The notes under the pieces were generated by a model. That model did no database searches, was not told where the DNA came from, and saw only the letters and a program-made list of their open reading frames with translations. DNA of 64,000 bases. Source: Microcoleus vaginatus WJT46-NPBG5 (GTDB lineage: Bacteria; Cyanobacteriota; Cyanobacteriia; Cyanobacteriales; Oscillatoriaceae). Numbering within the stretch: position 1 is the stretch's first letter; each line of letters opens with the position of its first letter. Positions 1 through 64,000 of this stretch are shown piece by piece. Made by a program: the position numbers and the translations under genes. The stretch lies in assembly GCA_019359355.1 (NCBI GenBank), contig JAHHHM010000005.1, positions 248,001 through 312,000 on the forward strand. The letters run 5' to 3'.

Positions 1-1
1 T

Positions 2-355
2 TCTGTTAAACGCACAATCACCCTCGTCATGGCATTAGCCGGCGGTTTAGCGGGGTTAGCCGGCGCGGGAGAAGTGATGGGCGTTAAATACCGGCTTTTC
101 GCTCAATTTTCCGGCGGTTACGGCTTTGACGCCATTGCCATCGCCTTTTTGAGTCGCGGGAATATTGCCGGTGTTGTGCTTGCTTCCCTATTTTTTGCGG
201 CGCTTCGCAGTGGCGCAAATGTCATGCAGCGCAGCGCCAGCGTGCCGGTGACAGTCGTTTATGCGATTCAGGGATTAACGATTCTGTTCATTGCCATCAG
301 TTTCGCCCTAGAGTCAAAGATTGGAATCAAACACCCAAAGATTAACGCAAATTAA
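2..355 (+). CDS. ABC transporter permease, BMP/nucleoside type (YufP-like), 5' truncated by window edge
   Basis: Only the last 117 or so residues are present; the reading frame is open from base 2, so the true start lies outside the window. The visible part is hydrophobic and contains the Gly/Ala-rich stretch GGLAGLAGAGEVMGV and a later FDAIAIAFLSRGNIAGVV segment, typical of the C-terminal half of inner-membrane permeases of the YufP/YufQ (RbsC-like) family, which import nucleosides or simple sugars with a BMP lipoprotein. A second permease follows on the same strand. The last residues (HPKINAN) and the stop codon are encoded by a repeat-like intergenic sequence, so the native C terminus may have been replaced. 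The substrate cannot be told from sequence. Confidence 0.85.
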   Translation, partial: SVKRTITLVMALAGGLAGLAGAGEVMGVKYRLFAQFSGGYGFDAIAIAFLSRGNIAGVVLASLFFAALRSGANVMQRSASVPVTVVYAIQGLTILFIAISFALESKIGIKHPKINAN

Positions 356-410
356 CGCAGATAATAATTCTATATATCTGTGTTAATCTTTGTGCATCTG
401 TGGTTAAAAA
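340..410. repeat. Dispersed intergenic repeat between the two permease genes
   Basis: The sequence contains AGATTAACGCAAATTAACGC followed by a run whose reverse complement reads ACCACAGATGCACAAAGATT and continues into AACACAGAT (377-410). The same word family recurs at 55129-55160 and, in frame, inside the chelatase gene at 59496-59525. It supplies the stop codon of the upstream permease and the upstream part of the next open frame. Confidence 0.7.
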
Positions 411-412
411 TA

Positions 413-1357
413 ATGATTAAAATCAATGCCAACTTAATATTTTTTTCCGATTACTTAGTCGCAAGCTTGCGTCTTTCTATACCCTTAGCTTTTGCCGCTT
501 TGGGAGGACTTTTTTCAGAACGCTCTGGAGTCATTAATATTGCGTTAGAAGGAATGCTGTTAACCGGCGCTTTTGCCAGCGCAGCGGCAGCTTTTTATAC
601 AGGTAATGTCTGGGTCGGAATTTTCGCAGCATTTGTTGCAGCAGGAATGATTGGTTTACTTCATGCCTATCTCTGCGTAACACTCCGAGTCAATCAATTA
701 GTATCAGGATTAGCGATTAATTTAGCATCTGCCGGCTTAACTGCTTTCTTAGCCAGAATTGTGTTTAGCGGTGGCAGCAATCAGCAACTACCCGGACTGG
801 GATTAATCGGGATTGCCGGTTTAAAAAATTTACCTATTTTTGGGGATTTACTCTTCAATCAAGATCCCCTTGTCTACTTTTTATTTTTTTTGGTTCCTAT
901 CAGTACCTATATTTTATTTCATACCAGCCTTGGTTTATCCCTAAGAGCAGTTGGAGAATATCCCCGCGCTGCTGATACAGCCGGTGTTCCTGTTACATTA
1001 ATCCGTTATCTCAGTGTAATTATGAGCGGCTGTCTGTCGGGTTTAGGTGGTGCTTATTTAGCATTAGTTCATGTCAGATATTTTGCCGAAGATATGAGTG
1101 CCGGCAAAGGATTTATCGCTCTAGCTGCGTTGATTTTTGGCAGATGGCATCCCGTTAGCACTCTCTTTGCTTGCTTATTATTCGGTGCCACAGAAGCGTT
1201 GCAATTGCGAATTCAAGCTTTTAATCTCAACATTCCTTATCAATTCTTGGTAATGCTGCCGTATTGTGTTGCACTGTTAGCTTTAATTGGGTTAGCCGGC
1301 AAATCAACGCCCCCCGCCGCACTCGGCACGCCTTATATTAAAGAAAGTCGCGACTAA
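413..1357 (+). CDS. ABC transporter permease, BMP/nucleoside type (YufQ-like)
   Basis: A 314-residue inner-membrane protein with about eight to ten hydrophobic segments. The early LAFAALGGLFSERSGVINIA stretch (near residue 27) is the hallmark of the YufQ half of bacterial nucleoside/simple-sugar ABC importers. It would pair with the YufP-like permease just upstream and with an ATPase and a BMP-family binding lipoprotein encoded outside the window. The frame is open from 380, but residues 1-11 of that longer form come from the dispersed repeat, so the ATG at 413 is preferred. The C terminus ends in a short polar tail. The family is secure; the substrate is not. Confidence 0.88.
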   Translation: MIKINANLIFFSDYLVASLRLSIPLAFAALGGLFSERSGVINIALEGMLLTGAFASAAAAFYTGNVWVGIFAAFVAAGMIGLLHAYLCVTLRVNQLVSGLAINLASAGLTAFLARIVFSGGSNQQLPGLGLIGIAGLKNLPIFGDLLFNQDPLVYFLFFLVPISTYILFHTSLGLSLRAVGEYPRAADTAGVPVTLIRYLSVIMSGCLSGLGGAYLALVHVRYFAEDMSAGKGFIALAALIFGRWHPVSTLFACLLFGATEALQLRIQAFNLNIPYQFLVMLPYCVALLALIGLAGKSTPPAALGTPYIKESRD

Positions 1358-1633
1358 TAATTGTCTCATTTTCGTAACACAAATTTCTGAATTTTCTCCG
1401 CTCCTCCTCTTCTCCTCAGCACTCTCCAGGGATCGATTGATGAAGATGTCCACCAAGCTCCTATACTATCCTGATAGATCGAGTGGGACTGATTTAATCT
1501 AGATTTCGGAGCCACCAACCCGACCTCAACCGCTGCCGGCATTGGTACGGGATACAAGTGTGGGGCGAACTGATTAAAGTCGCTCCTGCTTGTTCGACTG
1601 GCAGTAAGCACGATCACCTAGCGAGTAATAGAT

Positions 1634-3541
1634 ATGCATCTAAGCGAACTGACTCACCCGAACCAGTTGCACGGTTTATCAATCCATCAACTTGAGCAAA
1701 TTGCTCGTCAAATTAGGGAAAAGCATCTGCAAACCGTTGCCGCCAGTGGGGGACATCTTGGCCCTGGTTTGGGCGTCGTGGAACTGACTTTAGCGCTTTA
1801 CCAAACATTAGACCTTGATCGCGATAAAGTCATTTGGGATGTTGGCCACCAAGCCTATCCCCACAAATTGATCACAGGTCGTTATAACCACTTCCACACG
1901 CTGCGGCAAAAAGATGGGATTGCCGGCTATCTCAAGCGCTGTGAGAGCAAATTTGACCATTTTGGTGCCGGCCACGCATCCACGAGCATCTCAGCCGGGT
2001 TAGGCATGGCTTTAGCGCGGGATCTCAAGGGCGACAACTTCAAAGTGGTTTCAGTGATCGGGGATGGGGCGCTAACTGGCGGCATGGCACTCGAAGCGAT
2101 TAATCATGCCGGTCATTTGCCGAAAACCAACCTGCTGGTTGTCCTCAACGACAACGAGATGTCCATCTCGCCCAACGTTGGTGCAATTCCCCGCTACCTC
2201 AACAAGATGCGCCTTTCGCCGCCCATGCAGTTCCTCACGGATAACTTAGAGGAACAGTTCAAACATATTCCCTTTGTTGGTGAGACATTCTCCCCGGAAA
2301 TGGAACGGCTGAAGGAAGGGATGAAGCGCTTAGCTGTACCCAAAGTGGGCGCTGTGTTTGAGGAACTTGGCTTCACCTATATGGGTCCGGTGGATGGCCA
2401 CAATCTGGAGGAATTGATCGCCACCTTCAAGCAGGCGCACAAAATACCCGGGCCGGTTTTGCTTCATGTAGCGACGATGAAAGGAAAAGGCTATGCGATC
2501 GCAGAAAAAGATCAAGTTGGGTATCACGCCCAAAATCCCTTTAACTTGGCAACCGGCAAGGCAATTCCCTCTAGCAAGCCTAAACCCCCCAGCTACTCGA
2601 AAGTATTCGCCCACACCCTAATTAAAATTGCCGAAGACAATCCTAAAGTGGTTGGCATCACCGCCGCAATGGCCACCGGCACCGGCTTAGATAAGCTACA
2701 AGCTAAGTTGCCGAAGCAATATGTCGATGTCGGTATTGCGGAACAACACGCCGTTACCCTGGCTGCCGGTATGGCGTGTGAGGGAATGCGTCCGGTTGTG
2801 GCGATTTATTCTACCTTCGCGCAACGCGCTTACGACCAAGTCATCCACGATATTTGTATTCAAAACCTGCCGGTGTTTTTCTGCCTGGATCGCGCCGGCA
2901 TTGTGGGTGCAGATGGCCCAACTCACCAAGGGATGTACGATATTGCCTCTCTGCGCTGCCTTCCCAATATGGTGTTGATGGCACCCAAGGATGAAGCGGA
3001 ATTGCAGCGAATGGTAGCCACCGGCATCAATTACACGGCAGGACCCATTACGATGCGCTACCCGCGTGGCAATGGCTACGGTGTGCCCCTGCTGGAAGAA
3101 GGTTGGGAGGATCTGCCCATCGGTAAGGGGGAACTTCTGCGTCAGGGTGACGATGTGCTGCTAATCGGCTATGGCTCAATGGTACAGCCGGCGATGCAGG
3201 TGGCTGAAATTCTCAGCGAGCATGGGATTGAAGCAACGGTGATTAATGCGCGTTTTGTCAAGCCTTTGGATACGGAATTAATTGCACCGTTGGCGAAGCA
3301 AATTGGGCGGGTTGTCACCTTAGAAGAAGGCTGCATCATGAGCGGTTTTGGTTCAGCCGTGATGGAAGCGCTGATGGATCTGAATGTCGTGGTGCCGGTG
3401 ATGCGAATTGGCGTTCCCGATATTTTAGTTGAGCACGCCACTGCTGAACAATCGATGGCAGAGTTGGGTTTAACACCGCCTCAAATTGCCGAACGAGTGC
3501 GGATGTCTCTCAGTCCTCAGCTTTCTGCTGTTAGCAGTTAA
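1634..3541 (+). CDS. dxs: 1-deoxy-D-xylulose-5-phosphate synthase
   Basis: This enzyme condenses pyruvate and glyceraldehyde 3-phosphate to DXP, the first and thiamine-diphosphate-dependent step of the MEP isoprenoid pathway, which feeds carotenoids, phytol and quinones. The 635 residues match the family length. Visible landmarks are [10 protein letters not shown] (38-47), the ThDP/Mg motif GDGALTGG (143-150) with NDN downstream, and [11 protein letters not shown] (near 370), which carries the catalytic glutamate. The C-terminal transketolase domain is complete ([10 protein letters not shown]). The ATG at 1634 gives the usual cyanobacterial N terminus ([16 protein letters not shown]), although no good ribosome binding site is seen. 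It is probably monocistronic and ends at a strong hairpin at 3582-3602. Confidence 0.97.
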
Positions 3542-3581
3542 GAAAATCTTTAACGCAAAATAACGCAAGCGTTAAAAACGT

Positions 3582-3611
3582 AGGGTGGGAACTGCCCACC
3601 CTTCAATTTTT
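3582..3611 (+). terminator. Intrinsic terminator after dxs
   Basis: The arms AGGGTGGG (3582-3589) and CCCACCCT (3595-3602) form a perfect 8-bp stem with a 5-nt loop, followed by the T-rich tail TCAATTTTTC. It lies 40 bp after the dxs stop. Confidence 0.8.
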
Positions 3612-3838
3612 CTAGTTATTTCTGATGTAGTTTGGGTTCATCAACCTAACGTTTTAAATGGTTGTAGCTATAGCTAAAGCAAGACTTTAATGTTATTCAA
3701 CCTTGTGCAAGAGTGCCTGCAAAATTGGCTCTACTAGCAGTTGTCTCAACCCTTAAGCGCCATCCTTTTGCTGAATTTATCAGAGATCTCAGCGATAATA
3801 AGAAAACAGAGACTTTGAGGAAAGAAGGAGAACCAGCC

Positions 3839-4156
3839 ATGACTGAAGTCGAGCAAATCCGCATAGTAAGCCGGGGAAGGTTATTTCCTAAAATTCAGTG
3901 GTCAGAAGAAAAGAAAGCTCAGTGGAAAGCTGAGCAGAAAGCGTTTTACCAGCGCTGCCAAGTAATTTTAGAGCGAGTTAAACCTGAGTTGATTAAGACT
4001 CACTACAATTGGTATATCGCAGTTGAGCCTGACAGTGGGGACTATTTCATTGACCAGGATATAGAAGTGGCTACCCAGATGTCGCGTCAGCAGCACCCCG
4101 ATGCCATCCCATTCTTATTCAGGATTAATGAGACGGGAGTTTGTGGCACCCTATGA
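3839..4156 (+). CDS. Hypothetical protein, partner of the aspartic-protease-like gene
   Basis: A 105-residue soluble, charged protein with no family I can name. A longer frame opens with GTG at 3713, but the ATG at 3839 follows AAGGAGAACC, a good ribosome binding site, and the upstream part looks non-coding. The middle is helical and lysine/glutamate rich (SEEKKAQWKAEQKAFYQR), then comes HYNWYIAVEPDSGDYFID. Its stop overlaps the next start as ATGA (4153-4156), so the two genes are translationally coupled. Similar small proteins accompany retropepsin-like proteins in cyanobacteria, as far as I recall, which suggests a two-gene unit, perhaps addictive or processing-related. That function is inference. 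Confidence 0.7.
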   Translation: MTEVEQIRIVSRGRLFPKIQWSEEKKAQWKAEQKAFYQRCQVILERVKPELIKTHYNWYIAVEPDSGDYFIDQDIEVATQMSRQQHPDAIPFLFRINETGVCGTL

Positions 4157-4530
4157 TTCAAGGCAAACTTGGCGATGATGATGAGCTATTTTTTGAGATT
4201 GATTTGATTGCTGATAACGGATTAGAACTGCCGGTTGATGCCATGCTGGATACTGGGTTTTCAGGTTGGCTAGCAATTGACATTCAGGATATAGAGGGGT
4301 TGGATTGGGTTTATATTCGCAAAGAAGCAATGCGGATGGCTAAGGCAGGAGTTTCCGAGTTTAATCTTTATGCGGGAAAAGTCCGGATAGATGGAGATGA
4401 GTTTTATATTCCTGTCCATGCCGGCGAGGAAGTACCTGAAATTTTAATCGGTCGTCAGTGGTTAAAAACTCGCCGCTTAGTTGCAGATATGCCGGCTGGA
4501 GTGCTGACATTAGAAACTGTTAACACCTAA
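4153..4530 (+). CDS. Retropepsin-like (clan AA) aspartic protease family protein
   Basis: A 125-residue protein. The motif AMLDTGFSGWL (30-40) contains the Asp-Thr-Gly triad of pepsin/retropepsin-type proteases, followed by a hydrophobic strand, and IPEILIGRQWL-like residues near the C terminus (EILIGRQWL) match the second conserved block of single-domain bacterial clan AA proteins, which act as dimers. The start is the ATG overlapping the upstream stop (ATGA) rather than the TTG at 4141. It is co-translated with the preceding small gene. The substrate is unknown, and proteolytic activity is inferred from the DTG motif only. Confidence 0.78.
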   Translation: MIQGKLGDDDELFFEIDLIADNGLELPVDAMLDTGFSGWLAIDIQDIEGLDWVYIRKEAMRMAKAGVSEFNLYAGKVRIDGDEFYIPVHAGEEVPEILIGRQWLKTRRLVADMPAGVLTLETVNT

Positions 4531-4587
4531 AGTTTTATTAATTAAAAAAATAGCTGCCGGCATTAAAGACAAGCACTTTAGGTTGCG

Positions 4588-4622
4588 CCAAGTCAACAAA
4601 TTTAGCTTTTCTTTTGACTTGG
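4588..4622. terminator. Hairpin between convergent genes
   Basis: CCAAGTCAA (4588-4596) and TTGACTTGG (4614-4622) form a 9-bp perfect inverted repeat around a 17-nt loop between a plus-strand and a minus-strand gene. There is no good T-run on either strand, so terminator function is only probable. Confidence 0.4.
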
Positions 4623-4646
4623 TTCGGGGCAGCCGGCATTGTTAAT

Positions 4647-4754
4647 TTATTTTTTCAAAGCTTGCAAAGCTTGCCATCCTAATATTAAAAACCCAATTGT
4701 AGCCAACAGAGTCAGCCCTAAGGGCACCACATCAACTGCTGTAAATTCTCCCAT
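4647..4754 (-). CDS. 35-residue single-pass membrane microprotein
   Basis: The minus strand reads ATG to TAA for 35 residues: an acidic N terminus (MGEFTAVDVV), one hydrophobic helix (LGLTLLATIGFLILG, about 12-26) and a basic end (ALQALKK). Size, topology and charge are those of the low-molecular-weight subunits of photosynthetic and NDH-1 complexes (PetG/L/M/N, PsbX/Y, Psb30, NdhP/Q types), but the sequence does not match any of these that I can recall, so no symbol is given. GTAAGAGAAAG precedes the ATG as a weak ribosome binding site. A hairpin at 4588-4622 lies downstream. Confidence 0.65.
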   Translation of the reverse strand: MGEFTAVDVVPLGLTLLATIGFLILGWQALQALKK

Positions 4755-4835
4755 CGCTACTTTCTCTTACAACAACGATTTATCTTTTACCTTACCGTCT
4801 ATCATACACTGTTAGAAATAATTCTAAATAGCAAA

Positions 4836-5624
4836 ATGACTATCCTCTACGAACACCCGCTATCTCCGTATGCACAGAAAATCAAAATTGCCTTACGCGA
4901 AAAGGGGATTGAGTTTGAGTCCAAGACACCTGACTTAAGTGGGGGTGGATTTGCCGGCAGCGAGTTCGTAGAAGCCAATCCTCGTAGAGAGATGCCGGCC
5001 TTCATTGACGGCGATGCCAAGATTTTCGATTCTACAATCATCCTTGAGTACATTGAAGATAAATGGTCTTCACCCCCACTGCTACCTAACAATCCCACAG
5101 ATCGCGCTCGCGTCCGAATGATTGAAGAGGTTATGGATACTTACTATGAGCCGATTAACTGGGGACTGGTTGAAATTAACTTTTTCGGTCGCGCAAAGGG
5201 TGAACTGGCTGAAACAATTGTCGGGAATGCCAAACAACAGGCCGAAAAGTGCCGGCAATGGCTAACCAAGCAGCTAGGTGAACGCGAATGGTTCAACGGC
5301 GACAATTTTGGCTGGAGTGACCTTTGTGTTGTTCCCTCTATCAACACGTCATTGGTCGCATTTGGAATAGCACCGGCAGCAGGTTCTCCACTCGCCAATT
5401 GGTTTGAGCGCGTCAAGGTACGTCCCAGCGTCGCTCAAACGCTTCAGGAAGCAAACAATTCAATAGCCGGCTTGGAGCAATTTTCGAGCTTTTTAGAGAA
5501 GGGTCTCCTTAAACGCGAGTACCGCGATCATCGTCTTGAGTGGATGATTCGGATGGGTGGACTTCAAGTTGTACTCGATGGTATTGAGAAAGAGAATATT
5601 CGATTCGGTTACGATTTTTCGTGA
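4836..5624 (+). CDS. Glutathione S-transferase family protein
   Basis: A 262-residue cytosolic protein with an N-terminal thioredoxin-like domain (about 1-80) and an all-helical C-terminal domain (about 90-215). The cis-proline region is REMPAFID and the gamma-glutamyl-binding DS pair is in KIFDSTIILEYIEDK. The N-terminal active site reads HPLSPYAQK, with serine where Cys or Ser may occur, so a Ser-type conjugation or peroxide-scavenging role is likely. The last 45 or so residues extend past the usual GST length. Start ATG at 4836. It stands alone; the physiological substrate is unknown. Confidence 0.88.
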   Translation: MTILYEHPLSPYAQKIKIALREKGIEFESKTPDLSGGGFAGSEFVEANPRREMPAFIDGDAKIFDSTIILEYIEDKWSSPPLLPNNPTDRARVRMIEEVMDTYYEPINWGLVEINFFGRAKGELAETIVGNAKQQAEKCRQWLTKQLGEREWFNGDNFGWSDLCVVPSINTSLVAFGIAPAAGSPLANWFERVKVRPSVAQTLQEANNSIAGLEQFSSFLEKGLLKREYRDHRLEWMIRMGGLQVVLDGIEKENIRFGYDFS

Positions 5625-5794
5625 GAGCAACGAGAAACCGGATCTATCCCTTAAAACTACACGCAGAAAAACGCTGTGCCGGCCCAAATCACACGCAGCA
5701 TTCTCATGATTTGCTACAATAGCCTTTCTGCGCCGGCTCATGGGTTCGCGCAAAGTTCTGTGATTTGTTCAACGCTATTTCTTCGAGTGCCAGC

Positions 5795-6007
5795 ATGATT
5801 CAACAGTCTATTTCCCTTGTTCCCCAGCCTCTCCATCAACTGCCGGCGCTCACAAGTTTAGAGACTTTAAAAGCCAAGATGCTTGCTGCTAAGACCATCA
5901 CAGAACTGCACGCGCTTATCGTAGATTATACGGATGTGGAGATCAAGCAGGTCTACAACCGGCTGACCCCTGTTCAGCAAAGCCGGATTAATGCAATTTG
6001 CGAGTAA
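5795..6007 (+). CDS. Small hypothetical protein
   Basis: A 70-residue protein from the ATG at 5795; a TTG at 5765 would add ten residues. It has a predicted helix-rich central part (SLETLKAKMLAAKTITELHALIVDY) ending in LTPVQQSRINAICE. There are no signal peptide, membrane segment or cysteine motifs apart from one C-terminal Cys. I do not recognise the family. It is followed directly by a strong hairpin at 6010-6060, which supports a real transcription unit. Confidence 0.55.
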   Translation: MIQQSISLVPQPLHQLPALTSLETLKAKMLAAKTITELHALIVDYTDVEIKQVYNRLTPVQQSRINAICE

Positions 6008-6009
6008 GA

Positions 6010-6060
6010 CAGGAAGGGTTAAGCCACATCATTAGAAGGCGTGAAACCCGGCCCTTCCTG
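6010..6060. terminator. Bidirectional hairpin between convergent genes
   Basis: CAGGAAGGG (6010-6018) pairs with CCCTTCCTG (6052-6060) across a 33-nt loop, immediately after the small plus-strand gene and just before the end of the minus-strand DHH gene. Only a short T-rich tail follows. Confidence 0.55.
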
Positions 6061-6067
6061 CTTCAAA

Positions 6068-7006
6068 TTAACCATCCGAATTAATTTGAGCAATTAACTC
6101 TTTTAAAATCTCTTCAGCTTTATCATTATCAATTTGGCAGGTGCCGGCATTTTCATGGCCCCCGCCCCCGTATTTCAACATTAATTCCCCGACATTCGTT
6201 TTTGAAGTTCGGTTAAAAATTGATTTGCCAACTGCAAACACAGTATTTTGCTTTTTCAGCCCCCAGAGAACGTGTGTTGATATGTTGCAATCTGGGAAGA
6301 GGGCATAAATCATAAATCGGTTGCCGGCGTAAATAATTTCCTCATTTCTTAAATCTAAAACCACTAAGTTTCCGTAAATTTTTGAGCATTTTTCAATTTG
6401 ATCTTTAAACTTTTCTTCTTGTTCAAAATACAAACTGAATCGCTCTTGTACATCCGGCAGTTCTAAAATTTGATCGATGGGGTGATTTTTGCAATAATCA
6501 ATCAATTCCATCATCAATTGATAGTTGGATATTCTAAAATCTTTAAATCTTCCTAAACCTGTTCGGGCATCCATTAAAAAGCTTAAAAGTACCCAACCTT
6601 TCGGATTTAAAACTTCATTTCTCAAAAATTGCGCTGAATCGGATTTATCCACCGCATCCATCATATCTTCGGCAATTTGTGGAAATTTTTCTTTACCTCC
6701 AAAATAGTTATACACAACCCGTGCTGCTGACGGGGCTTTGGCATCGATAATATAGTTTTCTTTTTTGTTTTGATTTCTGATGGTTTCACTCAGATGGTGA
6801 TCGAAAGACATATACGCACCTTCTACATAAGGCAAGTTGGTCGTAATATCATTGTCCGTAATTTCAATTTTTCCATCCTGCATATCTTTAGGATGAACAA
6901 ATTTAATTTCATCGATCATATCGAGTTCTTTTAAAAGAACCGCACAGACAAGGCCATCAAAATCACTGCGGGTAACTAATCTGTACTTTTTATCGTTGGC
7001 TGACAT
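6068..7006 (-). CDS. DHH-family phosphoesterase (exopolyphosphatase/NrnA-like)
   Basis: A 312-residue cytosolic metal-dependent phosphoesterase. Motif I is RSDFDGL (13-19), the DHH signature is MSFDHHLSET (66-75), an aspartate-bearing DKSDSAQF follows, and the DHHA1 domain ends with GGGGHENAG (about 280-288), which binds the phosphorylated substrate. Proteins of this type hydrolyse short RNA or pAp, cyclic dinucleotide products, or polyphosphate; the sequence does not decide. The ATG at 7006 is preceded by ACAGGAGGTT, an excellent ribosome binding site. Codon use is more A/T-rich (many AAA, GAA, ATT) than in neighbouring genes, which may indicate transfer. Confidence 0.88.
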   Translation of the reverse strand: MSANDKKYRLVTRSDFDGLVCAVLLKELDMIDEIKFVHPKDMQDGKIEITDNDITTNLPYVEGAYMSFDHHLSETIRNQNKKENYIIDAKAPSAARVVYNYFGGKEKFPQIAEDMMDAVDKSDSAQFLRNEVLNPKGWVLLSFLMDARTGLGRFKDFRISNYQLMMELIDYCKNHPIDQILELPDVQERFSLYFEQEEKFKDQIEKCSKIYGNLVVLDLRNEEIIYAGNRFMIYALFPDCNISTHVLWGLKKQNTVFAVGKSIFNRTSKTNVGELMLKYGGGGHENAGTCQIDNDKAEEILKELIAQINSDG

Positions 7007-7322
7007 ATAACCTCCTGTGAGTGAGCCGGCGGCGAATAAGCTATAGGGACAACTATACCTTATTGCACCCTCCGTTGCTACGGTTTTAGCCCTCCTGCCG
7101 GCACCATAGGGGATAACACTGCTGAGACAGTTCGTTACTGAATCTAACCCCTAAAGGCTACCGACTCTGGACGCAACGTTTTGTAACATTAAGTTTGTTA
7201 CTAATTGTTAAAGTCTTTACCTTTTTACCGGCGATAAACTGGGCTTTTTTCCTGCCGGCACTGCATCCGCTTAATTATATTCAATGTGTCGCGCCGGCAG
7301 ATTCCCCCTCGTTTAAATACCG
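7007..7322. other. Non-coding stretch, 316 bp
   Basis: No convincing gene. It contains four GCCGGC palindromes (near 7024, 7097, 7253 and 7291) and presumably the promoter of the DHH gene on the minus strand. Confidence 0.6.
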
Positions 7323-8015
7323 TCAAATTTCAAAGTTAAATCCCTTACTTTTTAACTGTAAATACTTCTCTTCGTCAAACTGATAAAGTCTTGCAGCGCG
7401 ATGAGAAACATCTTTTTGAGTTTCATCTAGCTCTATTAAAAGATTCATACTCAAAAATTTCTTACGAAAATTTCGCTTATCCAAATTTTGCTCTAAAACG
7501 GTTTCATATAACCTTTGCAATTGAGATAGCGTGAATTTTTTTGGCAGCAGTTCAAACCCTATCGGTTCATATCGAACTTTACCTTTCAATCTTGCCAGCG
7601 CCACTCGCACAATTTTGTCATGATCGAATGCCAGTGCCGGCATTTGTGCCAAAGGAAACCAAGCCGCATCAACGGCATCTGTTGCGGCATAAAGCCGATG
7701 TTCTTCCAGATTAACCAACGCGTAATAAGCCACCGTCACCACACGTTCACGAGGGTCTCGATTCACTTCCCCAAACGTGTATAACTGCTCTAAAAATACT
7801 TTCTCTATACCTGTTTCTTCTCGCAATTCTCGACGGGCGGCTTCTTCTGTCGATTCATCAATGCGAACAAATCCTCCCGGCAACGCCCAATGCCCTTTAA
7901 AGGGAGGCAAGCGTCTTTGAATTAACATCACTTTCAGCAAGTCTTGCCGATCCAAACCAAAAACAACGCAATCAACTGTGAGATTAGGCCGGGGAAATTC
8001 ATAAGTATAGGGCAT
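7323..8015 (-). CDS. Nudix-domain transcriptional regulator, NrtR-like
   Basis: A 230-residue protein with an N-terminal Nudix domain and a C-terminal winged-helix domain, the layout of NrtR, the ADP-ribose-responsive repressor of NAD metabolism. The Nudix box is complete: [20 protein letters not shown] followed by ETGI (about 47-70), so ADP-ribose pyrophosphatase activity may be kept. The C-terminal part has [14 protein letters not shown] and [11 protein letters not shown], hallmark words of NrtR DNA-binding domains. It is transcribed divergently from a nicotinamidase-like gene, with a perfect 7-3-7 palindrome in the shared 143-bp gap. Family membership is strong; the regulatory role is inferred from context. 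Confidence 0.82.
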
Positions 8016-8079
8016 AGAATTTTCAATTAAGCATCATAATTTAAGCCTTCCGTTGCAAACGGCTGCAAACAACGAAATA

Positions 8080-8108
8080 TTGACAAAGTGTAAAAATTAC
8101 ACTAACAT
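8080..8108 (+). promoter_or_regulatory. Predicted sigma-70 promoter of the nicotinamidase-like gene
   Basis: A consensus -35 box TTGACA (8080-8085) is separated by exactly 17 bp from the -10-like TAACAT (8103-8108), about 50 bp upstream of the start at 8159. The spacer contains the palindrome described separately. Confidence 0.6.
8087..8103. promoter_or_regulatory. Palindromic operator candidate (NrtR-type site)
   Basis: AGTGTAA and TTACACT flank the 3-nt centre AAA, a perfect inverted repeat that fills the spacer between the -35 and -10 boxes. This is the position from which a repressor blocks RNA polymerase. The divergent Nudix regulator is the obvious candidate ligand-responsive binder. 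Confidence 0.6.
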
Positions 8109-8158
8109 AAAAAAGAAAGTATCCCAAACAGTCATTTGCTGTTTGAAGTGGCAGGTTA

Positions 8159-9211
8159 ATGATGAACACACAGACGGTAACGCAATTGCCCATGCCGCCT
8201 CACTTTGACAATGCAAAAGTGGGGCAAGTGTGGCGAGTTCCCTACCAAGAACGAGCATCACAGGCGAAAGAATGGGTGAAGTTACACGATATTCAACCGG
8301 CTGCCAAAGATAAAACCCGCATTTGTTTAATGGCAATTGACGTGCAGAACACATTCTGCATTCCAGAATTTGAATTGTTCGTTGCTGGCAAATCTGGAAC
8401 CGGGGCGATTGATGACAATGCGCGGCTGTGCGAGTTTATCTACCGTAATTTAGGCGTGATTACTGCCATCGCGCCAACGATGGACACGCACACAGCGATG
8501 CAGATTTTCCATCCCGTATTTTGGATTAATGATGCCGGGGAATACCCCCTCCCAGCAGCCACAATTTTAACGCTAGAAGATGTTGAAAAAGGTGTTTGGA
8601 AAGTTAACCCAGCCGTTGCAGATAGTATTGCCGGCGGCAACTACCAAACGCTGCAAAAACACGCTCTACATTATGTTCAACACCTCAGTGATGCCGGCAA
8701 GTATCCGTTGACAATTTGGCCCTACCATTCCATGCTGGGCGGTATCGGTCATGCGCTGGTTTCAGCCGTTGAGGAAGCGATATTTTTTCACAATCTCGCT
8801 CGATACAGTCAAACTCGTTTTGAAATTAAAGGCGACAATCCTTTAACTGAGAATTATTCAGTGTTGCAGGCGGAAGTTTTAGCGGGATCAGACGGACAAC
8901 CCATTGCTAAGAAGAATACCGGCTTAATTCAAAAACTGCTGGAATTTGATGCAGTTATTATTGCCGGCCAAGCGAAAAGTCACTGCGTCGCTTGGACAAT
9001 TTACGATTTGCTCAGTGAGATTGAAGCGAAAGATCCGAACCTGGCAAAAAAGGTGTATTTGCTAGAAGATTGCACCTCGCCAGTCGTTGTTCCTGGTGTG
9101 ATTGACTGCACGGATCAAGCGGATGAAGCCTTTCGCCGGTTTGCGAGTGCCGGTATGCATCTGGTTAAATCTAGCGATCCCATCGATACTTGGCCAGATA
9201 TTCAATTATAG
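8159..9211 (+). CDS. Isochorismatase-superfamily hydrolase, nicotinamidase-like
   Basis: A 350-residue cysteine hydrolase. The nucleophile-activating Asp is D61 (LMAIDVQNTF), a metal-site-like DTHTAMQIFH is at 109-118, and the catalytic Cys is C276 in GQAKSHCVAW, preceded by a VIIAG strand. The D/H...H pattern resembles the zinc site of nicotinamidases, which deamidate nicotinamide to nicotinate for NAD salvage. It is longer than PncA (about 200 residues) because of an insert between the metal site and the Cys loop. Divergence from an NrtR-like regulator supports a role in NAD metabolism, but the substrate is not proven. Two ATGs are in tandem at the start (8159 or 8162 region); the 5' one is used. 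Confidence 0.82.
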   Translation: MMNTQTVTQLPMPPHFDNAKVGQVWRVPYQERASQAKEWVKLHDIQPAAKDKTRICLMAIDVQNTFCIPEFELFVAGKSGTGAIDDNARLCEFIYRNLGVITAIAPTMDTHTAMQIFHPVFWINDAGEYPLPAATILTLEDVEKGVWKVNPAVADSIAGGNYQTLQKHALHYVQHLSDAGKYPLTIWPYHSMLGGIGHALVSAVEEAIFFHNLARYSQTRFEIKGDNPLTENYSVLQAEVLAGSDGQPIAKKNTGLIQKLLEFDAVIIAGQAKSHCVAWTIYDLLSEIEAKDPNLAKKVYLLEDCTSPVVVPGVIDCTDQADEAFRRFASAGMHLVKSSDPIDTWPDIQL

Positions 9212-9242
9212 TGATCGGCTCATTGCGGTTGGCTGCCGACAG

Positions 9243-9788
9243 TTATTCAACCATAGCCTTCCATTCCTGCTCCAAAATGCTGTATATCAGCGTGTCATGC
9301 CACCGTCCCCGGATACTCACATTCTCTCGCAGCCGGCCTTCTTGACTCATGCCAAGCGTCTGTGCCAATGACACCGCCCCTCTATTTTCAGCGATACAGT
9401 GTGCGTAAATCCGGTGCAAGCCAAATTCTGTAAAGCCAAAGCGCAATAGCACTTGACCCATCTCAACCGGATAATTTCGGCCCCAATGCTCAGGAGCCAA
9501 TTCACAGCCAATTTCTGCTTCTAGGGCATCGGGATGGCTCTTGCGGATGCCGCAGTTTCCAATCAGTGTATCCTGTCTGCGGAGCGTAACTGCCCACTGA
9601 TACCTCCATTGGGGCTTTTCCTGCTGCCACAGAAGGAAGCGATTGACGAAGGCACGAGCCTCTGCCTCCGTGCGCCCAACTTCTGGATAAAAGCGTTGAT
9701 ATGCCGGTGTGGATTGGTAGGCTAAAACAGCCGGCCAATCGGCTTCGGTAAATTCGCGCAGCTGCAGACGATCCGTTTGAAAAAGCAT
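9243..9788 (-). CDS. GNAT family N-acetyltransferase (RimJ/RimL type)
   Basis: A 181-residue acetyl-CoA-dependent acetyltransferase. Near its N terminus is TDRLQLREFTEADW, the usual RimJ/RimL opening, followed by a central DTLIGNCGIRK strand and EIGCELAPEHWGRNYPVEMG, which covers the acetyl-CoA-binding loop region. NRGAVSLAQTLGM is the conserved NxxSxxxxxKxGF-like segment near the end. The acceptor could be a ribosomal protein N terminus, a small amine or an antibiotic. The ATG at 9788 is used; a TTG at 9809 would add seven residues. Confidence 0.85.
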   Translation of the reverse strand: MLFQTDRLQLREFTEADWPAVLAYQSTPAYQRFYPEVGRTEAEARAFVNRFLLWQQEKPQWRYQWAVTLRRQDTLIGNCGIRKSHPDALEAEIGCELAPEHWGRNYPVEMGQVLLRFGFTEFGLHRIYAHCIAENRGAVSLAQTLGMSQEGRLRENVSIRGRWHDTLIYSILEQEWKAMVE

Positions 9789-9915
9789 GATTGAATTGCA
9801 AAACAACAACTAACTTCATCTGGAAGTTGTATATGGAGACAACTCTATACAGCCGGCTAATGACAAAGCTCACCGGCATGGCTACGCCACGCCAGAGTTG
9901 AGCGAATTGTTCGGT

Positions 9916-10197
9916 TTACAGCACACCTTCTTCCAACTGCTCTAAATAAATAAATTCTGGTGCCTTAACACCAGCCTGCTTTCTTATTTCAACCAATTTA
10001 GGAGACTCAAAGAATGCTTTAGCATTAGCAAGTGATATCCATTTAGAAAAGTGGACAATCTTATTGGAGTTGTTTTCGTATTTTAAAACATGATAACTCT
10101 GCTCTCCTGCATCTTTTCTAATAGATGCAGCATCATCAAATATTTTTTTCCATGCCTCGTAGTCTTTAACTTCATGAATTATTAATACGTATTCCAT
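9916..10197 (-). CDS. Small ferredoxin-fold (ABM/EthD-like) protein
   Basis: A 93-residue protein of the dimeric alpha/beta-barrel type. The features are MEYVLIIHEVKDYEAWKKIFD at the N terminus (first strand and helix), KIVHFSKWISLANAKAFFES in the middle and a final PEFIYLEQLEE strand. Such proteins act as small monooxygenases, haem or polyketide-type ligand binders, or are of unknown function. The start ATG follows AAGAAGGGAGCC. It stands alone and is followed on the minus strand by the GNAT gene. Confidence 0.7.
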   Translation of the reverse strand: MEYVLIIHEVKDYEAWKKIFDDAASIRKDAGEQSYHVLKYENNSNKIVHFSKWISLANAKAFFESPKLVEIRKQAGVKAPEFIYLEQLEEGVL

Positions 10198-10584
10198 TCC
10201 GGCTCCCTTCTTGAGCGAAAAACATAACTATTAATTATAATAACTTTTTATGTAAAATATTTTTTTTTCAAGGGAATTTTATAAAAATCTTCTGTATATT
10301 TTCGAGAGCAACCCAAGCTTGTTATCTATGATGAGCGCTACAGTTTCTTCACATACAGAGTGTTGATAGAACGGTTCATGGAACCTCGCTCAAAGATTAG
10401 GAAATTGTTGAGAGCGGTAGAGAGCTTTACTTTACACTGCCGGCTTTGATTTTGTCGGAAACGATTATTTCTCGCTTGACGATAATTACTCGCTAAAATC
10501 TACAGCAGGGTTCTACTCATCACGACTGCCGGCAAATTCAGCCATTTTTCTGGAAACTTTCCGGATCTCAAACCGCAATTAAGA
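10198..10584. other. Non-coding stretch preceding the tandem array
   Basis: No gene was found on either strand. It is A/T-rich near the start (10235-10290), presumably the promoter of the small minus-strand gene. No array-type unit is recognisable before about 10585. Confidence 0.6.
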
Positions 10585-11480
10585 ATACAGCTAATAGATG
10601 CACCCTGATTGATGGCTCTCTGGCAACTTCGCCAGGGGCTTTTTTTTTGTTTGATAATCTCCCGGATACACCCTGTTGCTAAAGGAATACCAATAATAGA
10701 TGCACCCTGATTAATGGCTCTCTGGCAACTTTGTCAGGGGCTTTTTTTTTGTTTGATAATCTCCCGGATACACCCTGTTAGTAAAGGAATACCAATAATA
10801 GATGCACCCTGATTGATGGCTCTCTGGCAATTTCGCCAGGGGCTTTTTTTTGTTTGATAATCTTCCTGATGCGCCTAGGTGGCAGGGGAATACCAATAGT
10901 AATAGATGCACCCTGACTAATGGCTCTCTGGCAACCTTGCCAGGGGCTTTTTTTTTGCTTGATAATCTTCCTGATGCGCCTAGGTGGCAGGGGAATACCA
11001 ATAATAGATGCACCCTGATTGATGGCTCTCTGGCAATTTCGCCAGGGGCTTTTTTTTTGCTTGATAATCTTCCTGATGCGCCTAGGTGACAGGGGAATAC
11101 CAATAATAGATGCACCCTGATTGATAGCTCTCTGGCAACCTTGCCAGGGGCTTTTTTTTTGCTTGATAATCTTCCGGATACACCTTGTTACTAAAGGAAT
11201 ACCAATAATAGATGCACCCTGATTAATATGGCTCTCTGGCAACTTTGCCAGGGGCTTTTTTTTTGTTTGATAATCTCCCGGATGCGCCCTGCTACTAAAG
11301 GAATACCAATAATAGATGCACCCTGATTGATGGCTCTCTGGCAACTTTGCCAGGAGCTTTTTTTTTGCTTGATAATCTTCCGGATGCGCCTTGACCCTAG
11401 GGGAATACAATCAAAAGATGCACCCTGATTGATGTTTTCTGTTCATCCCTTGGCCTAACCGTCAGGGGATTTTTTTTTGT
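10585..11480 (+). repeat. Nine-unit 102-104 bp tandem array, each unit ending in an intrinsic terminator (candidate small-RNA array)
   Basis: The word GATGCACCCTGA starts at 10597, 10699, 10801, 10905, 11007, 11109, 11211, 11315 and 11417, giving periods of 102, 102, 104, 102, 102, 102, 104 and 102 bp. About 25 bp downstream each unit has a hairpin (CTCTGGC, 6-nt loop, GCCAGGG) followed by 8-9 T's. Units 2, 3 and 5-8 have AATAAT, a 5/6 match to a -10 box, a few bases before GATGCACC. Unit 9 has diverged in sequence but keeps a different 8-bp stem (11447-11454 with 11461-11468) and its T-run. The linkers between units come in two types. All terminators point to the plus strand, while both flanking genes are on the minus strand. 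Translation in any frame gives only repetitive nonsense. Confidence 0.9.
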
Positions 11481-11525
11481 TACTTCTTATAATAGATGCT
11501 TTTACTCTGAATAGAAAACTCAAGC

Positions 11526-11972
11526 TTATTTTTCGCACTGCTCTTTGGTGACTTTGTGCCGGTGGGAAAACATATCCTTGAGTCGCAGATCCACCCACCA
11601 TCCGAGAACGAGTTCAGCAAGCATTCCTCCTGGTAACTCGAAGTCGATGGCATCCGTCAATCTGGTTTTTCCATTTTCCTCGATAAAATGATGCCGGTGA
11701 GTCCAACTTTCCATTGGCCCTTCAATTTGCCGGTCGGTGAAAAGCCGGTTTTTTTCGCATTCCGTATGACGAGCAACCCAGCGCACGGGAATTGGCCCTA
11801 ACCAAAGACGGAATTCAGAAATAGCACCCACATCTAAACCGCCTTCGCGACGGATAATTTGAACCGGCTGCCAGGGAGGAGTGAGAAGTTGGAGAATATC
11901 GGGTCTTTCATGAAAGCCCCAAACCACTTCTACCGGCGCATCAATCAGTGAGGAATGTTTGAAGTGTAGCAT
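11526..11972 (-). CDS. SRPBCC (START-like) family protein
   Basis: A 148-residue protein of the cyclase/dehydrase or ligand-binding helix-grip fold. It opens with FKHSSLIDAPVEVVWGFHER, the usual first strand and helix, has a central GPIPVRWVARHTE strand pair and WTHRHHFIEENGKTRLTDAI, and ends with a long amphipathic helix (LGWWVDLRLKDMFSHRHK). The family binds lipids, polyketides or other hydrophobic ligands; the ligand here is unknown. It is preceded on the minus strand by a small zinc-ribbon-like gene about 65 bp away. Confidence 0.78.
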   Translation of the reverse strand: MLHFKHSSLIDAPVEVVWGFHERPDILQLLTPPWQPVQIIRREGGLDVGAISEFRLWLGPIPVRWVARHTECEKNRLFTDRQIEGPMESWTHRHHFIEENGKTRLTDAIDFELPGGMLAELVLGWWVDLRLKDMFSHRHKVTKEQCEK

Positions 11973-12037
11973 CTCAAATCGGTGATGGGTAGTTGCTCAA
12001 AGAAAAGGAGTGATTAAATTTTGTTTATTTCTCTCAT

Positions 12038-12226
12038 TTAGCCTTCAAACTCAGTATCAATTTCAATATCTAAGGTTTCTTCATCCACCCGCACATACAG
12101 AATATTAGGTCGGCAGCAGACTTGACAATCTTCAACATACGATTGCTGGTTGCCGGCACTGAGATCAATAAACGTTAAATTGGGTTCTCCGCAATAGGCA
12201 CAGATATATTCCGCTGTGTTTTGCAT
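12038..12226 (-). CDS. CPXCG-motif cysteine-rich protein (zinc ribbon)
   Basis: A 62-residue acidic protein with two CxxC pairs, CAYC (residues 9-12) and CQVC (about 34-37), expected to bind one zinc ion. The distal part is acidic (VDEETLDIEIDTEFEG). The family is widespread in bacteria and its function is unknown; a nucleic-acid or protein-binding role is possible. ATG at 12226. Confidence 0.8.
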   Translation of the reverse strand: MQNTAEYICAYCGEPNLTFIDLSAGNQQSYVEDCQVCCRPNILYVRVDEETLDIEIDTEFEG

Positions 12227-12358
12227 TTTAATTAAGGCTGGAATTCTTTGTGAGATCGGTTAGATAGAGCCGGTGCGGTCATTATATCCGGTTGTTTTTG
12301 CCACCGGCACGCTACGTTGCCGGCGGCTCTACTGTATCATCTAAACCGTTGGAATTCC

Positions 12359-12838
12359 TTAAATTCCCGAACTCAAAACAGCCTCTCTGCCAATAATCCG
12401 GCCATTTTCAGTAATAATTAACTCTTGCGAATCGATTGTATAGATGACCTCCCCGTTAACAGCCACATAAGTGTCATTCTCAGAACTTACCAGCGGCAAA
12501 ATAATGTTACTACTCTGTTCCGCACCTTTCTCCATGCCCACGTAAGTCAGACTGTCAGAATTCTGATCTTCGCAAATAAATACTCGGTAGTAGGTTGTCT
12601 CAAACCGGCGGACAATTCTGCCGTCAAGTCCACAAATTGCGCGGTCTTGAGCCACTAGCACAGGTTTGAGGCTTGGTGAGATTTCTGAGGCTGCAGGGTG
12701 AAAATTCGCACTTTCAGCTTGGCTGTCAAGCAAAACAACAGCCTTTGCCGAGGAAGTCAAGAACAAAAATGCGCCGGCTCCTAATAGAGCAATATTCAAG
12801 GTTTGTTTGAAATTCAACACAGCTTTAACAAATTGCAT
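12359..12838 (-). CDS. Exported hypothetical protein
   Basis: A 159-residue protein with an N-terminal signal sequence: basic start, hydrophobic core TLNIALLGAGAFLFLTSSA and a likely AKA cleavage near residue 33. The mature part contains two cysteines (AICGLDG and FICED), which could form a disulfide, and strand-rich segments (TYVAVNGEVIYTIDSQELII). I do not recognise a family. It is monocistronic by spacing, with a 160-bp upstream gap and GGAAGGAAT before the ATG. Confidence 0.6.
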   Translation of the reverse strand: MQFVKAVLNFKQTLNIALLGAGAFLFLTSSAKAVVLLDSQAESANFHPAASEISPSLKPVLVAQDRAICGLDGRIVRRFETTYYRVFICEDQNSDSLTYVGMEKGAEQSSNIILPLVSSENDTYVAVNGEVIYTIDSQELIITENGRIIGREAVLSSGI

Positions 12839-12997
12839 GAGATTCCTTCCAGCTAGAAGTCTTGGTGTGGAGTGCTACTGATGATTTAAATCCATCAGGC
12901 GTTTGATAGCAACCACTCTAACCTTGACATTTCTAGTTTTCCAGATTCCTCATGATTATTTTAAAGTTGCCCAAATTCTCAGGAATTTTACGCAACT

Positions 12998-14650
12998 TCA
13001 ACTTGCTTGCTCAACCTCCTTGAAATAAGCAGTGGCATCAGCTAAGTGTTTTTGCAGAGTCGCCACCGGCAGCGGCCCTTGCAAGTGACTCCAGGGTAAA
13101 ACCCGATTTAATTCCCAGTTAGTATGGACGTAAAAATCCATCTCAGGCAACTTGCCCCGCAACTCTTTAAATGCTCGCCGGTAACTGCCTAAAGAATCTC
13201 CATAGTGCCGCACCAATTCTAATAAATCAGAGAGCCGGCGATCCCCTCTTGATATTAGTCCTTGAATAACTGACCAATTGTAACTTTCAGGTCTAAAATC
13301 AAGGCCGTGTGACCGCAATTGCTTTTCTAACGACTTCAGCCGCTTTTCTGCTAAAGAATTGACTCCAAACCATTGAAACGGAGTGTGAGCTTTAGGCACA
13401 AACGTACTGCATCCAAGCGTTAAACGCAAACCCGGAGCGGCTTTTTTTAGAGAGCGCATCATTGCCACAGTCTCTTCTAAATCTTCTGGTTCCTCACCGG
13501 GAAGGCCAACCATGCCGTAAAGTTTTAATCCCGTCAATCCGCCGGCTTTGGCATTGACCGCCGCTTGAATAATCTCTTCATTATTCAGCTTCTTGTTAAC
13601 AATTTTGCGAAGCCGCTCAGACCCACTTTCAATGGCAATTGTCAGGGATTTTGTACCGCGATTTCCCAGGATTTTTGCTAAGCTTTCCGTGACTGTATTT
13701 GTCCGCACTGAGGCAATGCTGAGGCGCACCTCATCAAACTTTGGCTGACTCAAATAATCGAGCAAGCTGTCAAATTCTGGGTGTTGGGTCACAGATGCGC
13801 CCAGCAAACCCAGTCGGTTTGTTACTTCCAAACCGCGCTCAATTGCGGGAATTAAAGAAGCTTCCATACTGGCTGTTCTAAACGGCAAAGTTAGATAACT
13901 TGCCAAACAAAACCGGCACATTTCCGGACAGCTCCGAACCACTTCCACCATGTAAATATTTTCCCAAGCTGCCTTTTCCGTCACCACCGACGATGCAGAC
14001 AGAACATTACCCCGGTAGGTTTGCTTAGCTACTGTAGCGGGAATGTCAGGAAATGCCGGCTCAATTGACGCAATCGGGCCATCTGGACTGATATATTTCA
14101 CCTCATAGAGGCTCGGTACATAAACCCCTGGCACTTGCGCTAAATGCCGCAGTTGAGTTTGCCTGCCGGCATTGCGGACTTGTTTGTAAGCCTCAATAAA
14201 ATCTCCCAGTAAATTTTCCCCATCCCCCAGCAAGATCACATCGAAGAAGCCGGCAAAGGGTTCTGGGTTAGCCGTTAAAACCGGCCCCCCACCAAACACC
14301 AGGGGATGAGCATCTGTGCGATCGGCAGCACGAATGGGAATCTCTAGCGATTCCAGCAAGCTTAAAATATTGACATAGTCCAGTTCCCATGAAATCGAAA
14401 ATCCCAATAATTCTGGGGATGCCGGCAGCGGTTCATGGGTATCGGTAAACAGTCGGCTCACCCATACATCCGAGCGCATGGCCAGATTTGCCCATACAAT
14501 TTGATAGCCGAGGCTGGTGATGCCAACGCTGTACTCGTTCGGGAAGGCAAAAATTGTGGGGATCGCCCCAGTATCAGGGGTTGCAGGAGTAAATAAAAGC
14601 CGTTCAGCAGAAAATACAGAGGCAGTCACAGGCAGGTTTAGCGTCAGCAA
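12998..14650 (-). CDS. B12-binding-like radical SAM protein
   Basis: A 550-residue protein with an N-terminal cobalamin-binding-like Rossmann part (about 30-190: FSISWELDYVN, VFGGGPVLTANPEP, LLGDGEN) and a radical SAM core whose CPEMCRFC at 241-248 gives the CxxxCxxC iron-sulfur motif. Downstream are GLTGLKLYGMVGLPGEEPED, typical of TIM-barrel radical SAM proteins related to the TIGR03960/YgiQ-like groups. The chemistry is unknown; relatives modify RNA or proteins. The open frame starts with TTG at 14650; a GTG at 14629 is an equally good start, and neither has a clear ribosome binding site. A SemiSWEET gene lies 9 bp upstream, so the two probably form an operon. Confidence 0.82.
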   Translation of the reverse strand: MLTLNLPVTASVFSAERLLFTPATPDTGAIPTIFAFPNEYSVGITSLGYQIVWANLAMRSDVWVSRLFTDTHEPLPASPELLGFSISWELDYVNILSLLESLEIPIRAADRTDAHPLVFGGGPVLTANPEPFAGFFDVILLGDGENLLGDFIEAYKQVRNAGRQTQLRHLAQVPGVYVPSLYEVKYISPDGPIASIEPAFPDIPATVAKQTYRGNVLSASSVVTEKAAWENIYMVEVVRSCPEMCRFCLASYLTLPFRTASMEASLIPAIERGLEVTNRLGLLGASVTQHPEFDSLLDYLSQPKFDEVRLSIASVRTNTVTESLAKILGNRGTKSLTIAIESGSERLRKIVNKKLNNEEIIQAAVNAKAGGLTGLKLYGMVGLPGEEPEDLEETVAMMRSLKKAAPGLRLTLGCSTFVPKAHTPFQWFGVNSLAEKRLKSLEKQLRSHGLDFRPESYNWSVIQGLISRGDRRLSDLLELVRHYGDSLGSYRRAFKELRGKLPEMDFYVHTNWELNRVLPWSHLQGPLPVATLQKHLADATAYFKEVEQAS

Positions 14651-14659
14651 AAAAGGATC

Positions 14660-14914
14660 TTATTCATATTTAATTTTAAGCCATAAAATTATCAGGTTAA
14701 AAATTAAAGTCAGCAGGTTCGCAACAATCACCGGCCCGGACTGAATATAAATACCGTACACCAGCCACAAAAATACGCCAATACAAAAAGTGATGAGCAT
14801 TTCTAAAGAAACATCTTTCGCTGATTTCGATTGCCAAGTTTTAATTAGCTGAGGCAAAAAAGCCAGGGTTGTTAATGTTGCAGCGGCAAAGCCTAAAATG
14901 TCAATAAAATTCAT
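14660..14914 (-). CDS. SemiSWEET family (PQ-loop) transporter
   Basis: An 84-residue membrane protein with three hydrophobic helices and a PQ pair after the first one (LAFLPQLIKTWQSKSAKDVS), the signature of SemiSWEET, the half-size bacterial relative of SWEET sugar transporters, which works as a dimer. The LEMLITFCIGVFLWLVYG and VANLLTLIFNLIILWLKIK segments are helices two and three. The natural substrate in cyanobacteria is not established. It lies 9 bp upstream of the radical SAM gene. Confidence 0.88.
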   Translation of the reverse strand: MNFIDILGFAAATLTTLAFLPQLIKTWQSKSAKDVSLEMLITFCIGVFLWLVYGIYIQSGPVIVANLLTLIFNLIILWLKIKYE

Positions 14915-15843
14915 GAGTTATTTTTGATGGAATGAGTCTAAATTTTTATAAAAAATGAATAAAAATCATTGAATTTTATAAAATAAAAAATATTTTTTTT
15001 AATATAATCGTGTTAAGCAATTTGATGATTTTTAGCACAAAATGATTTTAACAGTAAAAAATCTTTATCCTCTTTGTGAAATTTATAGTTTCCCCCAGAT
15101 AAACAGTCAGAAAGCGCAAGTTGCGCTTAAAAACTGGCTCATCAGCCTCTGCCGATCCTTTCCTAAGTTGTTCACAGGCTATCATAACTTTATCTATTAA
15201 AAGAAGACTTGGAGGCAGAAATAAAAGAAGCGGCTCATGCAACGCCGATCTGCCGGCTTTCCCAGTGATGCTGATCATCTGGCGCAGATGATGCCCCGAA
15301 AGTTAATATCCATCTGGCGTTGCCGGCGCTGGGATAGCCACATCAACGAGGGAAGCTCTCAAGGGCAGCTAGCTGGGTTTTTGCGGCCTCTAGGGTAAGG
15401 TGCGGCAATTCAGGAGCAAATTAGCCATAACGGCTGATTTCCGGGATGTCATGGCCTGTTTACGGGTGTGTCACTTACAGATGGATCGGGATAAACAGTG
15501 ATCAAGTTTTTCCGGGTTATCCCGCAAAACAAAGACTGGGGTTGCTGGAATGGGGGTTGGCAGCTCAAAAATTCTATTCCAATCGTGCAAAGCAACAAAA
15601 CCCTATCCTCAAGACTGGGCGGCGTTTAGCCCGATCTGGAAAGCCAAGTGAGGGTTGCAGGTTCTTAGCCGGCGATCCTTTGACACAGCCTCGCTGTAGG
15701 CTATACCTAGGAAGCAGTGGGTTGCTATCATTCAGCACGGTAGCCGAAACCCGATTATCCTGAAGCAGGCAGTCTATTTAGCGGCAGCCTGGGACAGACT
15801 AGCCCCTTTCACTTTTGCAGACCTACTCACTCAGCCCAAATCT
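14915..15843. other. Long stretch without a recognisable gene (929 bp)
   Basis: The short open frames here (for example 15048-15278 minus and 15446-15763 plus) have no family features. The first 140 bp are very A/T-rich. Three perfect inverted repeats are visible: AAGCGCAA-G-TTGCGCTT (15112-15128), ATCATCTG-GCG-CAGATGAT (15274-15292) and CGGGATAA/TTATCCCG (15487-15494 with 15517-15524). The segment next to 15844 is presumably the leader of the STAS gene. Confidence 0.6.
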
Positions 15844-16170
15844 ATGAGTCCTGTTGTTAAAGTTGTGCAACCCTCTGGCCTTTTAGACGGTACGAAGGCT
15901 TCTCTCGTGCGGCAAGAAATTGACGAAATTGTCGCCAATGGCGCAGATGTTGTGTTAATCGATCTGCAAGATGTAACGTTTATTGATAGTTCGGGTTTGG
16001 GTGCTTTGGTATCAGCACTCAAAGCTGTGCGTGCCGCCGGCGGTAAGCTGTTTATCTGCTCGATCAACGCTCAGGTCAGAATGTTATTTGAGCTGACAAG
16101 CATGGATCGAGTGTTTCAGATATTTTCTAATCGAGATGAGTTCAATAAATCAGTGAGTTCTGCCAATTAA
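15844..16170 (+). CDS. STAS-domain anti-sigma factor antagonist
   Basis: A 108-residue single STAS domain, the RsbV/SpoIIAA type. The phosphorylatable serine is in FIDSSGLGALVSAL (S49 or S50). In the unphosphorylated state such proteins capture an RsbW-like kinase; phosphorylation releases it. A PP2C phosphatase gene lies convergently 60 bp downstream and an RsbW-like kinase is encoded at 17855, completing a partner-switching set. The downstream target (sigma factor or other) is not in the window. Confidence 0.9.
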   Translation: MSPVVKVVQPSGLLDGTKASLVRQEIDEIVANGADVVLIDLQDVTFIDSSGLGALVSALKAVRAAGGKLFICSINAQVRMLFELTSMDRVFQIFSNRDEFNKSVSSAN

Positions 16171-16230
16171 TAAGCGAGTTTTTGTGCGGCTCACTTAACG
16201 ACAAGAGCCTACTTGAATGGTGTGCGACAA

Positions 16231-17382
16231 TCACCCGAAGATGATTTGCAACAAAGACAAATCATCTTCAAAGCTGTCTTTTCCATTTAATGTCCGAATG
16301 TCGTCCAGCAGATGGTCTAAGTTAGCCGTTTGTTTCTGCCGGTAATAGATGACCCGATTGATAAAATCGTCAAGTCCCCAAAGTGTTCCATCAGGCAGAT
16401 TAATTTCGTAAATGCCATCACTAAAAACATACAGGGAACTCAATGCCTTGATCTCACATGAATCGTCAGCATATTCCGCTTCAGGAAACATCCCGATGGG
16501 CAATCCCGGCGTCTTTAACTTTTTAACCACAGTATTGCCGACATTTGTACCCGATACCAACACTGCCGGCGGGTGGCCGGCGCTTGCATAAACCAGCCGG
16601 CGTTTGACTCGGTGATAAACGCCGTACCAGATTGTAAAGTATTTATCAACGTAGTGTTGCCGCTGATAATTCATCTGGAAAGACTGATTTAAAGCTTTCA
16701 AGACTTCGTTAGGTTGATGAAAATTGGTGTTGGGCAAGGAACGCGAACGCAACAAATTCAGCATCGAGACTGATAGCAGCGCTGCCCCCACCCCATGCCC
16801 GGATACATCTAGCAAATAAATCGCTAAATGATCGGGATCAAGCCAATAGTAGTCAAAACAATCGCCTCCCAATTGTTTGGAGGGAATAAACCGCCACTCA
16901 ATCGTCGCGGGTTTACTCGTTACGGGAGACGGGACGAGTGAGCGTACATACTCAGCCGCATCCGCTAATTCTGCCTCCAAAATCTGTTTTGAGGAGTGCA
17001 ACTCCTGATTGAGCTGGTGTATTCTCAAACCGGCTCGCACTCTGGCATTTAGCTCATCGATCTCAATGGGTTTAGAGAGAAATTCATCTGCGCCGGTGTC
17101 CAGCCCAATCACCCGATCCTCTATTTCCCCACGCGCCGTCAGCAGTAAGAAAAATGTTGTTGACAAATCTGGATTGGCTTTAACCCACTGGCAGACTTGC
17201 AACCCATCCATGTGGGGCATCATCCAGTCACTGATAATTAATGCAGGACGCAACCGCTGCGCCTGCTCAATTCCTTCTTTGCCATCCTTGGCGACTGTGA
17301 CTTGATAACCCTGCTTTTGCAGGGCTTTTGTCAGTACCAGCCGAATCGTAGGATCGTCATCAATTACTAGAATTTGAGTCAT
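16231..17382 (-). CDS. Response regulator with PP2C-type (RsbU/SpoIIE) phosphatase domain
   Basis: A 383-residue protein. Residues 1-125 form a receiver domain with acidic pocket DDDP (8-11), phospho-acceptor D52 in IISDWMMPHMDG and LSKPIEIDEL. A short helical linker follows (about 125-155), then a PP2C-type serine phosphatase domain (about 165-383) with QLGGDCFDYYW and LLDVSGHGVGAALLS, in which the Asp and Gly residues bind metal. Receiver phosphorylation would gate dephosphorylation of a STAS antagonist, most simply the one at 15844. An 11-bp hairpin (16238-16248 with 16258-16268) overlaps the 3' end of the gene. Confidence 0.92.
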   Translation of the reverse strand: MTQILVIDDDPTIRLVLTKALQKQGYQVTVAKDGKEGIEQAQRLRPALIISDWMMPHMDGLQVCQWVKANPDLSTTFFLLLTARGEIEDRVIGLDTGADEFLSKPIEIDELNARVRAGLRIHQLNQELHSSKQILEAELADAAEYVRSLVPSPVTSKPATIEWRFIPSKQLGGDCFDYYWLDPDHLAIYLLDVSGHGVGAALLSVSMLNLLRSRSLPNTNFHQPNEVLKALNQSFQMNYQRQHYVDKYFTIWYGVYHRVKRRLVYASAGHPPAVLVSGTNVGNTVVKKLKTPGLPIGMFPEAEYADDSCEIKALSSLYVFSDGIYEINLPDGTLWGLDDFINRVIYYRQKQTANLDHLLDDIRTLNGKDSFEDDLSLLQIIFG

Positions 17383-17854
17383 AAGTATAAAGCACCTACG
17401 ACGAGCTGCTTAGAAGTCGATGAGAGAGCTAATATATCAGAAATCAAAAGGACGTTTAGTTGATATAGTTAACCAAAAGTCTCTAAACTGAAAAAAGCAG
17501 TGGTACAACAGTCATTTAACTTCTTCTCCAGCTTAACCTTAGCTGCTAGAAGTGTTAAATTTTATCACAAAAACTGCCGACATCGCTTGATCCCTCAGTT
17601 ATCCAGCCTGCGGCCAGTCCCTATGCCGGTGAGTGCCTTGGGAAATCATCATTGCTTCTTGCATAGAAAATCATATCTGACCACCTCAAATTTCATTTTG
17701 ATGAATTCACTTTTTGCTTTAAATAAGTTATAAAAGTAAATTTTTTGAGAGCGCGATTTTTAGTTAAAAAAAAGAGCAGACTAACCTCTAATTTTTATGG
17801 TAAATCTATAAATATAGGCGTTAAATTGTGACATGAAAATTTGGCAGCAATGTT
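17383..17854. other. Intergenic region between divergent partner-switching genes (472 bp)
   Basis: No gene with recognisable features. It must carry the promoters of the phosphatase (minus) and the kinase (plus). The 17740-17830 part is A/T-rich, with several TTTTTAG and TATAAATATA words close to the kinase start. Confidence 0.55.
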
Positions 17855-18307
17855 ATGAACTTAAATGATTTGAGCGACTGGCAAGCCATTCACAAAGCGG
17901 AAATTCAGGTGAGTTCCGATCTGGGCGACCTCTCCCAAGTTTTATCATGGTTCGACCAATTTAACCATCCCCCAGTTCCTAAATATATTTGGATGCAGTG
18001 CCAGTTAGCAATAGCTGAGGGGTTTACAAACGCTGCTCGTCATGCCCACAGAGATAAACCACCAGAAACTCCGATAGAAATGGAGGTTGCCATTTTCCCA
18101 GAACGCTTAGAAATTCGGATATGGGATCGGGGACAGCCTTTCGATCTCAAAGGGAGCGTCACAGATATGCCGGCGCAGGTAGATGAGGAGGCTGTTGGCG
18201 GTCGAGGGTTGAAACTTTTGGATCGAATAGCCGATGGTCTGAGCTATACACAAACTGATGATCGGCGCAACTGTTTATTAATTGTGAAATATTACCCTCA
18301 AGCTTGA
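17855..18307 (+). CDS. RsbW-like anti-sigma regulatory serine kinase
   Basis: A 150-residue HATPase_c protein of the RsbW/SpoIIAB type. The N box is AIAEGFTNAARHAH, with E55 and N59 for Mg-ATP; the G1 box is IWDRGQPFDL and the G2 box GGRGLKLLDRIADGL. It would phosphorylate a STAS antagonist such as the one at 15844 and sequester a sigma factor or another partner. There is no receiver or membrane domain. ATG at 17855. The gene is monocistronic; the opposite-strand phosphatase shares its upstream region. Confidence 0.9.
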   Translation: MNLNDLSDWQAIHKAEIQVSSDLGDLSQVLSWFDQFNHPPVPKYIWMQCQLAIAEGFTNAARHAHRDKPPETPIEMEVAIFPERLEIRIWDRGQPFDLKGSVTDMPAQVDEEAVGGRGLKLLDRIADGLSYTQTDDRRNCLLIVKYYPQA

Positions 18308-18748
18308 AAATTGAAAGGCTGGAGAAAGCAGGTTACGATCAGAAAGGAAAAACTAGCTTAAGGTCGTAAGGCTTGTATTTTAAAAGCCGACTTTTGTCTG
18401 TATTTTTGGTAAAATTGCTATTAATTAAGTCGAGATAAACGATTTTAAAATAAGCGGAAGAGTTGCGCTTATTAGTTAAATTAAATAAGTCAGGGATGAA
18501 TTTAGCTGAGTGGAGATTAGGAGCGACTTTGGTAAAAATGATGGCGATTCTGGCCGGCAGCAACGACAGCAAAACAGACCCAGACGCCTACCCGGAAAAT
18601 CAGAAATTAACGGCTTCCTGTTAAAGCATCATTAAATCAGCTTTGCCCTCACATCTCACCGTTTAATTAAGACAAGTATGTACGGTTCTTAACACAACCT
18701 GCTGCCGCAAGCAGCCGGTGAGGGCTTCCAGAAATTTGTACGATTGTT
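18308..18748. other. Non-coding stretch, 441 bp
   Basis: No gene recognised. A short hairpin GCTGC-CGCAA-GCAGC lies near 18702-18716, downstream of the minus-strand microprotein; without a T-run its role is uncertain. Confidence 0.5.
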
Positions 18749-18907
18749 TCACTCCCCAAAATACCAGGAAAACACGATTAAACTTACGGTGAGAATCAGC
18801 CATAGTGGCACCTTAACCAATTCTATGGCTCCTAAAGGCAAAGCCACCAAAGCTTCAACCCCAACCCAACCGACAATTACCAGAAAAACCAAGATTACCG
18901 CCGGCAT
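18749..18907 (-). CDS. 52-residue two-helix membrane microprotein
   Basis: The minus strand encodes 52 residues from ATG at 18907 to TGA at 18749. Two hydrophobic helices (about 3-22: VILVFLVIVGWVGVEALVAL; about 34-50: PLWLILTVSLIVFSWYF) are joined by PLGAIELVKV. The start follows GAGGGAGAGACG, a good ribosome binding site. I do not recognise the family. Composition, clean hydrophobic pattern and ribosome binding site argue for a real gene, although the plus strand also has an open frame here that looks like an artefact. Confidence 0.6.
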   Translation of the reverse strand: MPAVILVFLVIVGWVGVEALVALPLGAIELVKVPLWLILTVSLIVFSWYFGE

Positions 18908-19088
18908 CGTCTCTCCCTCACCAACGTGCTGTTAAAACTGGATGGAGTGAATGTGGCAGAAACAAAATTGTCACTCCTGTCTCTATTAAACTCGTCCTTC
19001 ACAGTTACAACTAGGCTAGCTTTATCTGTATTTTGCGCTTCGTGAATATAGAAAGTAAACGCCCCGAATGTGTAGGAGGATAGTTGCG

Positions 19089-19574
19089 ATGTTCAAACGC
19101 ACCAAACTGCGGTTCAAATACGGTTGTTTACTGGCTGGAATGACAGCACTAAGCGCCTTACCGGCTTTAGCGGAGACGGCGGTTTTTGGGACGTTGACCC
19201 TTTCCCCCGGCTTTAAACCCTCAGAGGGAGTTGTCTCAGGTTATACCAGTGGCTCAACCTCTTTGCCGGCCATCGTGGCTAACCAAGATCGCCAGGGTAA
19301 CAAATGTTTGGGGTTTGCTGACAACGCCCCCGATTATAAAATGGTGTTGCAAAAAGACTTTCCCCAGTTGGTCATTGAAGTTGACAGTGGGGGCAAAGAT
19401 ACAACCTTAGCCATCAAAGGGCCAGACGGGACTATTCGCTGTGCTGATGATACGGGCAAGAATAAGGATGCCAGTATTCAAGATCCGGATTGGAAAGCCG
19501 GCAATTATGAAGTTTGGGTGGGTTCGATAGAAGCCGGTTCCCGATGGAACTATAAGCTTTCTGTGCGGCAGTAA
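19089..19574 (+). CDS. Exported protein with PPC-like beta-sandwich domain
   Basis: A 161-residue protein from the ATG at 19089, placed 9 bp after TAGGAGGATA, a strong ribosome binding site; an upstream in-frame start at 19068 is less likely. There is a typical signal peptide with cleavage after ALPALA (about residue 29). The mature part contains GFADNAPDYKMVLQKDF and LAIKGPDGTIRCADD followed by WKAGNYEVWVGSIEAG, the pattern of bacterial pre-peptidase C-terminal-like (PPC) domains. It has two cysteines (KCLGF and IRCAD), possibly a disulfide. The role is unknown, presumably periplasmic or secreted. Confidence 0.72.
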   Translation: MFKRTKLRFKYGCLLAGMTALSALPALAETAVFGTLTLSPGFKPSEGVVSGYTSGSTSLPAIVANQDRQGNKCLGFADNAPDYKMVLQKDFPQLVIEVDSGGKDTTLAIKGPDGTIRCADDTGKNKDASIQDPDWKAGNYEVWVGSIEAGSRWNYKLSVRQ

Positions 19575-19793
19575 CTCAAGATCCATTTTAGTTTCACATC
19601 CCCCCAATGCACACATCTATCCCTATAGTCTAAATTTTTGCCGATTGTCTGCAACTGTTGATATTTGAGTCAGACAATTTAACTGAAAATCAAGACGCGA
19701 CAGCACCGGACTCTGAATTTTGGCAGAGGGGCATCGGCAACAACGGCGATAATATATAAGGTGGTATGTTTTGCCAAAAGTGGATAACATCTC

Positions 19794-20585
19794 GTGCTAA
19801 ATACTCTTGCTGCCGACTTCCGCATCATTTTTGAGCGTGACCCAGCTGCACGTAACTGGTTAGAAGTTTTGTTTTGCTATCCTGGTTTGCAAGCGTTGGT
19901 GTTTTACCGGCTAGCTCACTGGTTGCACCTGCTGAAAATTCCCTTCATCCCTCGCCTGATTTCTCACTTGGCGCGGTTTTTCACCGGCATCGAAATTCAC
20001 CCAGGCGCGAAGATCGGCAAGGGGATTTTTATTGATCACGGTATGGGCGTTGTGATCGGGGAAACTGCGATTGTGGGAGACTACGCCCTTATTTACCAGG
20101 GTGTAACCCTCGGTGGCACCGGCAAAGAAAGTGGCAAGCGTCACCCGACCTTAGGCGAATGTGTGGTTGTGGGTGCCGGTGCCAAGGTTCTTGGCAATCT
20201 CGAAATTGGCAATAATGTCCGCATCGGTGCCGGTTCTGTCGTACTGCGAGATGTCCCTTCCGATTGCACCGTGGTGGGCATTCCCGGTAGAATTGTCTAC
20301 CGTTCTGGGGTTCGGGTCAATCCGCTGGAACATGGCCAGCTACCGGATTCTGAGGCAACCGTGATTCGTGCCTTGCTTGATAGAATTGAAGCGCTCGAAG
20401 AACAAGTTCAAAACCTACACAGCCAAAAATCTACAGCGAATGCTAATTTGCCGGCAGACAGTTCTGCCGTAAGAACGCCGGTTTTAGTCGGCGCTTCCAC
20501 TAGGGCACCCGCACCTGATGCCGCTCCAAATTGCCGGCTTAGGGATAAGGAAATTCAGCAGTTCCTCGACGGTGCCGGAATTTAG
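19794..20585 (+). CDS. cysE: Serine O-acetyltransferase
   Basis: Acetylates L-serine with acetyl-CoA to O-acetylserine, the precursor for cysteine synthesis. The 263 residues include the N-terminal helical region with [19 protein letters not shown] and a left-handed beta-helix with hexapeptide repeats ([20 protein letters not shown], about 67-86). The active-site histidine lies in [12 protein letters not shown], and [19 protein letters not shown] is the acetyl-CoA/serine loop. The tail after about 195 is low-complexity and is expected to be variable. The start is GTG at 19794, matching the usual N terminus. A very stable hairpin follows at 20612-20646. Confidence 0.95.
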
Positions 20586-20611
20586 AAATTGATTACACAA
20601 TTTTTCCATTT

Positions 20612-20646
20612 ATTCAAGGCGTAAACTCTCAAATTACGCCTTGAAT
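20612..20646. terminator. Strong hairpin between convergent cysE and helicase genes
   Basis: ATTCAAGGCGTAA (20612-20624) and TTACGCCTTGAAT (20634-20646) form a perfect 13-bp stem with a 9-nt loop. It probably terminates or protects both converging transcripts; no long T-run is present. Confidence 0.65.
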
Positions 20647-20683
20647 GGAAATTCCCGTTAGCAAAGAAAAGCCATTTCCCCAG

Positions 20684-23368
20684 TTAATCAAGCGCTTCAT
20701 TGACCGGGAAGCGATCAATTAACCGCATGGCGCGATAGGCGTTGCGCTTCAGCGTCTCTGAGATGTGGGGGACATGAGGCACCTGAGAAAGAAAATCCAG
20801 CGTACGGCGGAGAATCCGCACCACATCCCCTTCATCTAAACTGGTGTTCTCACAGAGTTCTGGCCATTCCACCTCCATCGCCCATTGCTCCACCAAGGCA
20901 ATTAAATCAAGTTCTAACCAGATAGGCAGCGCTACACGATAGCGACGCTGCAACTGGAACAGCGCCCGCCGGATGCTTCGCAAGCCTCCTAAAGCTTCCT
21001 GCACTTCAGTCGAAAGATCATAATTTGCCCAGGTGCCCGGTCGAGAAACCTCCGTCACTAAGGCAGCACAGGCAGCAGCGAGGTGATGGGGGTCAAGTTC
21101 ATCCAATTCCCCAGACATCAGAACCAGCCCTAGCCAGAGTTCGTTATCGCCACGAATGGCTGCTGCGGCTTCCCCTAAGCCGGTGGGTTTGTAGGGCTGA
21201 GCCGGCGGTTCTCCTTCCAAGCCGCCAAAATGCAGCAAAATGTCGATCAGGTCGAGAAACTCTTCCCAGTGACGCTGGGATTGTTTATGCAGATGGCCTT
21301 GGTATTTTTCAATTTCTGCTGCCAGGTTCGTTGCCCGCCGCTGGCGCTTCAGCAAGGCTGCCGGTTCACCCCACTGATGGATCGGGTGAGAGGCTATTTG
21401 CTCTTGCACCGCGATGACCCGTTGCATCTGTTCCATAACTTCTGGGGCTTCCTCCGGCACCGACGGTTCCGGAATCTGCTGTGCGACTATTGCAGTGGCT
21501 TCTGTGCCTTGGCGGGAAGCACCGGGTTTGAGTGACAATTCCACCGGCGGCCCTTCTAGCCGGTCTACCCCTTGCACTCTGGGCAACTCTGGATGCAAAC
21601 CCACCACATCACTCATCGTCACCACATACCAGCGGTTATCCCGCCCCAGGCAAACTAAGTACGGGACTTGGCCAGAACCGGCCACTCGCGTCACTAATAC
21701 CGCACTAAGCGGCTCACTATAGCGGACGTGCTTGCCTTTGAGCCTGAGAATCGTCCCTGGCATGGTATAAGGCAAGGCCACAAATATCTCACTCGCCGAG
21801 ACTTGCGTTGCTTGTTCTTGCAAGGTTTTGAACAGTTGCCGCTCGACTTTGAGCCGTTCGTGCAATTTTTCATAGCGAGACAGCACATTCGGGTCAATCG
21901 ACGCTAGCTGGGATTGCACTTGATCTAATTCTTTCTGCAAAACTGCGATTTCGTCCTGTTGGGGCCGCAGAGACAGATTTGCCAAATACTGGCCAAAACT
22001 GCGTTCCACCAGTTCCTTCGCTTCCTCTAGGGAATGGGTTTGCAGCAAATTCAACACCATGCCATAGCTGGGGGCAAACTGACTCACCAAGGGATCCGCA
22101 CCGGCAGTGGCGAGATAAGCCGCTTCCTTCGCCCCCTCAAATGGCGTCTGCACGGTGACGACGTGGCCCAATTCATCCATGCCCCGACGACCGGCACGCC
22201 CTGCCATTTGTAGAAATTCCGAGGCTTTCAGCAATCTGTGGCCGTCGTCTGTGCGCTTGGAAAGGCTGGAAATTACCGTAGTGCGAGCCGGCATATTAAT
22301 CCCAGCCGCCAGGGTTTCTGTTGCGAATACAACCTTAATCAGACCTTCTTGAAACAGTTCTTCAACTAAACCTTTCCAAGCCGGTAAGATGCCGGCGTGG
22401 TGGGCGGCAATTCCGCGATACAAGGGTTCCACTTGACCGGCACGACCGGCATCTGGATTACGGGCCAAAAAGTCATCGATTCGCAGTTTTAGCTGTTGGG
22501 TTTCTCGCTTACTGACAAGGCTGAGTTCCGCACAGTCTGCAACGGCTTTATCGCATCCGCGACGACTGAAGATAAAGTAAATCGCCGGCAACATATCCCG
22601 CTGCTGTAGAATCGACAGCAAAAAGGGCATACTCGGCGCTTCTGGCCGGCCTCCTTTCGGTTTGCCACCTTTGGGCTTGAGGCGGGGACTAATTTTCTTG
22701 CCGGTGTTATCTAGCAGGGGAAATAGCCCCTTCGGCATACAGTAGTGAAAATCTAGGGGAACGGGGCGAAAGTCCGAGTAAATAAGATCCGTCGGGCCGT
22801 GGACTTGGGCGATCCAATCTGTGAGTTGACCGCTGTTGGCCACAGTTGCCGAGAGGGCGACCAGCTGAATTTCACGGGGGCAGTAGATGATAGACTCTTC
22901 CCAAACCGTGCCGCGCTGCCGGTCGTTCATGTAGTGACACTCATCCAGCACCACCGTTTCCACACCGATTAAAGAAGTTCCCACTTCTCCGATCCGGGTG
23001 CCGTAGAGCATATTACGGAAAATTTCCGTGGTCATTACCAAGATCGGGGCATCCCGATTGACGGAGACATCGCCGGTGACTAGCCCAACGCGATCTGCAC
23101 CAAATTGTTCTCGGAAATCTCGTAATTTTTGGTTTGACAGAGCCTTTAATGGTGTGGTATAGAAGACCCGGCGTCCGCTAGCCAGAGCGCGGTAGATGGC
23201 ATATTCTCCAATTAAAGTTTTCCCGGAGCCGGTGGGGGCGCACACAACCACGGATCGATCGGCATTCAGGGCGGCGATTGCATCCATCTGAAACTGATCT
23301 AGGTCAAATGGAAACAGCGTTCTTAAGTCTAGTTCTTGCTCTTGAAGGTTTTGGGGCACGGTAGGCAC
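20684..23368 (-). CDS. DEAD/DEAH-box RNA helicase, Ski2/Mtr4-like
   Basis: An 894-residue superfamily 2 helicase. Motif I is APTGSGKT (44-51), motif II DECH (about 137-140), motif III LSATV, motif VI QMAGRAGRRG. The C-terminal third contains a helical region typical of Ski2-like and cyanobacterial/plastid homologues (ISE2-type), so RNA remodelling or decay is the likely role. Start GTG at 23368. It ends convergently with cysE. The linker near residues 225-245 is basic and Gly/Pro-rich (KPKGGKPKGGRPE). Confidence 0.92.
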   Translation of the reverse strand: MPTVPQNLQEQELDLRTLFPFDLDQFQMDAIAALNADRSVVVCAPTGSGKTLIGEYAIYRALASGRRVFYTTPLKALSNQKLRDFREQFGADRVGLVTGDVSVNRDAPILVMTTEIFRNMLYGTRIGEVGTSLIGVETVVLDECHYMNDRQRGTVWEESIIYCPREIQLVALSATVANSGQLTDWIAQVHGPTDLIYSDFRPVPLDFHYCMPKGLFPLLDNTGKKISPRLKPKGGKPKGGRPEAPSMPFLLSILQQRDMLPAIYFIFSRRGCDKAVADCAELSLVSKRETQQLKLRIDDFLARNPDAGRAGQVEPLYRGIAAHHAGILPAWKGLVEELFQEGLIKVVFATETLAAGINMPARTTVISSLSKRTDDGHRLLKASEFLQMAGRAGRRGMDELGHVVTVQTPFEGAKEAAYLATAGADPLVSQFAPSYGMVLNLLQTHSLEEAKELVERSFGQYLANLSLRPQQDEIAVLQKELDQVQSQLASIDPNVLSRYEKLHERLKVERQLFKTLQEQATQVSASEIFVALPYTMPGTILRLKGKHVRYSEPLSAVLVTRVAGSGQVPYLVCLGRDNRWYVVTMSDVVGLHPELPRVQGVDRLEGPPVELSLKPGASRQGTEATAIVAQQIPEPSVPEEAPEVMEQMQRVIAVQEQIASHPIHQWGEPAALLKRQRRATNLAAEIEKYQGHLHKQSQRHWEEFLDLIDILLHFGGLEGEPPAQPYKPTGLGEAAAAIRGDNELWLGLVLMSGELDELDPHHLAAACAALVTEVSRPGTWANYDLSTEVQEALGGLRSIRRALFQLQRRYRVALPIWLELDLIALVEQWAMEVEWPELCENTSLDEGDVVRILRRTLDFLSQVPHVPHISETLKRNAYRAMRLIDRFPVNEALD

Positions 23369-23693
23369 AACTATAAATTAAAGTTTCTGGTGGGACTGTC
23401 TAAAATGTTGTTGCGATAAACACTTAAATCTACTTTCTTTGATTGTAGACTGTGGACAACAATCCCCCCGTCTGCTGCGCCGCTATTTTTGTCTACTCAA
23501 AAAGCGCTGAGATATTTTGACTGTGCCAATTCGTTCCTTAAGCCTACCTACTTCTAGATTCTTCCCTAGCCCCTAGCCCAAGGAGTGTTGAGTGTTGAGT
23601 TTTCAGGAGTGTTGAGTTTTAAGTCCCTAACCCCATGCCCCATGCCCAATCCCCCATGCCCAATCCCCCATGCCCAATGCCCAATGCCCCTCT
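23369..23693. other. Intergenic region between helicase and TPR gene
   Basis: 325 bp with no gene. The 3' half is short tandem repeat (see next entry); the 5' half presumably contains the helicase promoter on the minus strand. Confidence 0.6.
23583..23690. repeat. STRR-type short tandem repeats
   Basis: First GAGTGTTGAGTGTTGAGT-type repeats (23583-23621), then a tract of degenerate heptamers built from CCCATGC, CCCAATC and CCCAATG (23630-23690). This is the short tandemly repeated repetitive sequence class known from many filamentous cyanobacteria. A related tract lies in frame inside the chelatase gene at 60289-60321. Confidence 0.85.
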
Positions 23694-26036
23694 CTACAAC
23701 CGGCGCATGATTTCGGGTAACAATTGACCCGGAATCTTTGACAGGACTGCGTTTTGTGCTTGAAATCCGCCTTCTGCGTAGAATGCGCGGATGGTTTGCA
23801 CGACGAAACTCATGGCAGTTTGATAAAAATCTGGTTGCTGCTGCCATCCCTGCAAGGCTTGCAAATGGTGGTGCAGTGCGGTGTCTAAATGGGCAGATCG
23901 GCTGGCTTTATCCATTGGCACTTGCTGATCTGTGGCAATTTGATAGTGAGCTAAGCCCAGATTGTTATGGGTGGAAAAAATATCGAAACTGAGCGCTTTT
24001 AGGGGTTGAGTACCGGCAGCCAGTTGTTGTGCCACATTTAAGGCGGCTTCGTAGGCAGAAATGGCGTGCTGCAAAAACTCAAAGCGCTCTACCGGCTTGT
24101 TTTTGGCTTGATTTGCTAAATGCCAGTAGGCGGTGCCTAAGTTATTTTGCGTGGCGGCGCAGGCGGCGGGCATTGCGTCTGCGGTGCGATAACCCAAGGC
24201 AATTTGATAGGCGCTGATGGCGAGTAACAGATAGTCTTCCGGTTGTTCGTACTGTGCCAAATTCCAATAGGCGGTGCCCAAGTTATTTTGAATCATGGCA
24301 TAGTCGAGGGGCTGCCGGTCTGGGCTGTAGTACCGCAGGGCTTCGTTATAGGCTGAAATTGCTTGCTTGAGGTTGGGAATTGGCTGTTGGTGTTGCGCCA
24401 AATTCCAGTAAGCGGTGCCCAAGTTATTTAGGGTTGAGGCATACTGTGCCGGCGTTCCCGTATTGGGGTTGTCTACTTCCCACCGGCGATATCTCAGGGC
24501 TTCTTGATAAGCTAAAACCGATTGATGCAAGTTTTCTGCCGGCTCTCGATAACGCGCCAAATCTCCGTAAACAGCTCCCAAGTTATTCTGAATCATTGCA
24601 TAAGATTGGGGCTGGGTTTGCGGGTTGATATTCATCAACGCTGCGTGATAGGCGTGAATTCCCAACTCTAAGTAAGGCAGTTTTTGCTCTGCCGGCATCA
24701 CATAGCGCGATAGCATCCAGTAGAGGTTGCCCAAATCATTTAAAATATCCGGAACTTGAGGAGAGGCGGCATCCTGAAATTCCAGCATTTGCTCATAAGC
24801 GCGAATGGCGATCGTTAGGTTTTGCTGTGTGGCGTTTCCCTGTTCGATGCGCGTGCGGTAAATATCTCCGAGGGATTGATAGGCGCTTGCCAGGGCTGCT
24901 TGGGCGCGGGGTTGCCGGTGTAATTGCTCGATTGTTTGCAAGCTTTGGATCGGCTGGGAATGCTTCAGTTCCCCATCCCAACCGGCTTCTTGGGTGGCAC
25001 TGGCTAAGACTAAATCCACCAATTCGGCAACTGTTTTAGACTCTTGTTTAAGCCGGCTAAAGTTTGAAGGCTGAAGTTTGAAGTCTAAGTTTTCGGTTTT
25101 TAGTTGTTTCTTGTCGGGTGAGGGGGAAGCGAGATGCGGTAACAGCGGTTCCTGTATCTTTGGATTGGCGGAGTCTAACGCCCCGACTGAATGATTGAGT
25201 TCTAACTCATCTTCTAAGTGGGTATTGCCAAAGTCAGCCGGATCGAGGATGAAGTGTGAGTGATCAATCGGAGTCTGCGCCGTTTGACTGCTCTCTTGCG
25301 GCTGTGGTTGTTTGCGGGGAGGTTGTTGCCGATCAAGTTGACTGGGAGTTTCTGCCTTCAGGTTAGCCGGCAGGGTGGCTTTTTTCTTCGAGGCGGTGCG
25401 ATTCTGCTGGGGTGTGCCTTGGTGACTGTCGGAGGAGGTTGCCGGCTTGGGATCGCCTTCAAATTCAAAGACGCCGGTGCGCCAACTCCAAAATTCTGGT
25501 GCAGACTCTTGGATGGAACGCAACCAAGGGCGGGGCACCCAAAGCAACAGGTTAGACTCTAAGGTGGGCAGGGTGCGCTCAATATCGCGCAGATAGCTAA
25601 GAAATGACCATTGCAATGCCGGCTGCTGGCGCGTTAAACGTTCCACGCCTAAAATTTGAAATCCGGGTGAGGTGCCGGTGTTGTTAAGGGCAGGATGCTG
25701 GGCAAACCACTGGACGATTTGAGCGATCGGATTAGGGTGGCGCAAGTTTAGCCGCAAACTGACTAATCCGGGAAGGTGCGATTTTTCCAGGGGTTCTGGG
25801 GCTGCTTCGGTTTGTGCCTCTGGCAGGGGATAGCCGAGTTCCGCCTGTAAATGAGCTGCGAGGAGATCGCGCAGGGGCAGATCGTCACACACTCCCACAA
25901 AAATTTGTCGGCGCAGATCAAGACTCAACGCGAGTTTCATGCGTTGATACGTTTGCCGGTTTAAGCCTAAAATTTTTGGGGCTGCAATTTTTGTCACAGG
26001 TTTGCTGTTGAGGAGAGGGCGGTTAGGAAGTTGCAC
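23694..26036 (-). CDS. Tetratricopeptide-repeat protein with N-terminal DNA/NTPase-like region of unknown role
   Basis: A 780-residue protein. Residues 1-200 look globular (LALSLDLRRQIFVGVCDDLPL, LGVERLTRQQPALQWSFLSY) and could be a small NTP-binding or sensor domain, but no Walker motif is visible. A polar low-complexity region (about 200-350) follows, and then at least eight TPR units with the recurrent words NNLGTAYWNLAQ and AYNEALRYY (about 380-740). TPRs mediate protein-protein contacts; the partner is unknown. Start GTG at 26036. The gene is flanked downstream by an STRR tract, some of which lies within 5 bases of the stop. Confidence 0.8.
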   Translation of the reverse strand: MQLPNRPLLNSKPVTKIAAPKILGLNRQTYQRMKLALSLDLRRQIFVGVCDDLPLRDLLAAHLQAELGYPLPEAQTEAAPEPLEKSHLPGLVSLRLNLRHPNPIAQIVQWFAQHPALNNTGTSPGFQILGVERLTRQQPALQWSFLSYLRDIERTLPTLESNLLLWVPRPWLRSIQESAPEFWSWRTGVFEFEGDPKPATSSDSHQGTPQQNRTASKKKATLPANLKAETPSQLDRQQPPRKQPQPQESSQTAQTPIDHSHFILDPADFGNTHLEDELELNHSVGALDSANPKIQEPLLPHLASPSPDKKQLKTENLDFKLQPSNFSRLKQESKTVAELVDLVLASATQEAGWDGELKHSQPIQSLQTIEQLHRQPRAQAALASAYQSLGDIYRTRIEQGNATQQNLTIAIRAYEQMLEFQDAASPQVPDILNDLGNLYWMLSRYVMPAEQKLPYLELGIHAYHAALMNINPQTQPQSYAMIQNNLGAVYGDLARYREPAENLHQSVLAYQEALRYRRWEVDNPNTGTPAQYASTLNNLGTAYWNLAQHQQPIPNLKQAISAYNEALRYYSPDRQPLDYAMIQNNLGTAYWNLAQYEQPEDYLLLAISAYQIALGYRTADAMPAACAATQNNLGTAYWHLANQAKNKPVERFEFLQHAISAYEAALNVAQQLAAGTQPLKALSFDIFSTHNNLGLAHYQIATDQQVPMDKASRSAHLDTALHHHLQALQGWQQQPDFYQTAMSFVVQTIRAFYAEGGFQAQNAVLSKIPGQLLPEIMRRL

Positions 26037-26182
26037 CTATGATCGCCTTGAATAGGGAAATCCATTCGCTGTGTCTAGCTTTACAGCAAATAGGGGCTAG
26101 GTTCAGGATATGCGGGTTGCCGGCTATGAGTTAAAAAGAATTGAGGAGATTTAAGGGTTATTTATAAAATAACCCAATTTTT

Positions 26183-26623
26183 TCAAAGTTGCGTTGATAA
26201 ATAATCAAAAAACGCTTCAGGAACTAGCCGCAACTCTCCAGATTTGCACCGTTCAATATCTACCCACAGCGCTGTTTTTTGCCGTTCACCTTCGGCAAAG
26301 GTGAATTGCTCTAACTCATAAAACTTGCGATCAACAAAGTCACACTGATAAAGTTGAATCAATTCGTGTCCGGGATTTCCGTTGAACACAAAGAGGTTTT
26401 CTAGGCAACCTAAATAATGAATATTCGTTAATTCCGCTTGAATTTCTTCTTGAAATTCCCGTTCTAAGGCTTGCCGGCTGGTTTCGCCAAAGTCAACGCC
26501 TCCCCCCATTGCCCGGTAGAATGTCTGTTGTTTAACCGGATCGTAACCTTCTGATAAGAAGATGCGATGACCATCTCGAATTAGCCCTAAAGCTAGCACC
26601 CGAATTTCACCTTGTCTGTACAT
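26183..26623 (-). CDS. Nudix hydrolase with an atypical Nudix box
   Basis: A 146-residue cytosolic hydrolase of nucleoside-diphosphate-linked compounds. The box is GGGVDFGETSRQALEREFQE followed by EIQA (about 40-63); the metal-binding REFQEE is intact, but the canonical G before the last hydrophobic residue is Q, so activity is likely but the loop is unusual. The rest (VLALGLIRDGHRIFLSEG at the N terminus, LWVDIERC near the C terminus) is normal. ATG at 26623. The substrate is unknown. Confidence 0.85.
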   Translation of the reverse strand: MYRQGEIRVLALGLIRDGHRIFLSEGYDPVKQQTFYRAMGGGVDFGETSRQALEREFQEEIQAELTNIHYLGCLENLFVFNGNPGHELIQLYQCDFVDRKFYELEQFTFAEGERQKTALWVDIERCKSGELRLVPEAFFDYLSTQL

Positions 26624-26698
26624 AGTTCTCAGTCGTTTTTAGGGAGAATTTAAGAATTTGTAGCAAAGCTCGATTGTTTTTGAGGCCGGCTCTCAAGT

Positions 26699-26827
26699 TT
26701 AGCCGGTTTCTAACAACTGTTGAGCGTGCCGTTTAAGAATGCTGAGAATAGTATACAACTCATTGCCTGAATTGCGAATATTTAATAATTTAGATAATGT
26801 GTGTAGAGGGAGATTTTGTTTGGTCAT
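26699..26827 (-). CDS. Possible small protein of 42 residues
   Basis: The minus strand is open from ATG at 26827 to TAA at 26699 for 42 residues (begins MTKQNLPLHTL, ends AQQLLETG), helix-rich and basic. It lies downstream of the truncated Uma2 fragment and could be a debris frame. There is no clear ribosome binding site. Low confidence. Confidence 0.25.
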   Translation of the reverse strand: MTKQNLPLHTLSKLLNIRNSGNELYTILSILKRHAQQLLETG

Positions 26828-26857
26828 GTTAATAAACTGAATTCTTGATAATTTCTA

Positions 26858-27034
26858 TTAACCAGTTAATTTTGCCGGAATTTGACTGTGTTTGAGGGTC
26901 ATGCCGGTTTTCTCCTCTAATTCCCCATTCATCCCTTCCATACTTTCGGGTGGGTTTTGCATCCATTCCTCTAAGGAAATTTTGTTAGATGTGCCGGCTT
27001 GAATATTGGATGATTGAACTACTGCAATTACCAT
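26858..27034 (-). pseudogene. Truncated Uma2-family endonuclease remnant
   Basis: Only 58 codons remain of a family normally about 180-190 residues long. The start is intact (ATG at 27034 behind AAGGAGGCTAT), and the first residues SLEEWMQNPPESMEGMNGEL followed by EEKTGMTLKHSQI match the N-terminal part of Uma2 proteins, abundant in cyanobacteria as PD-(D/E)XK nuclease-like genes. The catalytic core downstream is missing and the frame ends at TAATAG. No later fragment is recognised. Confidence 0.65.
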
Positions 27035-27211
27035 TTCAGATAGCCTCCTTGTTGTACTTTTTGCGCCGGCAGCTCAGTTAGTGACTCTCACCCGCAAATT
27101 CTCACTATTCAAAGCTTAAAACAAATTAAAAATAGGGGCGTGATGTGTCGCCCCTACTTTTACAAAATTTCACCGTACCAGTCTATCGATTACATCCCTT
27201 GCAATCTTTCA

Positions 27212-27664
27212 TCAATTATCGCCGGCAAAGTCAGCTTGGCTGCGACTTCTATCAACCGGCCAGTCTGGATTTTCGCCGCCGATAATCAATTTTTCAATGG
27301 TGACATACTCTTTGCTAAATTGATTAAAGGTACTGATCAGAATATCCAAGGCGAGTGCGTCACTGGTGCCCAAATCAAACCAGCAACGTGCCCAAGTTCC
27401 TTGATAGTCAACTTCAGCCATATTGTGCATGAGTGCCATCATGCTGTTATCCGCTGCGTCAGTGTCATAATCCATGTAGCTGAGATCGATGCCGGCTTCC
27501 TGCACCTGAAGATTTTCAGCGTTGAAGCCTCCGAGTTTTCCGATAAAAAACCAGGAACTGAACACTTCTTCGACATACTGCTTTTCTACATTGCTTGGAA
27601 CTGTACTGAATTCCAACCAAATCCACAAATCAAATGGGTCAAATTCTCGAAACTGTACTTCCAT
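27212..27664 (-). CDS. DUF3531 family protein
   Basis: A 150-residue soluble acidic protein. FDPFDLWIWLEFST, SSWFFIGKLGGFNAENLQ, MALMHNMAEVDYQGTWARCW and YVTIEKLIIGGENPDWPV are the conserved blocks I recall for DUF3531, a family shared by cyanobacteria and plastids with no known function. ATG at 27664. It follows the TPR-like secreted protein on the minus strand by 13 bp, so the two may be co-transcribed. Confidence 0.75.
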   Translation of the reverse strand: MEVQFREFDPFDLWIWLEFSTVPSNVEKQYVEEVFSSWFFIGKLGGFNAENLQVQEAGIDLSYMDYDTDAADNSMMALMHNMAEVDYQGTWARCWFDLGTSDALALDILISTFNQFSKEYVTIEKLIIGGENPDWPVDRSRSQADFAGDN

Positions 27665-27677
27665 TGTTATTAACGAT

Positions 27678-28673
27678 TTATTCGAGTCGCGGTAATTCGC
27701 TGGGACCCCAATTACCCTTGCCTTCTCTTATCTTATCTCGCACTGCGTCACAATTCCAAGTTTTATTTTCCAGGCGCTTTTCATTCTTGCAGTGTTCGTA
27801 AAATATTTGCTGAACCAGACTTTTTGGAAGCTGTTCGGGTTTGGCTAAAGCAGTCTGAAAATGTTCTTTGGCTTCTTTGTTATTCTTCAGATTGACCAAG
27901 ATTTGAGCTTTTAGATAGTGAGCTTCGGGATTGTTGGGTGTTTCAGCAACAGAACGATTCACTGATTCTAATGCCTTATCATATTGTTTCATATTCCGGC
28001 GTCCAACTGCAATACCGCGATCAGCTAAATAGCGCGGGCCGGCATAGTTTTCTAAACGAGAAATTGCGTCAGCCGGATCGGAAAAAGGTAGCGTCGTCGC
28101 TAGCATCAGATCCATATATCCTTTAAGCAAGTTGACTTCTGGATCTTGTGGAGCAATTTTTTCCGCAGCATCGAGATGTTGAAAGACTTGCCGCAATTTT
28201 GTCAAAGCTTCGGGACTGCCTTTCACTGTGCCTTCTTTGCTCAGGATATAAGCGCCTTCTAAAAAATGCCCCACTGCTACATAAAGATTGCTGCGTAACG
28301 GGTTACTAACTTTCAAACCTTCAGCCACTTCACGAGTTTTTTTCCCATAAGAATTTAGAGTTTCTAAATCTCCTTCTGTATAGGCTAAAGATGCTTTCAT
28401 CGCATAAAGCAGGGGTTCATTTGGCTCACTCGATAGCGCTTGTTCGAGTTGACTGCTTGCTGTTTTATAGTCACCTTCTTTAAACAGAGATTTGAAAGCG
28501 GCTTCTGTCTTCTCTCCAATGGCTTGAGGATTCGTGGTTCGGAAAGGGTCTTGAGCAAGAAGCGAGTTTGCACAAAAACTAAATGCAAGTGCAGTGCAGC
28601 CGGCAATCTTCCAAAAACTTTGGGCTGTTAAAGCGTTCATTATCCGCACGGGTGTGAGAAATTGAGTAATCAT
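27678..28673 (-). CDS. Sll0314/Alr1548-type TPR-containing exported protein
   Basis: A 331-residue protein with an N-terminal export signal (hydrophobic core IAGCTALAFSFCANSLLA, cleavage likely after LLA, about residue 40). The mature part contains TPR-like helical pairs (YKTASSQLEQALSSEPNEPL, AEKIAPQDPEVNLLKGYMDL, YDKALESVNRSVAETPNNPE) and a C-terminal segment with two cysteines (HCKNEKRLENKTWNC). This matches the cyanobacterial Sll0314/Alr1548 family. A second ATG at 28640 is possible, but the longer form is kept. The function is unknown, probably periplasmic or thylakoid-lumenal. Confidence 0.8.
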   Translation of the reverse strand: MITQFLTPVRIMNALTAQSFWKIAGCTALAFSFCANSLLAQDPFRTTNPQAIGEKTEAAFKSLFKEGDYKTASSQLEQALSSEPNEPLLYAMKASLAYTEGDLETLNSYGKKTREVAEGLKVSNPLRSNLYVAVGHFLEGAYILSKEGTVKGSPEALTKLRQVFQHLDAAEKIAPQDPEVNLLKGYMDLMLATTLPFSDPADAISRLENYAGPRYLADRGIAVGRRNMKQYDKALESVNRSVAETPNNPEAHYLKAQILVNLKNNKEAKEHFQTALAKPEQLPKSLVQQIFYEHCKNEKRLENKTWNCDAVRDKIREGKGNWGPSELPRLE

Positions 28674-28738
28674 GTTTGACTTTTTTTGAAAGCAGGAGTT
28701 ATTGATTTTAGAGGTTACATTTTAGATTGAAGCTAAAA

Positions 28739-28993
28739 TTAAAAATCCAAAATGCCGGGAGGTGTTGACGCAGTGACCACTTTCATGTTCCAGTTGTCGT
28801 CAAAGTGCGGCGTGGTGTTTTTTTTCACCGGCAGCGTTGAGTTGACGCAGGAAGGCTGTCTCACAACTTTTGCTCGATCTACCGGCATCCACTGTGTGTG
28901 ATCGCATAAAAAAGGGCACACTGGAATTATCAGGCCGGCACTCACTGCAATTGTGTTTTTCACCATCGCTTTCATTTTGCTATAATTGTGCAT
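28739..28993 (-). CDS. Possible small exported protein
   Basis: An 84-codon open frame whose N terminus has a basic start and hydrophobic core (MVKNTIAVSAGLIIPVCPF from residue 11), which could be a signal peptide, followed by a polar part with three Cys. There is no family recognition and no strong ribosome binding site. It may be real because the frame is oriented like its neighbours, but it is uncertain. Confidence 0.35.
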   Translation of the reverse strand: MHNYSKMKAMVKNTIAVSAGLIIPVCPFLCDHTQWMPVDRAKVVRQPSCVNSTLPVKKNTTPHFDDNWNMKVVTASTPPGILDF

Positions 28994-29035
28994 CTTTTAA
29001 TAACGCTAAAAATGAATAAATACTTTGGTTGTGTC

Positions 29036-29066
29036 AATCTAAAATCTAAAATCTAAAATTTAAAAA
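29036..29066. repeat. Simple A/T-rich tandem repeat
   Basis: AATCTAAAATCTAAAATCT continuing into AAAATTTAAAAA; nine-base ATCTAAAAT-type units repeated about three times just upstream of the ABC ATPase gene. Such tracts are common between cyanobacterial genes. Confidence 0.7.
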
Positions 29067-29102
29067 GGTATTAACCACTCACCCTGTTACGGTAAAGTCT
29101 GA

Positions 29103-29804
29103 ATGCTCTATCTGAGAAACTTGGTTTATCATCCACCGGCCAGTCCCACGGCCATCCTTAAATCCGTTAATTTAGAACTTGCACCCCAACAGTTGGGGCT
29201 GGTGATTGGGCCGAGTGGTTCTGGCAAAAGTACATTACTGGAAATTTTGGCCGGTCTTGCTGAACCGACCAGTGGTAAGGTGTACTGGCGCGAGCGGGAA
29301 CTCAATGCCGAGAACCTGCAACAATTGGGGGGGCTGGTTTTCCAGTTTCCAGAACGGCATTTTTGTGGGAGTACAATTTTACAGGAATTGCGCCTGGGAC
29401 ACCCAGAGTTAGGGTCAGAACAGGTTAAGGAAGCTTTGACAGAGGTGGGTTTGGCACATTTGCCGCTAAACACTTCGCCCAATTCTTTAAGCGGAGGACA
29501 GCAGCGCCGCCTTGCTTTAGCCGTGCAACTGATTCGTCAACCTCATTTGCTGATGTTAGATGAACCCACAGCCGGCTTAGATTGGTCAATGCGCCGGCAG
29601 TTAGTAAATTTGCTGGCCAAGCTTAAAACTCACTGGAGTTTGCTGGTTGTGACTCACGATGCCGGTGATTTGTTGAGCATCGCAGATCGCTGCTGGACGC
29701 TCAATCACGGCGAAGTACAAGCGGTGGAACCTGATAAGCTTGTCAAGCAGGAATTGTCTGCTGTTAGTGCTGAGGGGCTGGGGATTGGGAAAAGTCAATC
29801 GTGA
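29103..29804 (+). CDS. ABC transporter ATP-binding protein
   Basis: A 233-residue ATPase domain protein. Walker A is GPSGSGKS (36-43), the Q-loop is VFQFPERHFCGST, the signature LSGGQQRRLALA (about 136-147), Walker B LLMLDEP (about 154-160) and the H-loop VVTHD. The Q-loop with FPE is typical of ECF/CbiO-like and energy-coupling ATPases. No permease is adjacent; it is followed by rsmG after 60 bp, so the partner is encoded elsewhere. The C-terminal tail beyond about 200 is variable. Confidence 0.9.
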   Translation: MLYLRNLVYHPPASPTAILKSVNLELAPQQLGLVIGPSGSGKSTLLEILAGLAEPTSGKVYWRERELNAENLQQLGGLVFQFPERHFCGSTILQELRLGHPELGSEQVKEALTEVGLAHLPLNTSPNSLSGGQQRRLALAVQLIRQPHLLMLDEPTAGLDWSMRRQLVNLLAKLKTHWSLLVVTHDAGDLLSIADRCWTLNHGEVQAVEPDKLVKQELSAVSAEGLGIGKSQS

Positions 29805-29864
29805 AGAGTCGGAAATGGGAGTTAATTCTCCTAATAACTAATAGAAAAAAAATACCAATTAATT

Positions 29865-30602
29865 ATGGGTGAAATTACATCAGCAGTGCTGCCAGAAATG
29901 CTCTCTGTGTGGCAGGAAACACTTTTTTGGCAGCCAGATAACGAGCAACAAATGCAGTTTCAGCGCCTTTATGAATTGATTTTGGAGGGCAACCGGCAGT
30001 TCAATTTAACGCGCATTACGGAACCAGAGAATTTTTGGGAAAAGCACCTGTGGGATTCTTTGCGGGGAGTGATGCCGGCACTGAAAGAAGAAGGAAAAGT
30101 TAATTCATCTTTTAAAGCCATTGATATTGGCAGCGGCGCAGGTTTTCCGGGGCTGCCGGTGGCAATTACTAAGCCTGACTGGACGGTCACATTGCTCGAT
30201 GGCACCAGCAAAAAAATCGCCTTTCTCTCTACTCTAATCAATGATTTGCACCTAACAAATGCTACAGCTTTAATCGGCAGAGCTGAAGAAATTCGCAAAC
30301 AAAAGCAGCATCGGCAGCAATACGATCTTGCTTTAATTAGAGCCGTTGGTTCAGCCTCTGCTTGTGCTGAATATGCCCTGCCGTTGCTGAAAACTCAAGG
30401 TCAAGCAATCCTCTATCGGGGTCACTGGACAGATGAGGAGACAGAAGCTCTAACACCGGCTGTGGAGAAGTTAGGCGGCGCGATTGAGTCGATTGAGGGT
30501 TTTACAACGCCACTGACTCAGGGCGTGCGCCACTGCATTTACTTGCGGAAAATATCAGCAACGTCGGTAGAAATTCCCCGTCCTGTAGGGGTGCCGGTTT
30601 AG
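29865..30602 (+). CDS. rsmG: 16S rRNA (guanine(527)-N7)-methyltransferase
   Basis: A 245-residue SAM-dependent methyltransferase that modifies G527 in the 530 loop of 16S rRNA. The SAM-binding motif is AIDIGSGAGFPGLPVAI (about 84-100), with NLTRITEPENFWEKHLWDSL just upstream, a diagnostic block of RsmG, and DLALIRAVGS later. ATG at 29865. It is probably co-transcribed with the ABC ATPase gene. A large hairpin follows at 30652-30720. Confidence 0.95.
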   Translation: MGEITSAVLPEMLSVWQETLFWQPDNEQQMQFQRLYELILEGNRQFNLTRITEPENFWEKHLWDSLRGVMPALKEEGKVNSSFKAIDIGSGAGFPGLPVAITKPDWTVTLLDGTSKKIAFLSTLINDLHLTNATALIGRAEEIRKQKQHRQQYDLALIRAVGSASACAEYALPLLKTQGQAILYRGHWTDEETEALTPAVEKLGGAIESIEGFTTPLTQGVRHCIYLRKISATSVEIPRPVGVPV

Positions 30603-30651
30603 CAGCAGCCTTTAGAGAATCAATCAGCTAGAATTAGCCGACTTAAAATTA

Positions 30652-30720
30652 GGGAAATTCTGAATTTTGAACAATTAATTCTTCATTAAAATGTCACTTC
30701 AAAATTCAAAATTATTTCCC
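30652..30720. terminator. Imperfect 20-bp hairpin between convergent rsmG and SOD genes
   Basis: The left arm 30652-30671 (GGGAAAT...TGAATTTTGAA) is complementary to 30698-30720 with a 3-nt bulge and a 26-nt loop. It lies between two converging genes and likely acts in both directions. Confidence 0.6.
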
Positions 30721-30729
30721 TTTTGCTGT

Positions 30730-31512
30730 TTAAGCAGTTGCTTGCGCTAGCCGTTGGTTAATTTCATCCCAGTTTACAACATTCCACCACGCATCAAGAT
30801 AATCGGCGCGGCGGTTTTGGTAGTTTAGATAATAGGCGTGTTCCCAAACATCGTTACCCATAATTGGGTACAAACCTTGCATTAAAGGGCTATCTTGGTT
30901 GGGTGTGTTGATGACTTGAAGTTTGCCATCCCCAGCACGGACAAGCCACGCCCAACCACTACCAAATTGTTTAGTCCCCGCTTCGTTGAATTGTTTTTTA
31001 AACGCTTCAAAGCTGCCGAAGTTCTGTTTAATTGCATTTGCAATCGCGCCGGTAGGTTCTCCGCCGCCATTGGGTTTCATGATTCTCCAAAACATACTAT
31101 GGTTTAGATGACCCCCACCATTATTACGAATGGTTGTGCGAATATCTTCTGGAACGCTCTTAAGATCGCGCAACATCTGTTCAACGCTTTTACCTTTCAA
31201 TTCAGGGTGTTTATCGAGTGCAGTATTGAGGTTTTTGACGTAAGCGGCATGGTGTTTATCGTGATGAAACTCCATCGTTTTCGCGTCAATATGTGGCTCT
31301 AATGCTTTGTAGTCGTAAGGCAAAGGCGGCAGTTCGATCACCGTTGTGTTCTGAGCAATGGTTGCTGGGCTTTTGGGCTGGATTTGTGTGCCGGCAGTGG
31401 CATTCTGTGATGATGTAGTGGCATTTCCCCCAAATGCACCGCAAGCACCGGCTGTGACTGCGCCAATACTTGCTCCGACTAAATACAAAAAATTCCGACG
31501 TTTCAAGCTCAT
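30730..31512 (-). CDS. Superoxide dismutase, Mn-type, exported
   Basis: A 260-residue enzyme converting superoxide to O2 and H2O2. The metal ligands are visible: the first His region is [12 protein letters not shown], the second [10 protein letters not shown], and the Asp/His pair [20 protein letters not shown] carries the outer-sphere Gln of Mn-type enzymes, as opposed to Fe-type. The N terminus has a twin-arginine-like signal, [16 protein letters not shown], and a Cys (residue 24) resembling a lipoprotein attachment, so it is membrane- or lumen-facing, as for SodA of other cyanobacteria. ATG at 31512 is chosen over GTG at 31524. Confidence 0.92.
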
Positions 31513-31743
31513 AAGATGTACCACTCACTACAAATTGCTAAATTAGATTCGATCCTGTTATTAGCCTAAAGAGTGTAAGGCCGGCATCTATCAAGGGGAT
31601 AATTGTAATTAACTTGCTCAATCGTTTATAATTCAAGGCTCGAATAAATCAGCAAACTCACTCAAGAAATTTCTAGCTTTTTTCTTCCCACCTGTGGGCA
31701 AAGTCTTCAAGTCCCGAGGCTTTGTTATACCCAAATTTACTAA

Positions 31744-32376
31744 TTACATTAATTCAATTTTTGTTGAGCCAGCATTGAAAGCTTGCATAATTTCTTTATA
31801 GCAAACACCCCAAAAATACAGAGCGATATTAAGTTCACTGAATAATTTAAGAACTCCTTCTAGCAGGACAAAAAATTCATAATCGCTCAAATGTAGTGAA
31901 TCTACTAGAATGCCGGTGAATAATAAACCTATGCCGATGAGGAGCAGTCTGTAGGGTGTTGATTGGATTTTTTCTTTAAATGTGAATCCATAGATGCCGG
32001 CAAATAGAACGTAGATTAAAATGGTTAAAGGTTTAGGGATACCCAATCGAAAAAGAAAGATGTGAAATCTAAAGATTGTATTAAAAAGAAAGCCGCCGGT
32101 TACAATTGCTGAAACAAGAATAAATGAATTTTCTTTCCGACGCGGTGCCATCAAGTTGAGGATTGTAAAAGTAAAGGCGCAAACAATCGGGGGAACGGTA
32201 CACAGCAGTTGGAATATATGGGTTAAAATCCCCATCTGAACGTCTAGGGGAGAGAAAGGAGTAGAAAATAAAGATCCAACTGAAAAGCCCAAAGTTTTAG
32301 CTAAAGTAATTAAAATAAAAATGACTAAAAAAAATAAAATGTTAATCCATAGAGCAAGGCGAAAATATGATTTCAT
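31744..32376 (-). CDS. Polytopic membrane protein of a three-gene operon
   Basis: A 210-residue integral membrane protein with about six hydrophobic helices (for example LWINILFFLVIFILITLA and LTILIYVLFAGIYGF) and a short basic C-terminal tail. No family was recognised. Its start overlaps the end of the esterase gene by 4 bp (ATGA-type), so it is translationally coupled and probably functions with the esterase and reductase upstream. Confidence 0.75.
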   Translation of the reverse strand: MKSYFRLALWINILFFLVIFILITLAKTLGFSVGSLFSTPFSPLDVQMGILTHIFQLLCTVPPIVCAFTFTILNLMAPRRKENSFILVSAIVTGGFLFNTIFRFHIFLFRLGIPKPLTILIYVLFAGIYGFTFKEKIQSTPYRLLLIGIGLLFTGILVDSLHLSDYEFFVLLEGVLKLFSELNIALYFWGVCYKEIMQAFNAGSTKIELM

Positions 32377-33329
32377 AATTTAACCGTTTGAGGCTCAGAG
32401 AAGGGTTGATTTAAGCGAGCATTTTTGGTTAATTGCCAAAACGCGTCGGCGAATCTTTCTCCGATAACTTGATAGCTCTTTGTTGTGTAGTGAACGGCAT
32501 CATTTAAAGGAAGATCAGCGGTGAGGATCATGGCCGTTGAGGGTAATTTAACAGCTTTTTGCTGTTGTTGCACCGGCTTCCAATTTACAAATAAGCTAGG
32601 GGCTTTATTACTGCCGATTTGGGCAAACACAACTGGCAAATTTTGCAGCCCTAAATCTTGACGAAAATTATTTACAAAAGCAGAGAATTTATTTGCCCAT
32701 TGATGAGGAAAAAGAGGTCTTTTCGCAACGGGTTTGGGCTTGAGTGCATCGGCTTCTCCCTGAAAGAAAAGCATTCCGGCAATTTCCCCTTTGCTAGAGG
32801 CAGCGAGTGAGCGTTTTAGACAGGAACCGTAGAGGGTTTTATCGCTCAAGTTTCTTTCCCATTCTGCAATTGCACTTCCTCCTTTGGCGCAGGGAATTAA
32901 CCCAATAATTAAATTAGGATTGTGTTTTAATAATGTTGTGGCAAATGACATTCCGGGACTAAAACCGGCATCCAAATCCTGAGATACTCTATCAACTTGT
33001 CCTCTAGCATTATCAATAGGTTCAGCAGCAAGATGCCATTCGTAATCATTGCCAAAGAGAAAAATTCTAGGATTCTCAGATAAAGTGATAGGTAAAAGCG
33101 TACCTCTGCCTGACATATTAGATTGGCCGGCTAAAATAAATAAAGATAGCTTGCCTTGAAATTCTGGAGAAATTATACTTTCAATAAGGGCTGGACTTTT
33201 GGGGATATTGCTACTAATTGATAGCGCCACTTTTTGCTCCGGCTCATATCTTTGTAACAAAAAGCTGAGACATAAGCCGGCAGCCAAGAGAATCAAGAAT
33301 TTTGCCGTGAAAATAGAGAACTTTTTCAT
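32373..33329 (-). CDS. SASA (sialate O-acetylesterase-like) SGNH hydrolase
   Basis: A 318-residue exported or membrane-anchored carbohydrate esterase. It has an N-terminal hydrophobic segment (about 8-26), the nucleophile block FILAGQSNMSGRG (about 66), the FFQGEADA block in the centre and a His-bearing end, DAVHYTTKSYQVIGERF, together giving the Ser/Asp/His arrangement of the SASA/CE6 family. It removes acetyl groups from sugars or polysaccharides. It starts 2 bp after the aldo/keto reductase and overlaps the membrane-protein gene. Confidence 0.85.
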   Translation of the reverse strand: MKKFSIFTAKFLILLAAGLCLSFLLQRYEPEQKVALSISSNIPKSPALIESIISPEFQGKLSLFILAGQSNMSGRGTLLPITLSENPRIFLFGNDYEWHLAAEPIDNARGQVDRVSQDLDAGFSPGMSFATTLLKHNPNLIIGLIPCAKGGSAIAEWERNLSDKTLYGSCLKRSLAASSKGEIAGMLFFQGEADALKPKPVAKRPLFPHQWANKFSAFVNNFRQDLGLQNLPVVFAQIGSNKAPSLFVNWKPVQQQQKAVKLPSTAMILTADLPLNDAVHYTTKSYQVIGERFADAFWQLTKNARLNQPFSEPQTVKL

Positions 33330-33331
33330 GC

Positions 33332-34513
33332 TTACTGTTGAGATAATCGCCCCACGGTTTCTCCCCCCAACAGGCGATGAGCATCTGCCAATAATTCAGG
33401 AATTTTATCAGCGTGGGGACTGCTCGACAAACACCGGCGCAAATCTAGCTGCTGCACTCGATCTGCCTTGTTTCCAGGAAACCAATGACTGGCATTACCG
33501 AGCAGGTTATAACGCATCTTAGCGTAATCGATCATGTCATAGGCAAGTGCTAAATTTCTCAGCCATAAAATTACCGGAATATTCATTCCTTCGGGCGTTT
33601 CTTCGGGTGCCGGCAGCCCAATGTGCCAACTCTGCACCCAATCTTCTCCAAAACACGCAATCGCTGCTTTTTCCAACCGTTCTAAAATCGGTGGTAAAAT
33701 TTCAGACGCTTTATCCAAAAGTGGCAAAGTTTTCAAATGTTCATCAAAATCTGTTGGGCGTGCAGCACCTAAACTGAGGGTATGCACTTGAGAATAACTC
33801 AAACAAAACAAATTGTTAAACACCATCGGGCTGAGTGGCGCACACAATTCTACTAATTTTTTGGGGGGATTGTAGAGCTTTCCCCCTTTATCTGAAGGGC
33901 TGATAATAAATACGCCCATATCATGCCGGCTAGCCGCTTCAATTGCCGGTAAATTTATTTGATTGATGTAATACCAGTGGAGATTAACATAATCAAATCG
34001 ATTGGTTTCAATTACCTTAGTAATAATATCCGTAGGAGCATGGGTGGAAAAGCCAATAAACCGCACTTTTCCTTCCTTTTGCAGTTCCTGCGCTACATCC
34101 AAACAGCCGCCAGCGCGACTGCTGTAGTCCAGTAATTCTAAAGTATTGATGCCATGTAATCCCAGCAAATCAATATAATCTAGCCGCAAATTAGCGAGGG
34201 ATTGCTCAACAGTTTGGCGAAATTCTTTTGGATCGGCAGTTGGGAGAACTTTTGTCTGGATAATTAAGCGATCACGCTGTAGTGCCGGCAACATTTGTCC
34301 CAGTTGGATTTCCGAAGTGCCGTAGCCTCGCGCTGTTTCAATGTGAGTGATCCCCACCTCTAAAGCACGGCGAATCGTGGCTTCCAAATTTTGCTGACTG
34401 TCAGATGGAATTTCGTCTGCCGGCACATCCTGCCACTTATACTGATATCTCATTCCCCCGCAGGAAAACACCGGCATCTGCAATTCTGTGCGTCCAAATC
34501 GTCGGTATTGCAT
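33332..34513 (-). CDS. Aldo/keto reductase
   Basis: A 393-residue NAD(P)H-dependent oxidoreductase. The (beta/alpha)8 barrel is visible from RFGRTELQMPVFSCGGMR (N-terminal motif), HIETARGYGTSEIQLGQ, LIIQTKV, DYIDLLGLHG and VRFIGFSTHAP. The catalytic Tyr is in ARGYGTSE. A C-terminal extension (about 260-393) with several aromatic residues is unusual and resembles AKR-ferredoxin-type family members but lacks obvious CxxC clusters. ATG at 34513 is preferred over GTG at 34528. It is the first gene of the operon with the SASA esterase and membrane protein, so a carbohydrate-modifying role is inferred. Confidence 0.85.
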   Translation of the reverse strand: MQYRRFGRTELQMPVFSCGGMRYQYKWQDVPADEIPSDSQQNLEATIRRALEVGITHIETARGYGTSEIQLGQMLPALQRDRLIIQTKVLPTADPKEFRQTVEQSLANLRLDYIDLLGLHGINTLELLDYSSRAGGCLDVAQELQKEGKVRFIGFSTHAPTDIITKVIETNRFDYVNLHWYYINQINLPAIEAASRHDMGVFIISPSDKGGKLYNPPKKLVELCAPLSPMVFNNLFCLSYSQVHTLSLGAARPTDFDEHLKTLPLLDKASEILPPILERLEKAAIACFGEDWVQSWHIGLPAPEETPEGMNIPVILWLRNLALAYDMIDYAKMRYNLLGNASHWFPGNKADRVQQLDLRRCLSSSPHADKIPELLADAHRLLGGETVGRLSQQ

Positions 34514-34672
34514 TATCTGATTTATCACAACTCTTGCTTAAAGTTCAAATTAGATGCGTGTTAGCCGACTAAGATCAGTACAACGTCATTTTATCAACCA
34601 AATCAAATAGAATAAAAGGCAAAAATTAAAAACCTTTGCCTTTTATTTGTGAATAATTAAATTTGTTGGCTC

Positions 34673-35383
34673 TTACGAAATTTCCCGAACAATCGGCTCA
34701 CCGTCTTTAATTTCCCCAACTAAAATTATATTGGCAACGCCCACAAACAAACCATTTTCCAAAACACCGGGAATGTTATTCAGCGTCTTTTCCAAGCCGG
34801 CTGGGTCATCAATTGAGTCAAATTTGACATCAATCACCATATTGCCTTGATCCGTGATCACCGGCCCAGCTTTTTTGACTCCCATCCGCAACTCTGGTTT
34901 GCCGCCCAACTTTTCAATCGCCCGCATCACCGGCGAGATTGCCATTGGAATCACTTCCACCGGCAGCAAAAACGTTGAACCCAGCCGATCTACCAATTTC
35001 GTGCTATCCACCACCACGATAAACTGCTCAGCCAGCGCGTCTACAATTTTCTCGCGGGTGTGTGCCGCACCGCCCCCTTTAATTAAATTTTTATTGGGAT
35101 CGACTTCATCAGCCCCATCAATCGCAACATCAATGTGATCAACATCATCTAAAGTGGTCAAAGGAATCCCGTATTGCTTCGCCAGCACTTCTGCTTGAAA
35201 AGAGGTTGGAACGCCCTTAATGTCCTTTAAATCGCCAGATTTCAGCCGTTCCCCCAAATACTGAAGGGCATACGCCGTCGTTGAGCCGGTGCCCAGCCCC
35301 ACAATTGTGCCAGATTGCACACGGTCTGCAGCGGCTTTGCCGACTTGCTGTTTCATGATCTTGGCGGCGTCTGCTGTACTCAT
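34673..35383 (-). CDS. rpiA: Ribose-5-phosphate isomerase A
   Basis: Interconverts ribose 5-phosphate and ribulose 5-phosphate in the Calvin and pentose phosphate cycles. The 236 residues contain [16 protein letters not shown] (phosphate-binding loop), [11 protein letters not shown] (catalytic Asp) and [14 protein letters not shown], all diagnostic for RpiA. The ATG at 35383 lies 9 bp after GAGAGGAG, a good ribosome binding site; an upstream in-frame start is unlikely. Monocistronic. Confidence 0.96.
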
Positions 35384-35549
35384 AACAAAAACTCCTCTCA
35401 ACAATGATGGCAGCGGAAATGGTAAAAACAGTAGTGAGCGAGTGTCCTGTGCGTCACGCGCTTAGTTAATCCTACTGGAATGACTACCGTAGGGGAATGC
35501 CGGCAGCTTCCCATCCAACTCAGCAGCAGTTTCCGCAACAAAAACGAAC

Positions 35550-35849
35550 ATGGCTTCAACACCCGCAAATCAAGAACAGCTACACCCCCAAGCGCGAGGT
35601 GATCGCGAAATTGTTAACAGCCTTCTCACTGGAGAGCAAACTGATTACAACTTCGCTGAACTAGCGCGACTATTAATCCGATATCGGGGATTTCCCGGTG
35701 CGAAAGATATTCAGGCAGACTTAGAAAAAGTTCTTCAAAAGTGGCAGTTGACAGAACAGCAACTTTATGAAAAAACTATGCAGATTCATGCTGCCGGTGA
35801 AGTTTACAAAGGTCGGGGCAAGAAAGGAGATCAAGACGATTGGAGTTAG
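35550..35849 (+). CDS. DUF3288 family protein
   Basis: A 99-residue cyanobacterial protein. LARLLIRYRGFPGAKDIQAD, VLQKWQLTEQQLYEKT and the C-terminal AGEVYKGRGKK...DDWS are the blocks I associate with DUF3288. It has no signal or membrane segment and its function is unknown. ATG at 35550. It is convergent with the MCE-protein gene, 24 bp away. Confidence 0.8.
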   Translation: MASTPANQEQLHPQARGDREIVNSLLTGEQTDYNFAELARLLIRYRGFPGAKDIQADLEKVLQKWQLTEQQLYEKTMQIHAAGEVYKGRGKKGDQDDWS

Positions 35850-35873
35850 CCGGCTTCCGGAGTGCTGAGTGCA

Positions 35874-37358
35874 TTAAGGGATAGGTTCGCGTTCCACCGG
35901 CTCTGTTGCCACACTTCTATTGACAGAAGGCCGGCCCCAGGCATCAAACTGCTGTTGAGGCGCAGACGTGCCTCTAGCAGTCGGTGTATCAAATCTTTCC
36001 ATTTGCTTCTTCAAGGCCATATTTGCCGTTGCCGATACAGACCTTTCCGCTGCAACAGCTAGGGGAACTAAATTTTGGGCTATCTGAGTTTGCTCTTGCA
36101 ACTGCTGCGTTGAAGACACCAAACCGCTTAACCCATTCACTAGCCTTTTAACATTCGTGCGGAAAGACGGATCGCCGGTTAATTCATCTAAATCTGCGGT
36201 AATTTTTTGAGCGTTTTGAAAAGTCGAACGCGCCGAATCCAGTGTTTGTTGAAGCAAAACGATATTGGTTGGATCGGAAAGCTCCCGTAGACTCGCTGAA
36301 GCCTGAGCCGCATTTGCAGAGGCAGTCTCTAAATTGCTAATAAATTGCCCCTCAGACAAACTTCGCAATCTCACCGAAGCCTGAAGCGCATTCGCCGACA
36401 GCGTTTCTAAATTGGTGAGAAATTGCCCTCGCTGAGCCTGATTGATCAGCGGGCCGAGGCTGGTTACACTGCCTCGAAGTTCTGTACTTGCTGAGCTAAT
36501 ATTCTCTAAAGATGAAAGTAAAGTAGAGCGGTTGTTGACAACAAGATCGTTAAGGTTTGTCGCCAGCAGGTTCAGCTGATTTGCACTGGCGCTGACTTGA
36601 TTCGCCGTCCCTCTAAATTCATTAGCGGTTGCACCAACTTGATTCGTTAAGACCCCGACTTGATTCGCCATCCGATCCACTGAAGAGCCGATTTGATTTG
36701 CTGTTTGACGAAATGTATCCGTCGTGCCCGATACAGTTTTGAGTTCTTGACGAACTGACTGACTCAAAGTTGAAAGTTCTTGAGTTAACTGAGTCACCCC
36801 CTCTGTAGCCGCCGCCGTATTTTTAACCACTGAATTAATGTTTTCCAAGAAAATTGGATTACTAAAGCGGTTAGTGAAATCGACAGTAGAGCGGATCAGT
36901 TCATTAAAGCTGACGCCAACAGCACCTTGCAGACGCGATTTGTGACAAATAATCAGGTTAGGATTACAGTTGGCATCAAGAGGCTTCGCAACATTTGCCC
37001 CAACGGTTATCGGCGGCTTGGGAGTGATATCAATAGAGGTATCTCCGATAAAACTCGACTGATTGGTTTCAATCACAACATCACGCGGCATTACTAAATC
37101 AGCCGATGCAATTTCAATCGTGACAGCCACTCCTTTCGGGCCGGCATTTATCTCAGTAATTTGGCCAACAGCTACCCCGCGATATCGAACCTGTGCCCCC
37201 GCTTCCATGCCGCCGGCATCAATGAAATCAACGACAAACTGATAAGTTTTTTCACCCAGCGTTAGCCCTCCCAACCAGAGAAGGAGAACACCAAAGCCCC
37301 CTATTCCAAGCAGGAGCAACAAACCAACTGAGCCTTCTCTGATTGTTCGCGAGCGCAT
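35874..37358 (-). CDS. MCE/MlaD-domain protein of an Mla/TGD-like lipid transporter
   Basis: A 494-residue periplasmic protein anchored by one N-terminal helix (GLLLLLGIGGFGVLLLWLGG). The MCE domain (about 40-120: FVDAGGMEAGAQVRYRGVAV) is the phospholipid-carrying unit of MlaD/TGD2, and a long helical, Gln/Asn/Ser-rich tail follows (about 165-450) with repeated TNQVGATANEFRGTANQVS-like units, a coiled-coil-like extension. The ATG at 37358 follows GAGGAAGGAAT; an upstream 32-codon extension is rejected. The ATPase gene lies 133 bp upstream on the same strand. Confidence 0.88.
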   Translation of the reverse strand: MRSRTIREGSVGLLLLLGIGGFGVLLLWLGGLTLGEKTYQFVVDFIDAGGMEAGAQVRYRGVAVGQITEINAGPKGVAVTIEIASADLVMPRDVVIETNQSSFIGDTSIDITPKPPITVGANVAKPLDANCNPNLIICHKSRLQGAVGVSFNELIRSTVDFTNRFSNPIFLENINSVVKNTAAATEGVTQLTQELSTLSQSVRQELKTVSGTTDTFRQTANQIGSSVDRMANQVGVLTNQVGATANEFRGTANQVSASANQLNLLATNLNDLVVNNRSTLLSSLENISSASTELRGSVTSLGPLINQAQRGQFLTNLETLSANALQASVRLRSLSEGQFISNLETASANAAQASASLRELSDPTNIVLLQQTLDSARSTFQNAQKITADLDELTGDPSFRTNVKRLVNGLSGLVSSTQQLQEQTQIAQNLVPLAVAAERSVSATANMALKKQMERFDTPTARGTSAPQQQFDAWGRPSVNRSVATEPVEREPIP

Positions 37359-37491
37359 ATTCCTTCCTCGGTAATGTTTTGGAGTGAGATTTGATCGTCC
37401 CTTGTCCCCACTTACCTGTCCCTTGCTGTAGGCAAATGAGCAAGGACAAATCATCTAATGACAGTCCAAAATTCGGTTGCTGACAGTTATC

Positions 37492-38295
37492 TTAACCAAT
37501 CATCTGGATGGGGCCGGCAATACTGCCACTAAAGAACTGTCGAACCAAAGGTTCATCCGTGGTGTCGATGTCATTCACCGTGCCCTGCCACTGCACCTTG
37601 CCTTGGTAGAGAAATAATATCCGATCAGCGGTGCGACGGATTGTGCTGTCTTGGTGAGAAACCATGACATACGTGCTACAGCCCCCTTGAGCTTGTTGTA
37701 GCTGGCGGATCAAATCTTCAATGACTGTCGAGGCGATGGGGTCTAAACCGGCAGTGGGTTCGTCGTAGAGCACAATTTCCGGGGTATCTCGCGGATTATC
37801 TGGGTTGCCCATAATCGCCCGGGCAAAACTCACTCGCTTTCGCATACCTCCTGAGAGTTCAGCCGGATAGCGATCCCCAATCCCAGACAGCCCAACCATT
37901 TCTAAACTTTCATTTACCAGGGATCGAATTTTTTGGCGCGGTAGATTTGAGCGCTGGTACAGGAGAAATCCCACGTTTTCGTCCACGGTTAGCGAGTCAA
38001 ATAAAGCTGCCTGCTGAAAGACCATACTAATCCGCATGGCTTCCTCAACATCCCCGATTAATCCCTCTCGTTTCGCTCCTTGAATATAGACCTCACCCTC
38101 ATCGGGAGCCAGCAACCCAGCTATAATTCGCAGGATTGTTGATTTACCCGTACCGGATGGCCCAATGATAACCAGTGCTTCTCCTCGATAAATCTGTAGG
38201 TCTGCTTGATCTAAGACCACACTGCTGCCAAATGACTTACAAACGCCCTTGAGTTCGATCAACGGCTCACGCTCATGCATAGGATGTGAAATCAA
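37492..38295 (-). CDS. ABC transporter ATP-binding protein, MlaF/TGD3-like
   Basis: A 267-residue ATPase. Walker A GPSGTGKST (about 46-54), signature ELSGGMRKRVSFARAI (about 149-164), Walker B EIVLYDEPTAGLDP and the H-loop MVSHQ. The ELSGGMRKRV form and QQAALFDSLTV are hallmarks of the Mla/TGD3 lipid-transport ATPase family. It energises phospholipid transport between membranes with a permease (not in the window) and the MCE protein encoded downstream. Confidence 0.92.
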   Translation of the reverse strand: MISHPMHEREPLIELKGVCKSFGSSVVLDQADLQIYRGEALVIIGPSGTGKSTILRIIAGLLAPDEGEVYIQGAKREGLIGDVEEAMRISMVFQQAALFDSLTVDENVGFLLYQRSNLPRQKIRSLVNESLEMVGLSGIGDRYPAELSGGMRKRVSFARAIMGNPDNPRDTPEIVLYDEPTAGLDPIASTVIEDLIRQLQQAQGGCSTYVMVSHQDSTIRRTADRILFLYQGKVQWQGTVNDIDTTDEPLVRQFFSGSIAGPIQMIG

Positions 38296-38533
38296 GTTGT
38301 TAGACTATGGAACCGCGCACTTAGCGGCTACCCCTTAGCGGATCGTCTGCTTTCACGCAGTATATCTTCTTGATGGGGGGTTAACGTGTCCTGATACAAG
38401 GCCGGCTGCAACTTTAGTCAAAAAAGCCAGGTCAACCTTGCCTCAGAAGCGTAATGATTTTACTGCCGGCCTTAACATCCTCTAATGTAAATTTGTCTGT
38501 CAAAGCCTGTTATCCCTCACCCTTCCATCAGTT

Positions 38534-39901
38534 ATGTCAATCGGTCTATTTAAACAAGCTCTACACGCCCTGAACCTGGAATCACGAGGTCGCACTCAAA
38601 CTCGAGTTGGCCAGTGGTTTAAGTGGTTATCCCCCGGATTGTTTGTCAAACGCTGGCTGCTGTTAAGCGCTGGGGGCGTTTTGCTCACCAGTCTCGGTTT
38701 GGCGATTTGGATCAAGCTAACCCCCATTTTTTATTTGATTCAACTGACTCAGAGTGTGCTGGAGTACCTCGCAGCGATTGTCCCTAACTATATTAGCGGG
38801 CCACTTGTTTTGGGCTGTGGCCTGCTGTTGATTTTTTGGGGGCAAACCCGGACAGTTGGTTCAATTACGAAGGCGCTGATGCCGGCGGGGGATGAAGAAC
38901 TGGTCGATCTGCTATTGACGCACCGCAAGTTGCACCGGGGGCCAAAAATTGTGGCCATTGGTGGAGGCACCGGCCTTTCCAGTTTGCTTAGGGGACTAAA
39001 AAAGTATAGCGCTAACATTACTGCAGTGGTCACCGTTGCAGATGATGGCGGGTCTTCTGGCCGGCTGCGTCGCGAAATTGGGGTGCTGCCGCCTGGCGAT
39101 ATTCGCAATTGTTTGGCAGCGCTGGCAGACGAGGAAAAGCTGTTAACCGAACTGTTTCAATATCGCTTTCGCGCCGGCAAGGGTCTGACTGGCCATAGTT
39201 TCGGCAATTTGTTCCTGACGGCGATGAGTGATATTGCCGGCGATCTTGAACAGGCGATCGCAGCGAGTTCAAAAGTTCTTGCGGTGCGGGGGCAGGTTTT
39301 ACCGGCTACCCTAAGCGATGTTAACCTCTGGGCTGAATTATCAGATGGTCGTCGCATTGAAGGCGAATCTAGCATTACTGAAGCTGGGGGCAGTATTGTC
39401 AAAATTGGCTGTACGCCGGCTAATCCTCCGGCTTTGCCGAGAGTTGTGCAAGCCATTCGCGAAGCTGATTTTATTATTATTGGGCCGGGTAGCCTCTACA
39501 CGAGTGTGATTCCTAATCTTTTAGTACCGGAAATTGCTGAAGCGATTGCCAGCCGACAAGTCCCTCGCATCTATGTTTGCAATATCATGACTCAAGCCGG
39601 TGAAACGGAAGGCTATACGGTCTCTGACCATATCCAAGCAATTGATAAAGCGTGTGGTCGGGCGCTGTTTAGCGCGGTTTTAGTTCAGCGAAAAGTTCCA
39701 ACTGCCCAAGCTTTGATCCGCTATGCCCAAGAAAAATCCTATCCGGTTTTTCTGGATCGAGAAGCTGTTGGACTATTAGGCCGGCGCATTGTTGTGGCTA
39801 ATGTGATGGAGGAAGATAAAGAAACAGGTTATGTGCGCCATGATCCGCACGAGTTGGCACGAGTGTTGCTCCGATGGTACAGCCGCGTTCAAGGTTTGTA
39901 A
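38534..39901 (+). CDS. YvcK/CofD-like family protein (gluconeogenesis factor)
   Basis: A 455-residue protein. Two N-terminal hydrophobic segments (about 35-60 and 85-105) anchor it, which is a cyanobacterial trait, since Bacillus YvcK is soluble. The CofD-like core includes [45 protein letters not shown] and [10 protein letters not shown], the UDP-sugar-binding Rossmann-like motifs. YvcK proteins bind UDP-GlcNAc and influence cell-wall and carbon metabolism. ATG at 38534. Monocistronic. Confidence 0.93.
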
Positions 39902-40109
39902 CCTCTTAGGAGAAAGGTAAAACGTTCTTTGCCTGAATCAAGCGACTAACCCTTAAAATTGAGCTGAATTGCCTAAAAGAATTCGTTTCTTTTTGTCAGC
40001 GATATTGCGTCAAATTTTATTATCTAAATTTCATTCATTATAAAGATTGACAAAAAGTAAAATTTAAGCATTTTTTACAAACTTGTTATCTCAATAACAT
40101 ATTCAACAA

Positions 40110-40592
40110 ATGATGGTAGAGCCAATTACAGTTTCTCTGGCAAATGCGGCGGCGACTCATTCTTTCGGTAGGGCATTAGGGCAAGGGCTACCGGCAGGCA
40201 GTGTAATTTTATTAGAAGGGGACTTGGGTGCCGGTAAAACCACGTTAGTGCAAGGACTAGCTGAAGGTTTAGGAATTACCGATGCCGTTGTTAGCCCCAC
40301 TTTCACGTTGATTAATGAATATCATGAAGGGCGTTTGCCTTTATATCATTTAGATTTATATCGTTTGGAGCCGGCAGAAGTCGCAACGCTTTATCTTGAA
40401 ACGTATTGGGAAGGAATAGAAATGCCGGCAGGAATTGTCGCCATTGAATGGGCGGAACGGCTACCCTATTTCCCCCCTAGCTATTTGCAAATTCGTCTAA
40501 CCTATCAAGCTGAAAGTGGCCGTCAAGTTGAGCTGATGCCGGCGGGTGGGTTTGATATACCTGAGACGTTGCATCAATTTCAACAAAACTGA
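40110..40592 (+). CDS. tsaE: tRNA threonylcarbamoyladenosine biosynthesis ATPase
   Basis: A 160-residue P-loop protein that works with TsaB and TsaD to install t6A37 in ANN-decoding tRNAs. Walker A is GDLGAGKTT (37-45), followed by [10 protein letters not shown], the strand-loop typical of TsaE, and [23 protein letters not shown] completes the family. Tandem ATGs at 40110 and 40113; the former is used. Confidence 0.93.
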
Positions 40593-40679
40593 CCGGCACT
40601 TTCAGGTTTATTGAGAAGGGTATGCAGAATCTCAGATTATTCGCAAATTCGGCACTTTGTTTTTACAACTTTGAAGCGT

Positions 40680-42015
40680 TTAAGCATCAAAAGTCAAAGC
40701 TTCTCCTCGAACTTCGGTGTTTAATTTCCCTTTTTCATAAACAATCTTGCCCCCAACAATTGTAGTCACCGGCCATCCTGTTAAATCCCAACCTTCAAAC
40801 GGACTCCAGCCGCATTTAGTCGCAAGTTCTTCTCGGACAACGGGGCGATAATTGTTTAAATCAACCAGCACCAAATCCGCATCATAGCCGGCAGCAATCA
40901 CGCCTTTTTTAGGAATTTTATAAGCCTTCGCCACGGCTGTAGACATCCAATTGGCAACTTGAGAAACTGTACAACGTCCTTGCATCGCTTGAGTCAGCAT
41001 TAAAGGAAGAGACGTTTCAACCCCAGGCATTCCAGAAGGGGTGTTGGGATAACCTTGCGCTTTTTCTTCTAAAGTGTGGGGTGCGTGATCGGTGGCGATA
41101 AAATCAATCACACCATCGAGTAAAGCTTGCCACAGGACTTCGTTATCATGGGGTGAGCGTAAAGGCGGGTTCATTTGTGCTAACGTGCCGATTTTTTCAT
41201 AGGCGCTGGTATTTAGCAGCAGGTGTTGGGGTGTGACTTCGGCTGTCACCCAACTGGGTTTATCTTGGCGCAGCAGTTCCGCTTCTTCGCCGGTAGACAG
41301 ATGCAGAATATGAAGACGCCGGCGATATTTTTTAGAGAGTGCTAATGCTTGCTGAGTCGCTTATAAAGCCGCTTGATTATCTTGAATTTGCGAGTGTACA
41401 GCCGGATCTGTCTGGCCGGCAAATAACTGTCTGCGTTCGTTAATGCGATTTTGGTCTTCAGCGTGAACGGCAATTAACCGGCTGCCGGTGGCAAAAATGG
41501 CTTCTAGGGCTTCATCTTGATCCACCAAAAGCTGACCGTGCATCGAACCCATAAAAATTTTAATTCCACAGGTCGGGCCAGACTCCAGCAAATCTGGCTG
41601 ATTGTCTGCTGTGGCTCCGATAAAAAAGCCATAATTAACCAAGCATTTCTGGCCGGCCCGTTGGAGTTTGTCCTCTAGCGCCGCCTGGGTGGTCGTCAGG
41701 GGGCGAGTGTTGGGCATTTCTAAGAACGATGTCACCCCACCCTTGGCGCAAGCACAACTGGCTGTAAACAAGTCTTCTTTATGTTCCAGTCCGGGTTCGC
41801 GGAAATGTACTTGCGGATGCGATCACCCCAGGCAACAAAGTTAACCCCTCGGCGTCTATCTCGGTGACAGTATCACCCCCGGCATCTGGGAGTTGTGGTG
41901 CCACTTGGACAATTTCTCGCCCCCTGGTTTGCACATCTCCAACCAAAAACTCCCCACTGGGCAAAAGGATGCGGGCGCGGCGGATCAACAAAGACGCAGA
42001 AGAATCAGAAAGCAT
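40680..42015 (-). pseudogene. pyrC: Dihydroorotase (active-site-bearing copy), broken by one frameshift and one stop
   Basis: The decoded segments together restore about 444 residues of dihydroorotase (carbamoyl-aspartate to dihydroorotate, pyrimidine synthesis). The N-terminal segment runs from 42015 to the frameshift. A single extra base at about 41819 (minus strand: GATCGCATCCG where GATCGATCCG would keep the frame) breaks the DPQVHFREPG motif; frame restoration continues with LEHKEDLFTAS. An in-frame TAA at 41364-41362 replaces a Leu codon (expected TTA) in NQAALLATQ. Downstream the frame is intact, with ATDHAPHTLEEK and the AVHAEDQNR blocks. The three pieces were read as 42015-41819, 41818-41361 and 41358-40680. 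Either a true pseudogene or two errors in the assembly; lepB and a second paralogue flank it. Confidence 0.85.
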
Positions 42016-42327
42016 GGTAGTTGAGAGTTGATACAAAAGTTGTGAAGAATTACCATTAAATTTCTTTTGGGATGAGACTTGAGCGAACTCTAAAATGGAA
42101 TACTTGGGTCAAAATACAGAAAATGATGCAATTGTTACCCGAAAGCCGAAGCCGGCTAGTGTTTTAGGTACAATACCAGTCAGCCGATTCCGGTCTGTGA
42201 GTCTCTCAAACTCTGACAAACTTTGTACAGTTGTATATAGACGAGAAGTTTAAGGTTTCTCGGTCGGCAGGTTGGTATTTGTGTCTTCCCTCTTCTAAAC
42301 TTACTATTATCTTGTGCTTGAACGCCT

Positions 42328-42966
42328 ATGACCCGTGTGCAAAATTCTGTAACCGAACCGAATTCCCCACAAAATATTGAAAATCCGTGGGTAGAGGCAA
42401 TTAAAACGATTGGCTTAAGTGTCGTTTTGGCCTTTGGAATTCGGGCCTTCGTCGCCGAAGCTCGTTACATTCCCTCTGGTTCGATGGAACCGACTCTTTT
42501 AATTAACGATCGCTTGATTGTGGACAAGTTGAGTTATAAGTTCCAAAGTCCCCAGCGGGGAGACATTGTGGTGTTTGACCCGACTGAAACACTACAGAAG
42601 CAAAATTTCCACGATGCGTTCATTAAACGGGTGATCGGTCTGCCGGGGGACAAGGTGGAGGTCAAAGGGGGACGAGTTTATATCAACGATAAACCTTTAC
42701 GTGAGAAATATATCGCGGACGAGCCTAACTACCAATACGGCCCGGTCAATGTGCCAGAGAGCCAGTATTTAGTTTTGGGAGATAACCGCAATAATAGCTA
42801 TGACAGCCACTATTGGGGCTTTGTCCCCCGCGACAAAGTCATTGGCCGCGCAGTTGTTCGCTTCTGGCCACCCAATCGCGTAGGGGAACTGTCTCAGCAG
42901 CCGGTTTATCCTGCGACTCAGGAAGAACCGGCAAAACAGGAATTGCAGCCGTCACAGCAGAATTAA
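42328..42966 (+). CDS. lepB: Signal peptidase I
   Basis: A 212-residue membrane-anchored serine protease that removes signal peptides. One TM helix (about 27-43) is followed by the nucleophile block [13 protein letters not shown] (S52) and the general-base Lys in [11 protein letters not shown] (K100). [19 protein letters not shown] is box D/E. The C-terminal tail (about 190-212) is Glu/Gln-rich and likely non-essential. ATG at 42328. The 3' end overlaps the tail of the convergent dihydroorotase-like gene by 4 bp. Confidence 0.95.
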
Positions 42967-44231
42967 TGGTTCCAGGTTTGCAGAACACGACCGCTTAACT
43001 GCCGGCCCAACCAAGGGGTGTTGGTGGAGCGAGAATAGAGGGTTTGAGCGTCAGGCGTCCAAGTTTGTTGTGGATCGAAAAGGATGATTTCGGCAGGTTG
43101 ACCGGCAGCGAGGGTTGCTGGTTTTTGCTGTAAACACAGGGCCGGCTGGGTACTTAACGCCTGCCACAGTTCTAGGGCTGTCCATCTGCCGGTTTCTACC
43201 AACGTGTGCCACAGTAGCGGCAAGGCGAGTTCTAGACCAATGGTGCCGGCAGGCGATTCCCCAAAGGCAACCGTCTTTTCTTCGTAGCTATAGGGAGTGT
43301 GGTCAATGGCGATCGCATCGATGACGCCTTCCCGCACAGCCTGCTCTAGTGCGGTTCGATCCGCTGGGTTGCCTAAGGGAGGATCGATATGAAGGCTTGG
43401 GTTGTAGCTGCTCAGTGAGCTTGTGTCAAGAATTGAATGCGTCCAAGGGGTACTCGCCGTCACCGGCAACCCACGGGTTTTGGCATCTTGAATCAGCTGG
43501 ACGCTGCGGGCGGTGGACACGCGCATGATATGAACCGCAGTGCCGGTGGCTTTTACGATTTCTAACAAAGCAGCGAGGGCAGCGGTTTCGGAGATGGCAG
43601 GATTGCCGGCCAACCCGAACCGAATAGAATCCGGCCCTTCTCGCATCACACCAGAGCCGGCCAGATGCCGATCACAGGGCCAGATGGCAACCGGCTTTTC
43701 AAGGGGTTTCAGATATTCCAATAGCCGGCGCATTAGGGCCAGATTTTGGATCGGATGGCCATCAGCAAAGCCCACAACTCCGGCTGCGGCTAATTCCGCC
43801 AATTCCGTCATTTGCTGACCTTGGATGCCGGTGGTGAGGGCACCCCAGAAGTAGAGAGAGGGAGAGTGGGGGTTTCCCCTGGCTTTTGTGTGCTGCTGCA
43901 AGAAAGCCAAGCCGGCAGGATTATCCACCGGCGGCTTAGTATCGGGCAAAATGGCGACCCTGGTAAATCCGCCGGCAGAGGCCGCCCCCATTAGAGATTC
44001 CAGGGTTTCCCGTTCTTCAAATCCCGGTTCACCGCTGTGGCTGTAAAGGTCTACTAATCCTGGCCCTAAAATTAACCCTAGACAATCGCGCAGTTGTGTG
44101 GATTCTGGAAACTCAGAAATGTGGGGGGCGATTTGTTGAATCACACCCTCTACGACCAGAACATCCGCAATCTGATCGGTATCGCTGAGTGGATCGAGCA
44201 CCCGGACTTGTTGCAGTAATTCGCTATTCAT
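42963..44231 (-). CDS. Dihydroorotase-like protein with degenerate metal site
   Basis: A 422-residue member of the dihydroorotase/hydantoinase family whose active-site residues are largely changed. The usual DxHxHxREPG is [13 protein letters not shown] (the first His is Tyr), the AVHAED block appears as CDRHLAGSG, and DHAPH is [10 protein letters not shown]. Catalysis is therefore doubtful; a non-catalytic dihydroorotase-like partner (as PyrX-type proteins that support aspartate transcarbamylase) is the best reading. ATG at 44231 is preferred to the TTG at 44264. Confidence 0.85.
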
Positions 44232-44292
44232 TGCCCTTTGTCTTTTGTCCTTCGCAAATGACAACTGATCAATGATCCATAACCCATAAGCA

Positions 44293-45669
44293 CTACAATG
44301 CTCCTGCTGCTGTCTTGTCTAACACCCCACCCGACAGGTGAGTGGTGATATTCATCGCTTGCAGCACCGGCGGGCCGTCTGCACCTTTGGGATAATCGAT
44401 AACGGTAACCGCCCCGTTGCCTTGTTTAAAGTTCCAGAAGTGTTCTGGGCCTAAATTAAACAGATGGCAGAGGATGGCCTTATTGATGGCATCATGGCCC
44501 ACAACCAAGCCTGTGGTGCCGGCTGGGGCGGATTTGACGATAGAATTCCACGCGTCAATTGCCCGATCCCACACCTGTTGCAAGTTTTCCCCTTCAGGCA
44601 TTTGCACAATTTCTGGGGTGTCCTTCCACTGTTGCAACAAACCGGGGAATTCTCCCTCGATTTCCGATTCAAATTTTCCTTCCCAAAGTCCGTGACTGAT
44701 TTCTTTCATCCCATCGTGAAGTTGCAGTTCCACATCTGGGTGAGCTTTGAGAATAATTTCAGCGGTTTCTTTGGGGCGCAGCATGGGGCTGGTGACGGCA
44801 AAATCGATGGGAACGTCTTTGAGAAACTCGCTGGCTTTTTGGGCTTGTACTCTGCCGTTATCGTTGAGGGGGACATCAATTTGCCCTTGAAACCGGCTTT
44901 GGCGGTTCCACTCGGTTTCCCCGTGGCGCACCAATAACAGCCGGCATCCCTGATGGCCCTCTCTGGGTTTGGGAAAAATTTCTCCCACATGAGAGGTGAG
45001 ATTCATCGATTCCATCTGCACCGATTGTAGCTCAGTGGCCGGCCCGACAATGGTGCCGAAATTAAGGACGCTAATGCCACAATTCGACTGCTGGACGGAA
45101 TGGTAAGAAGAGGGGGGAATGCCTAATGCCGTGCTGATTAAGGCGCGGTTGATGCCATTGTGCCCCACGACAAGAACGGTGCCATTGGCATGATTTGAGA
45201 GGAGTTCCTGCCAAAAATGCCGCGCTTGCTCATAAATCGCCAATACGGGAAAATGCTCTCGTTCGCCGGCTGCATCTGAAACGACCATTCGCAGCGTGTC
45301 GGGGCGAGTTTGCCAGCAGTCGTAGTCTTGGGGGAATTTTTCAATCGCCTCTTGGCGCAGCATCCCTTCCCACGCCGGCAGATCGATTTCCATCAGGTTC
45401 TGTGATACCTGTAAGGAGGGATGGTTGGCCTCGGTTTCCAAAGCAGAAAGCAGGACGGTGGCGGTTTCTTTCGCCCGTTGCAGGGGACTGGAATAGATAG
45501 CATCAAACGTAAGGCCACTAAGGGCTTCACCCACTTGACGGGCTGTAGCACGGCCTTGTTCTGTCAAAATCGATTTATCAAGCCGGCCTTGAATTCGGCG
45601 CTCTTTGTTAAAGCTGCTTTGGCCGTGACGAAGTAATATAACGCGAGTGGTCAGGGTTCCATCCTCCAC
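44293..45669 (-). CDS. Tandem two-domain histidine phosphatase (phosphoglycerate-mutase-like)
   Basis: A 458-residue protein with two complete phosphoglycerate-mutase-like domains. The first phosphohistidine motif is LLRHGQSSFN (R14/H15), the second LLVRHGETEWNRQ (about 243); both domains keep the distal VVGHNGINRALI and VVGHDAINKAIL His-bearing motifs. The substrates are unknown; cyanobacterial relatives are annotated as phosphoglycerate mutase or phosphoserine phosphatase. The start GTG at 45669 is uncertain because GGAGG lies just inside the proposed frame. Confidence 0.85.
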   Translation of the reverse strand: MEDGTLTTRVILLRHGQSSFNKERRIQGRLDKSILTEQGRATARQVGEALSGLTFDAIYSSPLQRAKETATVLLSALETEANHPSLQVSQNLMEIDLPAWEGMLRQEAIEKFPQDYDCWQTRPDTLRMVVSDAAGEREHFPVLAIYEQARHFWQELLSNHANGTVLVVGHNGINRALISTALGIPPSSYHSVQQSNCGISVLNFGTIVGPATELQSVQMESMNLTSHVGEIFPKPREGHQGCRLLLVRHGETEWNRQSRFQGQIDVPLNDNGRVQAQKASEFLKDVPIDFAVTSPMLRPKETAEIILKAHPDVELQLHDGMKEISHGLWEGKFESEIEGEFPGLLQQWKDTPEIVQMPEGENLQQVWDRAIDAWNSIVKSAPAGTTGLVVGHDAINKAILCHLFNLGPEHFWNFKQGNGAVTVIDYPKGADGPPVLQAMNITTHLSGGVLDKTAAGAL

Positions 45670-45815
45670 AACAAGATTAGGGCGCTCTTCCTCATGATTG
45701 AGGTTGAGGGGTGCTGGCTCAGAAGCATTTTACCCTTTCTGGAGCTTACTCTTCTAAAGAGTCCGGGGAAGCTGTTTGTGGAGTCAAATTGGAGTAGATG
45801 CACCCTGCAAGAAAT

Positions 45816-48800
45816 TTAGATAACAGCAAAATCTGCTGCACTGAACAGAGTGGATGAGGTGCCATTGAGGGAGGTTAAAAGTTCATCCGTACTGGCGATT
45901 TTGATTAAAGTGGCATTGCTGCCGGCACTAATGGTGAGTTGGTCGAATGTTAATCCGCCCCCTAGCAGAAGGATATCTTGACCATCTTCAAAGTCGGTGA
46001 TGGTGTCAGCGCCTAAACCGGCACCCAAGATAAATTGATCACTGCCGGCACCCCCGGTGAGGATGTCGTTGCCAAAATCTCCCGTAAGGATGTCATTGCC
46101 GATGCCGCCGGTGAGGATGTCATTGTCTTTGCCACCATAAAGACTGTCATTGCCATCTCCACCATTGAGGGTATCCGCGCCGATGTTGCCATACATCGAG
46201 TCATCGCCGAAGTCGCCACTTAGCCAGTCGTTGCCGGTGTTGCCAATTAAGGTGTCGTTTTCTTGGCCACCGTAGAGGGTATCATCGCCCTCGCAACCGT
46301 CCATGAGGTCAGCACCAACGTTGCCATTTAATAAATCGTTACCTTCTCCACCACACAGGGTGTCATCTCCGATGTCGCCCAGAAGAAGATCATCGCCGGC
46401 TGCCCCTTTGACGATGTCGTTTTCTTTGCCACCGTAGAGGGTATCGTTGCCAATGCCGCCATCTAGCAAGTCATCGCCGGTGTTCCCAAACATCAGATCG
46501 TTGTCGTCACCGCCTAGCAGGATGTCGTTACCGATATCTCCGATCAGGATATCTTGACCAAAATTGCCGATAAGCGAGTCATTTTCTTTGCCGCCGTAGA
46601 GGGTATCAGCACCTAAGCCGCCATCAAGGTAGTCATCGCCTTGATTTCCGTACATCAAGTCGTTGCCATCCCCGCCCAGCAGGATGTCGTTGCCGATGTA
46701 GCCAATTAAAAGATCACTGCCACCCATGCCTTGAAGGGCTTCATTCGCGGTGCTTGCGATTAAGGTATCGTTGCCCTCGTCGCCTAAAAGCGTGCTGCCT
46801 GCGACGTTGGGGCTAACGTCGAGGTTGGGAGTGGGAAATTGATCGCAAAGGCAGCTTGTATCTTCAGAGGTTGGTGTTGGGGTAGGAATCGGCGTGGGTG
46901 TTGGCGCAGGAACCGGCGTTGGGGTTGGTGTTAGGTCAGTAGCAGTGCCGGCAATGGCGAAATTAAAGGGGTTTTCGTCGCTGTCGTTGGTGGTGAAGGA
47001 AATTTCACCGGCAGAAGTGCCGGCAACACTGGCATCGAGTTGAACCGAGAAAGTTGCTTGTCCTGCGGCTGCGACGGTTGCGGGAAGCGTTCCCACAACA
47101 GTAAAGCCGGTGGGCAATACCAGGTTGCTGAGAACCAGATCAGAGGTGCCGGTGTTGTTAATCGTGAAGGTTTTGCTGATGGCAGTCCCAACCGTTGTTG
47201 TGCCAAAGTCAAGGGCTGTTGTGCTGCCATCAACAATGTTGGTTGTTGCCTCTAAAACTGCAATTTCTGGGGCATTCCCGGAAAATTCAAAAGCCCCAAC
47301 ATCCACCACTGCAGTGCCGTTGTTATCTCCATCTTGAGGGCGCATTTGACCTCGCCCGTCGGTTGCCGCTGCGCCTGTGCCGGTGCCGGCATCTATGGCT
47401 GGGCTTCCAGCTAGCAAAGCATGGGTTAAAATGCCGCCGCCATTATCTTGCAGTGGGCCAAGTAAGGGATCGGCAATTGTAATGCTGGTTGTGACATTGA
47501 TATCACTCGCGTCATTAGGATTTTTGGGGGGAAATTGAATATTCCCGCCGGCATCAACTAATGGCTCACCCACGTGTTGTTTCACACCCCAAGGATTGCC
47601 GGCGGTGTTTTTGTCAAAAATTGAATTTTTGACGGTTGTGGTGAGATTTTTACCCCAAAATGCCCCACCCATAAAGCCGGCATAATTATTAGCAACCGTG
47701 CTGTTGATAATATTGGTGGTGCCACCGGAGTTATTAATCATCATGGCACCACCCAAGCCGCTAGTGCCATCTAATTCGTGGGCTTTATTACCAGAAAAGG
47801 TGGTGTTAATAATTTGTCCTGGTGAATTTTCACCCGTCCACAAACCACCGCCTTGAGTCAATGCCCAGTTGTTAGCAATGGTAGTGTTGCTAATCGTGTA
47901 TTCGGCATTGCCCATGCGAATACCACCGCCAAGGGCGTTGCCGGTGCCATTTTTAATCACCTGATTATTAATGATCGTGCTGCCATCAACAATAATTTTG
48001 TCTGGGGCATAACCAAACAAAAACATTGCCCCACCTTGACCGGCTCCTTTATTACCTTCAAACCGGCTATTGCGAATTGCAATCGTTCCACCCACTGCGT
48101 CATCTATTAAAGCACTGGCACCATCGGTATAAATTGCCCCACCAAATCCGCTGGTAACACTTCCAGAAGCGCCGGCTGTTGAGTCGTTATTGAGGAAGGT
48201 TGAATTTTCAACGGTTAATGCACCCAAAAGGCTGTTAATTGCGCCGCCATTAATGCCTTTATTATTCGTAAATTGGCTGCCTTGTACAGTGAGGCTGCCT
48301 TCACTTTTAGTAGCAATCGCACCGCCGCCTCGTTCTTGGTTGCCGGCTGTGCCATCATTGCCATCGAATGTACTGTTAATAACCGTTGTGTTGCCACGAA
48401 AGCCGGCAAAAATGCCGCCGCCAAACTGAGCAACGTTATTGTTAACTTGGCAATTTTCAACGGTTAAGATGGTGCTGGAGGCAGTTTTAATGCCTGCGCC
48501 GGCACCGGCTTCATCGATGCCGCTAACTTTGCCGTTGGCAATAATTAAATTCCGCATCGTGACATTAATGGCGGTATTGTCAGGCGCGGTTTGTAACTCA
48601 AAAACGCGGGTGGCATTATTACCACTAATGGTTACACCGGCTGCACTAGCGCCATCAATAATCAGGTTTTTATTGATGTTTAATTGACTGCTTAAGGTAA
48701 TCGTTTGACTAGCTAGGCTGGGGTCAAATACAATCGTATCGCCGGCTTGAGCCGTGGCGATTGCTTCTCTTAAGGAACCTGCGCCACTGTCTGCGTTATT

Positions 48801-49382
48801 TGTGACGGTGATCGTGGCTAAAACATCGCTATATGCTGTTAAGGTTTCCGCCGACAATGGGTTAACAGATTCAATGCTGCCGGTGGTAAATTCTAAGTTC
48901 CAGTTGCCGCCATTGGCATCATTGCCGGTTAAATCTGTGGAGGCAGCAATATCTGCGCCAGTGAGTTGGCTGAGTTGGGAAATAAACGCTGAACCTGTGC
49001 CGGCGGCAACATCGCAGCCATAAAATTTGATATCTGCGTTGTCACTCAGTGCTTCTTTCCACTGTTGCAACTGGCTTTGATAGGTTTCTAGGGTGTTTGA
49101 ATTGAGGCTGCTATTTCCTAGATAAACATTTCCTGAACTTCCGTGAGAAAAGATATGAATCGCGTCGATTGACCCGTAAATATCCGCGTATTTTTGGATT
49201 TCGGTAGTGATTTGCTCGATTCCATCACTATCCTGTTTCAGGGTAACTACCTTCATCCCATCGGATACGCCGGCTGCTAGCAATTGGCTATCACTCACGC
49301 TTTCATCAATGAATACTAGCGAACGCGGCTGGGAATTTTGAGCGTCAAAATTTGGATGGATTGAAGCAATATGAGCGGTCAT
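45816..49382 (-). CDS. Large DUF4347/beta-helix/RTX surface or secreted protein
   Basis: A 1,188-residue protein. Residues 20-190 are a DUF4347 domain ([41 protein letters not shown]). Residues 195-695 are a right-handed beta-helix of many short Asn/Gly-rich turns ([30 protein letters not shown]). Residues 697-816 form a choice-of-anchor/ASH-like beta domain ([17 protein letters not shown]), then a Thr-Pro linker (817-850) and RTX calcium-binding nonapeptides GGxGxDxLx (865-1130), ending in a type I secretion-like tail. Ca2+ binding and secretion are inferred from the RTX array; cell-surface adhesion is likely. There is no N-terminal signal peptide. Confidence 0.88.
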
Positions 49383-49689
49383 TGTGAGTCTTCCAGAATA
49401 ATGTTTGCTGGTAGATAAAACCCAGACGTACTGCGTGCGGTTTCTGGCTAAACAAGTTAAGTTACTTAGAACTTAGATAACTTGCCGGCTGCTGCACCTA
49501 CACCCAAACGCAAATACAGCTTAAAATCCTGTTTTTTAGGACTCTTGATGCGTTGAAAGATGGGATGAAACTTTAGAAATAGATTTACTAAGTTCAATCC
49601 CTCCATCGCTTTTTAAAGAAAGGTTCTAGATAAAGAACCTAGCCTGCTTTAAAAAACTTCATATTTCACCTTTCAGAGTTTCATTCAGA

Positions 49690-49842
49690 TATCAGGACAG
49701 TTGAGATTTAAATATTTTTTTATCAAGTGATAGGTTTTCAGGATGAATTCAGCTCAGTTTTAGCAATTAAATTCCTAAAGCTAGACAAGGAATTTAACGC
49801 CGCAGCAAAGCCGGCAGGGAAGCAAATCGTCCTGCTTTTTTT
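49690..49842 (+). ncRNA. Candidate structured small RNA with intrinsic terminator
   Basis: Two hairpins in a row on the plus strand: AAATTCCT (49769-49776) with AGGAATTT (49788-49795), then GCAGG (49814-49818) with CCTGC (49831-49835) and seven T's (49836-49842). No plus-strand open frame precedes the terminator, and the next plus-strand gene is 1.3 kb away. The 5' end is unknown. Predicted only. Confidence 0.35.
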
Positions 49843-50350
49843 ACGCCACACTAACAACTGAGAAAAGATTGTTTTGCGGCAATGAATAGTGCAAAAACCC
49901 TAAAAAATATGACCCAAGAAAGTCCTTTGTCACCCCAAAACTTTACGCTTCGCTGCTAAGCTGAGAGCGCTTTTCTAATTCCCATACAGTAATTGCCGAA
50001 CTCTTTCCCGAAGAGTTTTTAACCCGGCAAATTCAACTGTTGTCGCTAAAACCCTTGATGGCTTTCCAACCCATTTATCTCAGTAGATTCCCGCAATGCG
50101 TATAGTAGATGCCTTGCATATATTTGTAGAGTAGATGCAGGCAGAGTATGCGCCTGGGTAGATACAAAGCCTGATGAAAAATTTGCTCAACAGGAATTTC
50201 AGCTACCTTATTATCTTACCTTTATAAGACCTGATTTCGGGAGAATTGGGCATCCGCAATATTACTGAATTTTCTAACAAATTGCTAGAAATCTTTCTGT
50301 AAACTTGCGAGATTTAACCGTTTTATCCCAGTCTGAGAGAAAATTTACCT

Positions 50351-50402
50351 AAAAAAAGGGGGGTTCCACTTTAAGAACTGACCCCACCCTCGTGTTCTTA
50401 AG
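50351..50402 (-). terminator. Terminator of the acetyltransferase gene
   Basis: On the minus strand, GTTCTTAA (50394-50401) can pair with TTAAGAAC (50371-50378), and GGGGT pairs with ACCCC further down, followed by a T-run (plus-strand AAAAAAA at 50351-50357). Confidence 0.55.
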
Positions 50403-50410
50403 TACCCCAT

Positions 50411-50971
50411 TTAAGGTAAGTGTCGAATTATTCTGCAGGGGTTGCCGGCAGCTATCACGTTTTCAGGAATATCTTTGACAACCACACTGCCGGCTCCAAT
50501 GGTGGTATTATCCCCAATTGTTACTCCTGGACAAATAATAACACCGCCTCCAATCCACACATTACTGCCAATTTTGACCGGGGCACTTAATTCTTTCCCA
50601 GATAGACGAATTTCGGGTTGTGTTGGATGAGAAGCTGTGTAAATTTGAACGGAAGGACCACATAAAACATTATCACCAATCTCAACTCGATTGCAGTCAA
50701 GAATTACGCATCCGAAGTTCATGTAAAATTTGCTGCCGGCATAAATATTACTGCCATAATCGCAATAAAAAGGCGGCTCGATTTCAATATCAGCCCCGAC
50801 TTGAGCAAATAATTCTTGGAGAATTTGCGTTCGATTTGCCGTTTCTTCTTCTGTTGTCGTGTTATACATCCGCAGCAAGCGACGCGCTTGTTTACGTTCA
50901 GCGACTAATTCAGCATCGGAAGCTAAGTAAAGTTCGCTAGCTAGCATTTTTTGTTTTTCTGTTTTTTCCAC
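50411..50971 (-). CDS. Sugar O-acetyltransferase (maltose/NodL type)
   Basis: A 186-residue hexapeptide acetyltransferase. The N-terminal helical part (MLASELYLASDAELVAERKQ) matches Maa, and the left-handed beta-helix contains FYCDYGSNIYAGSKFYMNFG, VYTASHP-like QIYTASHPTQPEIRL and VWIGGGVIICPGVTIGDNTT, the acetyl-CoA-binding part. The catalytic His is in TASHPTQP. It acetylates a sugar such as maltose, glucose or a galactoside. ATG at 50971. Confidence 0.93.
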   Translation of the reverse strand: MEKTEKQKMLASELYLASDAELVAERKQARRLLRMYNTTTEEETANRTQILQELFAQVGADIEIEPPFYCDYGSNIYAGSKFYMNFGCVILDCNRVEIGDNVLCGPSVQIYTASHPTQPEIRLSGKELSAPVKIGSNVWIGGGVIICPGVTIGDNTTIGAGSVVVKDIPENVIAAGNPCRIIRHLP

Positions 50972-51244
50972 AATTCTGAATCCTTTTCTGATAGGACATT
51001 TTTATGGGCTTAAGGTTAACAGGATAAACGCTGTCTTGTTAAATCTCACTTTAATATAAAATGCCCGTTACAAAAACTGTAACCATTTAGAAATGAGGTT
51101 GAACAGATGCGAAAGTAGAAAGCACATTATCTTAAGTCTTCTTTAAGTCTTTTAAGGGGCATTGGTTTTTGCAGCTAGCGTATGTGCTTGCCGGCGACAC
51201 CGAACGCCCATTTGACGATTGCTCAAGCTAGGAGGTTACAACTG

Positions 51245-53614
51245 ATGCCCATTACTGCAAAAGATCGCTTAGGCGGCTTATACGTCGAATCCCCGGCTGG
51301 CGAGAAGCTGGTTTTCCCTTTAAAACATACCGAAGTGCTGGCAAAAATTGCCGGCAATCTATCACGGGTTGAAGTCACACAAAGCTTTGAAAATCCCTTC
51401 ACCAACCCATTAGAAGCAATTTATGTTTTTCCATTACCGGATGAAGCGGCGGTGGATGACATGGAAATTAAAATTGGCGAACGAATCATTAAAGGCAGCA
51501 TTAAAAAACGCGAAGAAGCCAAACAAATTTACGAAGCAGCAAAGCGGCAAGGACGAACTGCCGGCCTTTTAGAACAAGAACGGGATAATATATTTACCCA
51601 ATCTTTGGCTAATATCAAGCCTGGGGAACAAATTGATGTCACCATTCGCTACACAGAAAGCCTTAAATTTGAGGGGGGTGATTACGAATTTGTCTTCCCA
51701 ATGGTGGTAGGGCCGCGTTATATTCCGGGAACGCCTATTGATGGCAGTGGAGATACCGATCAAGTGCCGGATGCCTCGCGAATTAATCCGCCATTTATAC
51801 CGCCAGAAATGCGCTCTCGTCATGATATTGCGGTCACTGTTGAAATCGCTACCGGCTTGCCGATTTCTGATGTGCGTTCGCCTTCTCACCAATTACACAT
51901 TGAACATGAAGGTCAAATTGTGCGGGTGAAATTGGGCGGTGAAGATACGATTCCCAATAAAGATTTGATTCTGCGTTATCGGGTTGCCGGCAATACAACT
52001 GAAGCAACGGTTTTAACGCACGCAGATGAACGGGGCGCTCATTTTGCCCTTTATTTCATCCCGGCTTTGCAATACAAAACTGATGAGATTGTTGCCAAAG
52101 ATGTTGTATTCCTGATGGATACATCCGGTTCTCAAGCCGGCCCTCCAATTTTGCAATCTCAGGAATTGATGCGCCGATTTATCAATGGGTTAAATCCTGA
52201 CGATACTTTTACAATCATTGACTTTTCTGATACCACCCAGCAACTTTCTGCTTACCCATTACCCAATACTGCCCAAAACCGGAAGAAGGCTATTAACTAC
52301 ATCTATCAGGTGAGTGCGAATGGCGGTACTGAATTACTGAATGGGATTGAAGCGGTGATGAATTTCCCCCCTGCGCCGGCAGGACGTTTACGAAGTATTG
52401 TGCTGCTCACAGATGGCTACATTGGCAACGATAATGAAATCTTAGCTGAAGTGCAGCGAAATCTCAAACTAGGCAATCGACTTTATAGTTTTGGGGTCGG
52501 TAGTTCTGTGAACCGATTCTTACTTAATCGGATTGCAGAAATTGGGCGAGGAACGTGCCAAGTTGTGCGTCACGATGAACCCACTGAGGAAGTTGCCGAG
52601 AAGTTTTTCCGTCAGATTAATAATCCGGTGCTGACGAATATTCAAGTTCACTGGGAAGGCAACGGACAGCCGGAAATTTATCCCTCAATTGCCCCAGATT
52701 TGTTTGCGGAACAGCCTTTAGTTTTGTTTGGCCGGCACGAAAACCGCACGGCTGGGGAACTACACATCACCGGCATGACAGCAGGCGGTAAGCCCTTTGA
52801 GAAGCGTTTCAGCCTCAATTTTGAGGATGCCGGCAATCCAGCAATTGCTCAACTTTGGGGACGCCAGCGGATTAAGGATTTAATGAATCAAATGCTTGCC
52901 GGCGAAAAGAAATCTTTAGTAGAAGCGTTAACAGATACGGCATTGACTTATCAGTTACTCTCGAAATACACGGCATTTATTGCAGTTAGTGAAGATGTGC
53001 GGGTCGATCCGCAAGGCAAGCGAATTTCAATGGCAGTGCCGGTGGAAATGCCAGAAGGCGTTAGCTATGAAACAACAGTGAGTGCCGGCAATGCTAATTT
53101 TGCACAAAATCAATTGCTTAATACCCCTTTGGCGATTGAAGGTGCTAGTTCAACACAAGGACCCGAAGCGCCTGAATTTGGATGTCTTGAAGGGTTTTTT
53201 CCGCCGCCACCACGATCCCCTCAAGTGCGACAGGCAAAAGCTAAGCCTGCTGGGGTTCAAGGTTTCTCTAGCAGAAATACACCACAAGTTCCCAGCACAA
53301 GCGCTCAAGCTTCTGTACCCCCTGAACTCCCTTCTTGCTTAGAAATTATCAGTGTTACCGGCTTGGATGAAGCTGCCACAAATGCCCTAAAACAACACCT
53401 GAAAAGGGTTAAACTACCTGCCGGTTTCAGTGGCGAGATAGTGTTAGAGTTTCCTGTGCAAAATGGTCGCGTGGGGCAAATTATTTTGGATGATCAAGCT
53501 TCAACCTTGGACGAGGCAACTGTTGTAGATCCCATTAAGCGATCATTGCTGATTTGGAAAGTGCCCCAAGGGGTTGCCAGCATTGTTCGTATAACCTTAC
53601 GGATTAACTCATAG
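51245..53614 (+). CDS. VIT and von Willebrand factor A domain protein
   Basis: A 789-residue protein (ATG at 51245 behind TAGGAGGTTACAACTG; the ATG at 51182 is less likely). The N-terminal VIT domain (about 1-130: VSQSF-like VTQSFENPFTNPLEAIYVF) is followed by a vWA domain (about 285-460) with the MIDAS motif FLMDTSGSQAG and TDGYIGN. The C-terminal part includes a basic Pro-rich linker and a terminal beta domain (about 710-789). This architecture resembles inter-alpha-trypsin-inhibitor heavy chains. The role is unknown; it is probably surface-exposed or periplasmic although no signal peptide is present at the chosen start. Its stop overlaps the next gene's tail by 11 bp. Confidence 0.9.
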   Translation: MPITAKDRLGGLYVESPAGEKLVFPLKHTEVLAKIAGNLSRVEVTQSFENPFTNPLEAIYVFPLPDEAAVDDMEIKIGERIIKGSIKKREEAKQIYEAAKRQGRTAGLLEQERDNIFTQSLANIKPGEQIDVTIRYTESLKFEGGDYEFVFPMVVGPRYIPGTPIDGSGDTDQVPDASRINPPFIPPEMRSRHDIAVTVEIATGLPISDVRSPSHQLHIEHEGQIVRVKLGGEDTIPNKDLILRYRVAGNTTEATVLTHADERGAHFALYFIPALQYKTDEIVAKDVVFLMDTSGSQAGPPILQSQELMRRFINGLNPDDTFTIIDFSDTTQQLSAYPLPNTAQNRKKAINYIYQVSANGGTELLNGIEAVMNFPPAPAGRLRSIVLLTDGYIGNDNEILAEVQRNLKLGNRLYSFGVGSSVNRFLLNRIAEIGRGTCQVVRHDEPTEEVAEKFFRQINNPVLTNIQVHWEGNGQPEIYPSIAPDLFAEQPLVLFGRHENRTAGELHITGMTAGGKPFEKRFSLNFEDAGNPAIAQLWGRQRIKDLMNQMLAGEKKSLVEALTDTALTYQLLSKYTAFIAVSEDVRVDPQGKRISMAVPVEMPEGVSYETTVSAGNANFAQNQLLNTPLAIEGASSTQGPEAPEFGCLEGFFPPPPRSPQVRQAKAKPAGVQGFSSRNTPQVPSTSAQASVPPELPSCLEIISVTGLDEAATNALKQHLKRVKLPAGFSGEIVLEFPVQNGRVGQIILDDQASTLDEATVVDPIKRSLLIWKVPQGVASIVRITLRINS

Positions 53615-54290
53615 CCGGTAAGGGCGACTCTTGCAGTCGCCCTATTTCCGCTTCTGGCAAAGGCGGACGCAAGCACAAATAAATTAATGGGCCAATTAGA
53701 GGAACTAGCGCCACTGCCCAAAAAATTCGGGCATCTTTAAGACCTCGACGTGCCATGTCATCATCAAATAATGAGGTGATGGGAAATATGAGGCACATCA
53801 GGGAAAAATCAAGGCTGATCAGGTGAACAAAAGCCCGCGTTTGGAATTGTTGAACGTAATCGCCCCAATTGCCGGCAATAAACGCGTAGGCAAATAAGCC
53901 AAGTGTCGTTAAAAGCAGCGCAATGCCGGTGGAACGTTTATCTAAGCTTCTTAGTAATTGATTCTTTTTTCCATCGAATTCTTGATTCGATTCTCGCAAA
54001 AGTAAGTAGGGCGTCAAGCCAATGATACCCATTCCGTTCGACCCAATCCAAGCCGGCCAAGCTCGGATTTTTTGCATTTTGCCATCAGCAAACATCAGGC
54101 AAGCAAAAATCATGGGCCAGACGCCCATGAACCAAAATATAGATACAATAATTGCGTTAACATCGGCCAACTGAAACGTTAATAGCTTTTGAACGAGAGG
54201 CCATGTATCAGGCTGATCAAGCGGAGCCAGACTTATGGTATAGCTAGTAAATGCTATCCAGATCAAGAATAAAATAATTTTTCTCGCCAT
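53604..54290 (-). CDS. Polytopic membrane protein, paralogue A
   Basis: A 228-residue integral membrane protein with about five or six helices (opens with IILFLIWIAFTSYTISL, ends with ALVPLIGPLIYLCLRPPLP). The family name is not known to me. It is a tandem paralogue of the gene at 54400-55080: shared words are IMGVWPM/FMGVWPM, LISLDFSLMCLIFP versus VMSLDFCLLCLLFP, and FWAVALVPLIGPLIYLCLR versus FWAVALIPLFGPLIYLCLR. A charge-rich loop (FDGKKNQLLRSLDKRS) lies in the middle. Confidence 0.75.
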   Translation of the reverse strand: MARKIILFLIWIAFTSYTISLAPLDQPDTWPLVQKLLTFQLADVNAIIVSIFWFMGVWPMIFACLMFADGKMQKIRAWPAWIGSNGMGIIGLTPYLLLRESNQEFDGKKNQLLRSLDKRSTGIALLLTTLGLFAYAFIAGNWGDYVQQFQTRAFVHLISLDFSLMCLIFPITSLFDDDMARRGLKDARIFWAVALVPLIGPLIYLCLRPPLPEAEIGRLQESPLPAMS

Positions 54291-54399
54291 GATCTTGACC
54301 CAAAAATTGCTGCGTTTCTCTGTTAAGTTTAAAGAAAAGACCGAGTTGGCAGCATCTATCTTGGGTCAAGTTTTATCTGAGAAACGCTGAAATAATTGT

Positions 54400-55080
54400 T
54401 TAGTGAGTGGTGCTAGTTATCGCTGCTTGGGGAGATTGCGGATTTGTTACCGGCAAAGGTGTTCGCAGACACAAATAAATAAGGGGGCCAAATAAAGGAA
54501 TCAGCGCCACTGCCCAAAAAAGTAGGGGATTTTTTAGATTTCTTCTTGCCATGTCATCTCCCAGCAAGGCAGGAAATAAAAGACACAGCAGGCAAAAATC
54601 TAAACTCATGACATGAATAAATCTGCTGGTTTGCCACTGTTGGATAAAATCACTCCAATTGCCAGTGAACACACCATAAGCAACAAGGCCGGCAGTTGCT
54701 AACGTTAAGAAAATGCCGGTAATTCGGGAGTCTAAAAGCTTGAGAAATGCGTTTTTTTCTCCTGAAAAGTTGGGGTTGGCTTCGCGTAAGGCTAAATAAG
54801 GCAACAAACTAAAAGCACCTACACCGAAAGATAGGGCAGCAAATGGCCAAGCCGGCACTTTTTGACCTCTGCCATCAAAAAACAGCAAGCAGCTATAAAT
54901 CATCGGCCAAACACCCATGATGTAAAACAGCGCCACAATCAGGGGGTTAATGCCTTCTAAGTTACCAAGCGAAAGATTTTTAATCAGTTCAAATGTGCCT
55001 GGTTGGGTGGGTGGTGCGAGGAAAGACGCATAAGTTATCATCGCAATCCACAGCAATCCAAATCCAATTTTTCTAACCAT
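54400..55080 (-). CDS. Polytopic membrane protein, paralogue B
   Basis: A 226-residue membrane protein, the tandem copy of the gene just downstream (see paralogue A). It keeps the helices FWAVALIPLFGPLIYLCLR and YIMGVWPMIYSCLLFFDG. The two genes are separated by about 109 bp and face the same way, so they probably arose by local duplication. The function is unknown. Confidence 0.75.
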   Translation of the reverse strand: MVRKIGFGLLWIAMITYASFLAPPTQPGTFELIKNLSLGNLEGINPLIVALFYIMGVWPMIYSCLLFFDGRGQKVPAWPFAALSFGVGAFSLLPYLALREANPNFSGEKNAFLKLLDSRITGIFLTLATAGLVAYGVFTGNWSDFIQQWQTSRFIHVMSLDFCLLCLLFPALLGDDMARRNLKNPLLFWAVALIPLFGPLIYLCLRTPLPVTNPQSPQAAITSTTH

Positions 55081-55128
55081 GATTTGACCTTTTAATTAAT
55101 GCAGATTTGAATATTTTAATAAAAATTT

Positions 55129-55160
55129 TTAACCACAGATGGGCACAGATTAACACAGAT
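55129..55160. repeat. Copy of the dispersed ACCACAGATG repeat
   Basis: Reads TTAACCACAGATGGGCACAG followed by ATTAACACAGAT. It matches the repeat at 377-410 and the in-frame copy in the chelatase gene at 59496-59525. It lies upstream of paralogue B on the minus strand. Confidence 0.85.
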
Positions 55161-55279
55161 AAATTTAAGGGTTAATCGCCGGTGGTTGGGATTTTTGCTA
55201 GATACTTTTGTTTCTATCGTTAAAGGGGTTGCCGGCTGCCAAACAACCGGCAAAGTGGAAGTGATTTCGATAAACCGGC

Positions 55280-56368
55280 TTAAGCCGGCTGAGTTAAGGC
55301 ATCTGAGAGATAATCAGCGGCAGCTTCTACCATTGCGATCGCATTCTCATATACCATTCGGGTTGGCCCTAAAACGCCGACACTGCCCACCGGCACTGAA
55401 CCCCGGCGGTAAGTGGAGGAAATTAGGGTACAGCCGCGAATTGATTCTAAGGGATTTTCTGCGCCAATCCGCACATTTACCCGCTTGCCGGTGGTTTCAG
55501 AGGCGGATGATTCAAAAATCAGTGGCCACAATTGTTCCTGTTCTTCTTCCAGCAGCTGCATCAATGTCTGGATTTGGGTTAACTCAGAAAACTCTGGCTG
55601 ACGCAACACTTCTGCCACACCGCTAATTAGAATCCGGGTAAAGGTTGGAGTTTGCCGGCGGCGGGTTAAATCTGCCAACAAGGAGGTTAAAAAATCGGCA
55701 TAGCGTTGGAATTGCCGGTCTAATTCGCTCAAATCAAGCTGCGACAGTTCCGTTAGGGGACGTTCCCGCAACTGACTGTTTAAGAAGTTTGACAGAATTT
55801 GCAGTTCGCGTTCAATCGGTTCTGGATCGAGTGGTTCGTCGTCTGCCGGCATCGGGAGTTCCATTAACGCTGAGTGCGTTTCGTAAGCATCCGTCACCAC
55901 AATTAGCATCACCCGTTTTGGATCAACCATCACCAGCTGGAGATGTCGCAGCCGGCTGGTACTCGTTTGGGGCATGGTGACGAGGGTAATGTATCCAGTG
56001 AGAGTAGACAGCAGTTGCGCCGCCCCACGCAGCAAGGCTTCTAAACTTCTATCTTCCCCATTCAGCCGGACGCTGAGTAAGTGTTCCACATTGCGTGTCA
56101 GCGCCTCGGAAGGCTTGATTAGCTGGTCAACATAAATGCGGTAGCCAGAGTCAGAGGGCACCCGACCGGCAGAGGTGTGCGGTTGATACAGTAAACCGGC
56201 TTTTTCTAAGTAGCCTAAGCAAGAGCGAATCGTTGCTGGGCTGACGCTGAGATTATACTCATCGACCAATGCTTTTGATCCAACCGGCTCTGCAGTTGCA
56301 ATGTAATGCCGTACTGTCGCCCAAAGTATATGTTGTTGTCGATCTGTCAGATTCACTTGCACACACAT
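55280..56368 (-). CDS. hrcA: Heat-inducible transcription repressor HrcA
   Basis: A 362-residue repressor of groE/dnaK-type operons via CIRCE elements. The N-terminal winged helix reads [19 protein letters not shown] and [20 protein letters not shown], the usual HrcA recognition region, followed by [20 protein letters not shown] and the C-terminal [37 protein letters not shown] block, which is the conserved inducer-binding domain. ATG at 56368. No CIRCE element was found in this window. A rhodanese gene lies upstream on the same strand. Confidence 0.95.
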
Positions 56369-56659
56369 TTCCGCAGATGGCGAATTTAATTAGGGGTTAA
56401 AAAAAAATTTGCAATGATTGATTTAAATGATACTTAAGGAAGCCTGCAATCAGCCAGATATCTTTCCCGGTAGGGCGATTGGCGGCTGGGTTCGTTTACC
56501 CGCATTTGCTACCTTTAACCCGATGGACTTATTCAGCTCAGCAGGGGTGAGTGAATCAGCGTGAGTGGATTTAAGATAACAGATATTAGAGGGTTGCACT
56601 CAGCTGCTTGCTAAAGAGATAGCAAACGCAGCCAAGTGCCGGTGTCCGAACTGCGTCAA

Positions 56660-57022
56660 TTAGTACGCGGGAATGGCCGGATCGACCTCAAGTGAGTAGG
56701 CATCAATTCCCCCCACCACATTTTTGACATTGGTGAAACCCTGAGACATCAACCACTGGCACATTTGAGCGGATCTCACCCCGTGATGGCAGAGTACGAG
56801 GGTTTCGGCGTGGGGGTCAAGGCGGGTGGGAATCTCGCCAGACCATTCGGCAAATTCACTCAGGGGCAAGTTTTGAAAACCTTCTAGGTGAGCGATCGCA
56901 ACTTCAGACGGTTCGCGCACATCTAACAGTTGCAAGTTGCCGGTGGTGTCTGACAACAGCCGGTGAGCAAGCTCTTTAACGGTAATCTGGGGAATGGATG
57001 AACGGTAAAATTGAGCGGACAT
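56660..57022 (-). CDS. Rhodanese-like sulfurtransferase
   Basis: A 120-residue single-domain rhodanese. The active-site loop is LVLCHHGVRSAQM with the persulfide-forming Cys78. LLDVREPSEVAIAHLEGFQN is the N-terminal CH2-like motif. It transfers sulfur to an acceptor such as cyanide or a thiol carrier. The rhodanese-hrcA adjacency is common in cyanobacteria. ATG at 57022. Confidence 0.92.
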   Translation of the reverse strand: MSAQFYRSSIPQITVKELAHRLLSDTTGNLQLLDVREPSEVAIAHLEGFQNLPLSEFAEWSGEIPTRLDPHAETLVLCHHGVRSAQMCQWLMSQGFTNVKNVVGGIDAYSLEVDPAIPAY

Positions 57023-57250
57023 CTGGTGCGGGCGGTGGATTCAAGACTACGAACACCAGTCTAAAGTTTATTTTGTTGTGTCTGCTATTTTCTGCGCCGG
57101 CTTTCCCTCAATCAAGCTCAACAGCACTATCTGGGCGAAAGTTATCTTGCAGGATCGAACCAATTAGGGCAAATTCTACAATCAGCCATTTTTGGTAGAA
57201 ATCTGCTAGTGCTTATTTTTATCCTTCAACCTCCAGGGGGATCATATTTT

Positions 57251-60200
57251 CTACACCGGCACTCCTTCAATTTCTGCGTCGGATCGCTCATATAATTCGC
57301 GTAGCTTTTCTAATTTTCCAGCTTCTGGTTGCCAAAAACCACGCCCATTTGCCTCTAACATTCGTCCTACAATGTTGCGAAATGCTTCGGGATTTGCTTC
57401 TCGCAATTTATTCGCCATTTCTGGATCTAAAGCGTAGGTATCCGCTGCCTGATTATAAACCCATGAATCGGTAAAATCAGTGGTGCCGGCCCACCCAATT
57501 AATGCCGTCATTCTCTGTGAGATTTCATAAGCGCCGCCACTGCCTTGATTTGCCATTGCTTCCGCCCATTTTGGATTAAGCAATTTGGTGCGATATTCTA
57601 AACGCAACAAATCGTCTAAATTGCGGGGGGTGGTGTCCTTAGAAAAGCTTTCGACAAAACTGGCGGTTACTTTTTTCCCGCTTTGTTTTTCGGCTGCCCG
57701 TTTTAATGCGCCGGTGTTTGCGTAATATTCTTGAATGTCAGTTAAACCATATTCAACAGAATCAATTTCTTGAACAATCCGATCACTTGTTTTTAACAGT
57801 TCATTCAGCACTTCTCGCCGTGCTTCTCCTTTATCTTGACGTCCGTAACTAAAAACATTGCGATCTTGCCAAGTATTTCCCAATTCTTCCCCAGATTCCC
57901 AATTTCCATCTGTAACGCGATCATTAACAAGGGAACCAAAATCGCCGGCAGGATTAGAAAACAATCGGGCTGAGGCATTTTCCACGCCTTGGGCTTTTAA
58001 AGATAAAGCGTGTTTGCGGATAAAATTTTGTTCTTCCGGTTCCTCGGCTTCTGCCGCGCGTTGAAATAAATCGTCCAGCAATTCAATAATATTGACAAAG
58101 CTATCTCGGAAAATTCCTGACAGATTGGCTAAAACATCAATGCGGGGATGACCCACTTCTGATAAAGGCTTTAGCTGATAGCAAACAATGCGTCCTGTGC
58201 CTTCTTTAACTGGTTCCGCACCTACCAATTCTAGCAGAATTCCGAGGGATTCTCCCTTGGTTTTAATCGCATCCAATCCCCATAGCATCACCGCAACTGT
58301 TTCGGGATATTTGCTATTTTCTTGCAAATGCTGAGCGATTATTTTTTGGGCAATTTCTCGACCGCGTTCATAGGCTGCCGGCGAGGGCATCCGATAAGGA
58401 TCTAAAGCGTGAATATTGCGTCCAGTGGGCAGCACACCTGGGCCATCTCGTAACAAATCACCGCCCGGTGCCGGTGGGATATATTCACCATTTAATCCCC
58501 GTAAAAGATTCGTTAATTCGTCTGTGGTTTGTGCGAGTAAAGTTTGGATTTTGAAAACTTCTTCCAGTTTTTCAGTTGAAACGCCATTTTTGGAGCCGGC
58601 AGTCTTTACACCATCTCCCGATATATCTTCTCCAAAGTAAGCATTAAGATAGGATTTCAAGGCTTCTTCATTTGGCGGTTCTCCAAGGGTGTGCAACCCA
58701 GAGGAAAAAAGGCGTTGTTCCACGACTTGCAGGTATTCATAAACTTTGAAAAAATACTGTGAAAGTGCATCTTTGCTGAACATCCGGGCATTTTCTGGGG
58801 TGAAAGCAATCCCAAATTTTTTGGCATCTTCAAAGGGACAATCGGCTTCAACGCCGGCATCTACGATTTTCTGGCAAATCGCTTCCTTCAGGGCAGAATT
58901 TTTCTGCGGATCTTCTCGGTATTCGGAAATTAAATCCCTGAGAGTCATTAATTCTTTATACAAGCCGGCACGTCCGTATGGCGGAACATTATGCGAAATT
59001 AAAACCCCATAACCGCGACGTTTTGCTAAAATTGATTCTGAGGGATTATTGGCCGCATAGATATAAAGATTTGGCAAATTTCCTAAGAGAATATCCGACC
59101 AAGAATAGCCAGTGTTTCCCAGAGGAGATCCGGGCAACCATTCAACGGTGCCGTGCATTCCGAAGTGAACAACCGCATGGGCATTAAAATCATTTTGCAG
59201 CCATTTATAGAACGCAGCATATTGGGGGTGTGGCGTTAAATCCCGCTCAAACATTAACCGCATTGGATCGCCGGCAACGCCTAAAGGTGGCTGTACCCCA
59301 ATCCAAACATTCCCCAACTGCACACCCCCAATCTGAAATTCATCTCCCTCAGTTTTGATGCCGGCACCTGTCAGAGATTGCCACTGCTTTTCAATGCGGG
59401 TTTTGAGCAGATATCCTAACCATTCTTCTAAAGTTTTAACATTGACAGTATTATCTGCATATAGACGCTGCTCAACGCCAATATCTTGACTTTCTCTCTG
59501 TGTTAATCTGTGTGCATCTGTGGTGCCTTCATCAGCCTCTTTCACCCAGCGGATTAATTCTTCCCCATCTTCAGGTAATTCTCCAACCGTGTAACCTTGT
59601 TCTTTAAGTGCGTGAAGGAACTTCAGAAGCGATTTCGGCACATTTAATAATGCTGCAGTGCCGGTTGCTCCATAGCCTGGAGGAAATCCATATAAGATGA
59701 TGGCAATTCGCCGATTTTCTGGCTTTGTTTTTCTTAATTCAACCCAGCGTTTTAATCTGCCGGTTAACCGCTGCAAACGTTCGGGAACTAAATAAATATC
59801 TTCTCCAACCAAACCCCCAAGCGGAACCGTATCAATTGCCCCATCTAATTCGGGTAAAGCATATAAAACAACACTTTGCAATCCTCCAATTCCTTTACGA
59901 GTCCAAGAGTGAATATCTTGAATTAATAAAGGTGCGGCAATTATGTAGGGTACATTTTTCGCAGCAAGAATACGCTTCGCAACTTCCACTTGCCGGCCGG
60001 CTTCCATTGAACCGGCAGGACCTCCAACTAAAGGAAAACCAATTGTAGAAACAATTGCATCGACTTCTACGGCATCTTTAGATAAAGATAACGTCTGATT
60101 ATTCCCCTGCCGGCGCTGTTCAGTTTCATAACCTGTTGTCATCCAATCTCTTACCGCTACATGACCCTCTACACCATTAATAAAGATCGGTAAAGGAATT

Positions 60201-61015
60201 AATCCAGCCGCTTCAAAATGACGAATCATTTGGGGAATATAGGGCTGTTTTGTAATAACGTGTTTGCGGTATAATAAAATACCAACGATTGGGCATGGGG
60301 GATGGGGCATTGGGCGTTGGGTAAATTCTTGCCCTTTTACTCTGTGGTGATACCACTCTAAATATTGGCGCGGTGATTCAAAATAGCCCTGATAATCTGG
60401 GTGTAATAATCCCATGTTTGGGGTTTCCACCGGCAGCGGAATTTCCCCAACCTTTAACCCCAGATATTTCTCCGCCAGCGTCCAAAACATAGACGCCACA
60501 TTTTCGGAACCGCCGGCATTCCAATAACCATAAATAATCAACCAGTTGCGTAAGTCTTGAACTTTTTGCACCGGCACATATTTTAAAAGCTTTGGCCCTG
60601 TCTTTAAAAAGCTAATATATCCCGCAAGTTTATCTTCCTCTTTGCCATTGCTAAATTTATCCAAAATAAACTTAACCGGCTTCGGCATTCCCTTGGGTTT
60701 ATCCCCAATTTTGAACGCCCCAATCTGCGTCAAACTCATCAATTCCAGTGCAGACTCAAATACTAAGCGAATGGGGATATGTTGCGTGCGATCGCGCAGC
60801 CAAAGCACCTGGTCGTAATCAAACAGCAGGCTGCCAAAGAACACATCCGCCGCTTGCAAAGCCGTTGCAATCGCCTCTGGTTGGCTGGAGATGTCCCGAT
60901 CACTAAATACCCGAATATCCAAATCTGGACAGCGCGCGGTTGCCAGTTTCGCCGCTTGCCGGTATAAGCCGGTGTTGAACGATTCAAACCCAGCAATCAG
61001 AACAATGCGTTTCAT
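57251..61015 (-). CDS. Magnesium-chelatase subunit H-like protein (ChlH/CobN family) with two repeat-derived insertions
   Basis: A 1,254-residue protein. The N-terminal part (VVLIAGFESFNTGLYRQAA-like opening; about 1-170) matches the DUF3479 region of ChlH, and the rest is the CobN/ChlH chelatase core (HFGMHGTVEWLPGSPLGNTG, LYIYAANNPSESILAKRRGYG). The family inserts Mg into protoporphyrin IX or Co into hydrogenobyrinate; this copy differs from the longer standard ChlH, so metal and substrate are left open. Residues about 231-242 (QRPMPHPPCPI) come from an STRR-type tract and residues about 497-507 (TTDAHRLTQRE) from the dispersed ACCACAGATG repeat. ATG at 61015. Confidence 0.85.
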   Translation of the reverse strand: MKRIVLIAGFESFNTGLYRQAAKLATARCPDLDIRVFSDRDISSQPEAIATALQAADVFFGSLLFDYDQVLWLRDRTQHIPIRLVFESALELMSLTQIGAFKIGDKPKGMPKPVKFILDKFSNGKEEDKLAGYISFLKTGPKLLKYVPVQKVQDLRNWLIIYGYWNAGGSENVASMFWTLAEKYLGLKVGEIPLPVETPNMGLLHPDYQGYFESPRQYLEWYHHRVKGQEFTQRPMPHPPCPIVGILLYRKHVITKQPYIPQMIRHFEAAGLIPLPIFINGVEGHVAVRDWMTTGYETEQRRQGNNQTLSLSKDAVEVDAIVSTIGFPLVGGPAGSMEAGRQVEVAKRILAAKNVPYIIAAPLLIQDIHSWTRKGIGGLQSVVLYALPELDGAIDTVPLGGLVGEDIYLVPERLQRLTGRLKRWVELRKTKPENRRIAIILYGFPPGYGATGTAALLNVPKSLLKFLHALKEQGYTVGELPEDGEELIRWVKEADEGTTDAHRLTQRESQDIGVEQRLYADNTVNVKTLEEWLGYLLKTRIEKQWQSLTGAGIKTEGDEFQIGGVQLGNVWIGVQPPLGVAGDPMRLMFERDLTPHPQYAAFYKWLQNDFNAHAVVHFGMHGTVEWLPGSPLGNTGYSWSDILLGNLPNLYIYAANNPSESILAKRRGYGVLISHNVPPYGRAGLYKELMTLRDLISEYREDPQKNSALKEAICQKIVDAGVEADCPFEDAKKFGIAFTPENARMFSKDALSQYFFKVYEYLQVVEQRLFSSGLHTLGEPPNEEALKSYLNAYFGEDISGDGVKTAGSKNGVSTEKLEEVFKIQTLLAQTTDELTNLLRGLNGEYIPPAPGGDLLRDGPGVLPTGRNIHALDPYRMPSPAAYERGREIAQKIIAQHLQENSKYPETVAVMLWGLDAIKTKGESLGILLELVGAEPVKEGTGRIVCYQLKPLSEVGHPRIDVLANLSGIFRDSFVNIIELLDDLFQRAAEAEEPEEQNFIRKHALSLKAQGVENASARLFSNPAGDFGSLVNDRVTDGNWESGEELGNTWQDRNVFSYGRQDKGEARREVLNELLKTSDRIVQEIDSVEYGLTDIQEYYANTGALKRAAEKQSGKKVTASFVESFSKDTTPRNLDDLLRLEYRTKLLNPKWAEAMANQGSGGAYEISQRMTALIGWAGTTDFTDSWVYNQAADTYALDPEMANKLREANPEAFRNIVGRMLEANGRGFWQPEAGKLEKLRELYERSDAEIEGVPV
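59496..59525. repeat. In-frame copy of the dispersed repeat inside the chelatase gene
   Basis: CTCTGTGTTAATCTGTGTGC then ATCTGTGGTG; the reverse complement begins CACCACAGATGCACACAG. It encodes TTDAHRLTQ on the minus strand without breaking the frame. Same family as 377-410 and 55129-55160. Confidence 0.85.
60289..60321. repeat. STRR-like tract inside the chelatase gene
   Basis: TTGGGCATGGGGGATGGGGC then ATTGGGCGTTGGG. It is a G-rich complement of the CCCATGC/CCCAATG heptamers found between genes at 23630-23690. It encodes QRPMPHPPCPI in the protein. Confidence 0.75.
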
Positions 61016-61485
61016 ATAGCCTCAACCCGACATATTTCCTCACTTTCGATTTTAAGAGGTCTTTCAGGCAAATGCAGAATCATTCAACATTCACGTTGAC
61101 TTGAGCGCCTGAAGGCTTTGGCAGTCGGGATTTTTGATAAATGAGGGTAAATTTAGCCTAATATTAACCTAATTCAAGCTGAAGCGGCAGAATTGCTAGG
61201 AATTTATTAACCAAAAGTTTCTGCTTTAATGAGAGGGAAACTGACGGAATTTTCAACGAAAAGGTGCTTTCGGTTTCTTAATTCGCTGGGTTGTGATGTA
61301 GAAATTGTAGTGAAGCGAAAATCAAAATTGGTTGGGTTAGGGAAAACAAAAGTAATTGCTTAATATAGAGGCAAAGGTATCGCTATTTTAATGAGTTGCT
61401 TAGCTTATTTCTTGAAGGATGAAACCGGCTGTCTGATTTTTTAGGGAAATGAAGCCGGCAGGGGTGAAGAGTTAAGTGTCGGTGT
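61016..61485. other. Intergenic region (470 bp)
   Basis: No gene. One inverted repeat, TTCAGGC/GCCTGAA, lies near 61067-61121. No cobalamin-riboswitch B12-box-like sequence was seen upstream of the chelatase gene. Confidence 0.5.
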
Positions 61486-63477
61486 ATGCCGGCACAAAAT
61501 CAACCCTTTATTCCCCTTGAAACTATGCGAACTCAAAAAACCCTCCTCGTCCTGATCACCCTTTTTGCTACCTTCATCCCTCACCCTTTCCTCACAACTA
61601 TCGGCATCTCATCAAATCTGCCGGCTTTATCATTCTCTCCTAGTCCTGAACAGGAGAAGTTACTTGTCTTTAATAAGCTTGCCTCAAAAGCTGTCCTATT
61701 GGCTGAAACCGGCATCCTCTTTACCTCTCTCCAACAAACACAGCAAGCTGAAAAACTGTTCGCTCAATCTTTGCAGGTGGTAGAAACCATCTCAGATCCT
61801 TATCAAAAAGCTGCGGTATTGAGTTACATTGCTTCCAAGATAGTAACAGTGGGAAGAACAGACCAGGCATTGCAACTTGTCGCTAAATCCTTGCAACATC
61901 AGCCAAACATCAAAGATAAATTTCTGAGAAAAATGGTTGTCGGTCCAATAGTTCACAGCTTTTCAGAAATCGCCGCTCAGTTAGTTAAAACGGGAAAATA
62001 TGAGCAGGCTTTAAACTTTGCACAATCCGTCTCGCATATTACCATCAAACCCTGGATGCTGAATCAGCTTGCCTCAGAATTGGCAAAAGCCAGAAAATTT
62101 GAGCAAGCCTTGCAAGTTGCACAAATGATTAGAAGTAACATTGACACAGCCTCAGCATTACATTCAATCGTAATTAACTTAGCAGAGGATAAAAAACTCG
62201 ATCAAGCCTTGGAAGTCGCACAAAGCATCAAACATAACTCTCTAAAAACCAATGCCTTGGAGCTGGTTGTTATCCAGCTTGCCAAAGCAGGACAAACTGA
62301 TCGCGCAATTCAAGCAGCACAATCCATTCCAGACAAAATGGAGAAAGCCCGTGTATTGAGCGACATTGCTGTAACATTAGCAGAAACGGGAAACTTTGAT
62401 AAAGCCTTACAGCTTGCACAAAGCAGTTCTGTTGAATCTTGGCAAGCTCATGCGGTGAGTAAAATTGGTGTCAAGTTAGTTGAAACACGAAACTTTGATC
62501 GCGCTTTTCAACTAGCCAAAACCTATAATAATGAAACCGACTACTCTTCGGTGTTGAGAGATATTGCTGTCAAATTCGTTGAAGCTGCACAAATTGATAG
62601 CGCCTTGCAGATCGCAGGAATGATCACAACTCCTTATGGAAAAAGCCCTGTGTTGCATGGCATTGCAAGTTCAATGGCATCATTAGGACACCTTGGCCAT
62701 GCTTTACAAGTCGCGCAAACGATACCAGATAACGATGCCAAAGCTCAGGTATTAATTCAATTAGCCGGCTTACACGCCAAAGCCGGTCACGAAAACCAAA
62801 GCGAGGCGTTTTTCTCCCAATCTTTACAACTCGTACAAACCATTCATAATGAAGATCGCAAATTCGATCTGCTGCGTATGATCGTTGAAAAAAGGGCAGA
62901 CTTAGGACAAACTGAGCGCGCCTTGCAATTGGTAAAAACACTCACTGAATTTCGTCAACCTTGGGTATTGTCAAGCATCGCTACTAAGTTGCTAAAAGCC
63001 GGACAAGTTGAACCAGCTTTGGAGGTGGCGCAAACCATTAAAGTAGATTCTTCCATTGCTTCTCTGAAAACTGAATTGTTAAGTCAAATCATTTTCAACT
63101 TAACGTCATCTGCCCAAGCCGAAAAAGTTTTACAAGTGGTAACAACGCTTGAAATTGATTCTTTTACTCAATCTCGGTTGTTAAGTTTCTTCGTTTCTAA
63201 ATTAACTTCATTGGGGCAAGTCGAACGGGCTTTGCAGATAGCAAATTCCCCGAAGAATGATGCGATTAGACACGGATTGTTTGGCAGCATTTCTTCATCG
63301 TTGGCTGCATCCGGACAAGTCGAACGCGCGTTACAAGTTGCCCAAAATATCCCAAATAACTTAGAGAAAGGAAGACTTTTAGTTTATATGGGTAAATCTT
63401 TAGCTGAAAAGCAACAAGCAACCCAAGCTTCCAGGGTTTTAAATCAAGCTTTGGCAGTGGTAAATGCTATTGAATAG
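61486..63477 (+). CDS. Exported alpha-helical repeat protein
   Basis: A 663-residue protein with an N-terminal signal (KTLLVLITLFATFIPHPF; ATG at 61486 or 61525). The mature part is built of about 17 units of roughly 33-36 residues with the recurrent word A-L-Q-V-A-Q-x-I, then L...IA..LA..G..E/D.A, for example GQVERALQVAQNIPNN and GQTDRAIQAAQSIPDK. This looks like a PPR/TPR-like solenoid made of paired helices. The family is unknown. It may bind a peptide or a polymer at the surface or in the periplasm. Confidence 0.72.
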   Translation: MPAQNQPFIPLETMRTQKTLLVLITLFATFIPHPFLTTIGISSNLPALSFSPSPEQEKLLVFNKLASKAVLLAETGILFTSLQQTQQAEKLFAQSLQVVETISDPYQKAAVLSYIASKIVTVGRTDQALQLVAKSLQHQPNIKDKFLRKMVVGPIVHSFSEIAAQLVKTGKYEQALNFAQSVSHITIKPWMLNQLASELAKARKFEQALQVAQMIRSNIDTASALHSIVINLAEDKKLDQALEVAQSIKHNSLKTNALELVVIQLAKAGQTDRAIQAAQSIPDKMEKARVLSDIAVTLAETGNFDKALQLAQSSSVESWQAHAVSKIGVKLVETRNFDRAFQLAKTYNNETDYSSVLRDIAVKFVEAAQIDSALQIAGMITTPYGKSPVLHGIASSMASLGHLGHALQVAQTIPDNDAKAQVLIQLAGLHAKAGHENQSEAFFSQSLQLVQTIHNEDRKFDLLRMIVEKRADLGQTERALQLVKTLTEFRQPWVLSSIATKLLKAGQVEPALEVAQTIKVDSSIASLKTELLSQIIFNLTSSAQAEKVLQVVTTLEIDSFTQSRLLSFFVSKLTSLGQVERALQIANSPKNDAIRHGLFGSISSSLAASGQVERALQVAQNIPNNLEKGRLLVYMGKSLAEKQQATQASRVLNQALAVVNAIE

Positions 63478-63648
63478 TTGAAGCAAGAGAAGTGCCGGCC
63501 ATTTTTACAGGCTGAAGTGAGCCGGCGCATTACAAAAACTGTAGATTAAGGGCGCAATTATAAAAAAGTATTGATATTCTCACTGTTAACGGGATTCTCA
63601 GGCTAAAACTGAAGACGAGTCTTTCTAAAAAGCTGAATATCTTTTTGT

Positions 63649-64000
63649 ATGAGAACCCTGCAACCCCAATTACTCAGCCTAGGTGCTTTCACCATTCGCA
63701 CAACAGCTATCGCGCTACTGTTACTGGCGGCTGGATGTGGCGAATCGGCACCGCCTCCAACCCCACCGGCAGCCCCACCCCCGCAAGCCGTACCCGCACC
63801 TAAATCCTCTGCGCCGGCGAAACCGACACCCAACAATCAAACCGCTCAAACTGCTTTACCAAACGGTGCCGATCCGTTTGAATGGGCGCAAGATACAGCC
63901 TTGAGTGCGGCAACCCTTTCCCAAACTGCTCAATCTCCGGATGATTGGAAGTTGGTTTCTAGCAAGTGGCAAGCAGCGATCGTGCAGATGAAAGCTGTGC
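63649..64000 (+). CDS. Lipoprotein, 3' truncated by window edge
   Basis: An open frame from ATG at 63649 continues to the end of the window (117 codons visible). The N-terminal signal has the hydrophobic core TTAIALLLLAAGC, and the lipobox LAAGC places the lipidated Cys near residue 31. A Pro/Ala-rich linker (PPPTPPAAPPPQAVPAPK) follows, then NGADPFEWAQDTALSAATLS. The family cannot be named from this part. Confidence 0.75.
   Translation, partial: MRTLQPQLLSLGAFTIRTTAIALLLLAAGCGESAPPPTPPAAPPPQAVPAPKSSAPAKPTPNNQTAQTALPNGADPFEWAQDTALSAATLSQTAQSPDDWKLVSSKWQAAIVQMKAV

Follow-up and report, generated by a model that had tools for sequence, protein, structure and literature searches.

Our study indicates that positions 10560-11478 of the window, the whole 64 000-nucleotide stretch of DNA that was analysed, probably hold nine tandem small RNA (sRNA) genes of the NsiR1 family, every one of which has a DIF1-type promoter and a terminator of its own, as part of a HetR-linked circuit with two promoter types. 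The window corresponds to C34:248001-312000 of the host genome (G000; 6.46 Mb in 44 contigs), which has one HetR and a hetF-type CHAT gene. A search for NifH in the host and in two other genomes of the genus gave scores of 220-221 bits against a cut-off of 394, leaving none above it, and the host should therefore not form nitrogen-fixing heterocysts. A 60 aa ORF upstream of hetR (L043:505-687), which ends in HRGSGRVGG and has a TCCGGA element beginning 61 bases before its start, is on this pattern likely to be patX.

The word GATGCACCCTGA occurs exactly nine times on the plus strand of the array (at 10597, 10699, 10801, 10905, 11007, 11109, 11211, 11315 and 11417), so that the words span 10597-11428, with word-to-word steps of 102 bases except for two of 104. 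When the window was shuffled with dinucleotide content preserved, a mean of 0.01 matches was obtained and nine were reached in none of 100 shuffles. Tandem Repeats Finder described the array as a period of 102 with 8.2 copies and 89 % matches, and a terminator scan of 10300-11700 returned 10 sites, compared to a shuffle mean of 1.3; nine of these supplied a stem and T-run to each unit and one lay outside the array. The original prediction of nine units at 102-104 base spacing, each with a constant word, a hairpin and a T-run, was thus borne out. It had also reported an AATAAT box in six units and weaker forms in two more, and this was likewise found, directly before the word in units 2, 3 and 5-8 and in weaker form in units 1 and 4; unit 9 has none.

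Every unit has a TCCGGA-type element 37-41 bases upstream of its word, a feature that the original prediction had overlooked. This DIF1-type element (TCCGGA with one mismatch at most) was present in 9/9 units and exact in three (units 1, 7 and 9). With the DIF1 element placed at -35, AATAAT would fall near the predicted transcript start and not at -10, and its interpretation as a -10 box was set aside in favour of the DIF1 geometry. The array RNAs are predicted to start near AGAUGCACCCUGAU and to be approximately 53-64 nt in length when counted from TAG to the end of the T-run, their 5' ends being a guess. The features of the array and of its two neighbours are listed below, with the Rfam NsiR1 score of each predicted RNA.

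10560..10565, plus strand: unit 1 DIF1 element TCCGGA (exact)
10595..10648, plus strand: unit 1 predicted NsiR1-type RNA with word at 10597, hairpin and T-run (41.1 bits; also fold and length)
10661..10666, plus strand: unit 2 DIF1-type element CCCGGA (one mismatch)
10697..10750, plus strand: unit 2 predicted RNA (39.7 bits)
10763..10768, plus strand: unit 3 DIF1-type element CCCGGA (one mismatch)
10799..10851, plus strand: unit 3 predicted RNA (40.9 bits)
10864..10869, plus strand: unit 4 DIF1-type element TCCTGA (one mismatch)
10903..10956, plus strand: unit 4 predicted RNA (39.3 bits)
10969..10974, plus strand: unit 5 DIF1-type element TCCTGA (one mismatch)
11005..11058, plus strand: unit 5 predicted RNA (40.9 bits)
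11071..11076, plus strand: unit 6 DIF1-type element TCCTGA (one mismatch)
11107..11160, plus strand: unit 6 predicted RNA (43.6 bits)
11173..11178, plus strand: unit 7 DIF1 element TCCGGA (exact)
11209..11264, plus strand: unit 7 predicted RNA (42.5 bits)
11277..11282, plus strand: unit 8 DIF1-type element CCCGGA (one mismatch)
11313..11366, plus strand: unit 8 predicted RNA (38.6 bits, slightly below the gathering score of 39)
11379..11384, plus strand: unit 9 DIF1 element TCCGGA (exact)
11415..11478, plus strand: unit 9 predicted RNA, a diverged terminal unit with its own hairpin (24.9 bits, below gathering)
9916..10197, minus strand: small ABM-domain gene, divergent from the array; its start codon and the unit 1 word are 400 bases apart
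11526..11972, minus strand: polyketide cyclase/lipid transport-like gene, convergent with the array

Folding of single units gave modest z-scores (-1.35 to -2.35), and for unit 2 an alternative fold engaging the seed was also predicted. Five units also contain a weaker second copy of the word with 2-3 mismatches (e.g. GATACACCCTGT; window positions 10665, 10767, 11177, 11281 and 11383), which sits just 3' of the DIF1 element and 34 bases ahead of the next word, and which is perhaps a relic of duplication.

The covariance model of NsiR1 (RF02399, gathering score 39 bits) matched seven of the nine units above the gathering score (39.3-43.6 bits). Besides NsiR1, no Rfam family reached its gathering score anywhere in the window and none was found at E 1 within 10300-11800. 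The original prediction had likened the layout to that of NsiR1 while seeing no sequence match; the latter statement was wrong, and the model matches together with the DIF1-type elements support the former, a multicopy sRNA locus of NsiR1 layout. It had also suggested a covariance-model search of other cyanobacterial genomes, in which RF02399 proved to be above the cut-off in 75/120 relatives from the order; at E 0.001 there was also one match in a control genome, Escherichia coli, which was below the cut-off. As predicted from their sequence, the array units have the conserved 5' region, terminator hairpin and T-run of NsiR1. The described NsiR1 locus lies upstream of hetF, antisense to its leader, whereas the array lies between the ABM-domain and polyketide cyclase-like genes. 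The array thus belongs to NsiR1 as an RNA family but does not represent the hetF locus as described. Since the host has no NifH above the cut-off, expression confined to heterocysts is unlikely here.

The view that the array does not encode protein was upheld, although not by the argument first given for it. Breaks in the reading frame had been invoked, but ORFs of 210 and 134 aa (minus strand) and 79 aa (plus strand) cross the array, and the non-coding case therefore rests on the evidence for RNA. A coding array was rejected, as the constant part is a 12-base word before a hairpin that is followed by different sequence at other loci. Ordinary sigma-70 promoters were also considered. A TTGCCA-like element followed after 17-18 bases by GATAAT occurs at eight places on the plus strand (9 sites on both strands compared to 2.1 expected); its first half falls within the terminator stem, and the pattern was therefore taken as a by-product, which is unproven.

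The word is present 18 times in the host genome: nine times in the array, three times near hetF (C43), once between gatB and argJ and four times near purD (both C24), and once on C10. The three C43 copies are upstream of hetF and antisense to it and, like the nine array copies, carry DIF1-type elements, giving 12 such copies. The five C24 copies carry instead the palindrome GGGGTnnnACCCC, in one case with a mismatch, and score no more than 34 bits with the NsiR1 model, under its gathering score. Gene names for gatB, argJ and purD in the host were assigned by NCBIfam. The predicted gatB-argJ RNA (L010:3241-3288; G000 C24:30237-30290) has a HetR-type box and scores 34 bits, below NsiR1 gathering. 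The four purD copies (L011:3400-3960; G000 C24:222.4-222.9 kb) are in tandem downstream of purD, three of them spaced 157 bases apart in identical surroundings; G001 has four similar copies and G002 two, and in these two genomes linkage to purD was assigned by likeness of the copies rather than by NCBIfam as in L011. Across the four host loci the hairpins look unrelated, whereas the 5' word is identical.

Some further observations concern the host sequence. The C10 copy (L013:1501-1512; G000 C10:22356) has no terminator, and its word is kept across three genomes of the genus (L013, L137 and L140) without a promoter motif or terminator, the 55 upstream bases being nearly identical and the downstream sequence diverged; this word is possibly a target on the opposite strand. 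Words with one mismatch in the host genome were inspected by eye in 12 of 20 cases, none of which was sRNA-like. Heptamer repeats occur in the window at 23631-23690 and 29036-29065 (CCCCATG, AATCTAA), and a CATGGGG run akin to them directly follows the gatB-argJ RNA in L010.

Within the genus, the array site holds 9, 8 and 4 units (G000, G001 and G002, respectively) between the same flanking genes. Between the three genomes, identity is 89-96 % for the first units and 86-99 % for the last, which are unlike the inner ones. Inner units have a mean identity of 0.87, 0.89 and 0.94 within genomes and of 0.84-0.89 between them; in G000 they resemble each other no more closely than they resemble those of G002, and two subtypes are each shared between genomes. 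Homogenisation of the inner units was considered but is not demonstrated by these values. Units were chosen by the exact word, and their even spacing leaves no gap for an altered unit within the three arrays; a search of the arrays with up to three mismatches revealed no extra unit, just weaker word-like stretches 34 bases before some words.

These data bear on three other accounts of the array. A decaying repeat, whether a satellite or expired NsiR1 copies, maintained by unequal crossing-over and functionless in a non-fixing host, would be in keeping with the variable copy number within the genus and with a host lacking NifH above the cut-off. We regard this as improbable, since the evenly spaced units all have the exact word in spite of variation in the spacer and the hairpin loop, 21/21 genus units keep a DIF1-type element and a terminator, and the end units are retained as distinct forms. 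The even spacing and the failure to find a further unit at up to three mismatches also speak against a decaying satellite, and the degenerate satellite in relatives that the original prediction had named as its refutation was not seen in the three genomes of the genus. It is more improbable still that the units serve a neighbouring gene as transcription punctuation or attenuators instead of being sources of trans-acting RNA. Nine consecutive terminator-like sites on one strand would suit such a role; however, the next gene (11526-11972) is on the minus strand, and the word recurs at gatB-argJ, purD and hetF with unrelated-looking hairpins, which indicates that the word and not the terminator is the conserved part. 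An action mainly in cis, with the array antisense to the leader of the divergent ABM-domain gene in the manner of NsiR1.1 on hetF, is a less remote alternative, albeit an unlikely one. The ABM gene is head to head with unit 1, its start being 395-400 bases from the unit 1 word in three genomes of the genus, and hetF and its copies share this head-to-head layout; against this, the 3-7 kb surrounding similar copies of G003, G004 and G006 showed no ABM gene, and an effect in cis would not need nine copies.

We therefore return to the reading of the array as a set of sRNA genes, for which the two promoter types were quantified across genomes. The 106 exact words of G000-G006 comprised 53 with DIF1 (up to one mismatch at the set place), 32 with the palindrome (up to one mismatch), 21 with neither and 0 with both, G007 (incomplete, 19 words) being left out of this classing. 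At random positions in the same loci, DIF1 was found in 4.8 % and the palindrome in 0.7 %. Six of the 21 unclassed sites have no T-run and 15 have one, many of the latter with a looser palindrome; the two classes thus do not cover everything.

The exact palindrome followed by the word was found in 148/388 genomes of the class, and the reversed control gave zero among the matches listed. A scan of named genomes returned at least 114 stretches, of which 80 were listed. Listed carriers include Leptolyngbya, Phormidesmis, Nodosilinea, Spirulina, Microcoleus, Okeania, Moorena and Prochloron, and, among heterocystous genera, Scytonema, Calothrix, Rivularia and Dolichospermum. The search pattern permitted a spacer of 12-35 bases between palindrome and word, yet all 134 matches in the at least 114 loci had spacers of 23-26 or 28-32 bases, 71 of them exactly 31; the 80 listed loci contributed 97 matches, with 55 at 31. 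In 42 of the 80 listed loci, gatB and/or argJ was at the expected place. RNAalifold returned no pairs for the gatB-argJ alignment, and a 10-pair stem was then given by hand. Among 39 gatB-argJ-type RNAs, 8/10 pairs of this stem had changed on both sides (shuffles 4.6) and 83 % of cells were paired, compared to 50-60 % when the stem was slid; additional pair types were not significant (58/500 shuffles). Alignment A1 comprised 38 of 61 eligible RNAs and that of the host, and alignment A2 21 of 25. Two single genomes may be mentioned. A Prochloron metagenome-assembled genome (MAG; L244) has HetR together with a box-bearing gatB-linked RNA, Prochloron being unicellular. G088 contains 31 exact 13-base words overall, and one of its loci (L307; G088 C2:1357-1363 kb) has twelve exact words with TCCGGA upstream in 4 kb.

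HetR was detected in 47/49 named carriers of palindrome and word, a set taken from 50 of the 80 listed loci with L177 left out; the two without a HetR match were Baaleninema simplex PCC 7105 and a Pseudanabaenaceae MAG. Among 100 relatives from the order, AGATGCACCCTGA was present in 59/59 HetR-positive and 12/41 HetR-negative genomes (Fisher p 6e-16, uncorrected for kinship). Eleven of these 12 HetR-negative carriers were looked at, G098 being left out. In G020, G049 and G087 the word occurs solely at sites without a terminator, while G037, G059, G077 and G093 (family f31) and G015 have DIF1-like copies; small DIF1-like tandem arrays were seen in G059, G093 and G037 (L297, L299 and L301). The remaining three, G024, G072 and G089 (L290, L292 and L293), belong to one family and have retained the RNA at gatB-argJ together with a TATACT box and a terminator, and in the 130 bases upstream of this RNA the best match to the GGGGTnnnACCCC palindrome has 3-5 mismatches. 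Of our observations, the absence of the box at gatB-argJ where HetR is missing points most directly to the box as a site of HetR, and it may represent a single event, as the three genomes are of one family.

The gatB-argJ and purD copies have a GGGnnnnnCCC palindrome at a fixed promoter place, which is a predicted HetR target. HetR binds GAGGGGTCTAACCCCTC at hetP, and structures are described as requiring GGGnnnnnCCC (PMC4192349). In the same source, none of nine predicted HetR sites gave a distinct shifted band in vitro and six gave a smear, with a band for the hetP control. This poor shifting of further predicted sites, and the two box carriers without a HetR match, would be expected if the GGGGTnnnACCCC palindrome were the site of another regulator that travels with HetR in filamentous genomes. 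We consider that doubtful, because the palindrome fits the published HetR core and spacing (PMC4192349) and because the three HetR-negative genomes of one family retain the RNA without the box. For the other promoter type, DIF1 promoters, including that of nsiR1, have been tied to heterocyst-specific expression (PMC6133370) and are reported to depend on HetZ, which HetR activates (PMC7377430). Since both promoter types precede one 5' word, HetR may raise one seed RNA by two routes.

With regard to targets, the sequence up to 1.5 kb upstream of the 30 best hetF matches contained antisense words in 20 cases and sense words in none. In Nostoc, NsiR1.1 is described as inhibiting hetF translation in antisense and NsiR1.4 as binding the start region of alr3234 (PMC9045159). 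As antisense placement upstream of hetF is common, hetF is the single likely target that can be transferred from the Nostoc case. Mutation or removal of the nsiR1.1 -10 box, however, is reported to have had little effect on hetF promoter-gfp fusions in Anabaena (PMC8406250). A search of four genomes for the exact 10-base complement CAGGGTGCAT revealed no conserved target sites near starts. There were 26 such sites outside sRNAs, of which 22 and one more were examined; G000 C34:293798 was left out and two in G003 were seen in the locus comparison. Most sites examined fall within ORFs. At L326 and L332, in different genomes, the complement is 47-50 bases before the ATG of ORFs of 405 and 132 aa that look secreted by eye, and at L318 and L346 it is near ORFs with TTG starts; none of these four sites recurred in another of the four genomes.

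NsiR1 of Nostoc/Anabaena sp. PCC 7120 has 12 tandem copies upstream of hetF, with the inner seven identical and the outer ones diverged (PMC9045159). The array resembles it in its covariance match, 5' word, terminator hairpin, tandem arrangement and DIF1-type element per copy, and in having inner units that are alike and end units that have diverged. In contrast to the Nostoc array, it does not lie at hetF, its host has no NifH above the cut-off, its inner units are not identical and one unit scores far below gathering; the host family as a whole also has a second promoter class and is spread over four loci. A 57 nt RNA of Limnospira indica PCC 8005, a cyanobacterium that forms no heterocysts, is said to resemble NsiR1 (RNA162), and its expression under gamma radiation is discussed (PMC8400943); unlike the array, it is presented as a single RNA, and the passages concerned mention no array or promoter class (PMC8400943). 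Like the HetR-box promoters of hetP and hetZ, the palindrome copies have the GGGGTnnnACCCC core, in many cases with TCA after it as at hetP, but their box precedes a predicted small RNA whose 5' word is fixed, and not a protein gene. Yfr1, another short sRNA of cyanobacteria, has a hairpin and a conserved motif that is single-stranded; it is like the array RNAs in these respects and unlike them in the motif itself. Yfr1 is single copy, and we know of no link between it and HetR.

Given the Limnospira RNA (PMC8400943) and the RF02399 matches among relatives from the order, the presence of NsiR1 outside heterocystous strains is not new by itself. The array locus appears to differ from those published in lying off hetF, in a host without NifH above the cut-off and alongside a second promoter class. 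In the open-licence literature we found no description of NsiR1 relatives with a HetR box, nor of an sRNA at gatB-argJ.

The comparisons above establish the sequence, copy number, promoter-like motifs, predicted hairpins and conservation of the family and its association with HetR. The circuit that we infer, with its transcription, HetR and HetZ control, pairing and targets, would operate as follows. The array would be one of four host loci that together supply 17 copies of one family. HetR would drive the palindrome copies (gatB-argJ and purD) directly and the DIF1 copies through HetZ, and all copies would give an identical 5' seed that reduces the translation of target mRNAs by pairing with them. 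Copies opposite the hetF leader would act in antisense, as in Nostoc, the copy number of the array would set the dose, and diverged end units could add targets. Our reading is that NsiR1 may be part of a more ancient sRNA family linked to HetR, in which a single fixed seed is served by two types of promoter. As to its history, we lean towards an ancestral HetR output that included an invariant-seed sRNA transcribed from gatB-argJ behind a pre-heterocyst HetR box, which would later have spread to purD, hetF and arrays and gained DIF1, making the Nostoc hetF array derived.

In summary, the role of hetR and patX in cyanobacteria without heterocysts has been called a mystery (PMC11298460), and an sRNA that is widespread, has a fixed seed and a HetR-type box and keeps to a narrow promoter geometry would give HetR a concrete and testable output. 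If this account is true, one seed would be fed by two promoter types, one under HetR directly and the other via HetZ, and NsiR1 would be recast from a heterocyst marker to a branch of an older filamentous-cyanobacterial regulon. The sRNA family would then constitute the main post-transcriptional arm of HetR in hosts without heterocysts.
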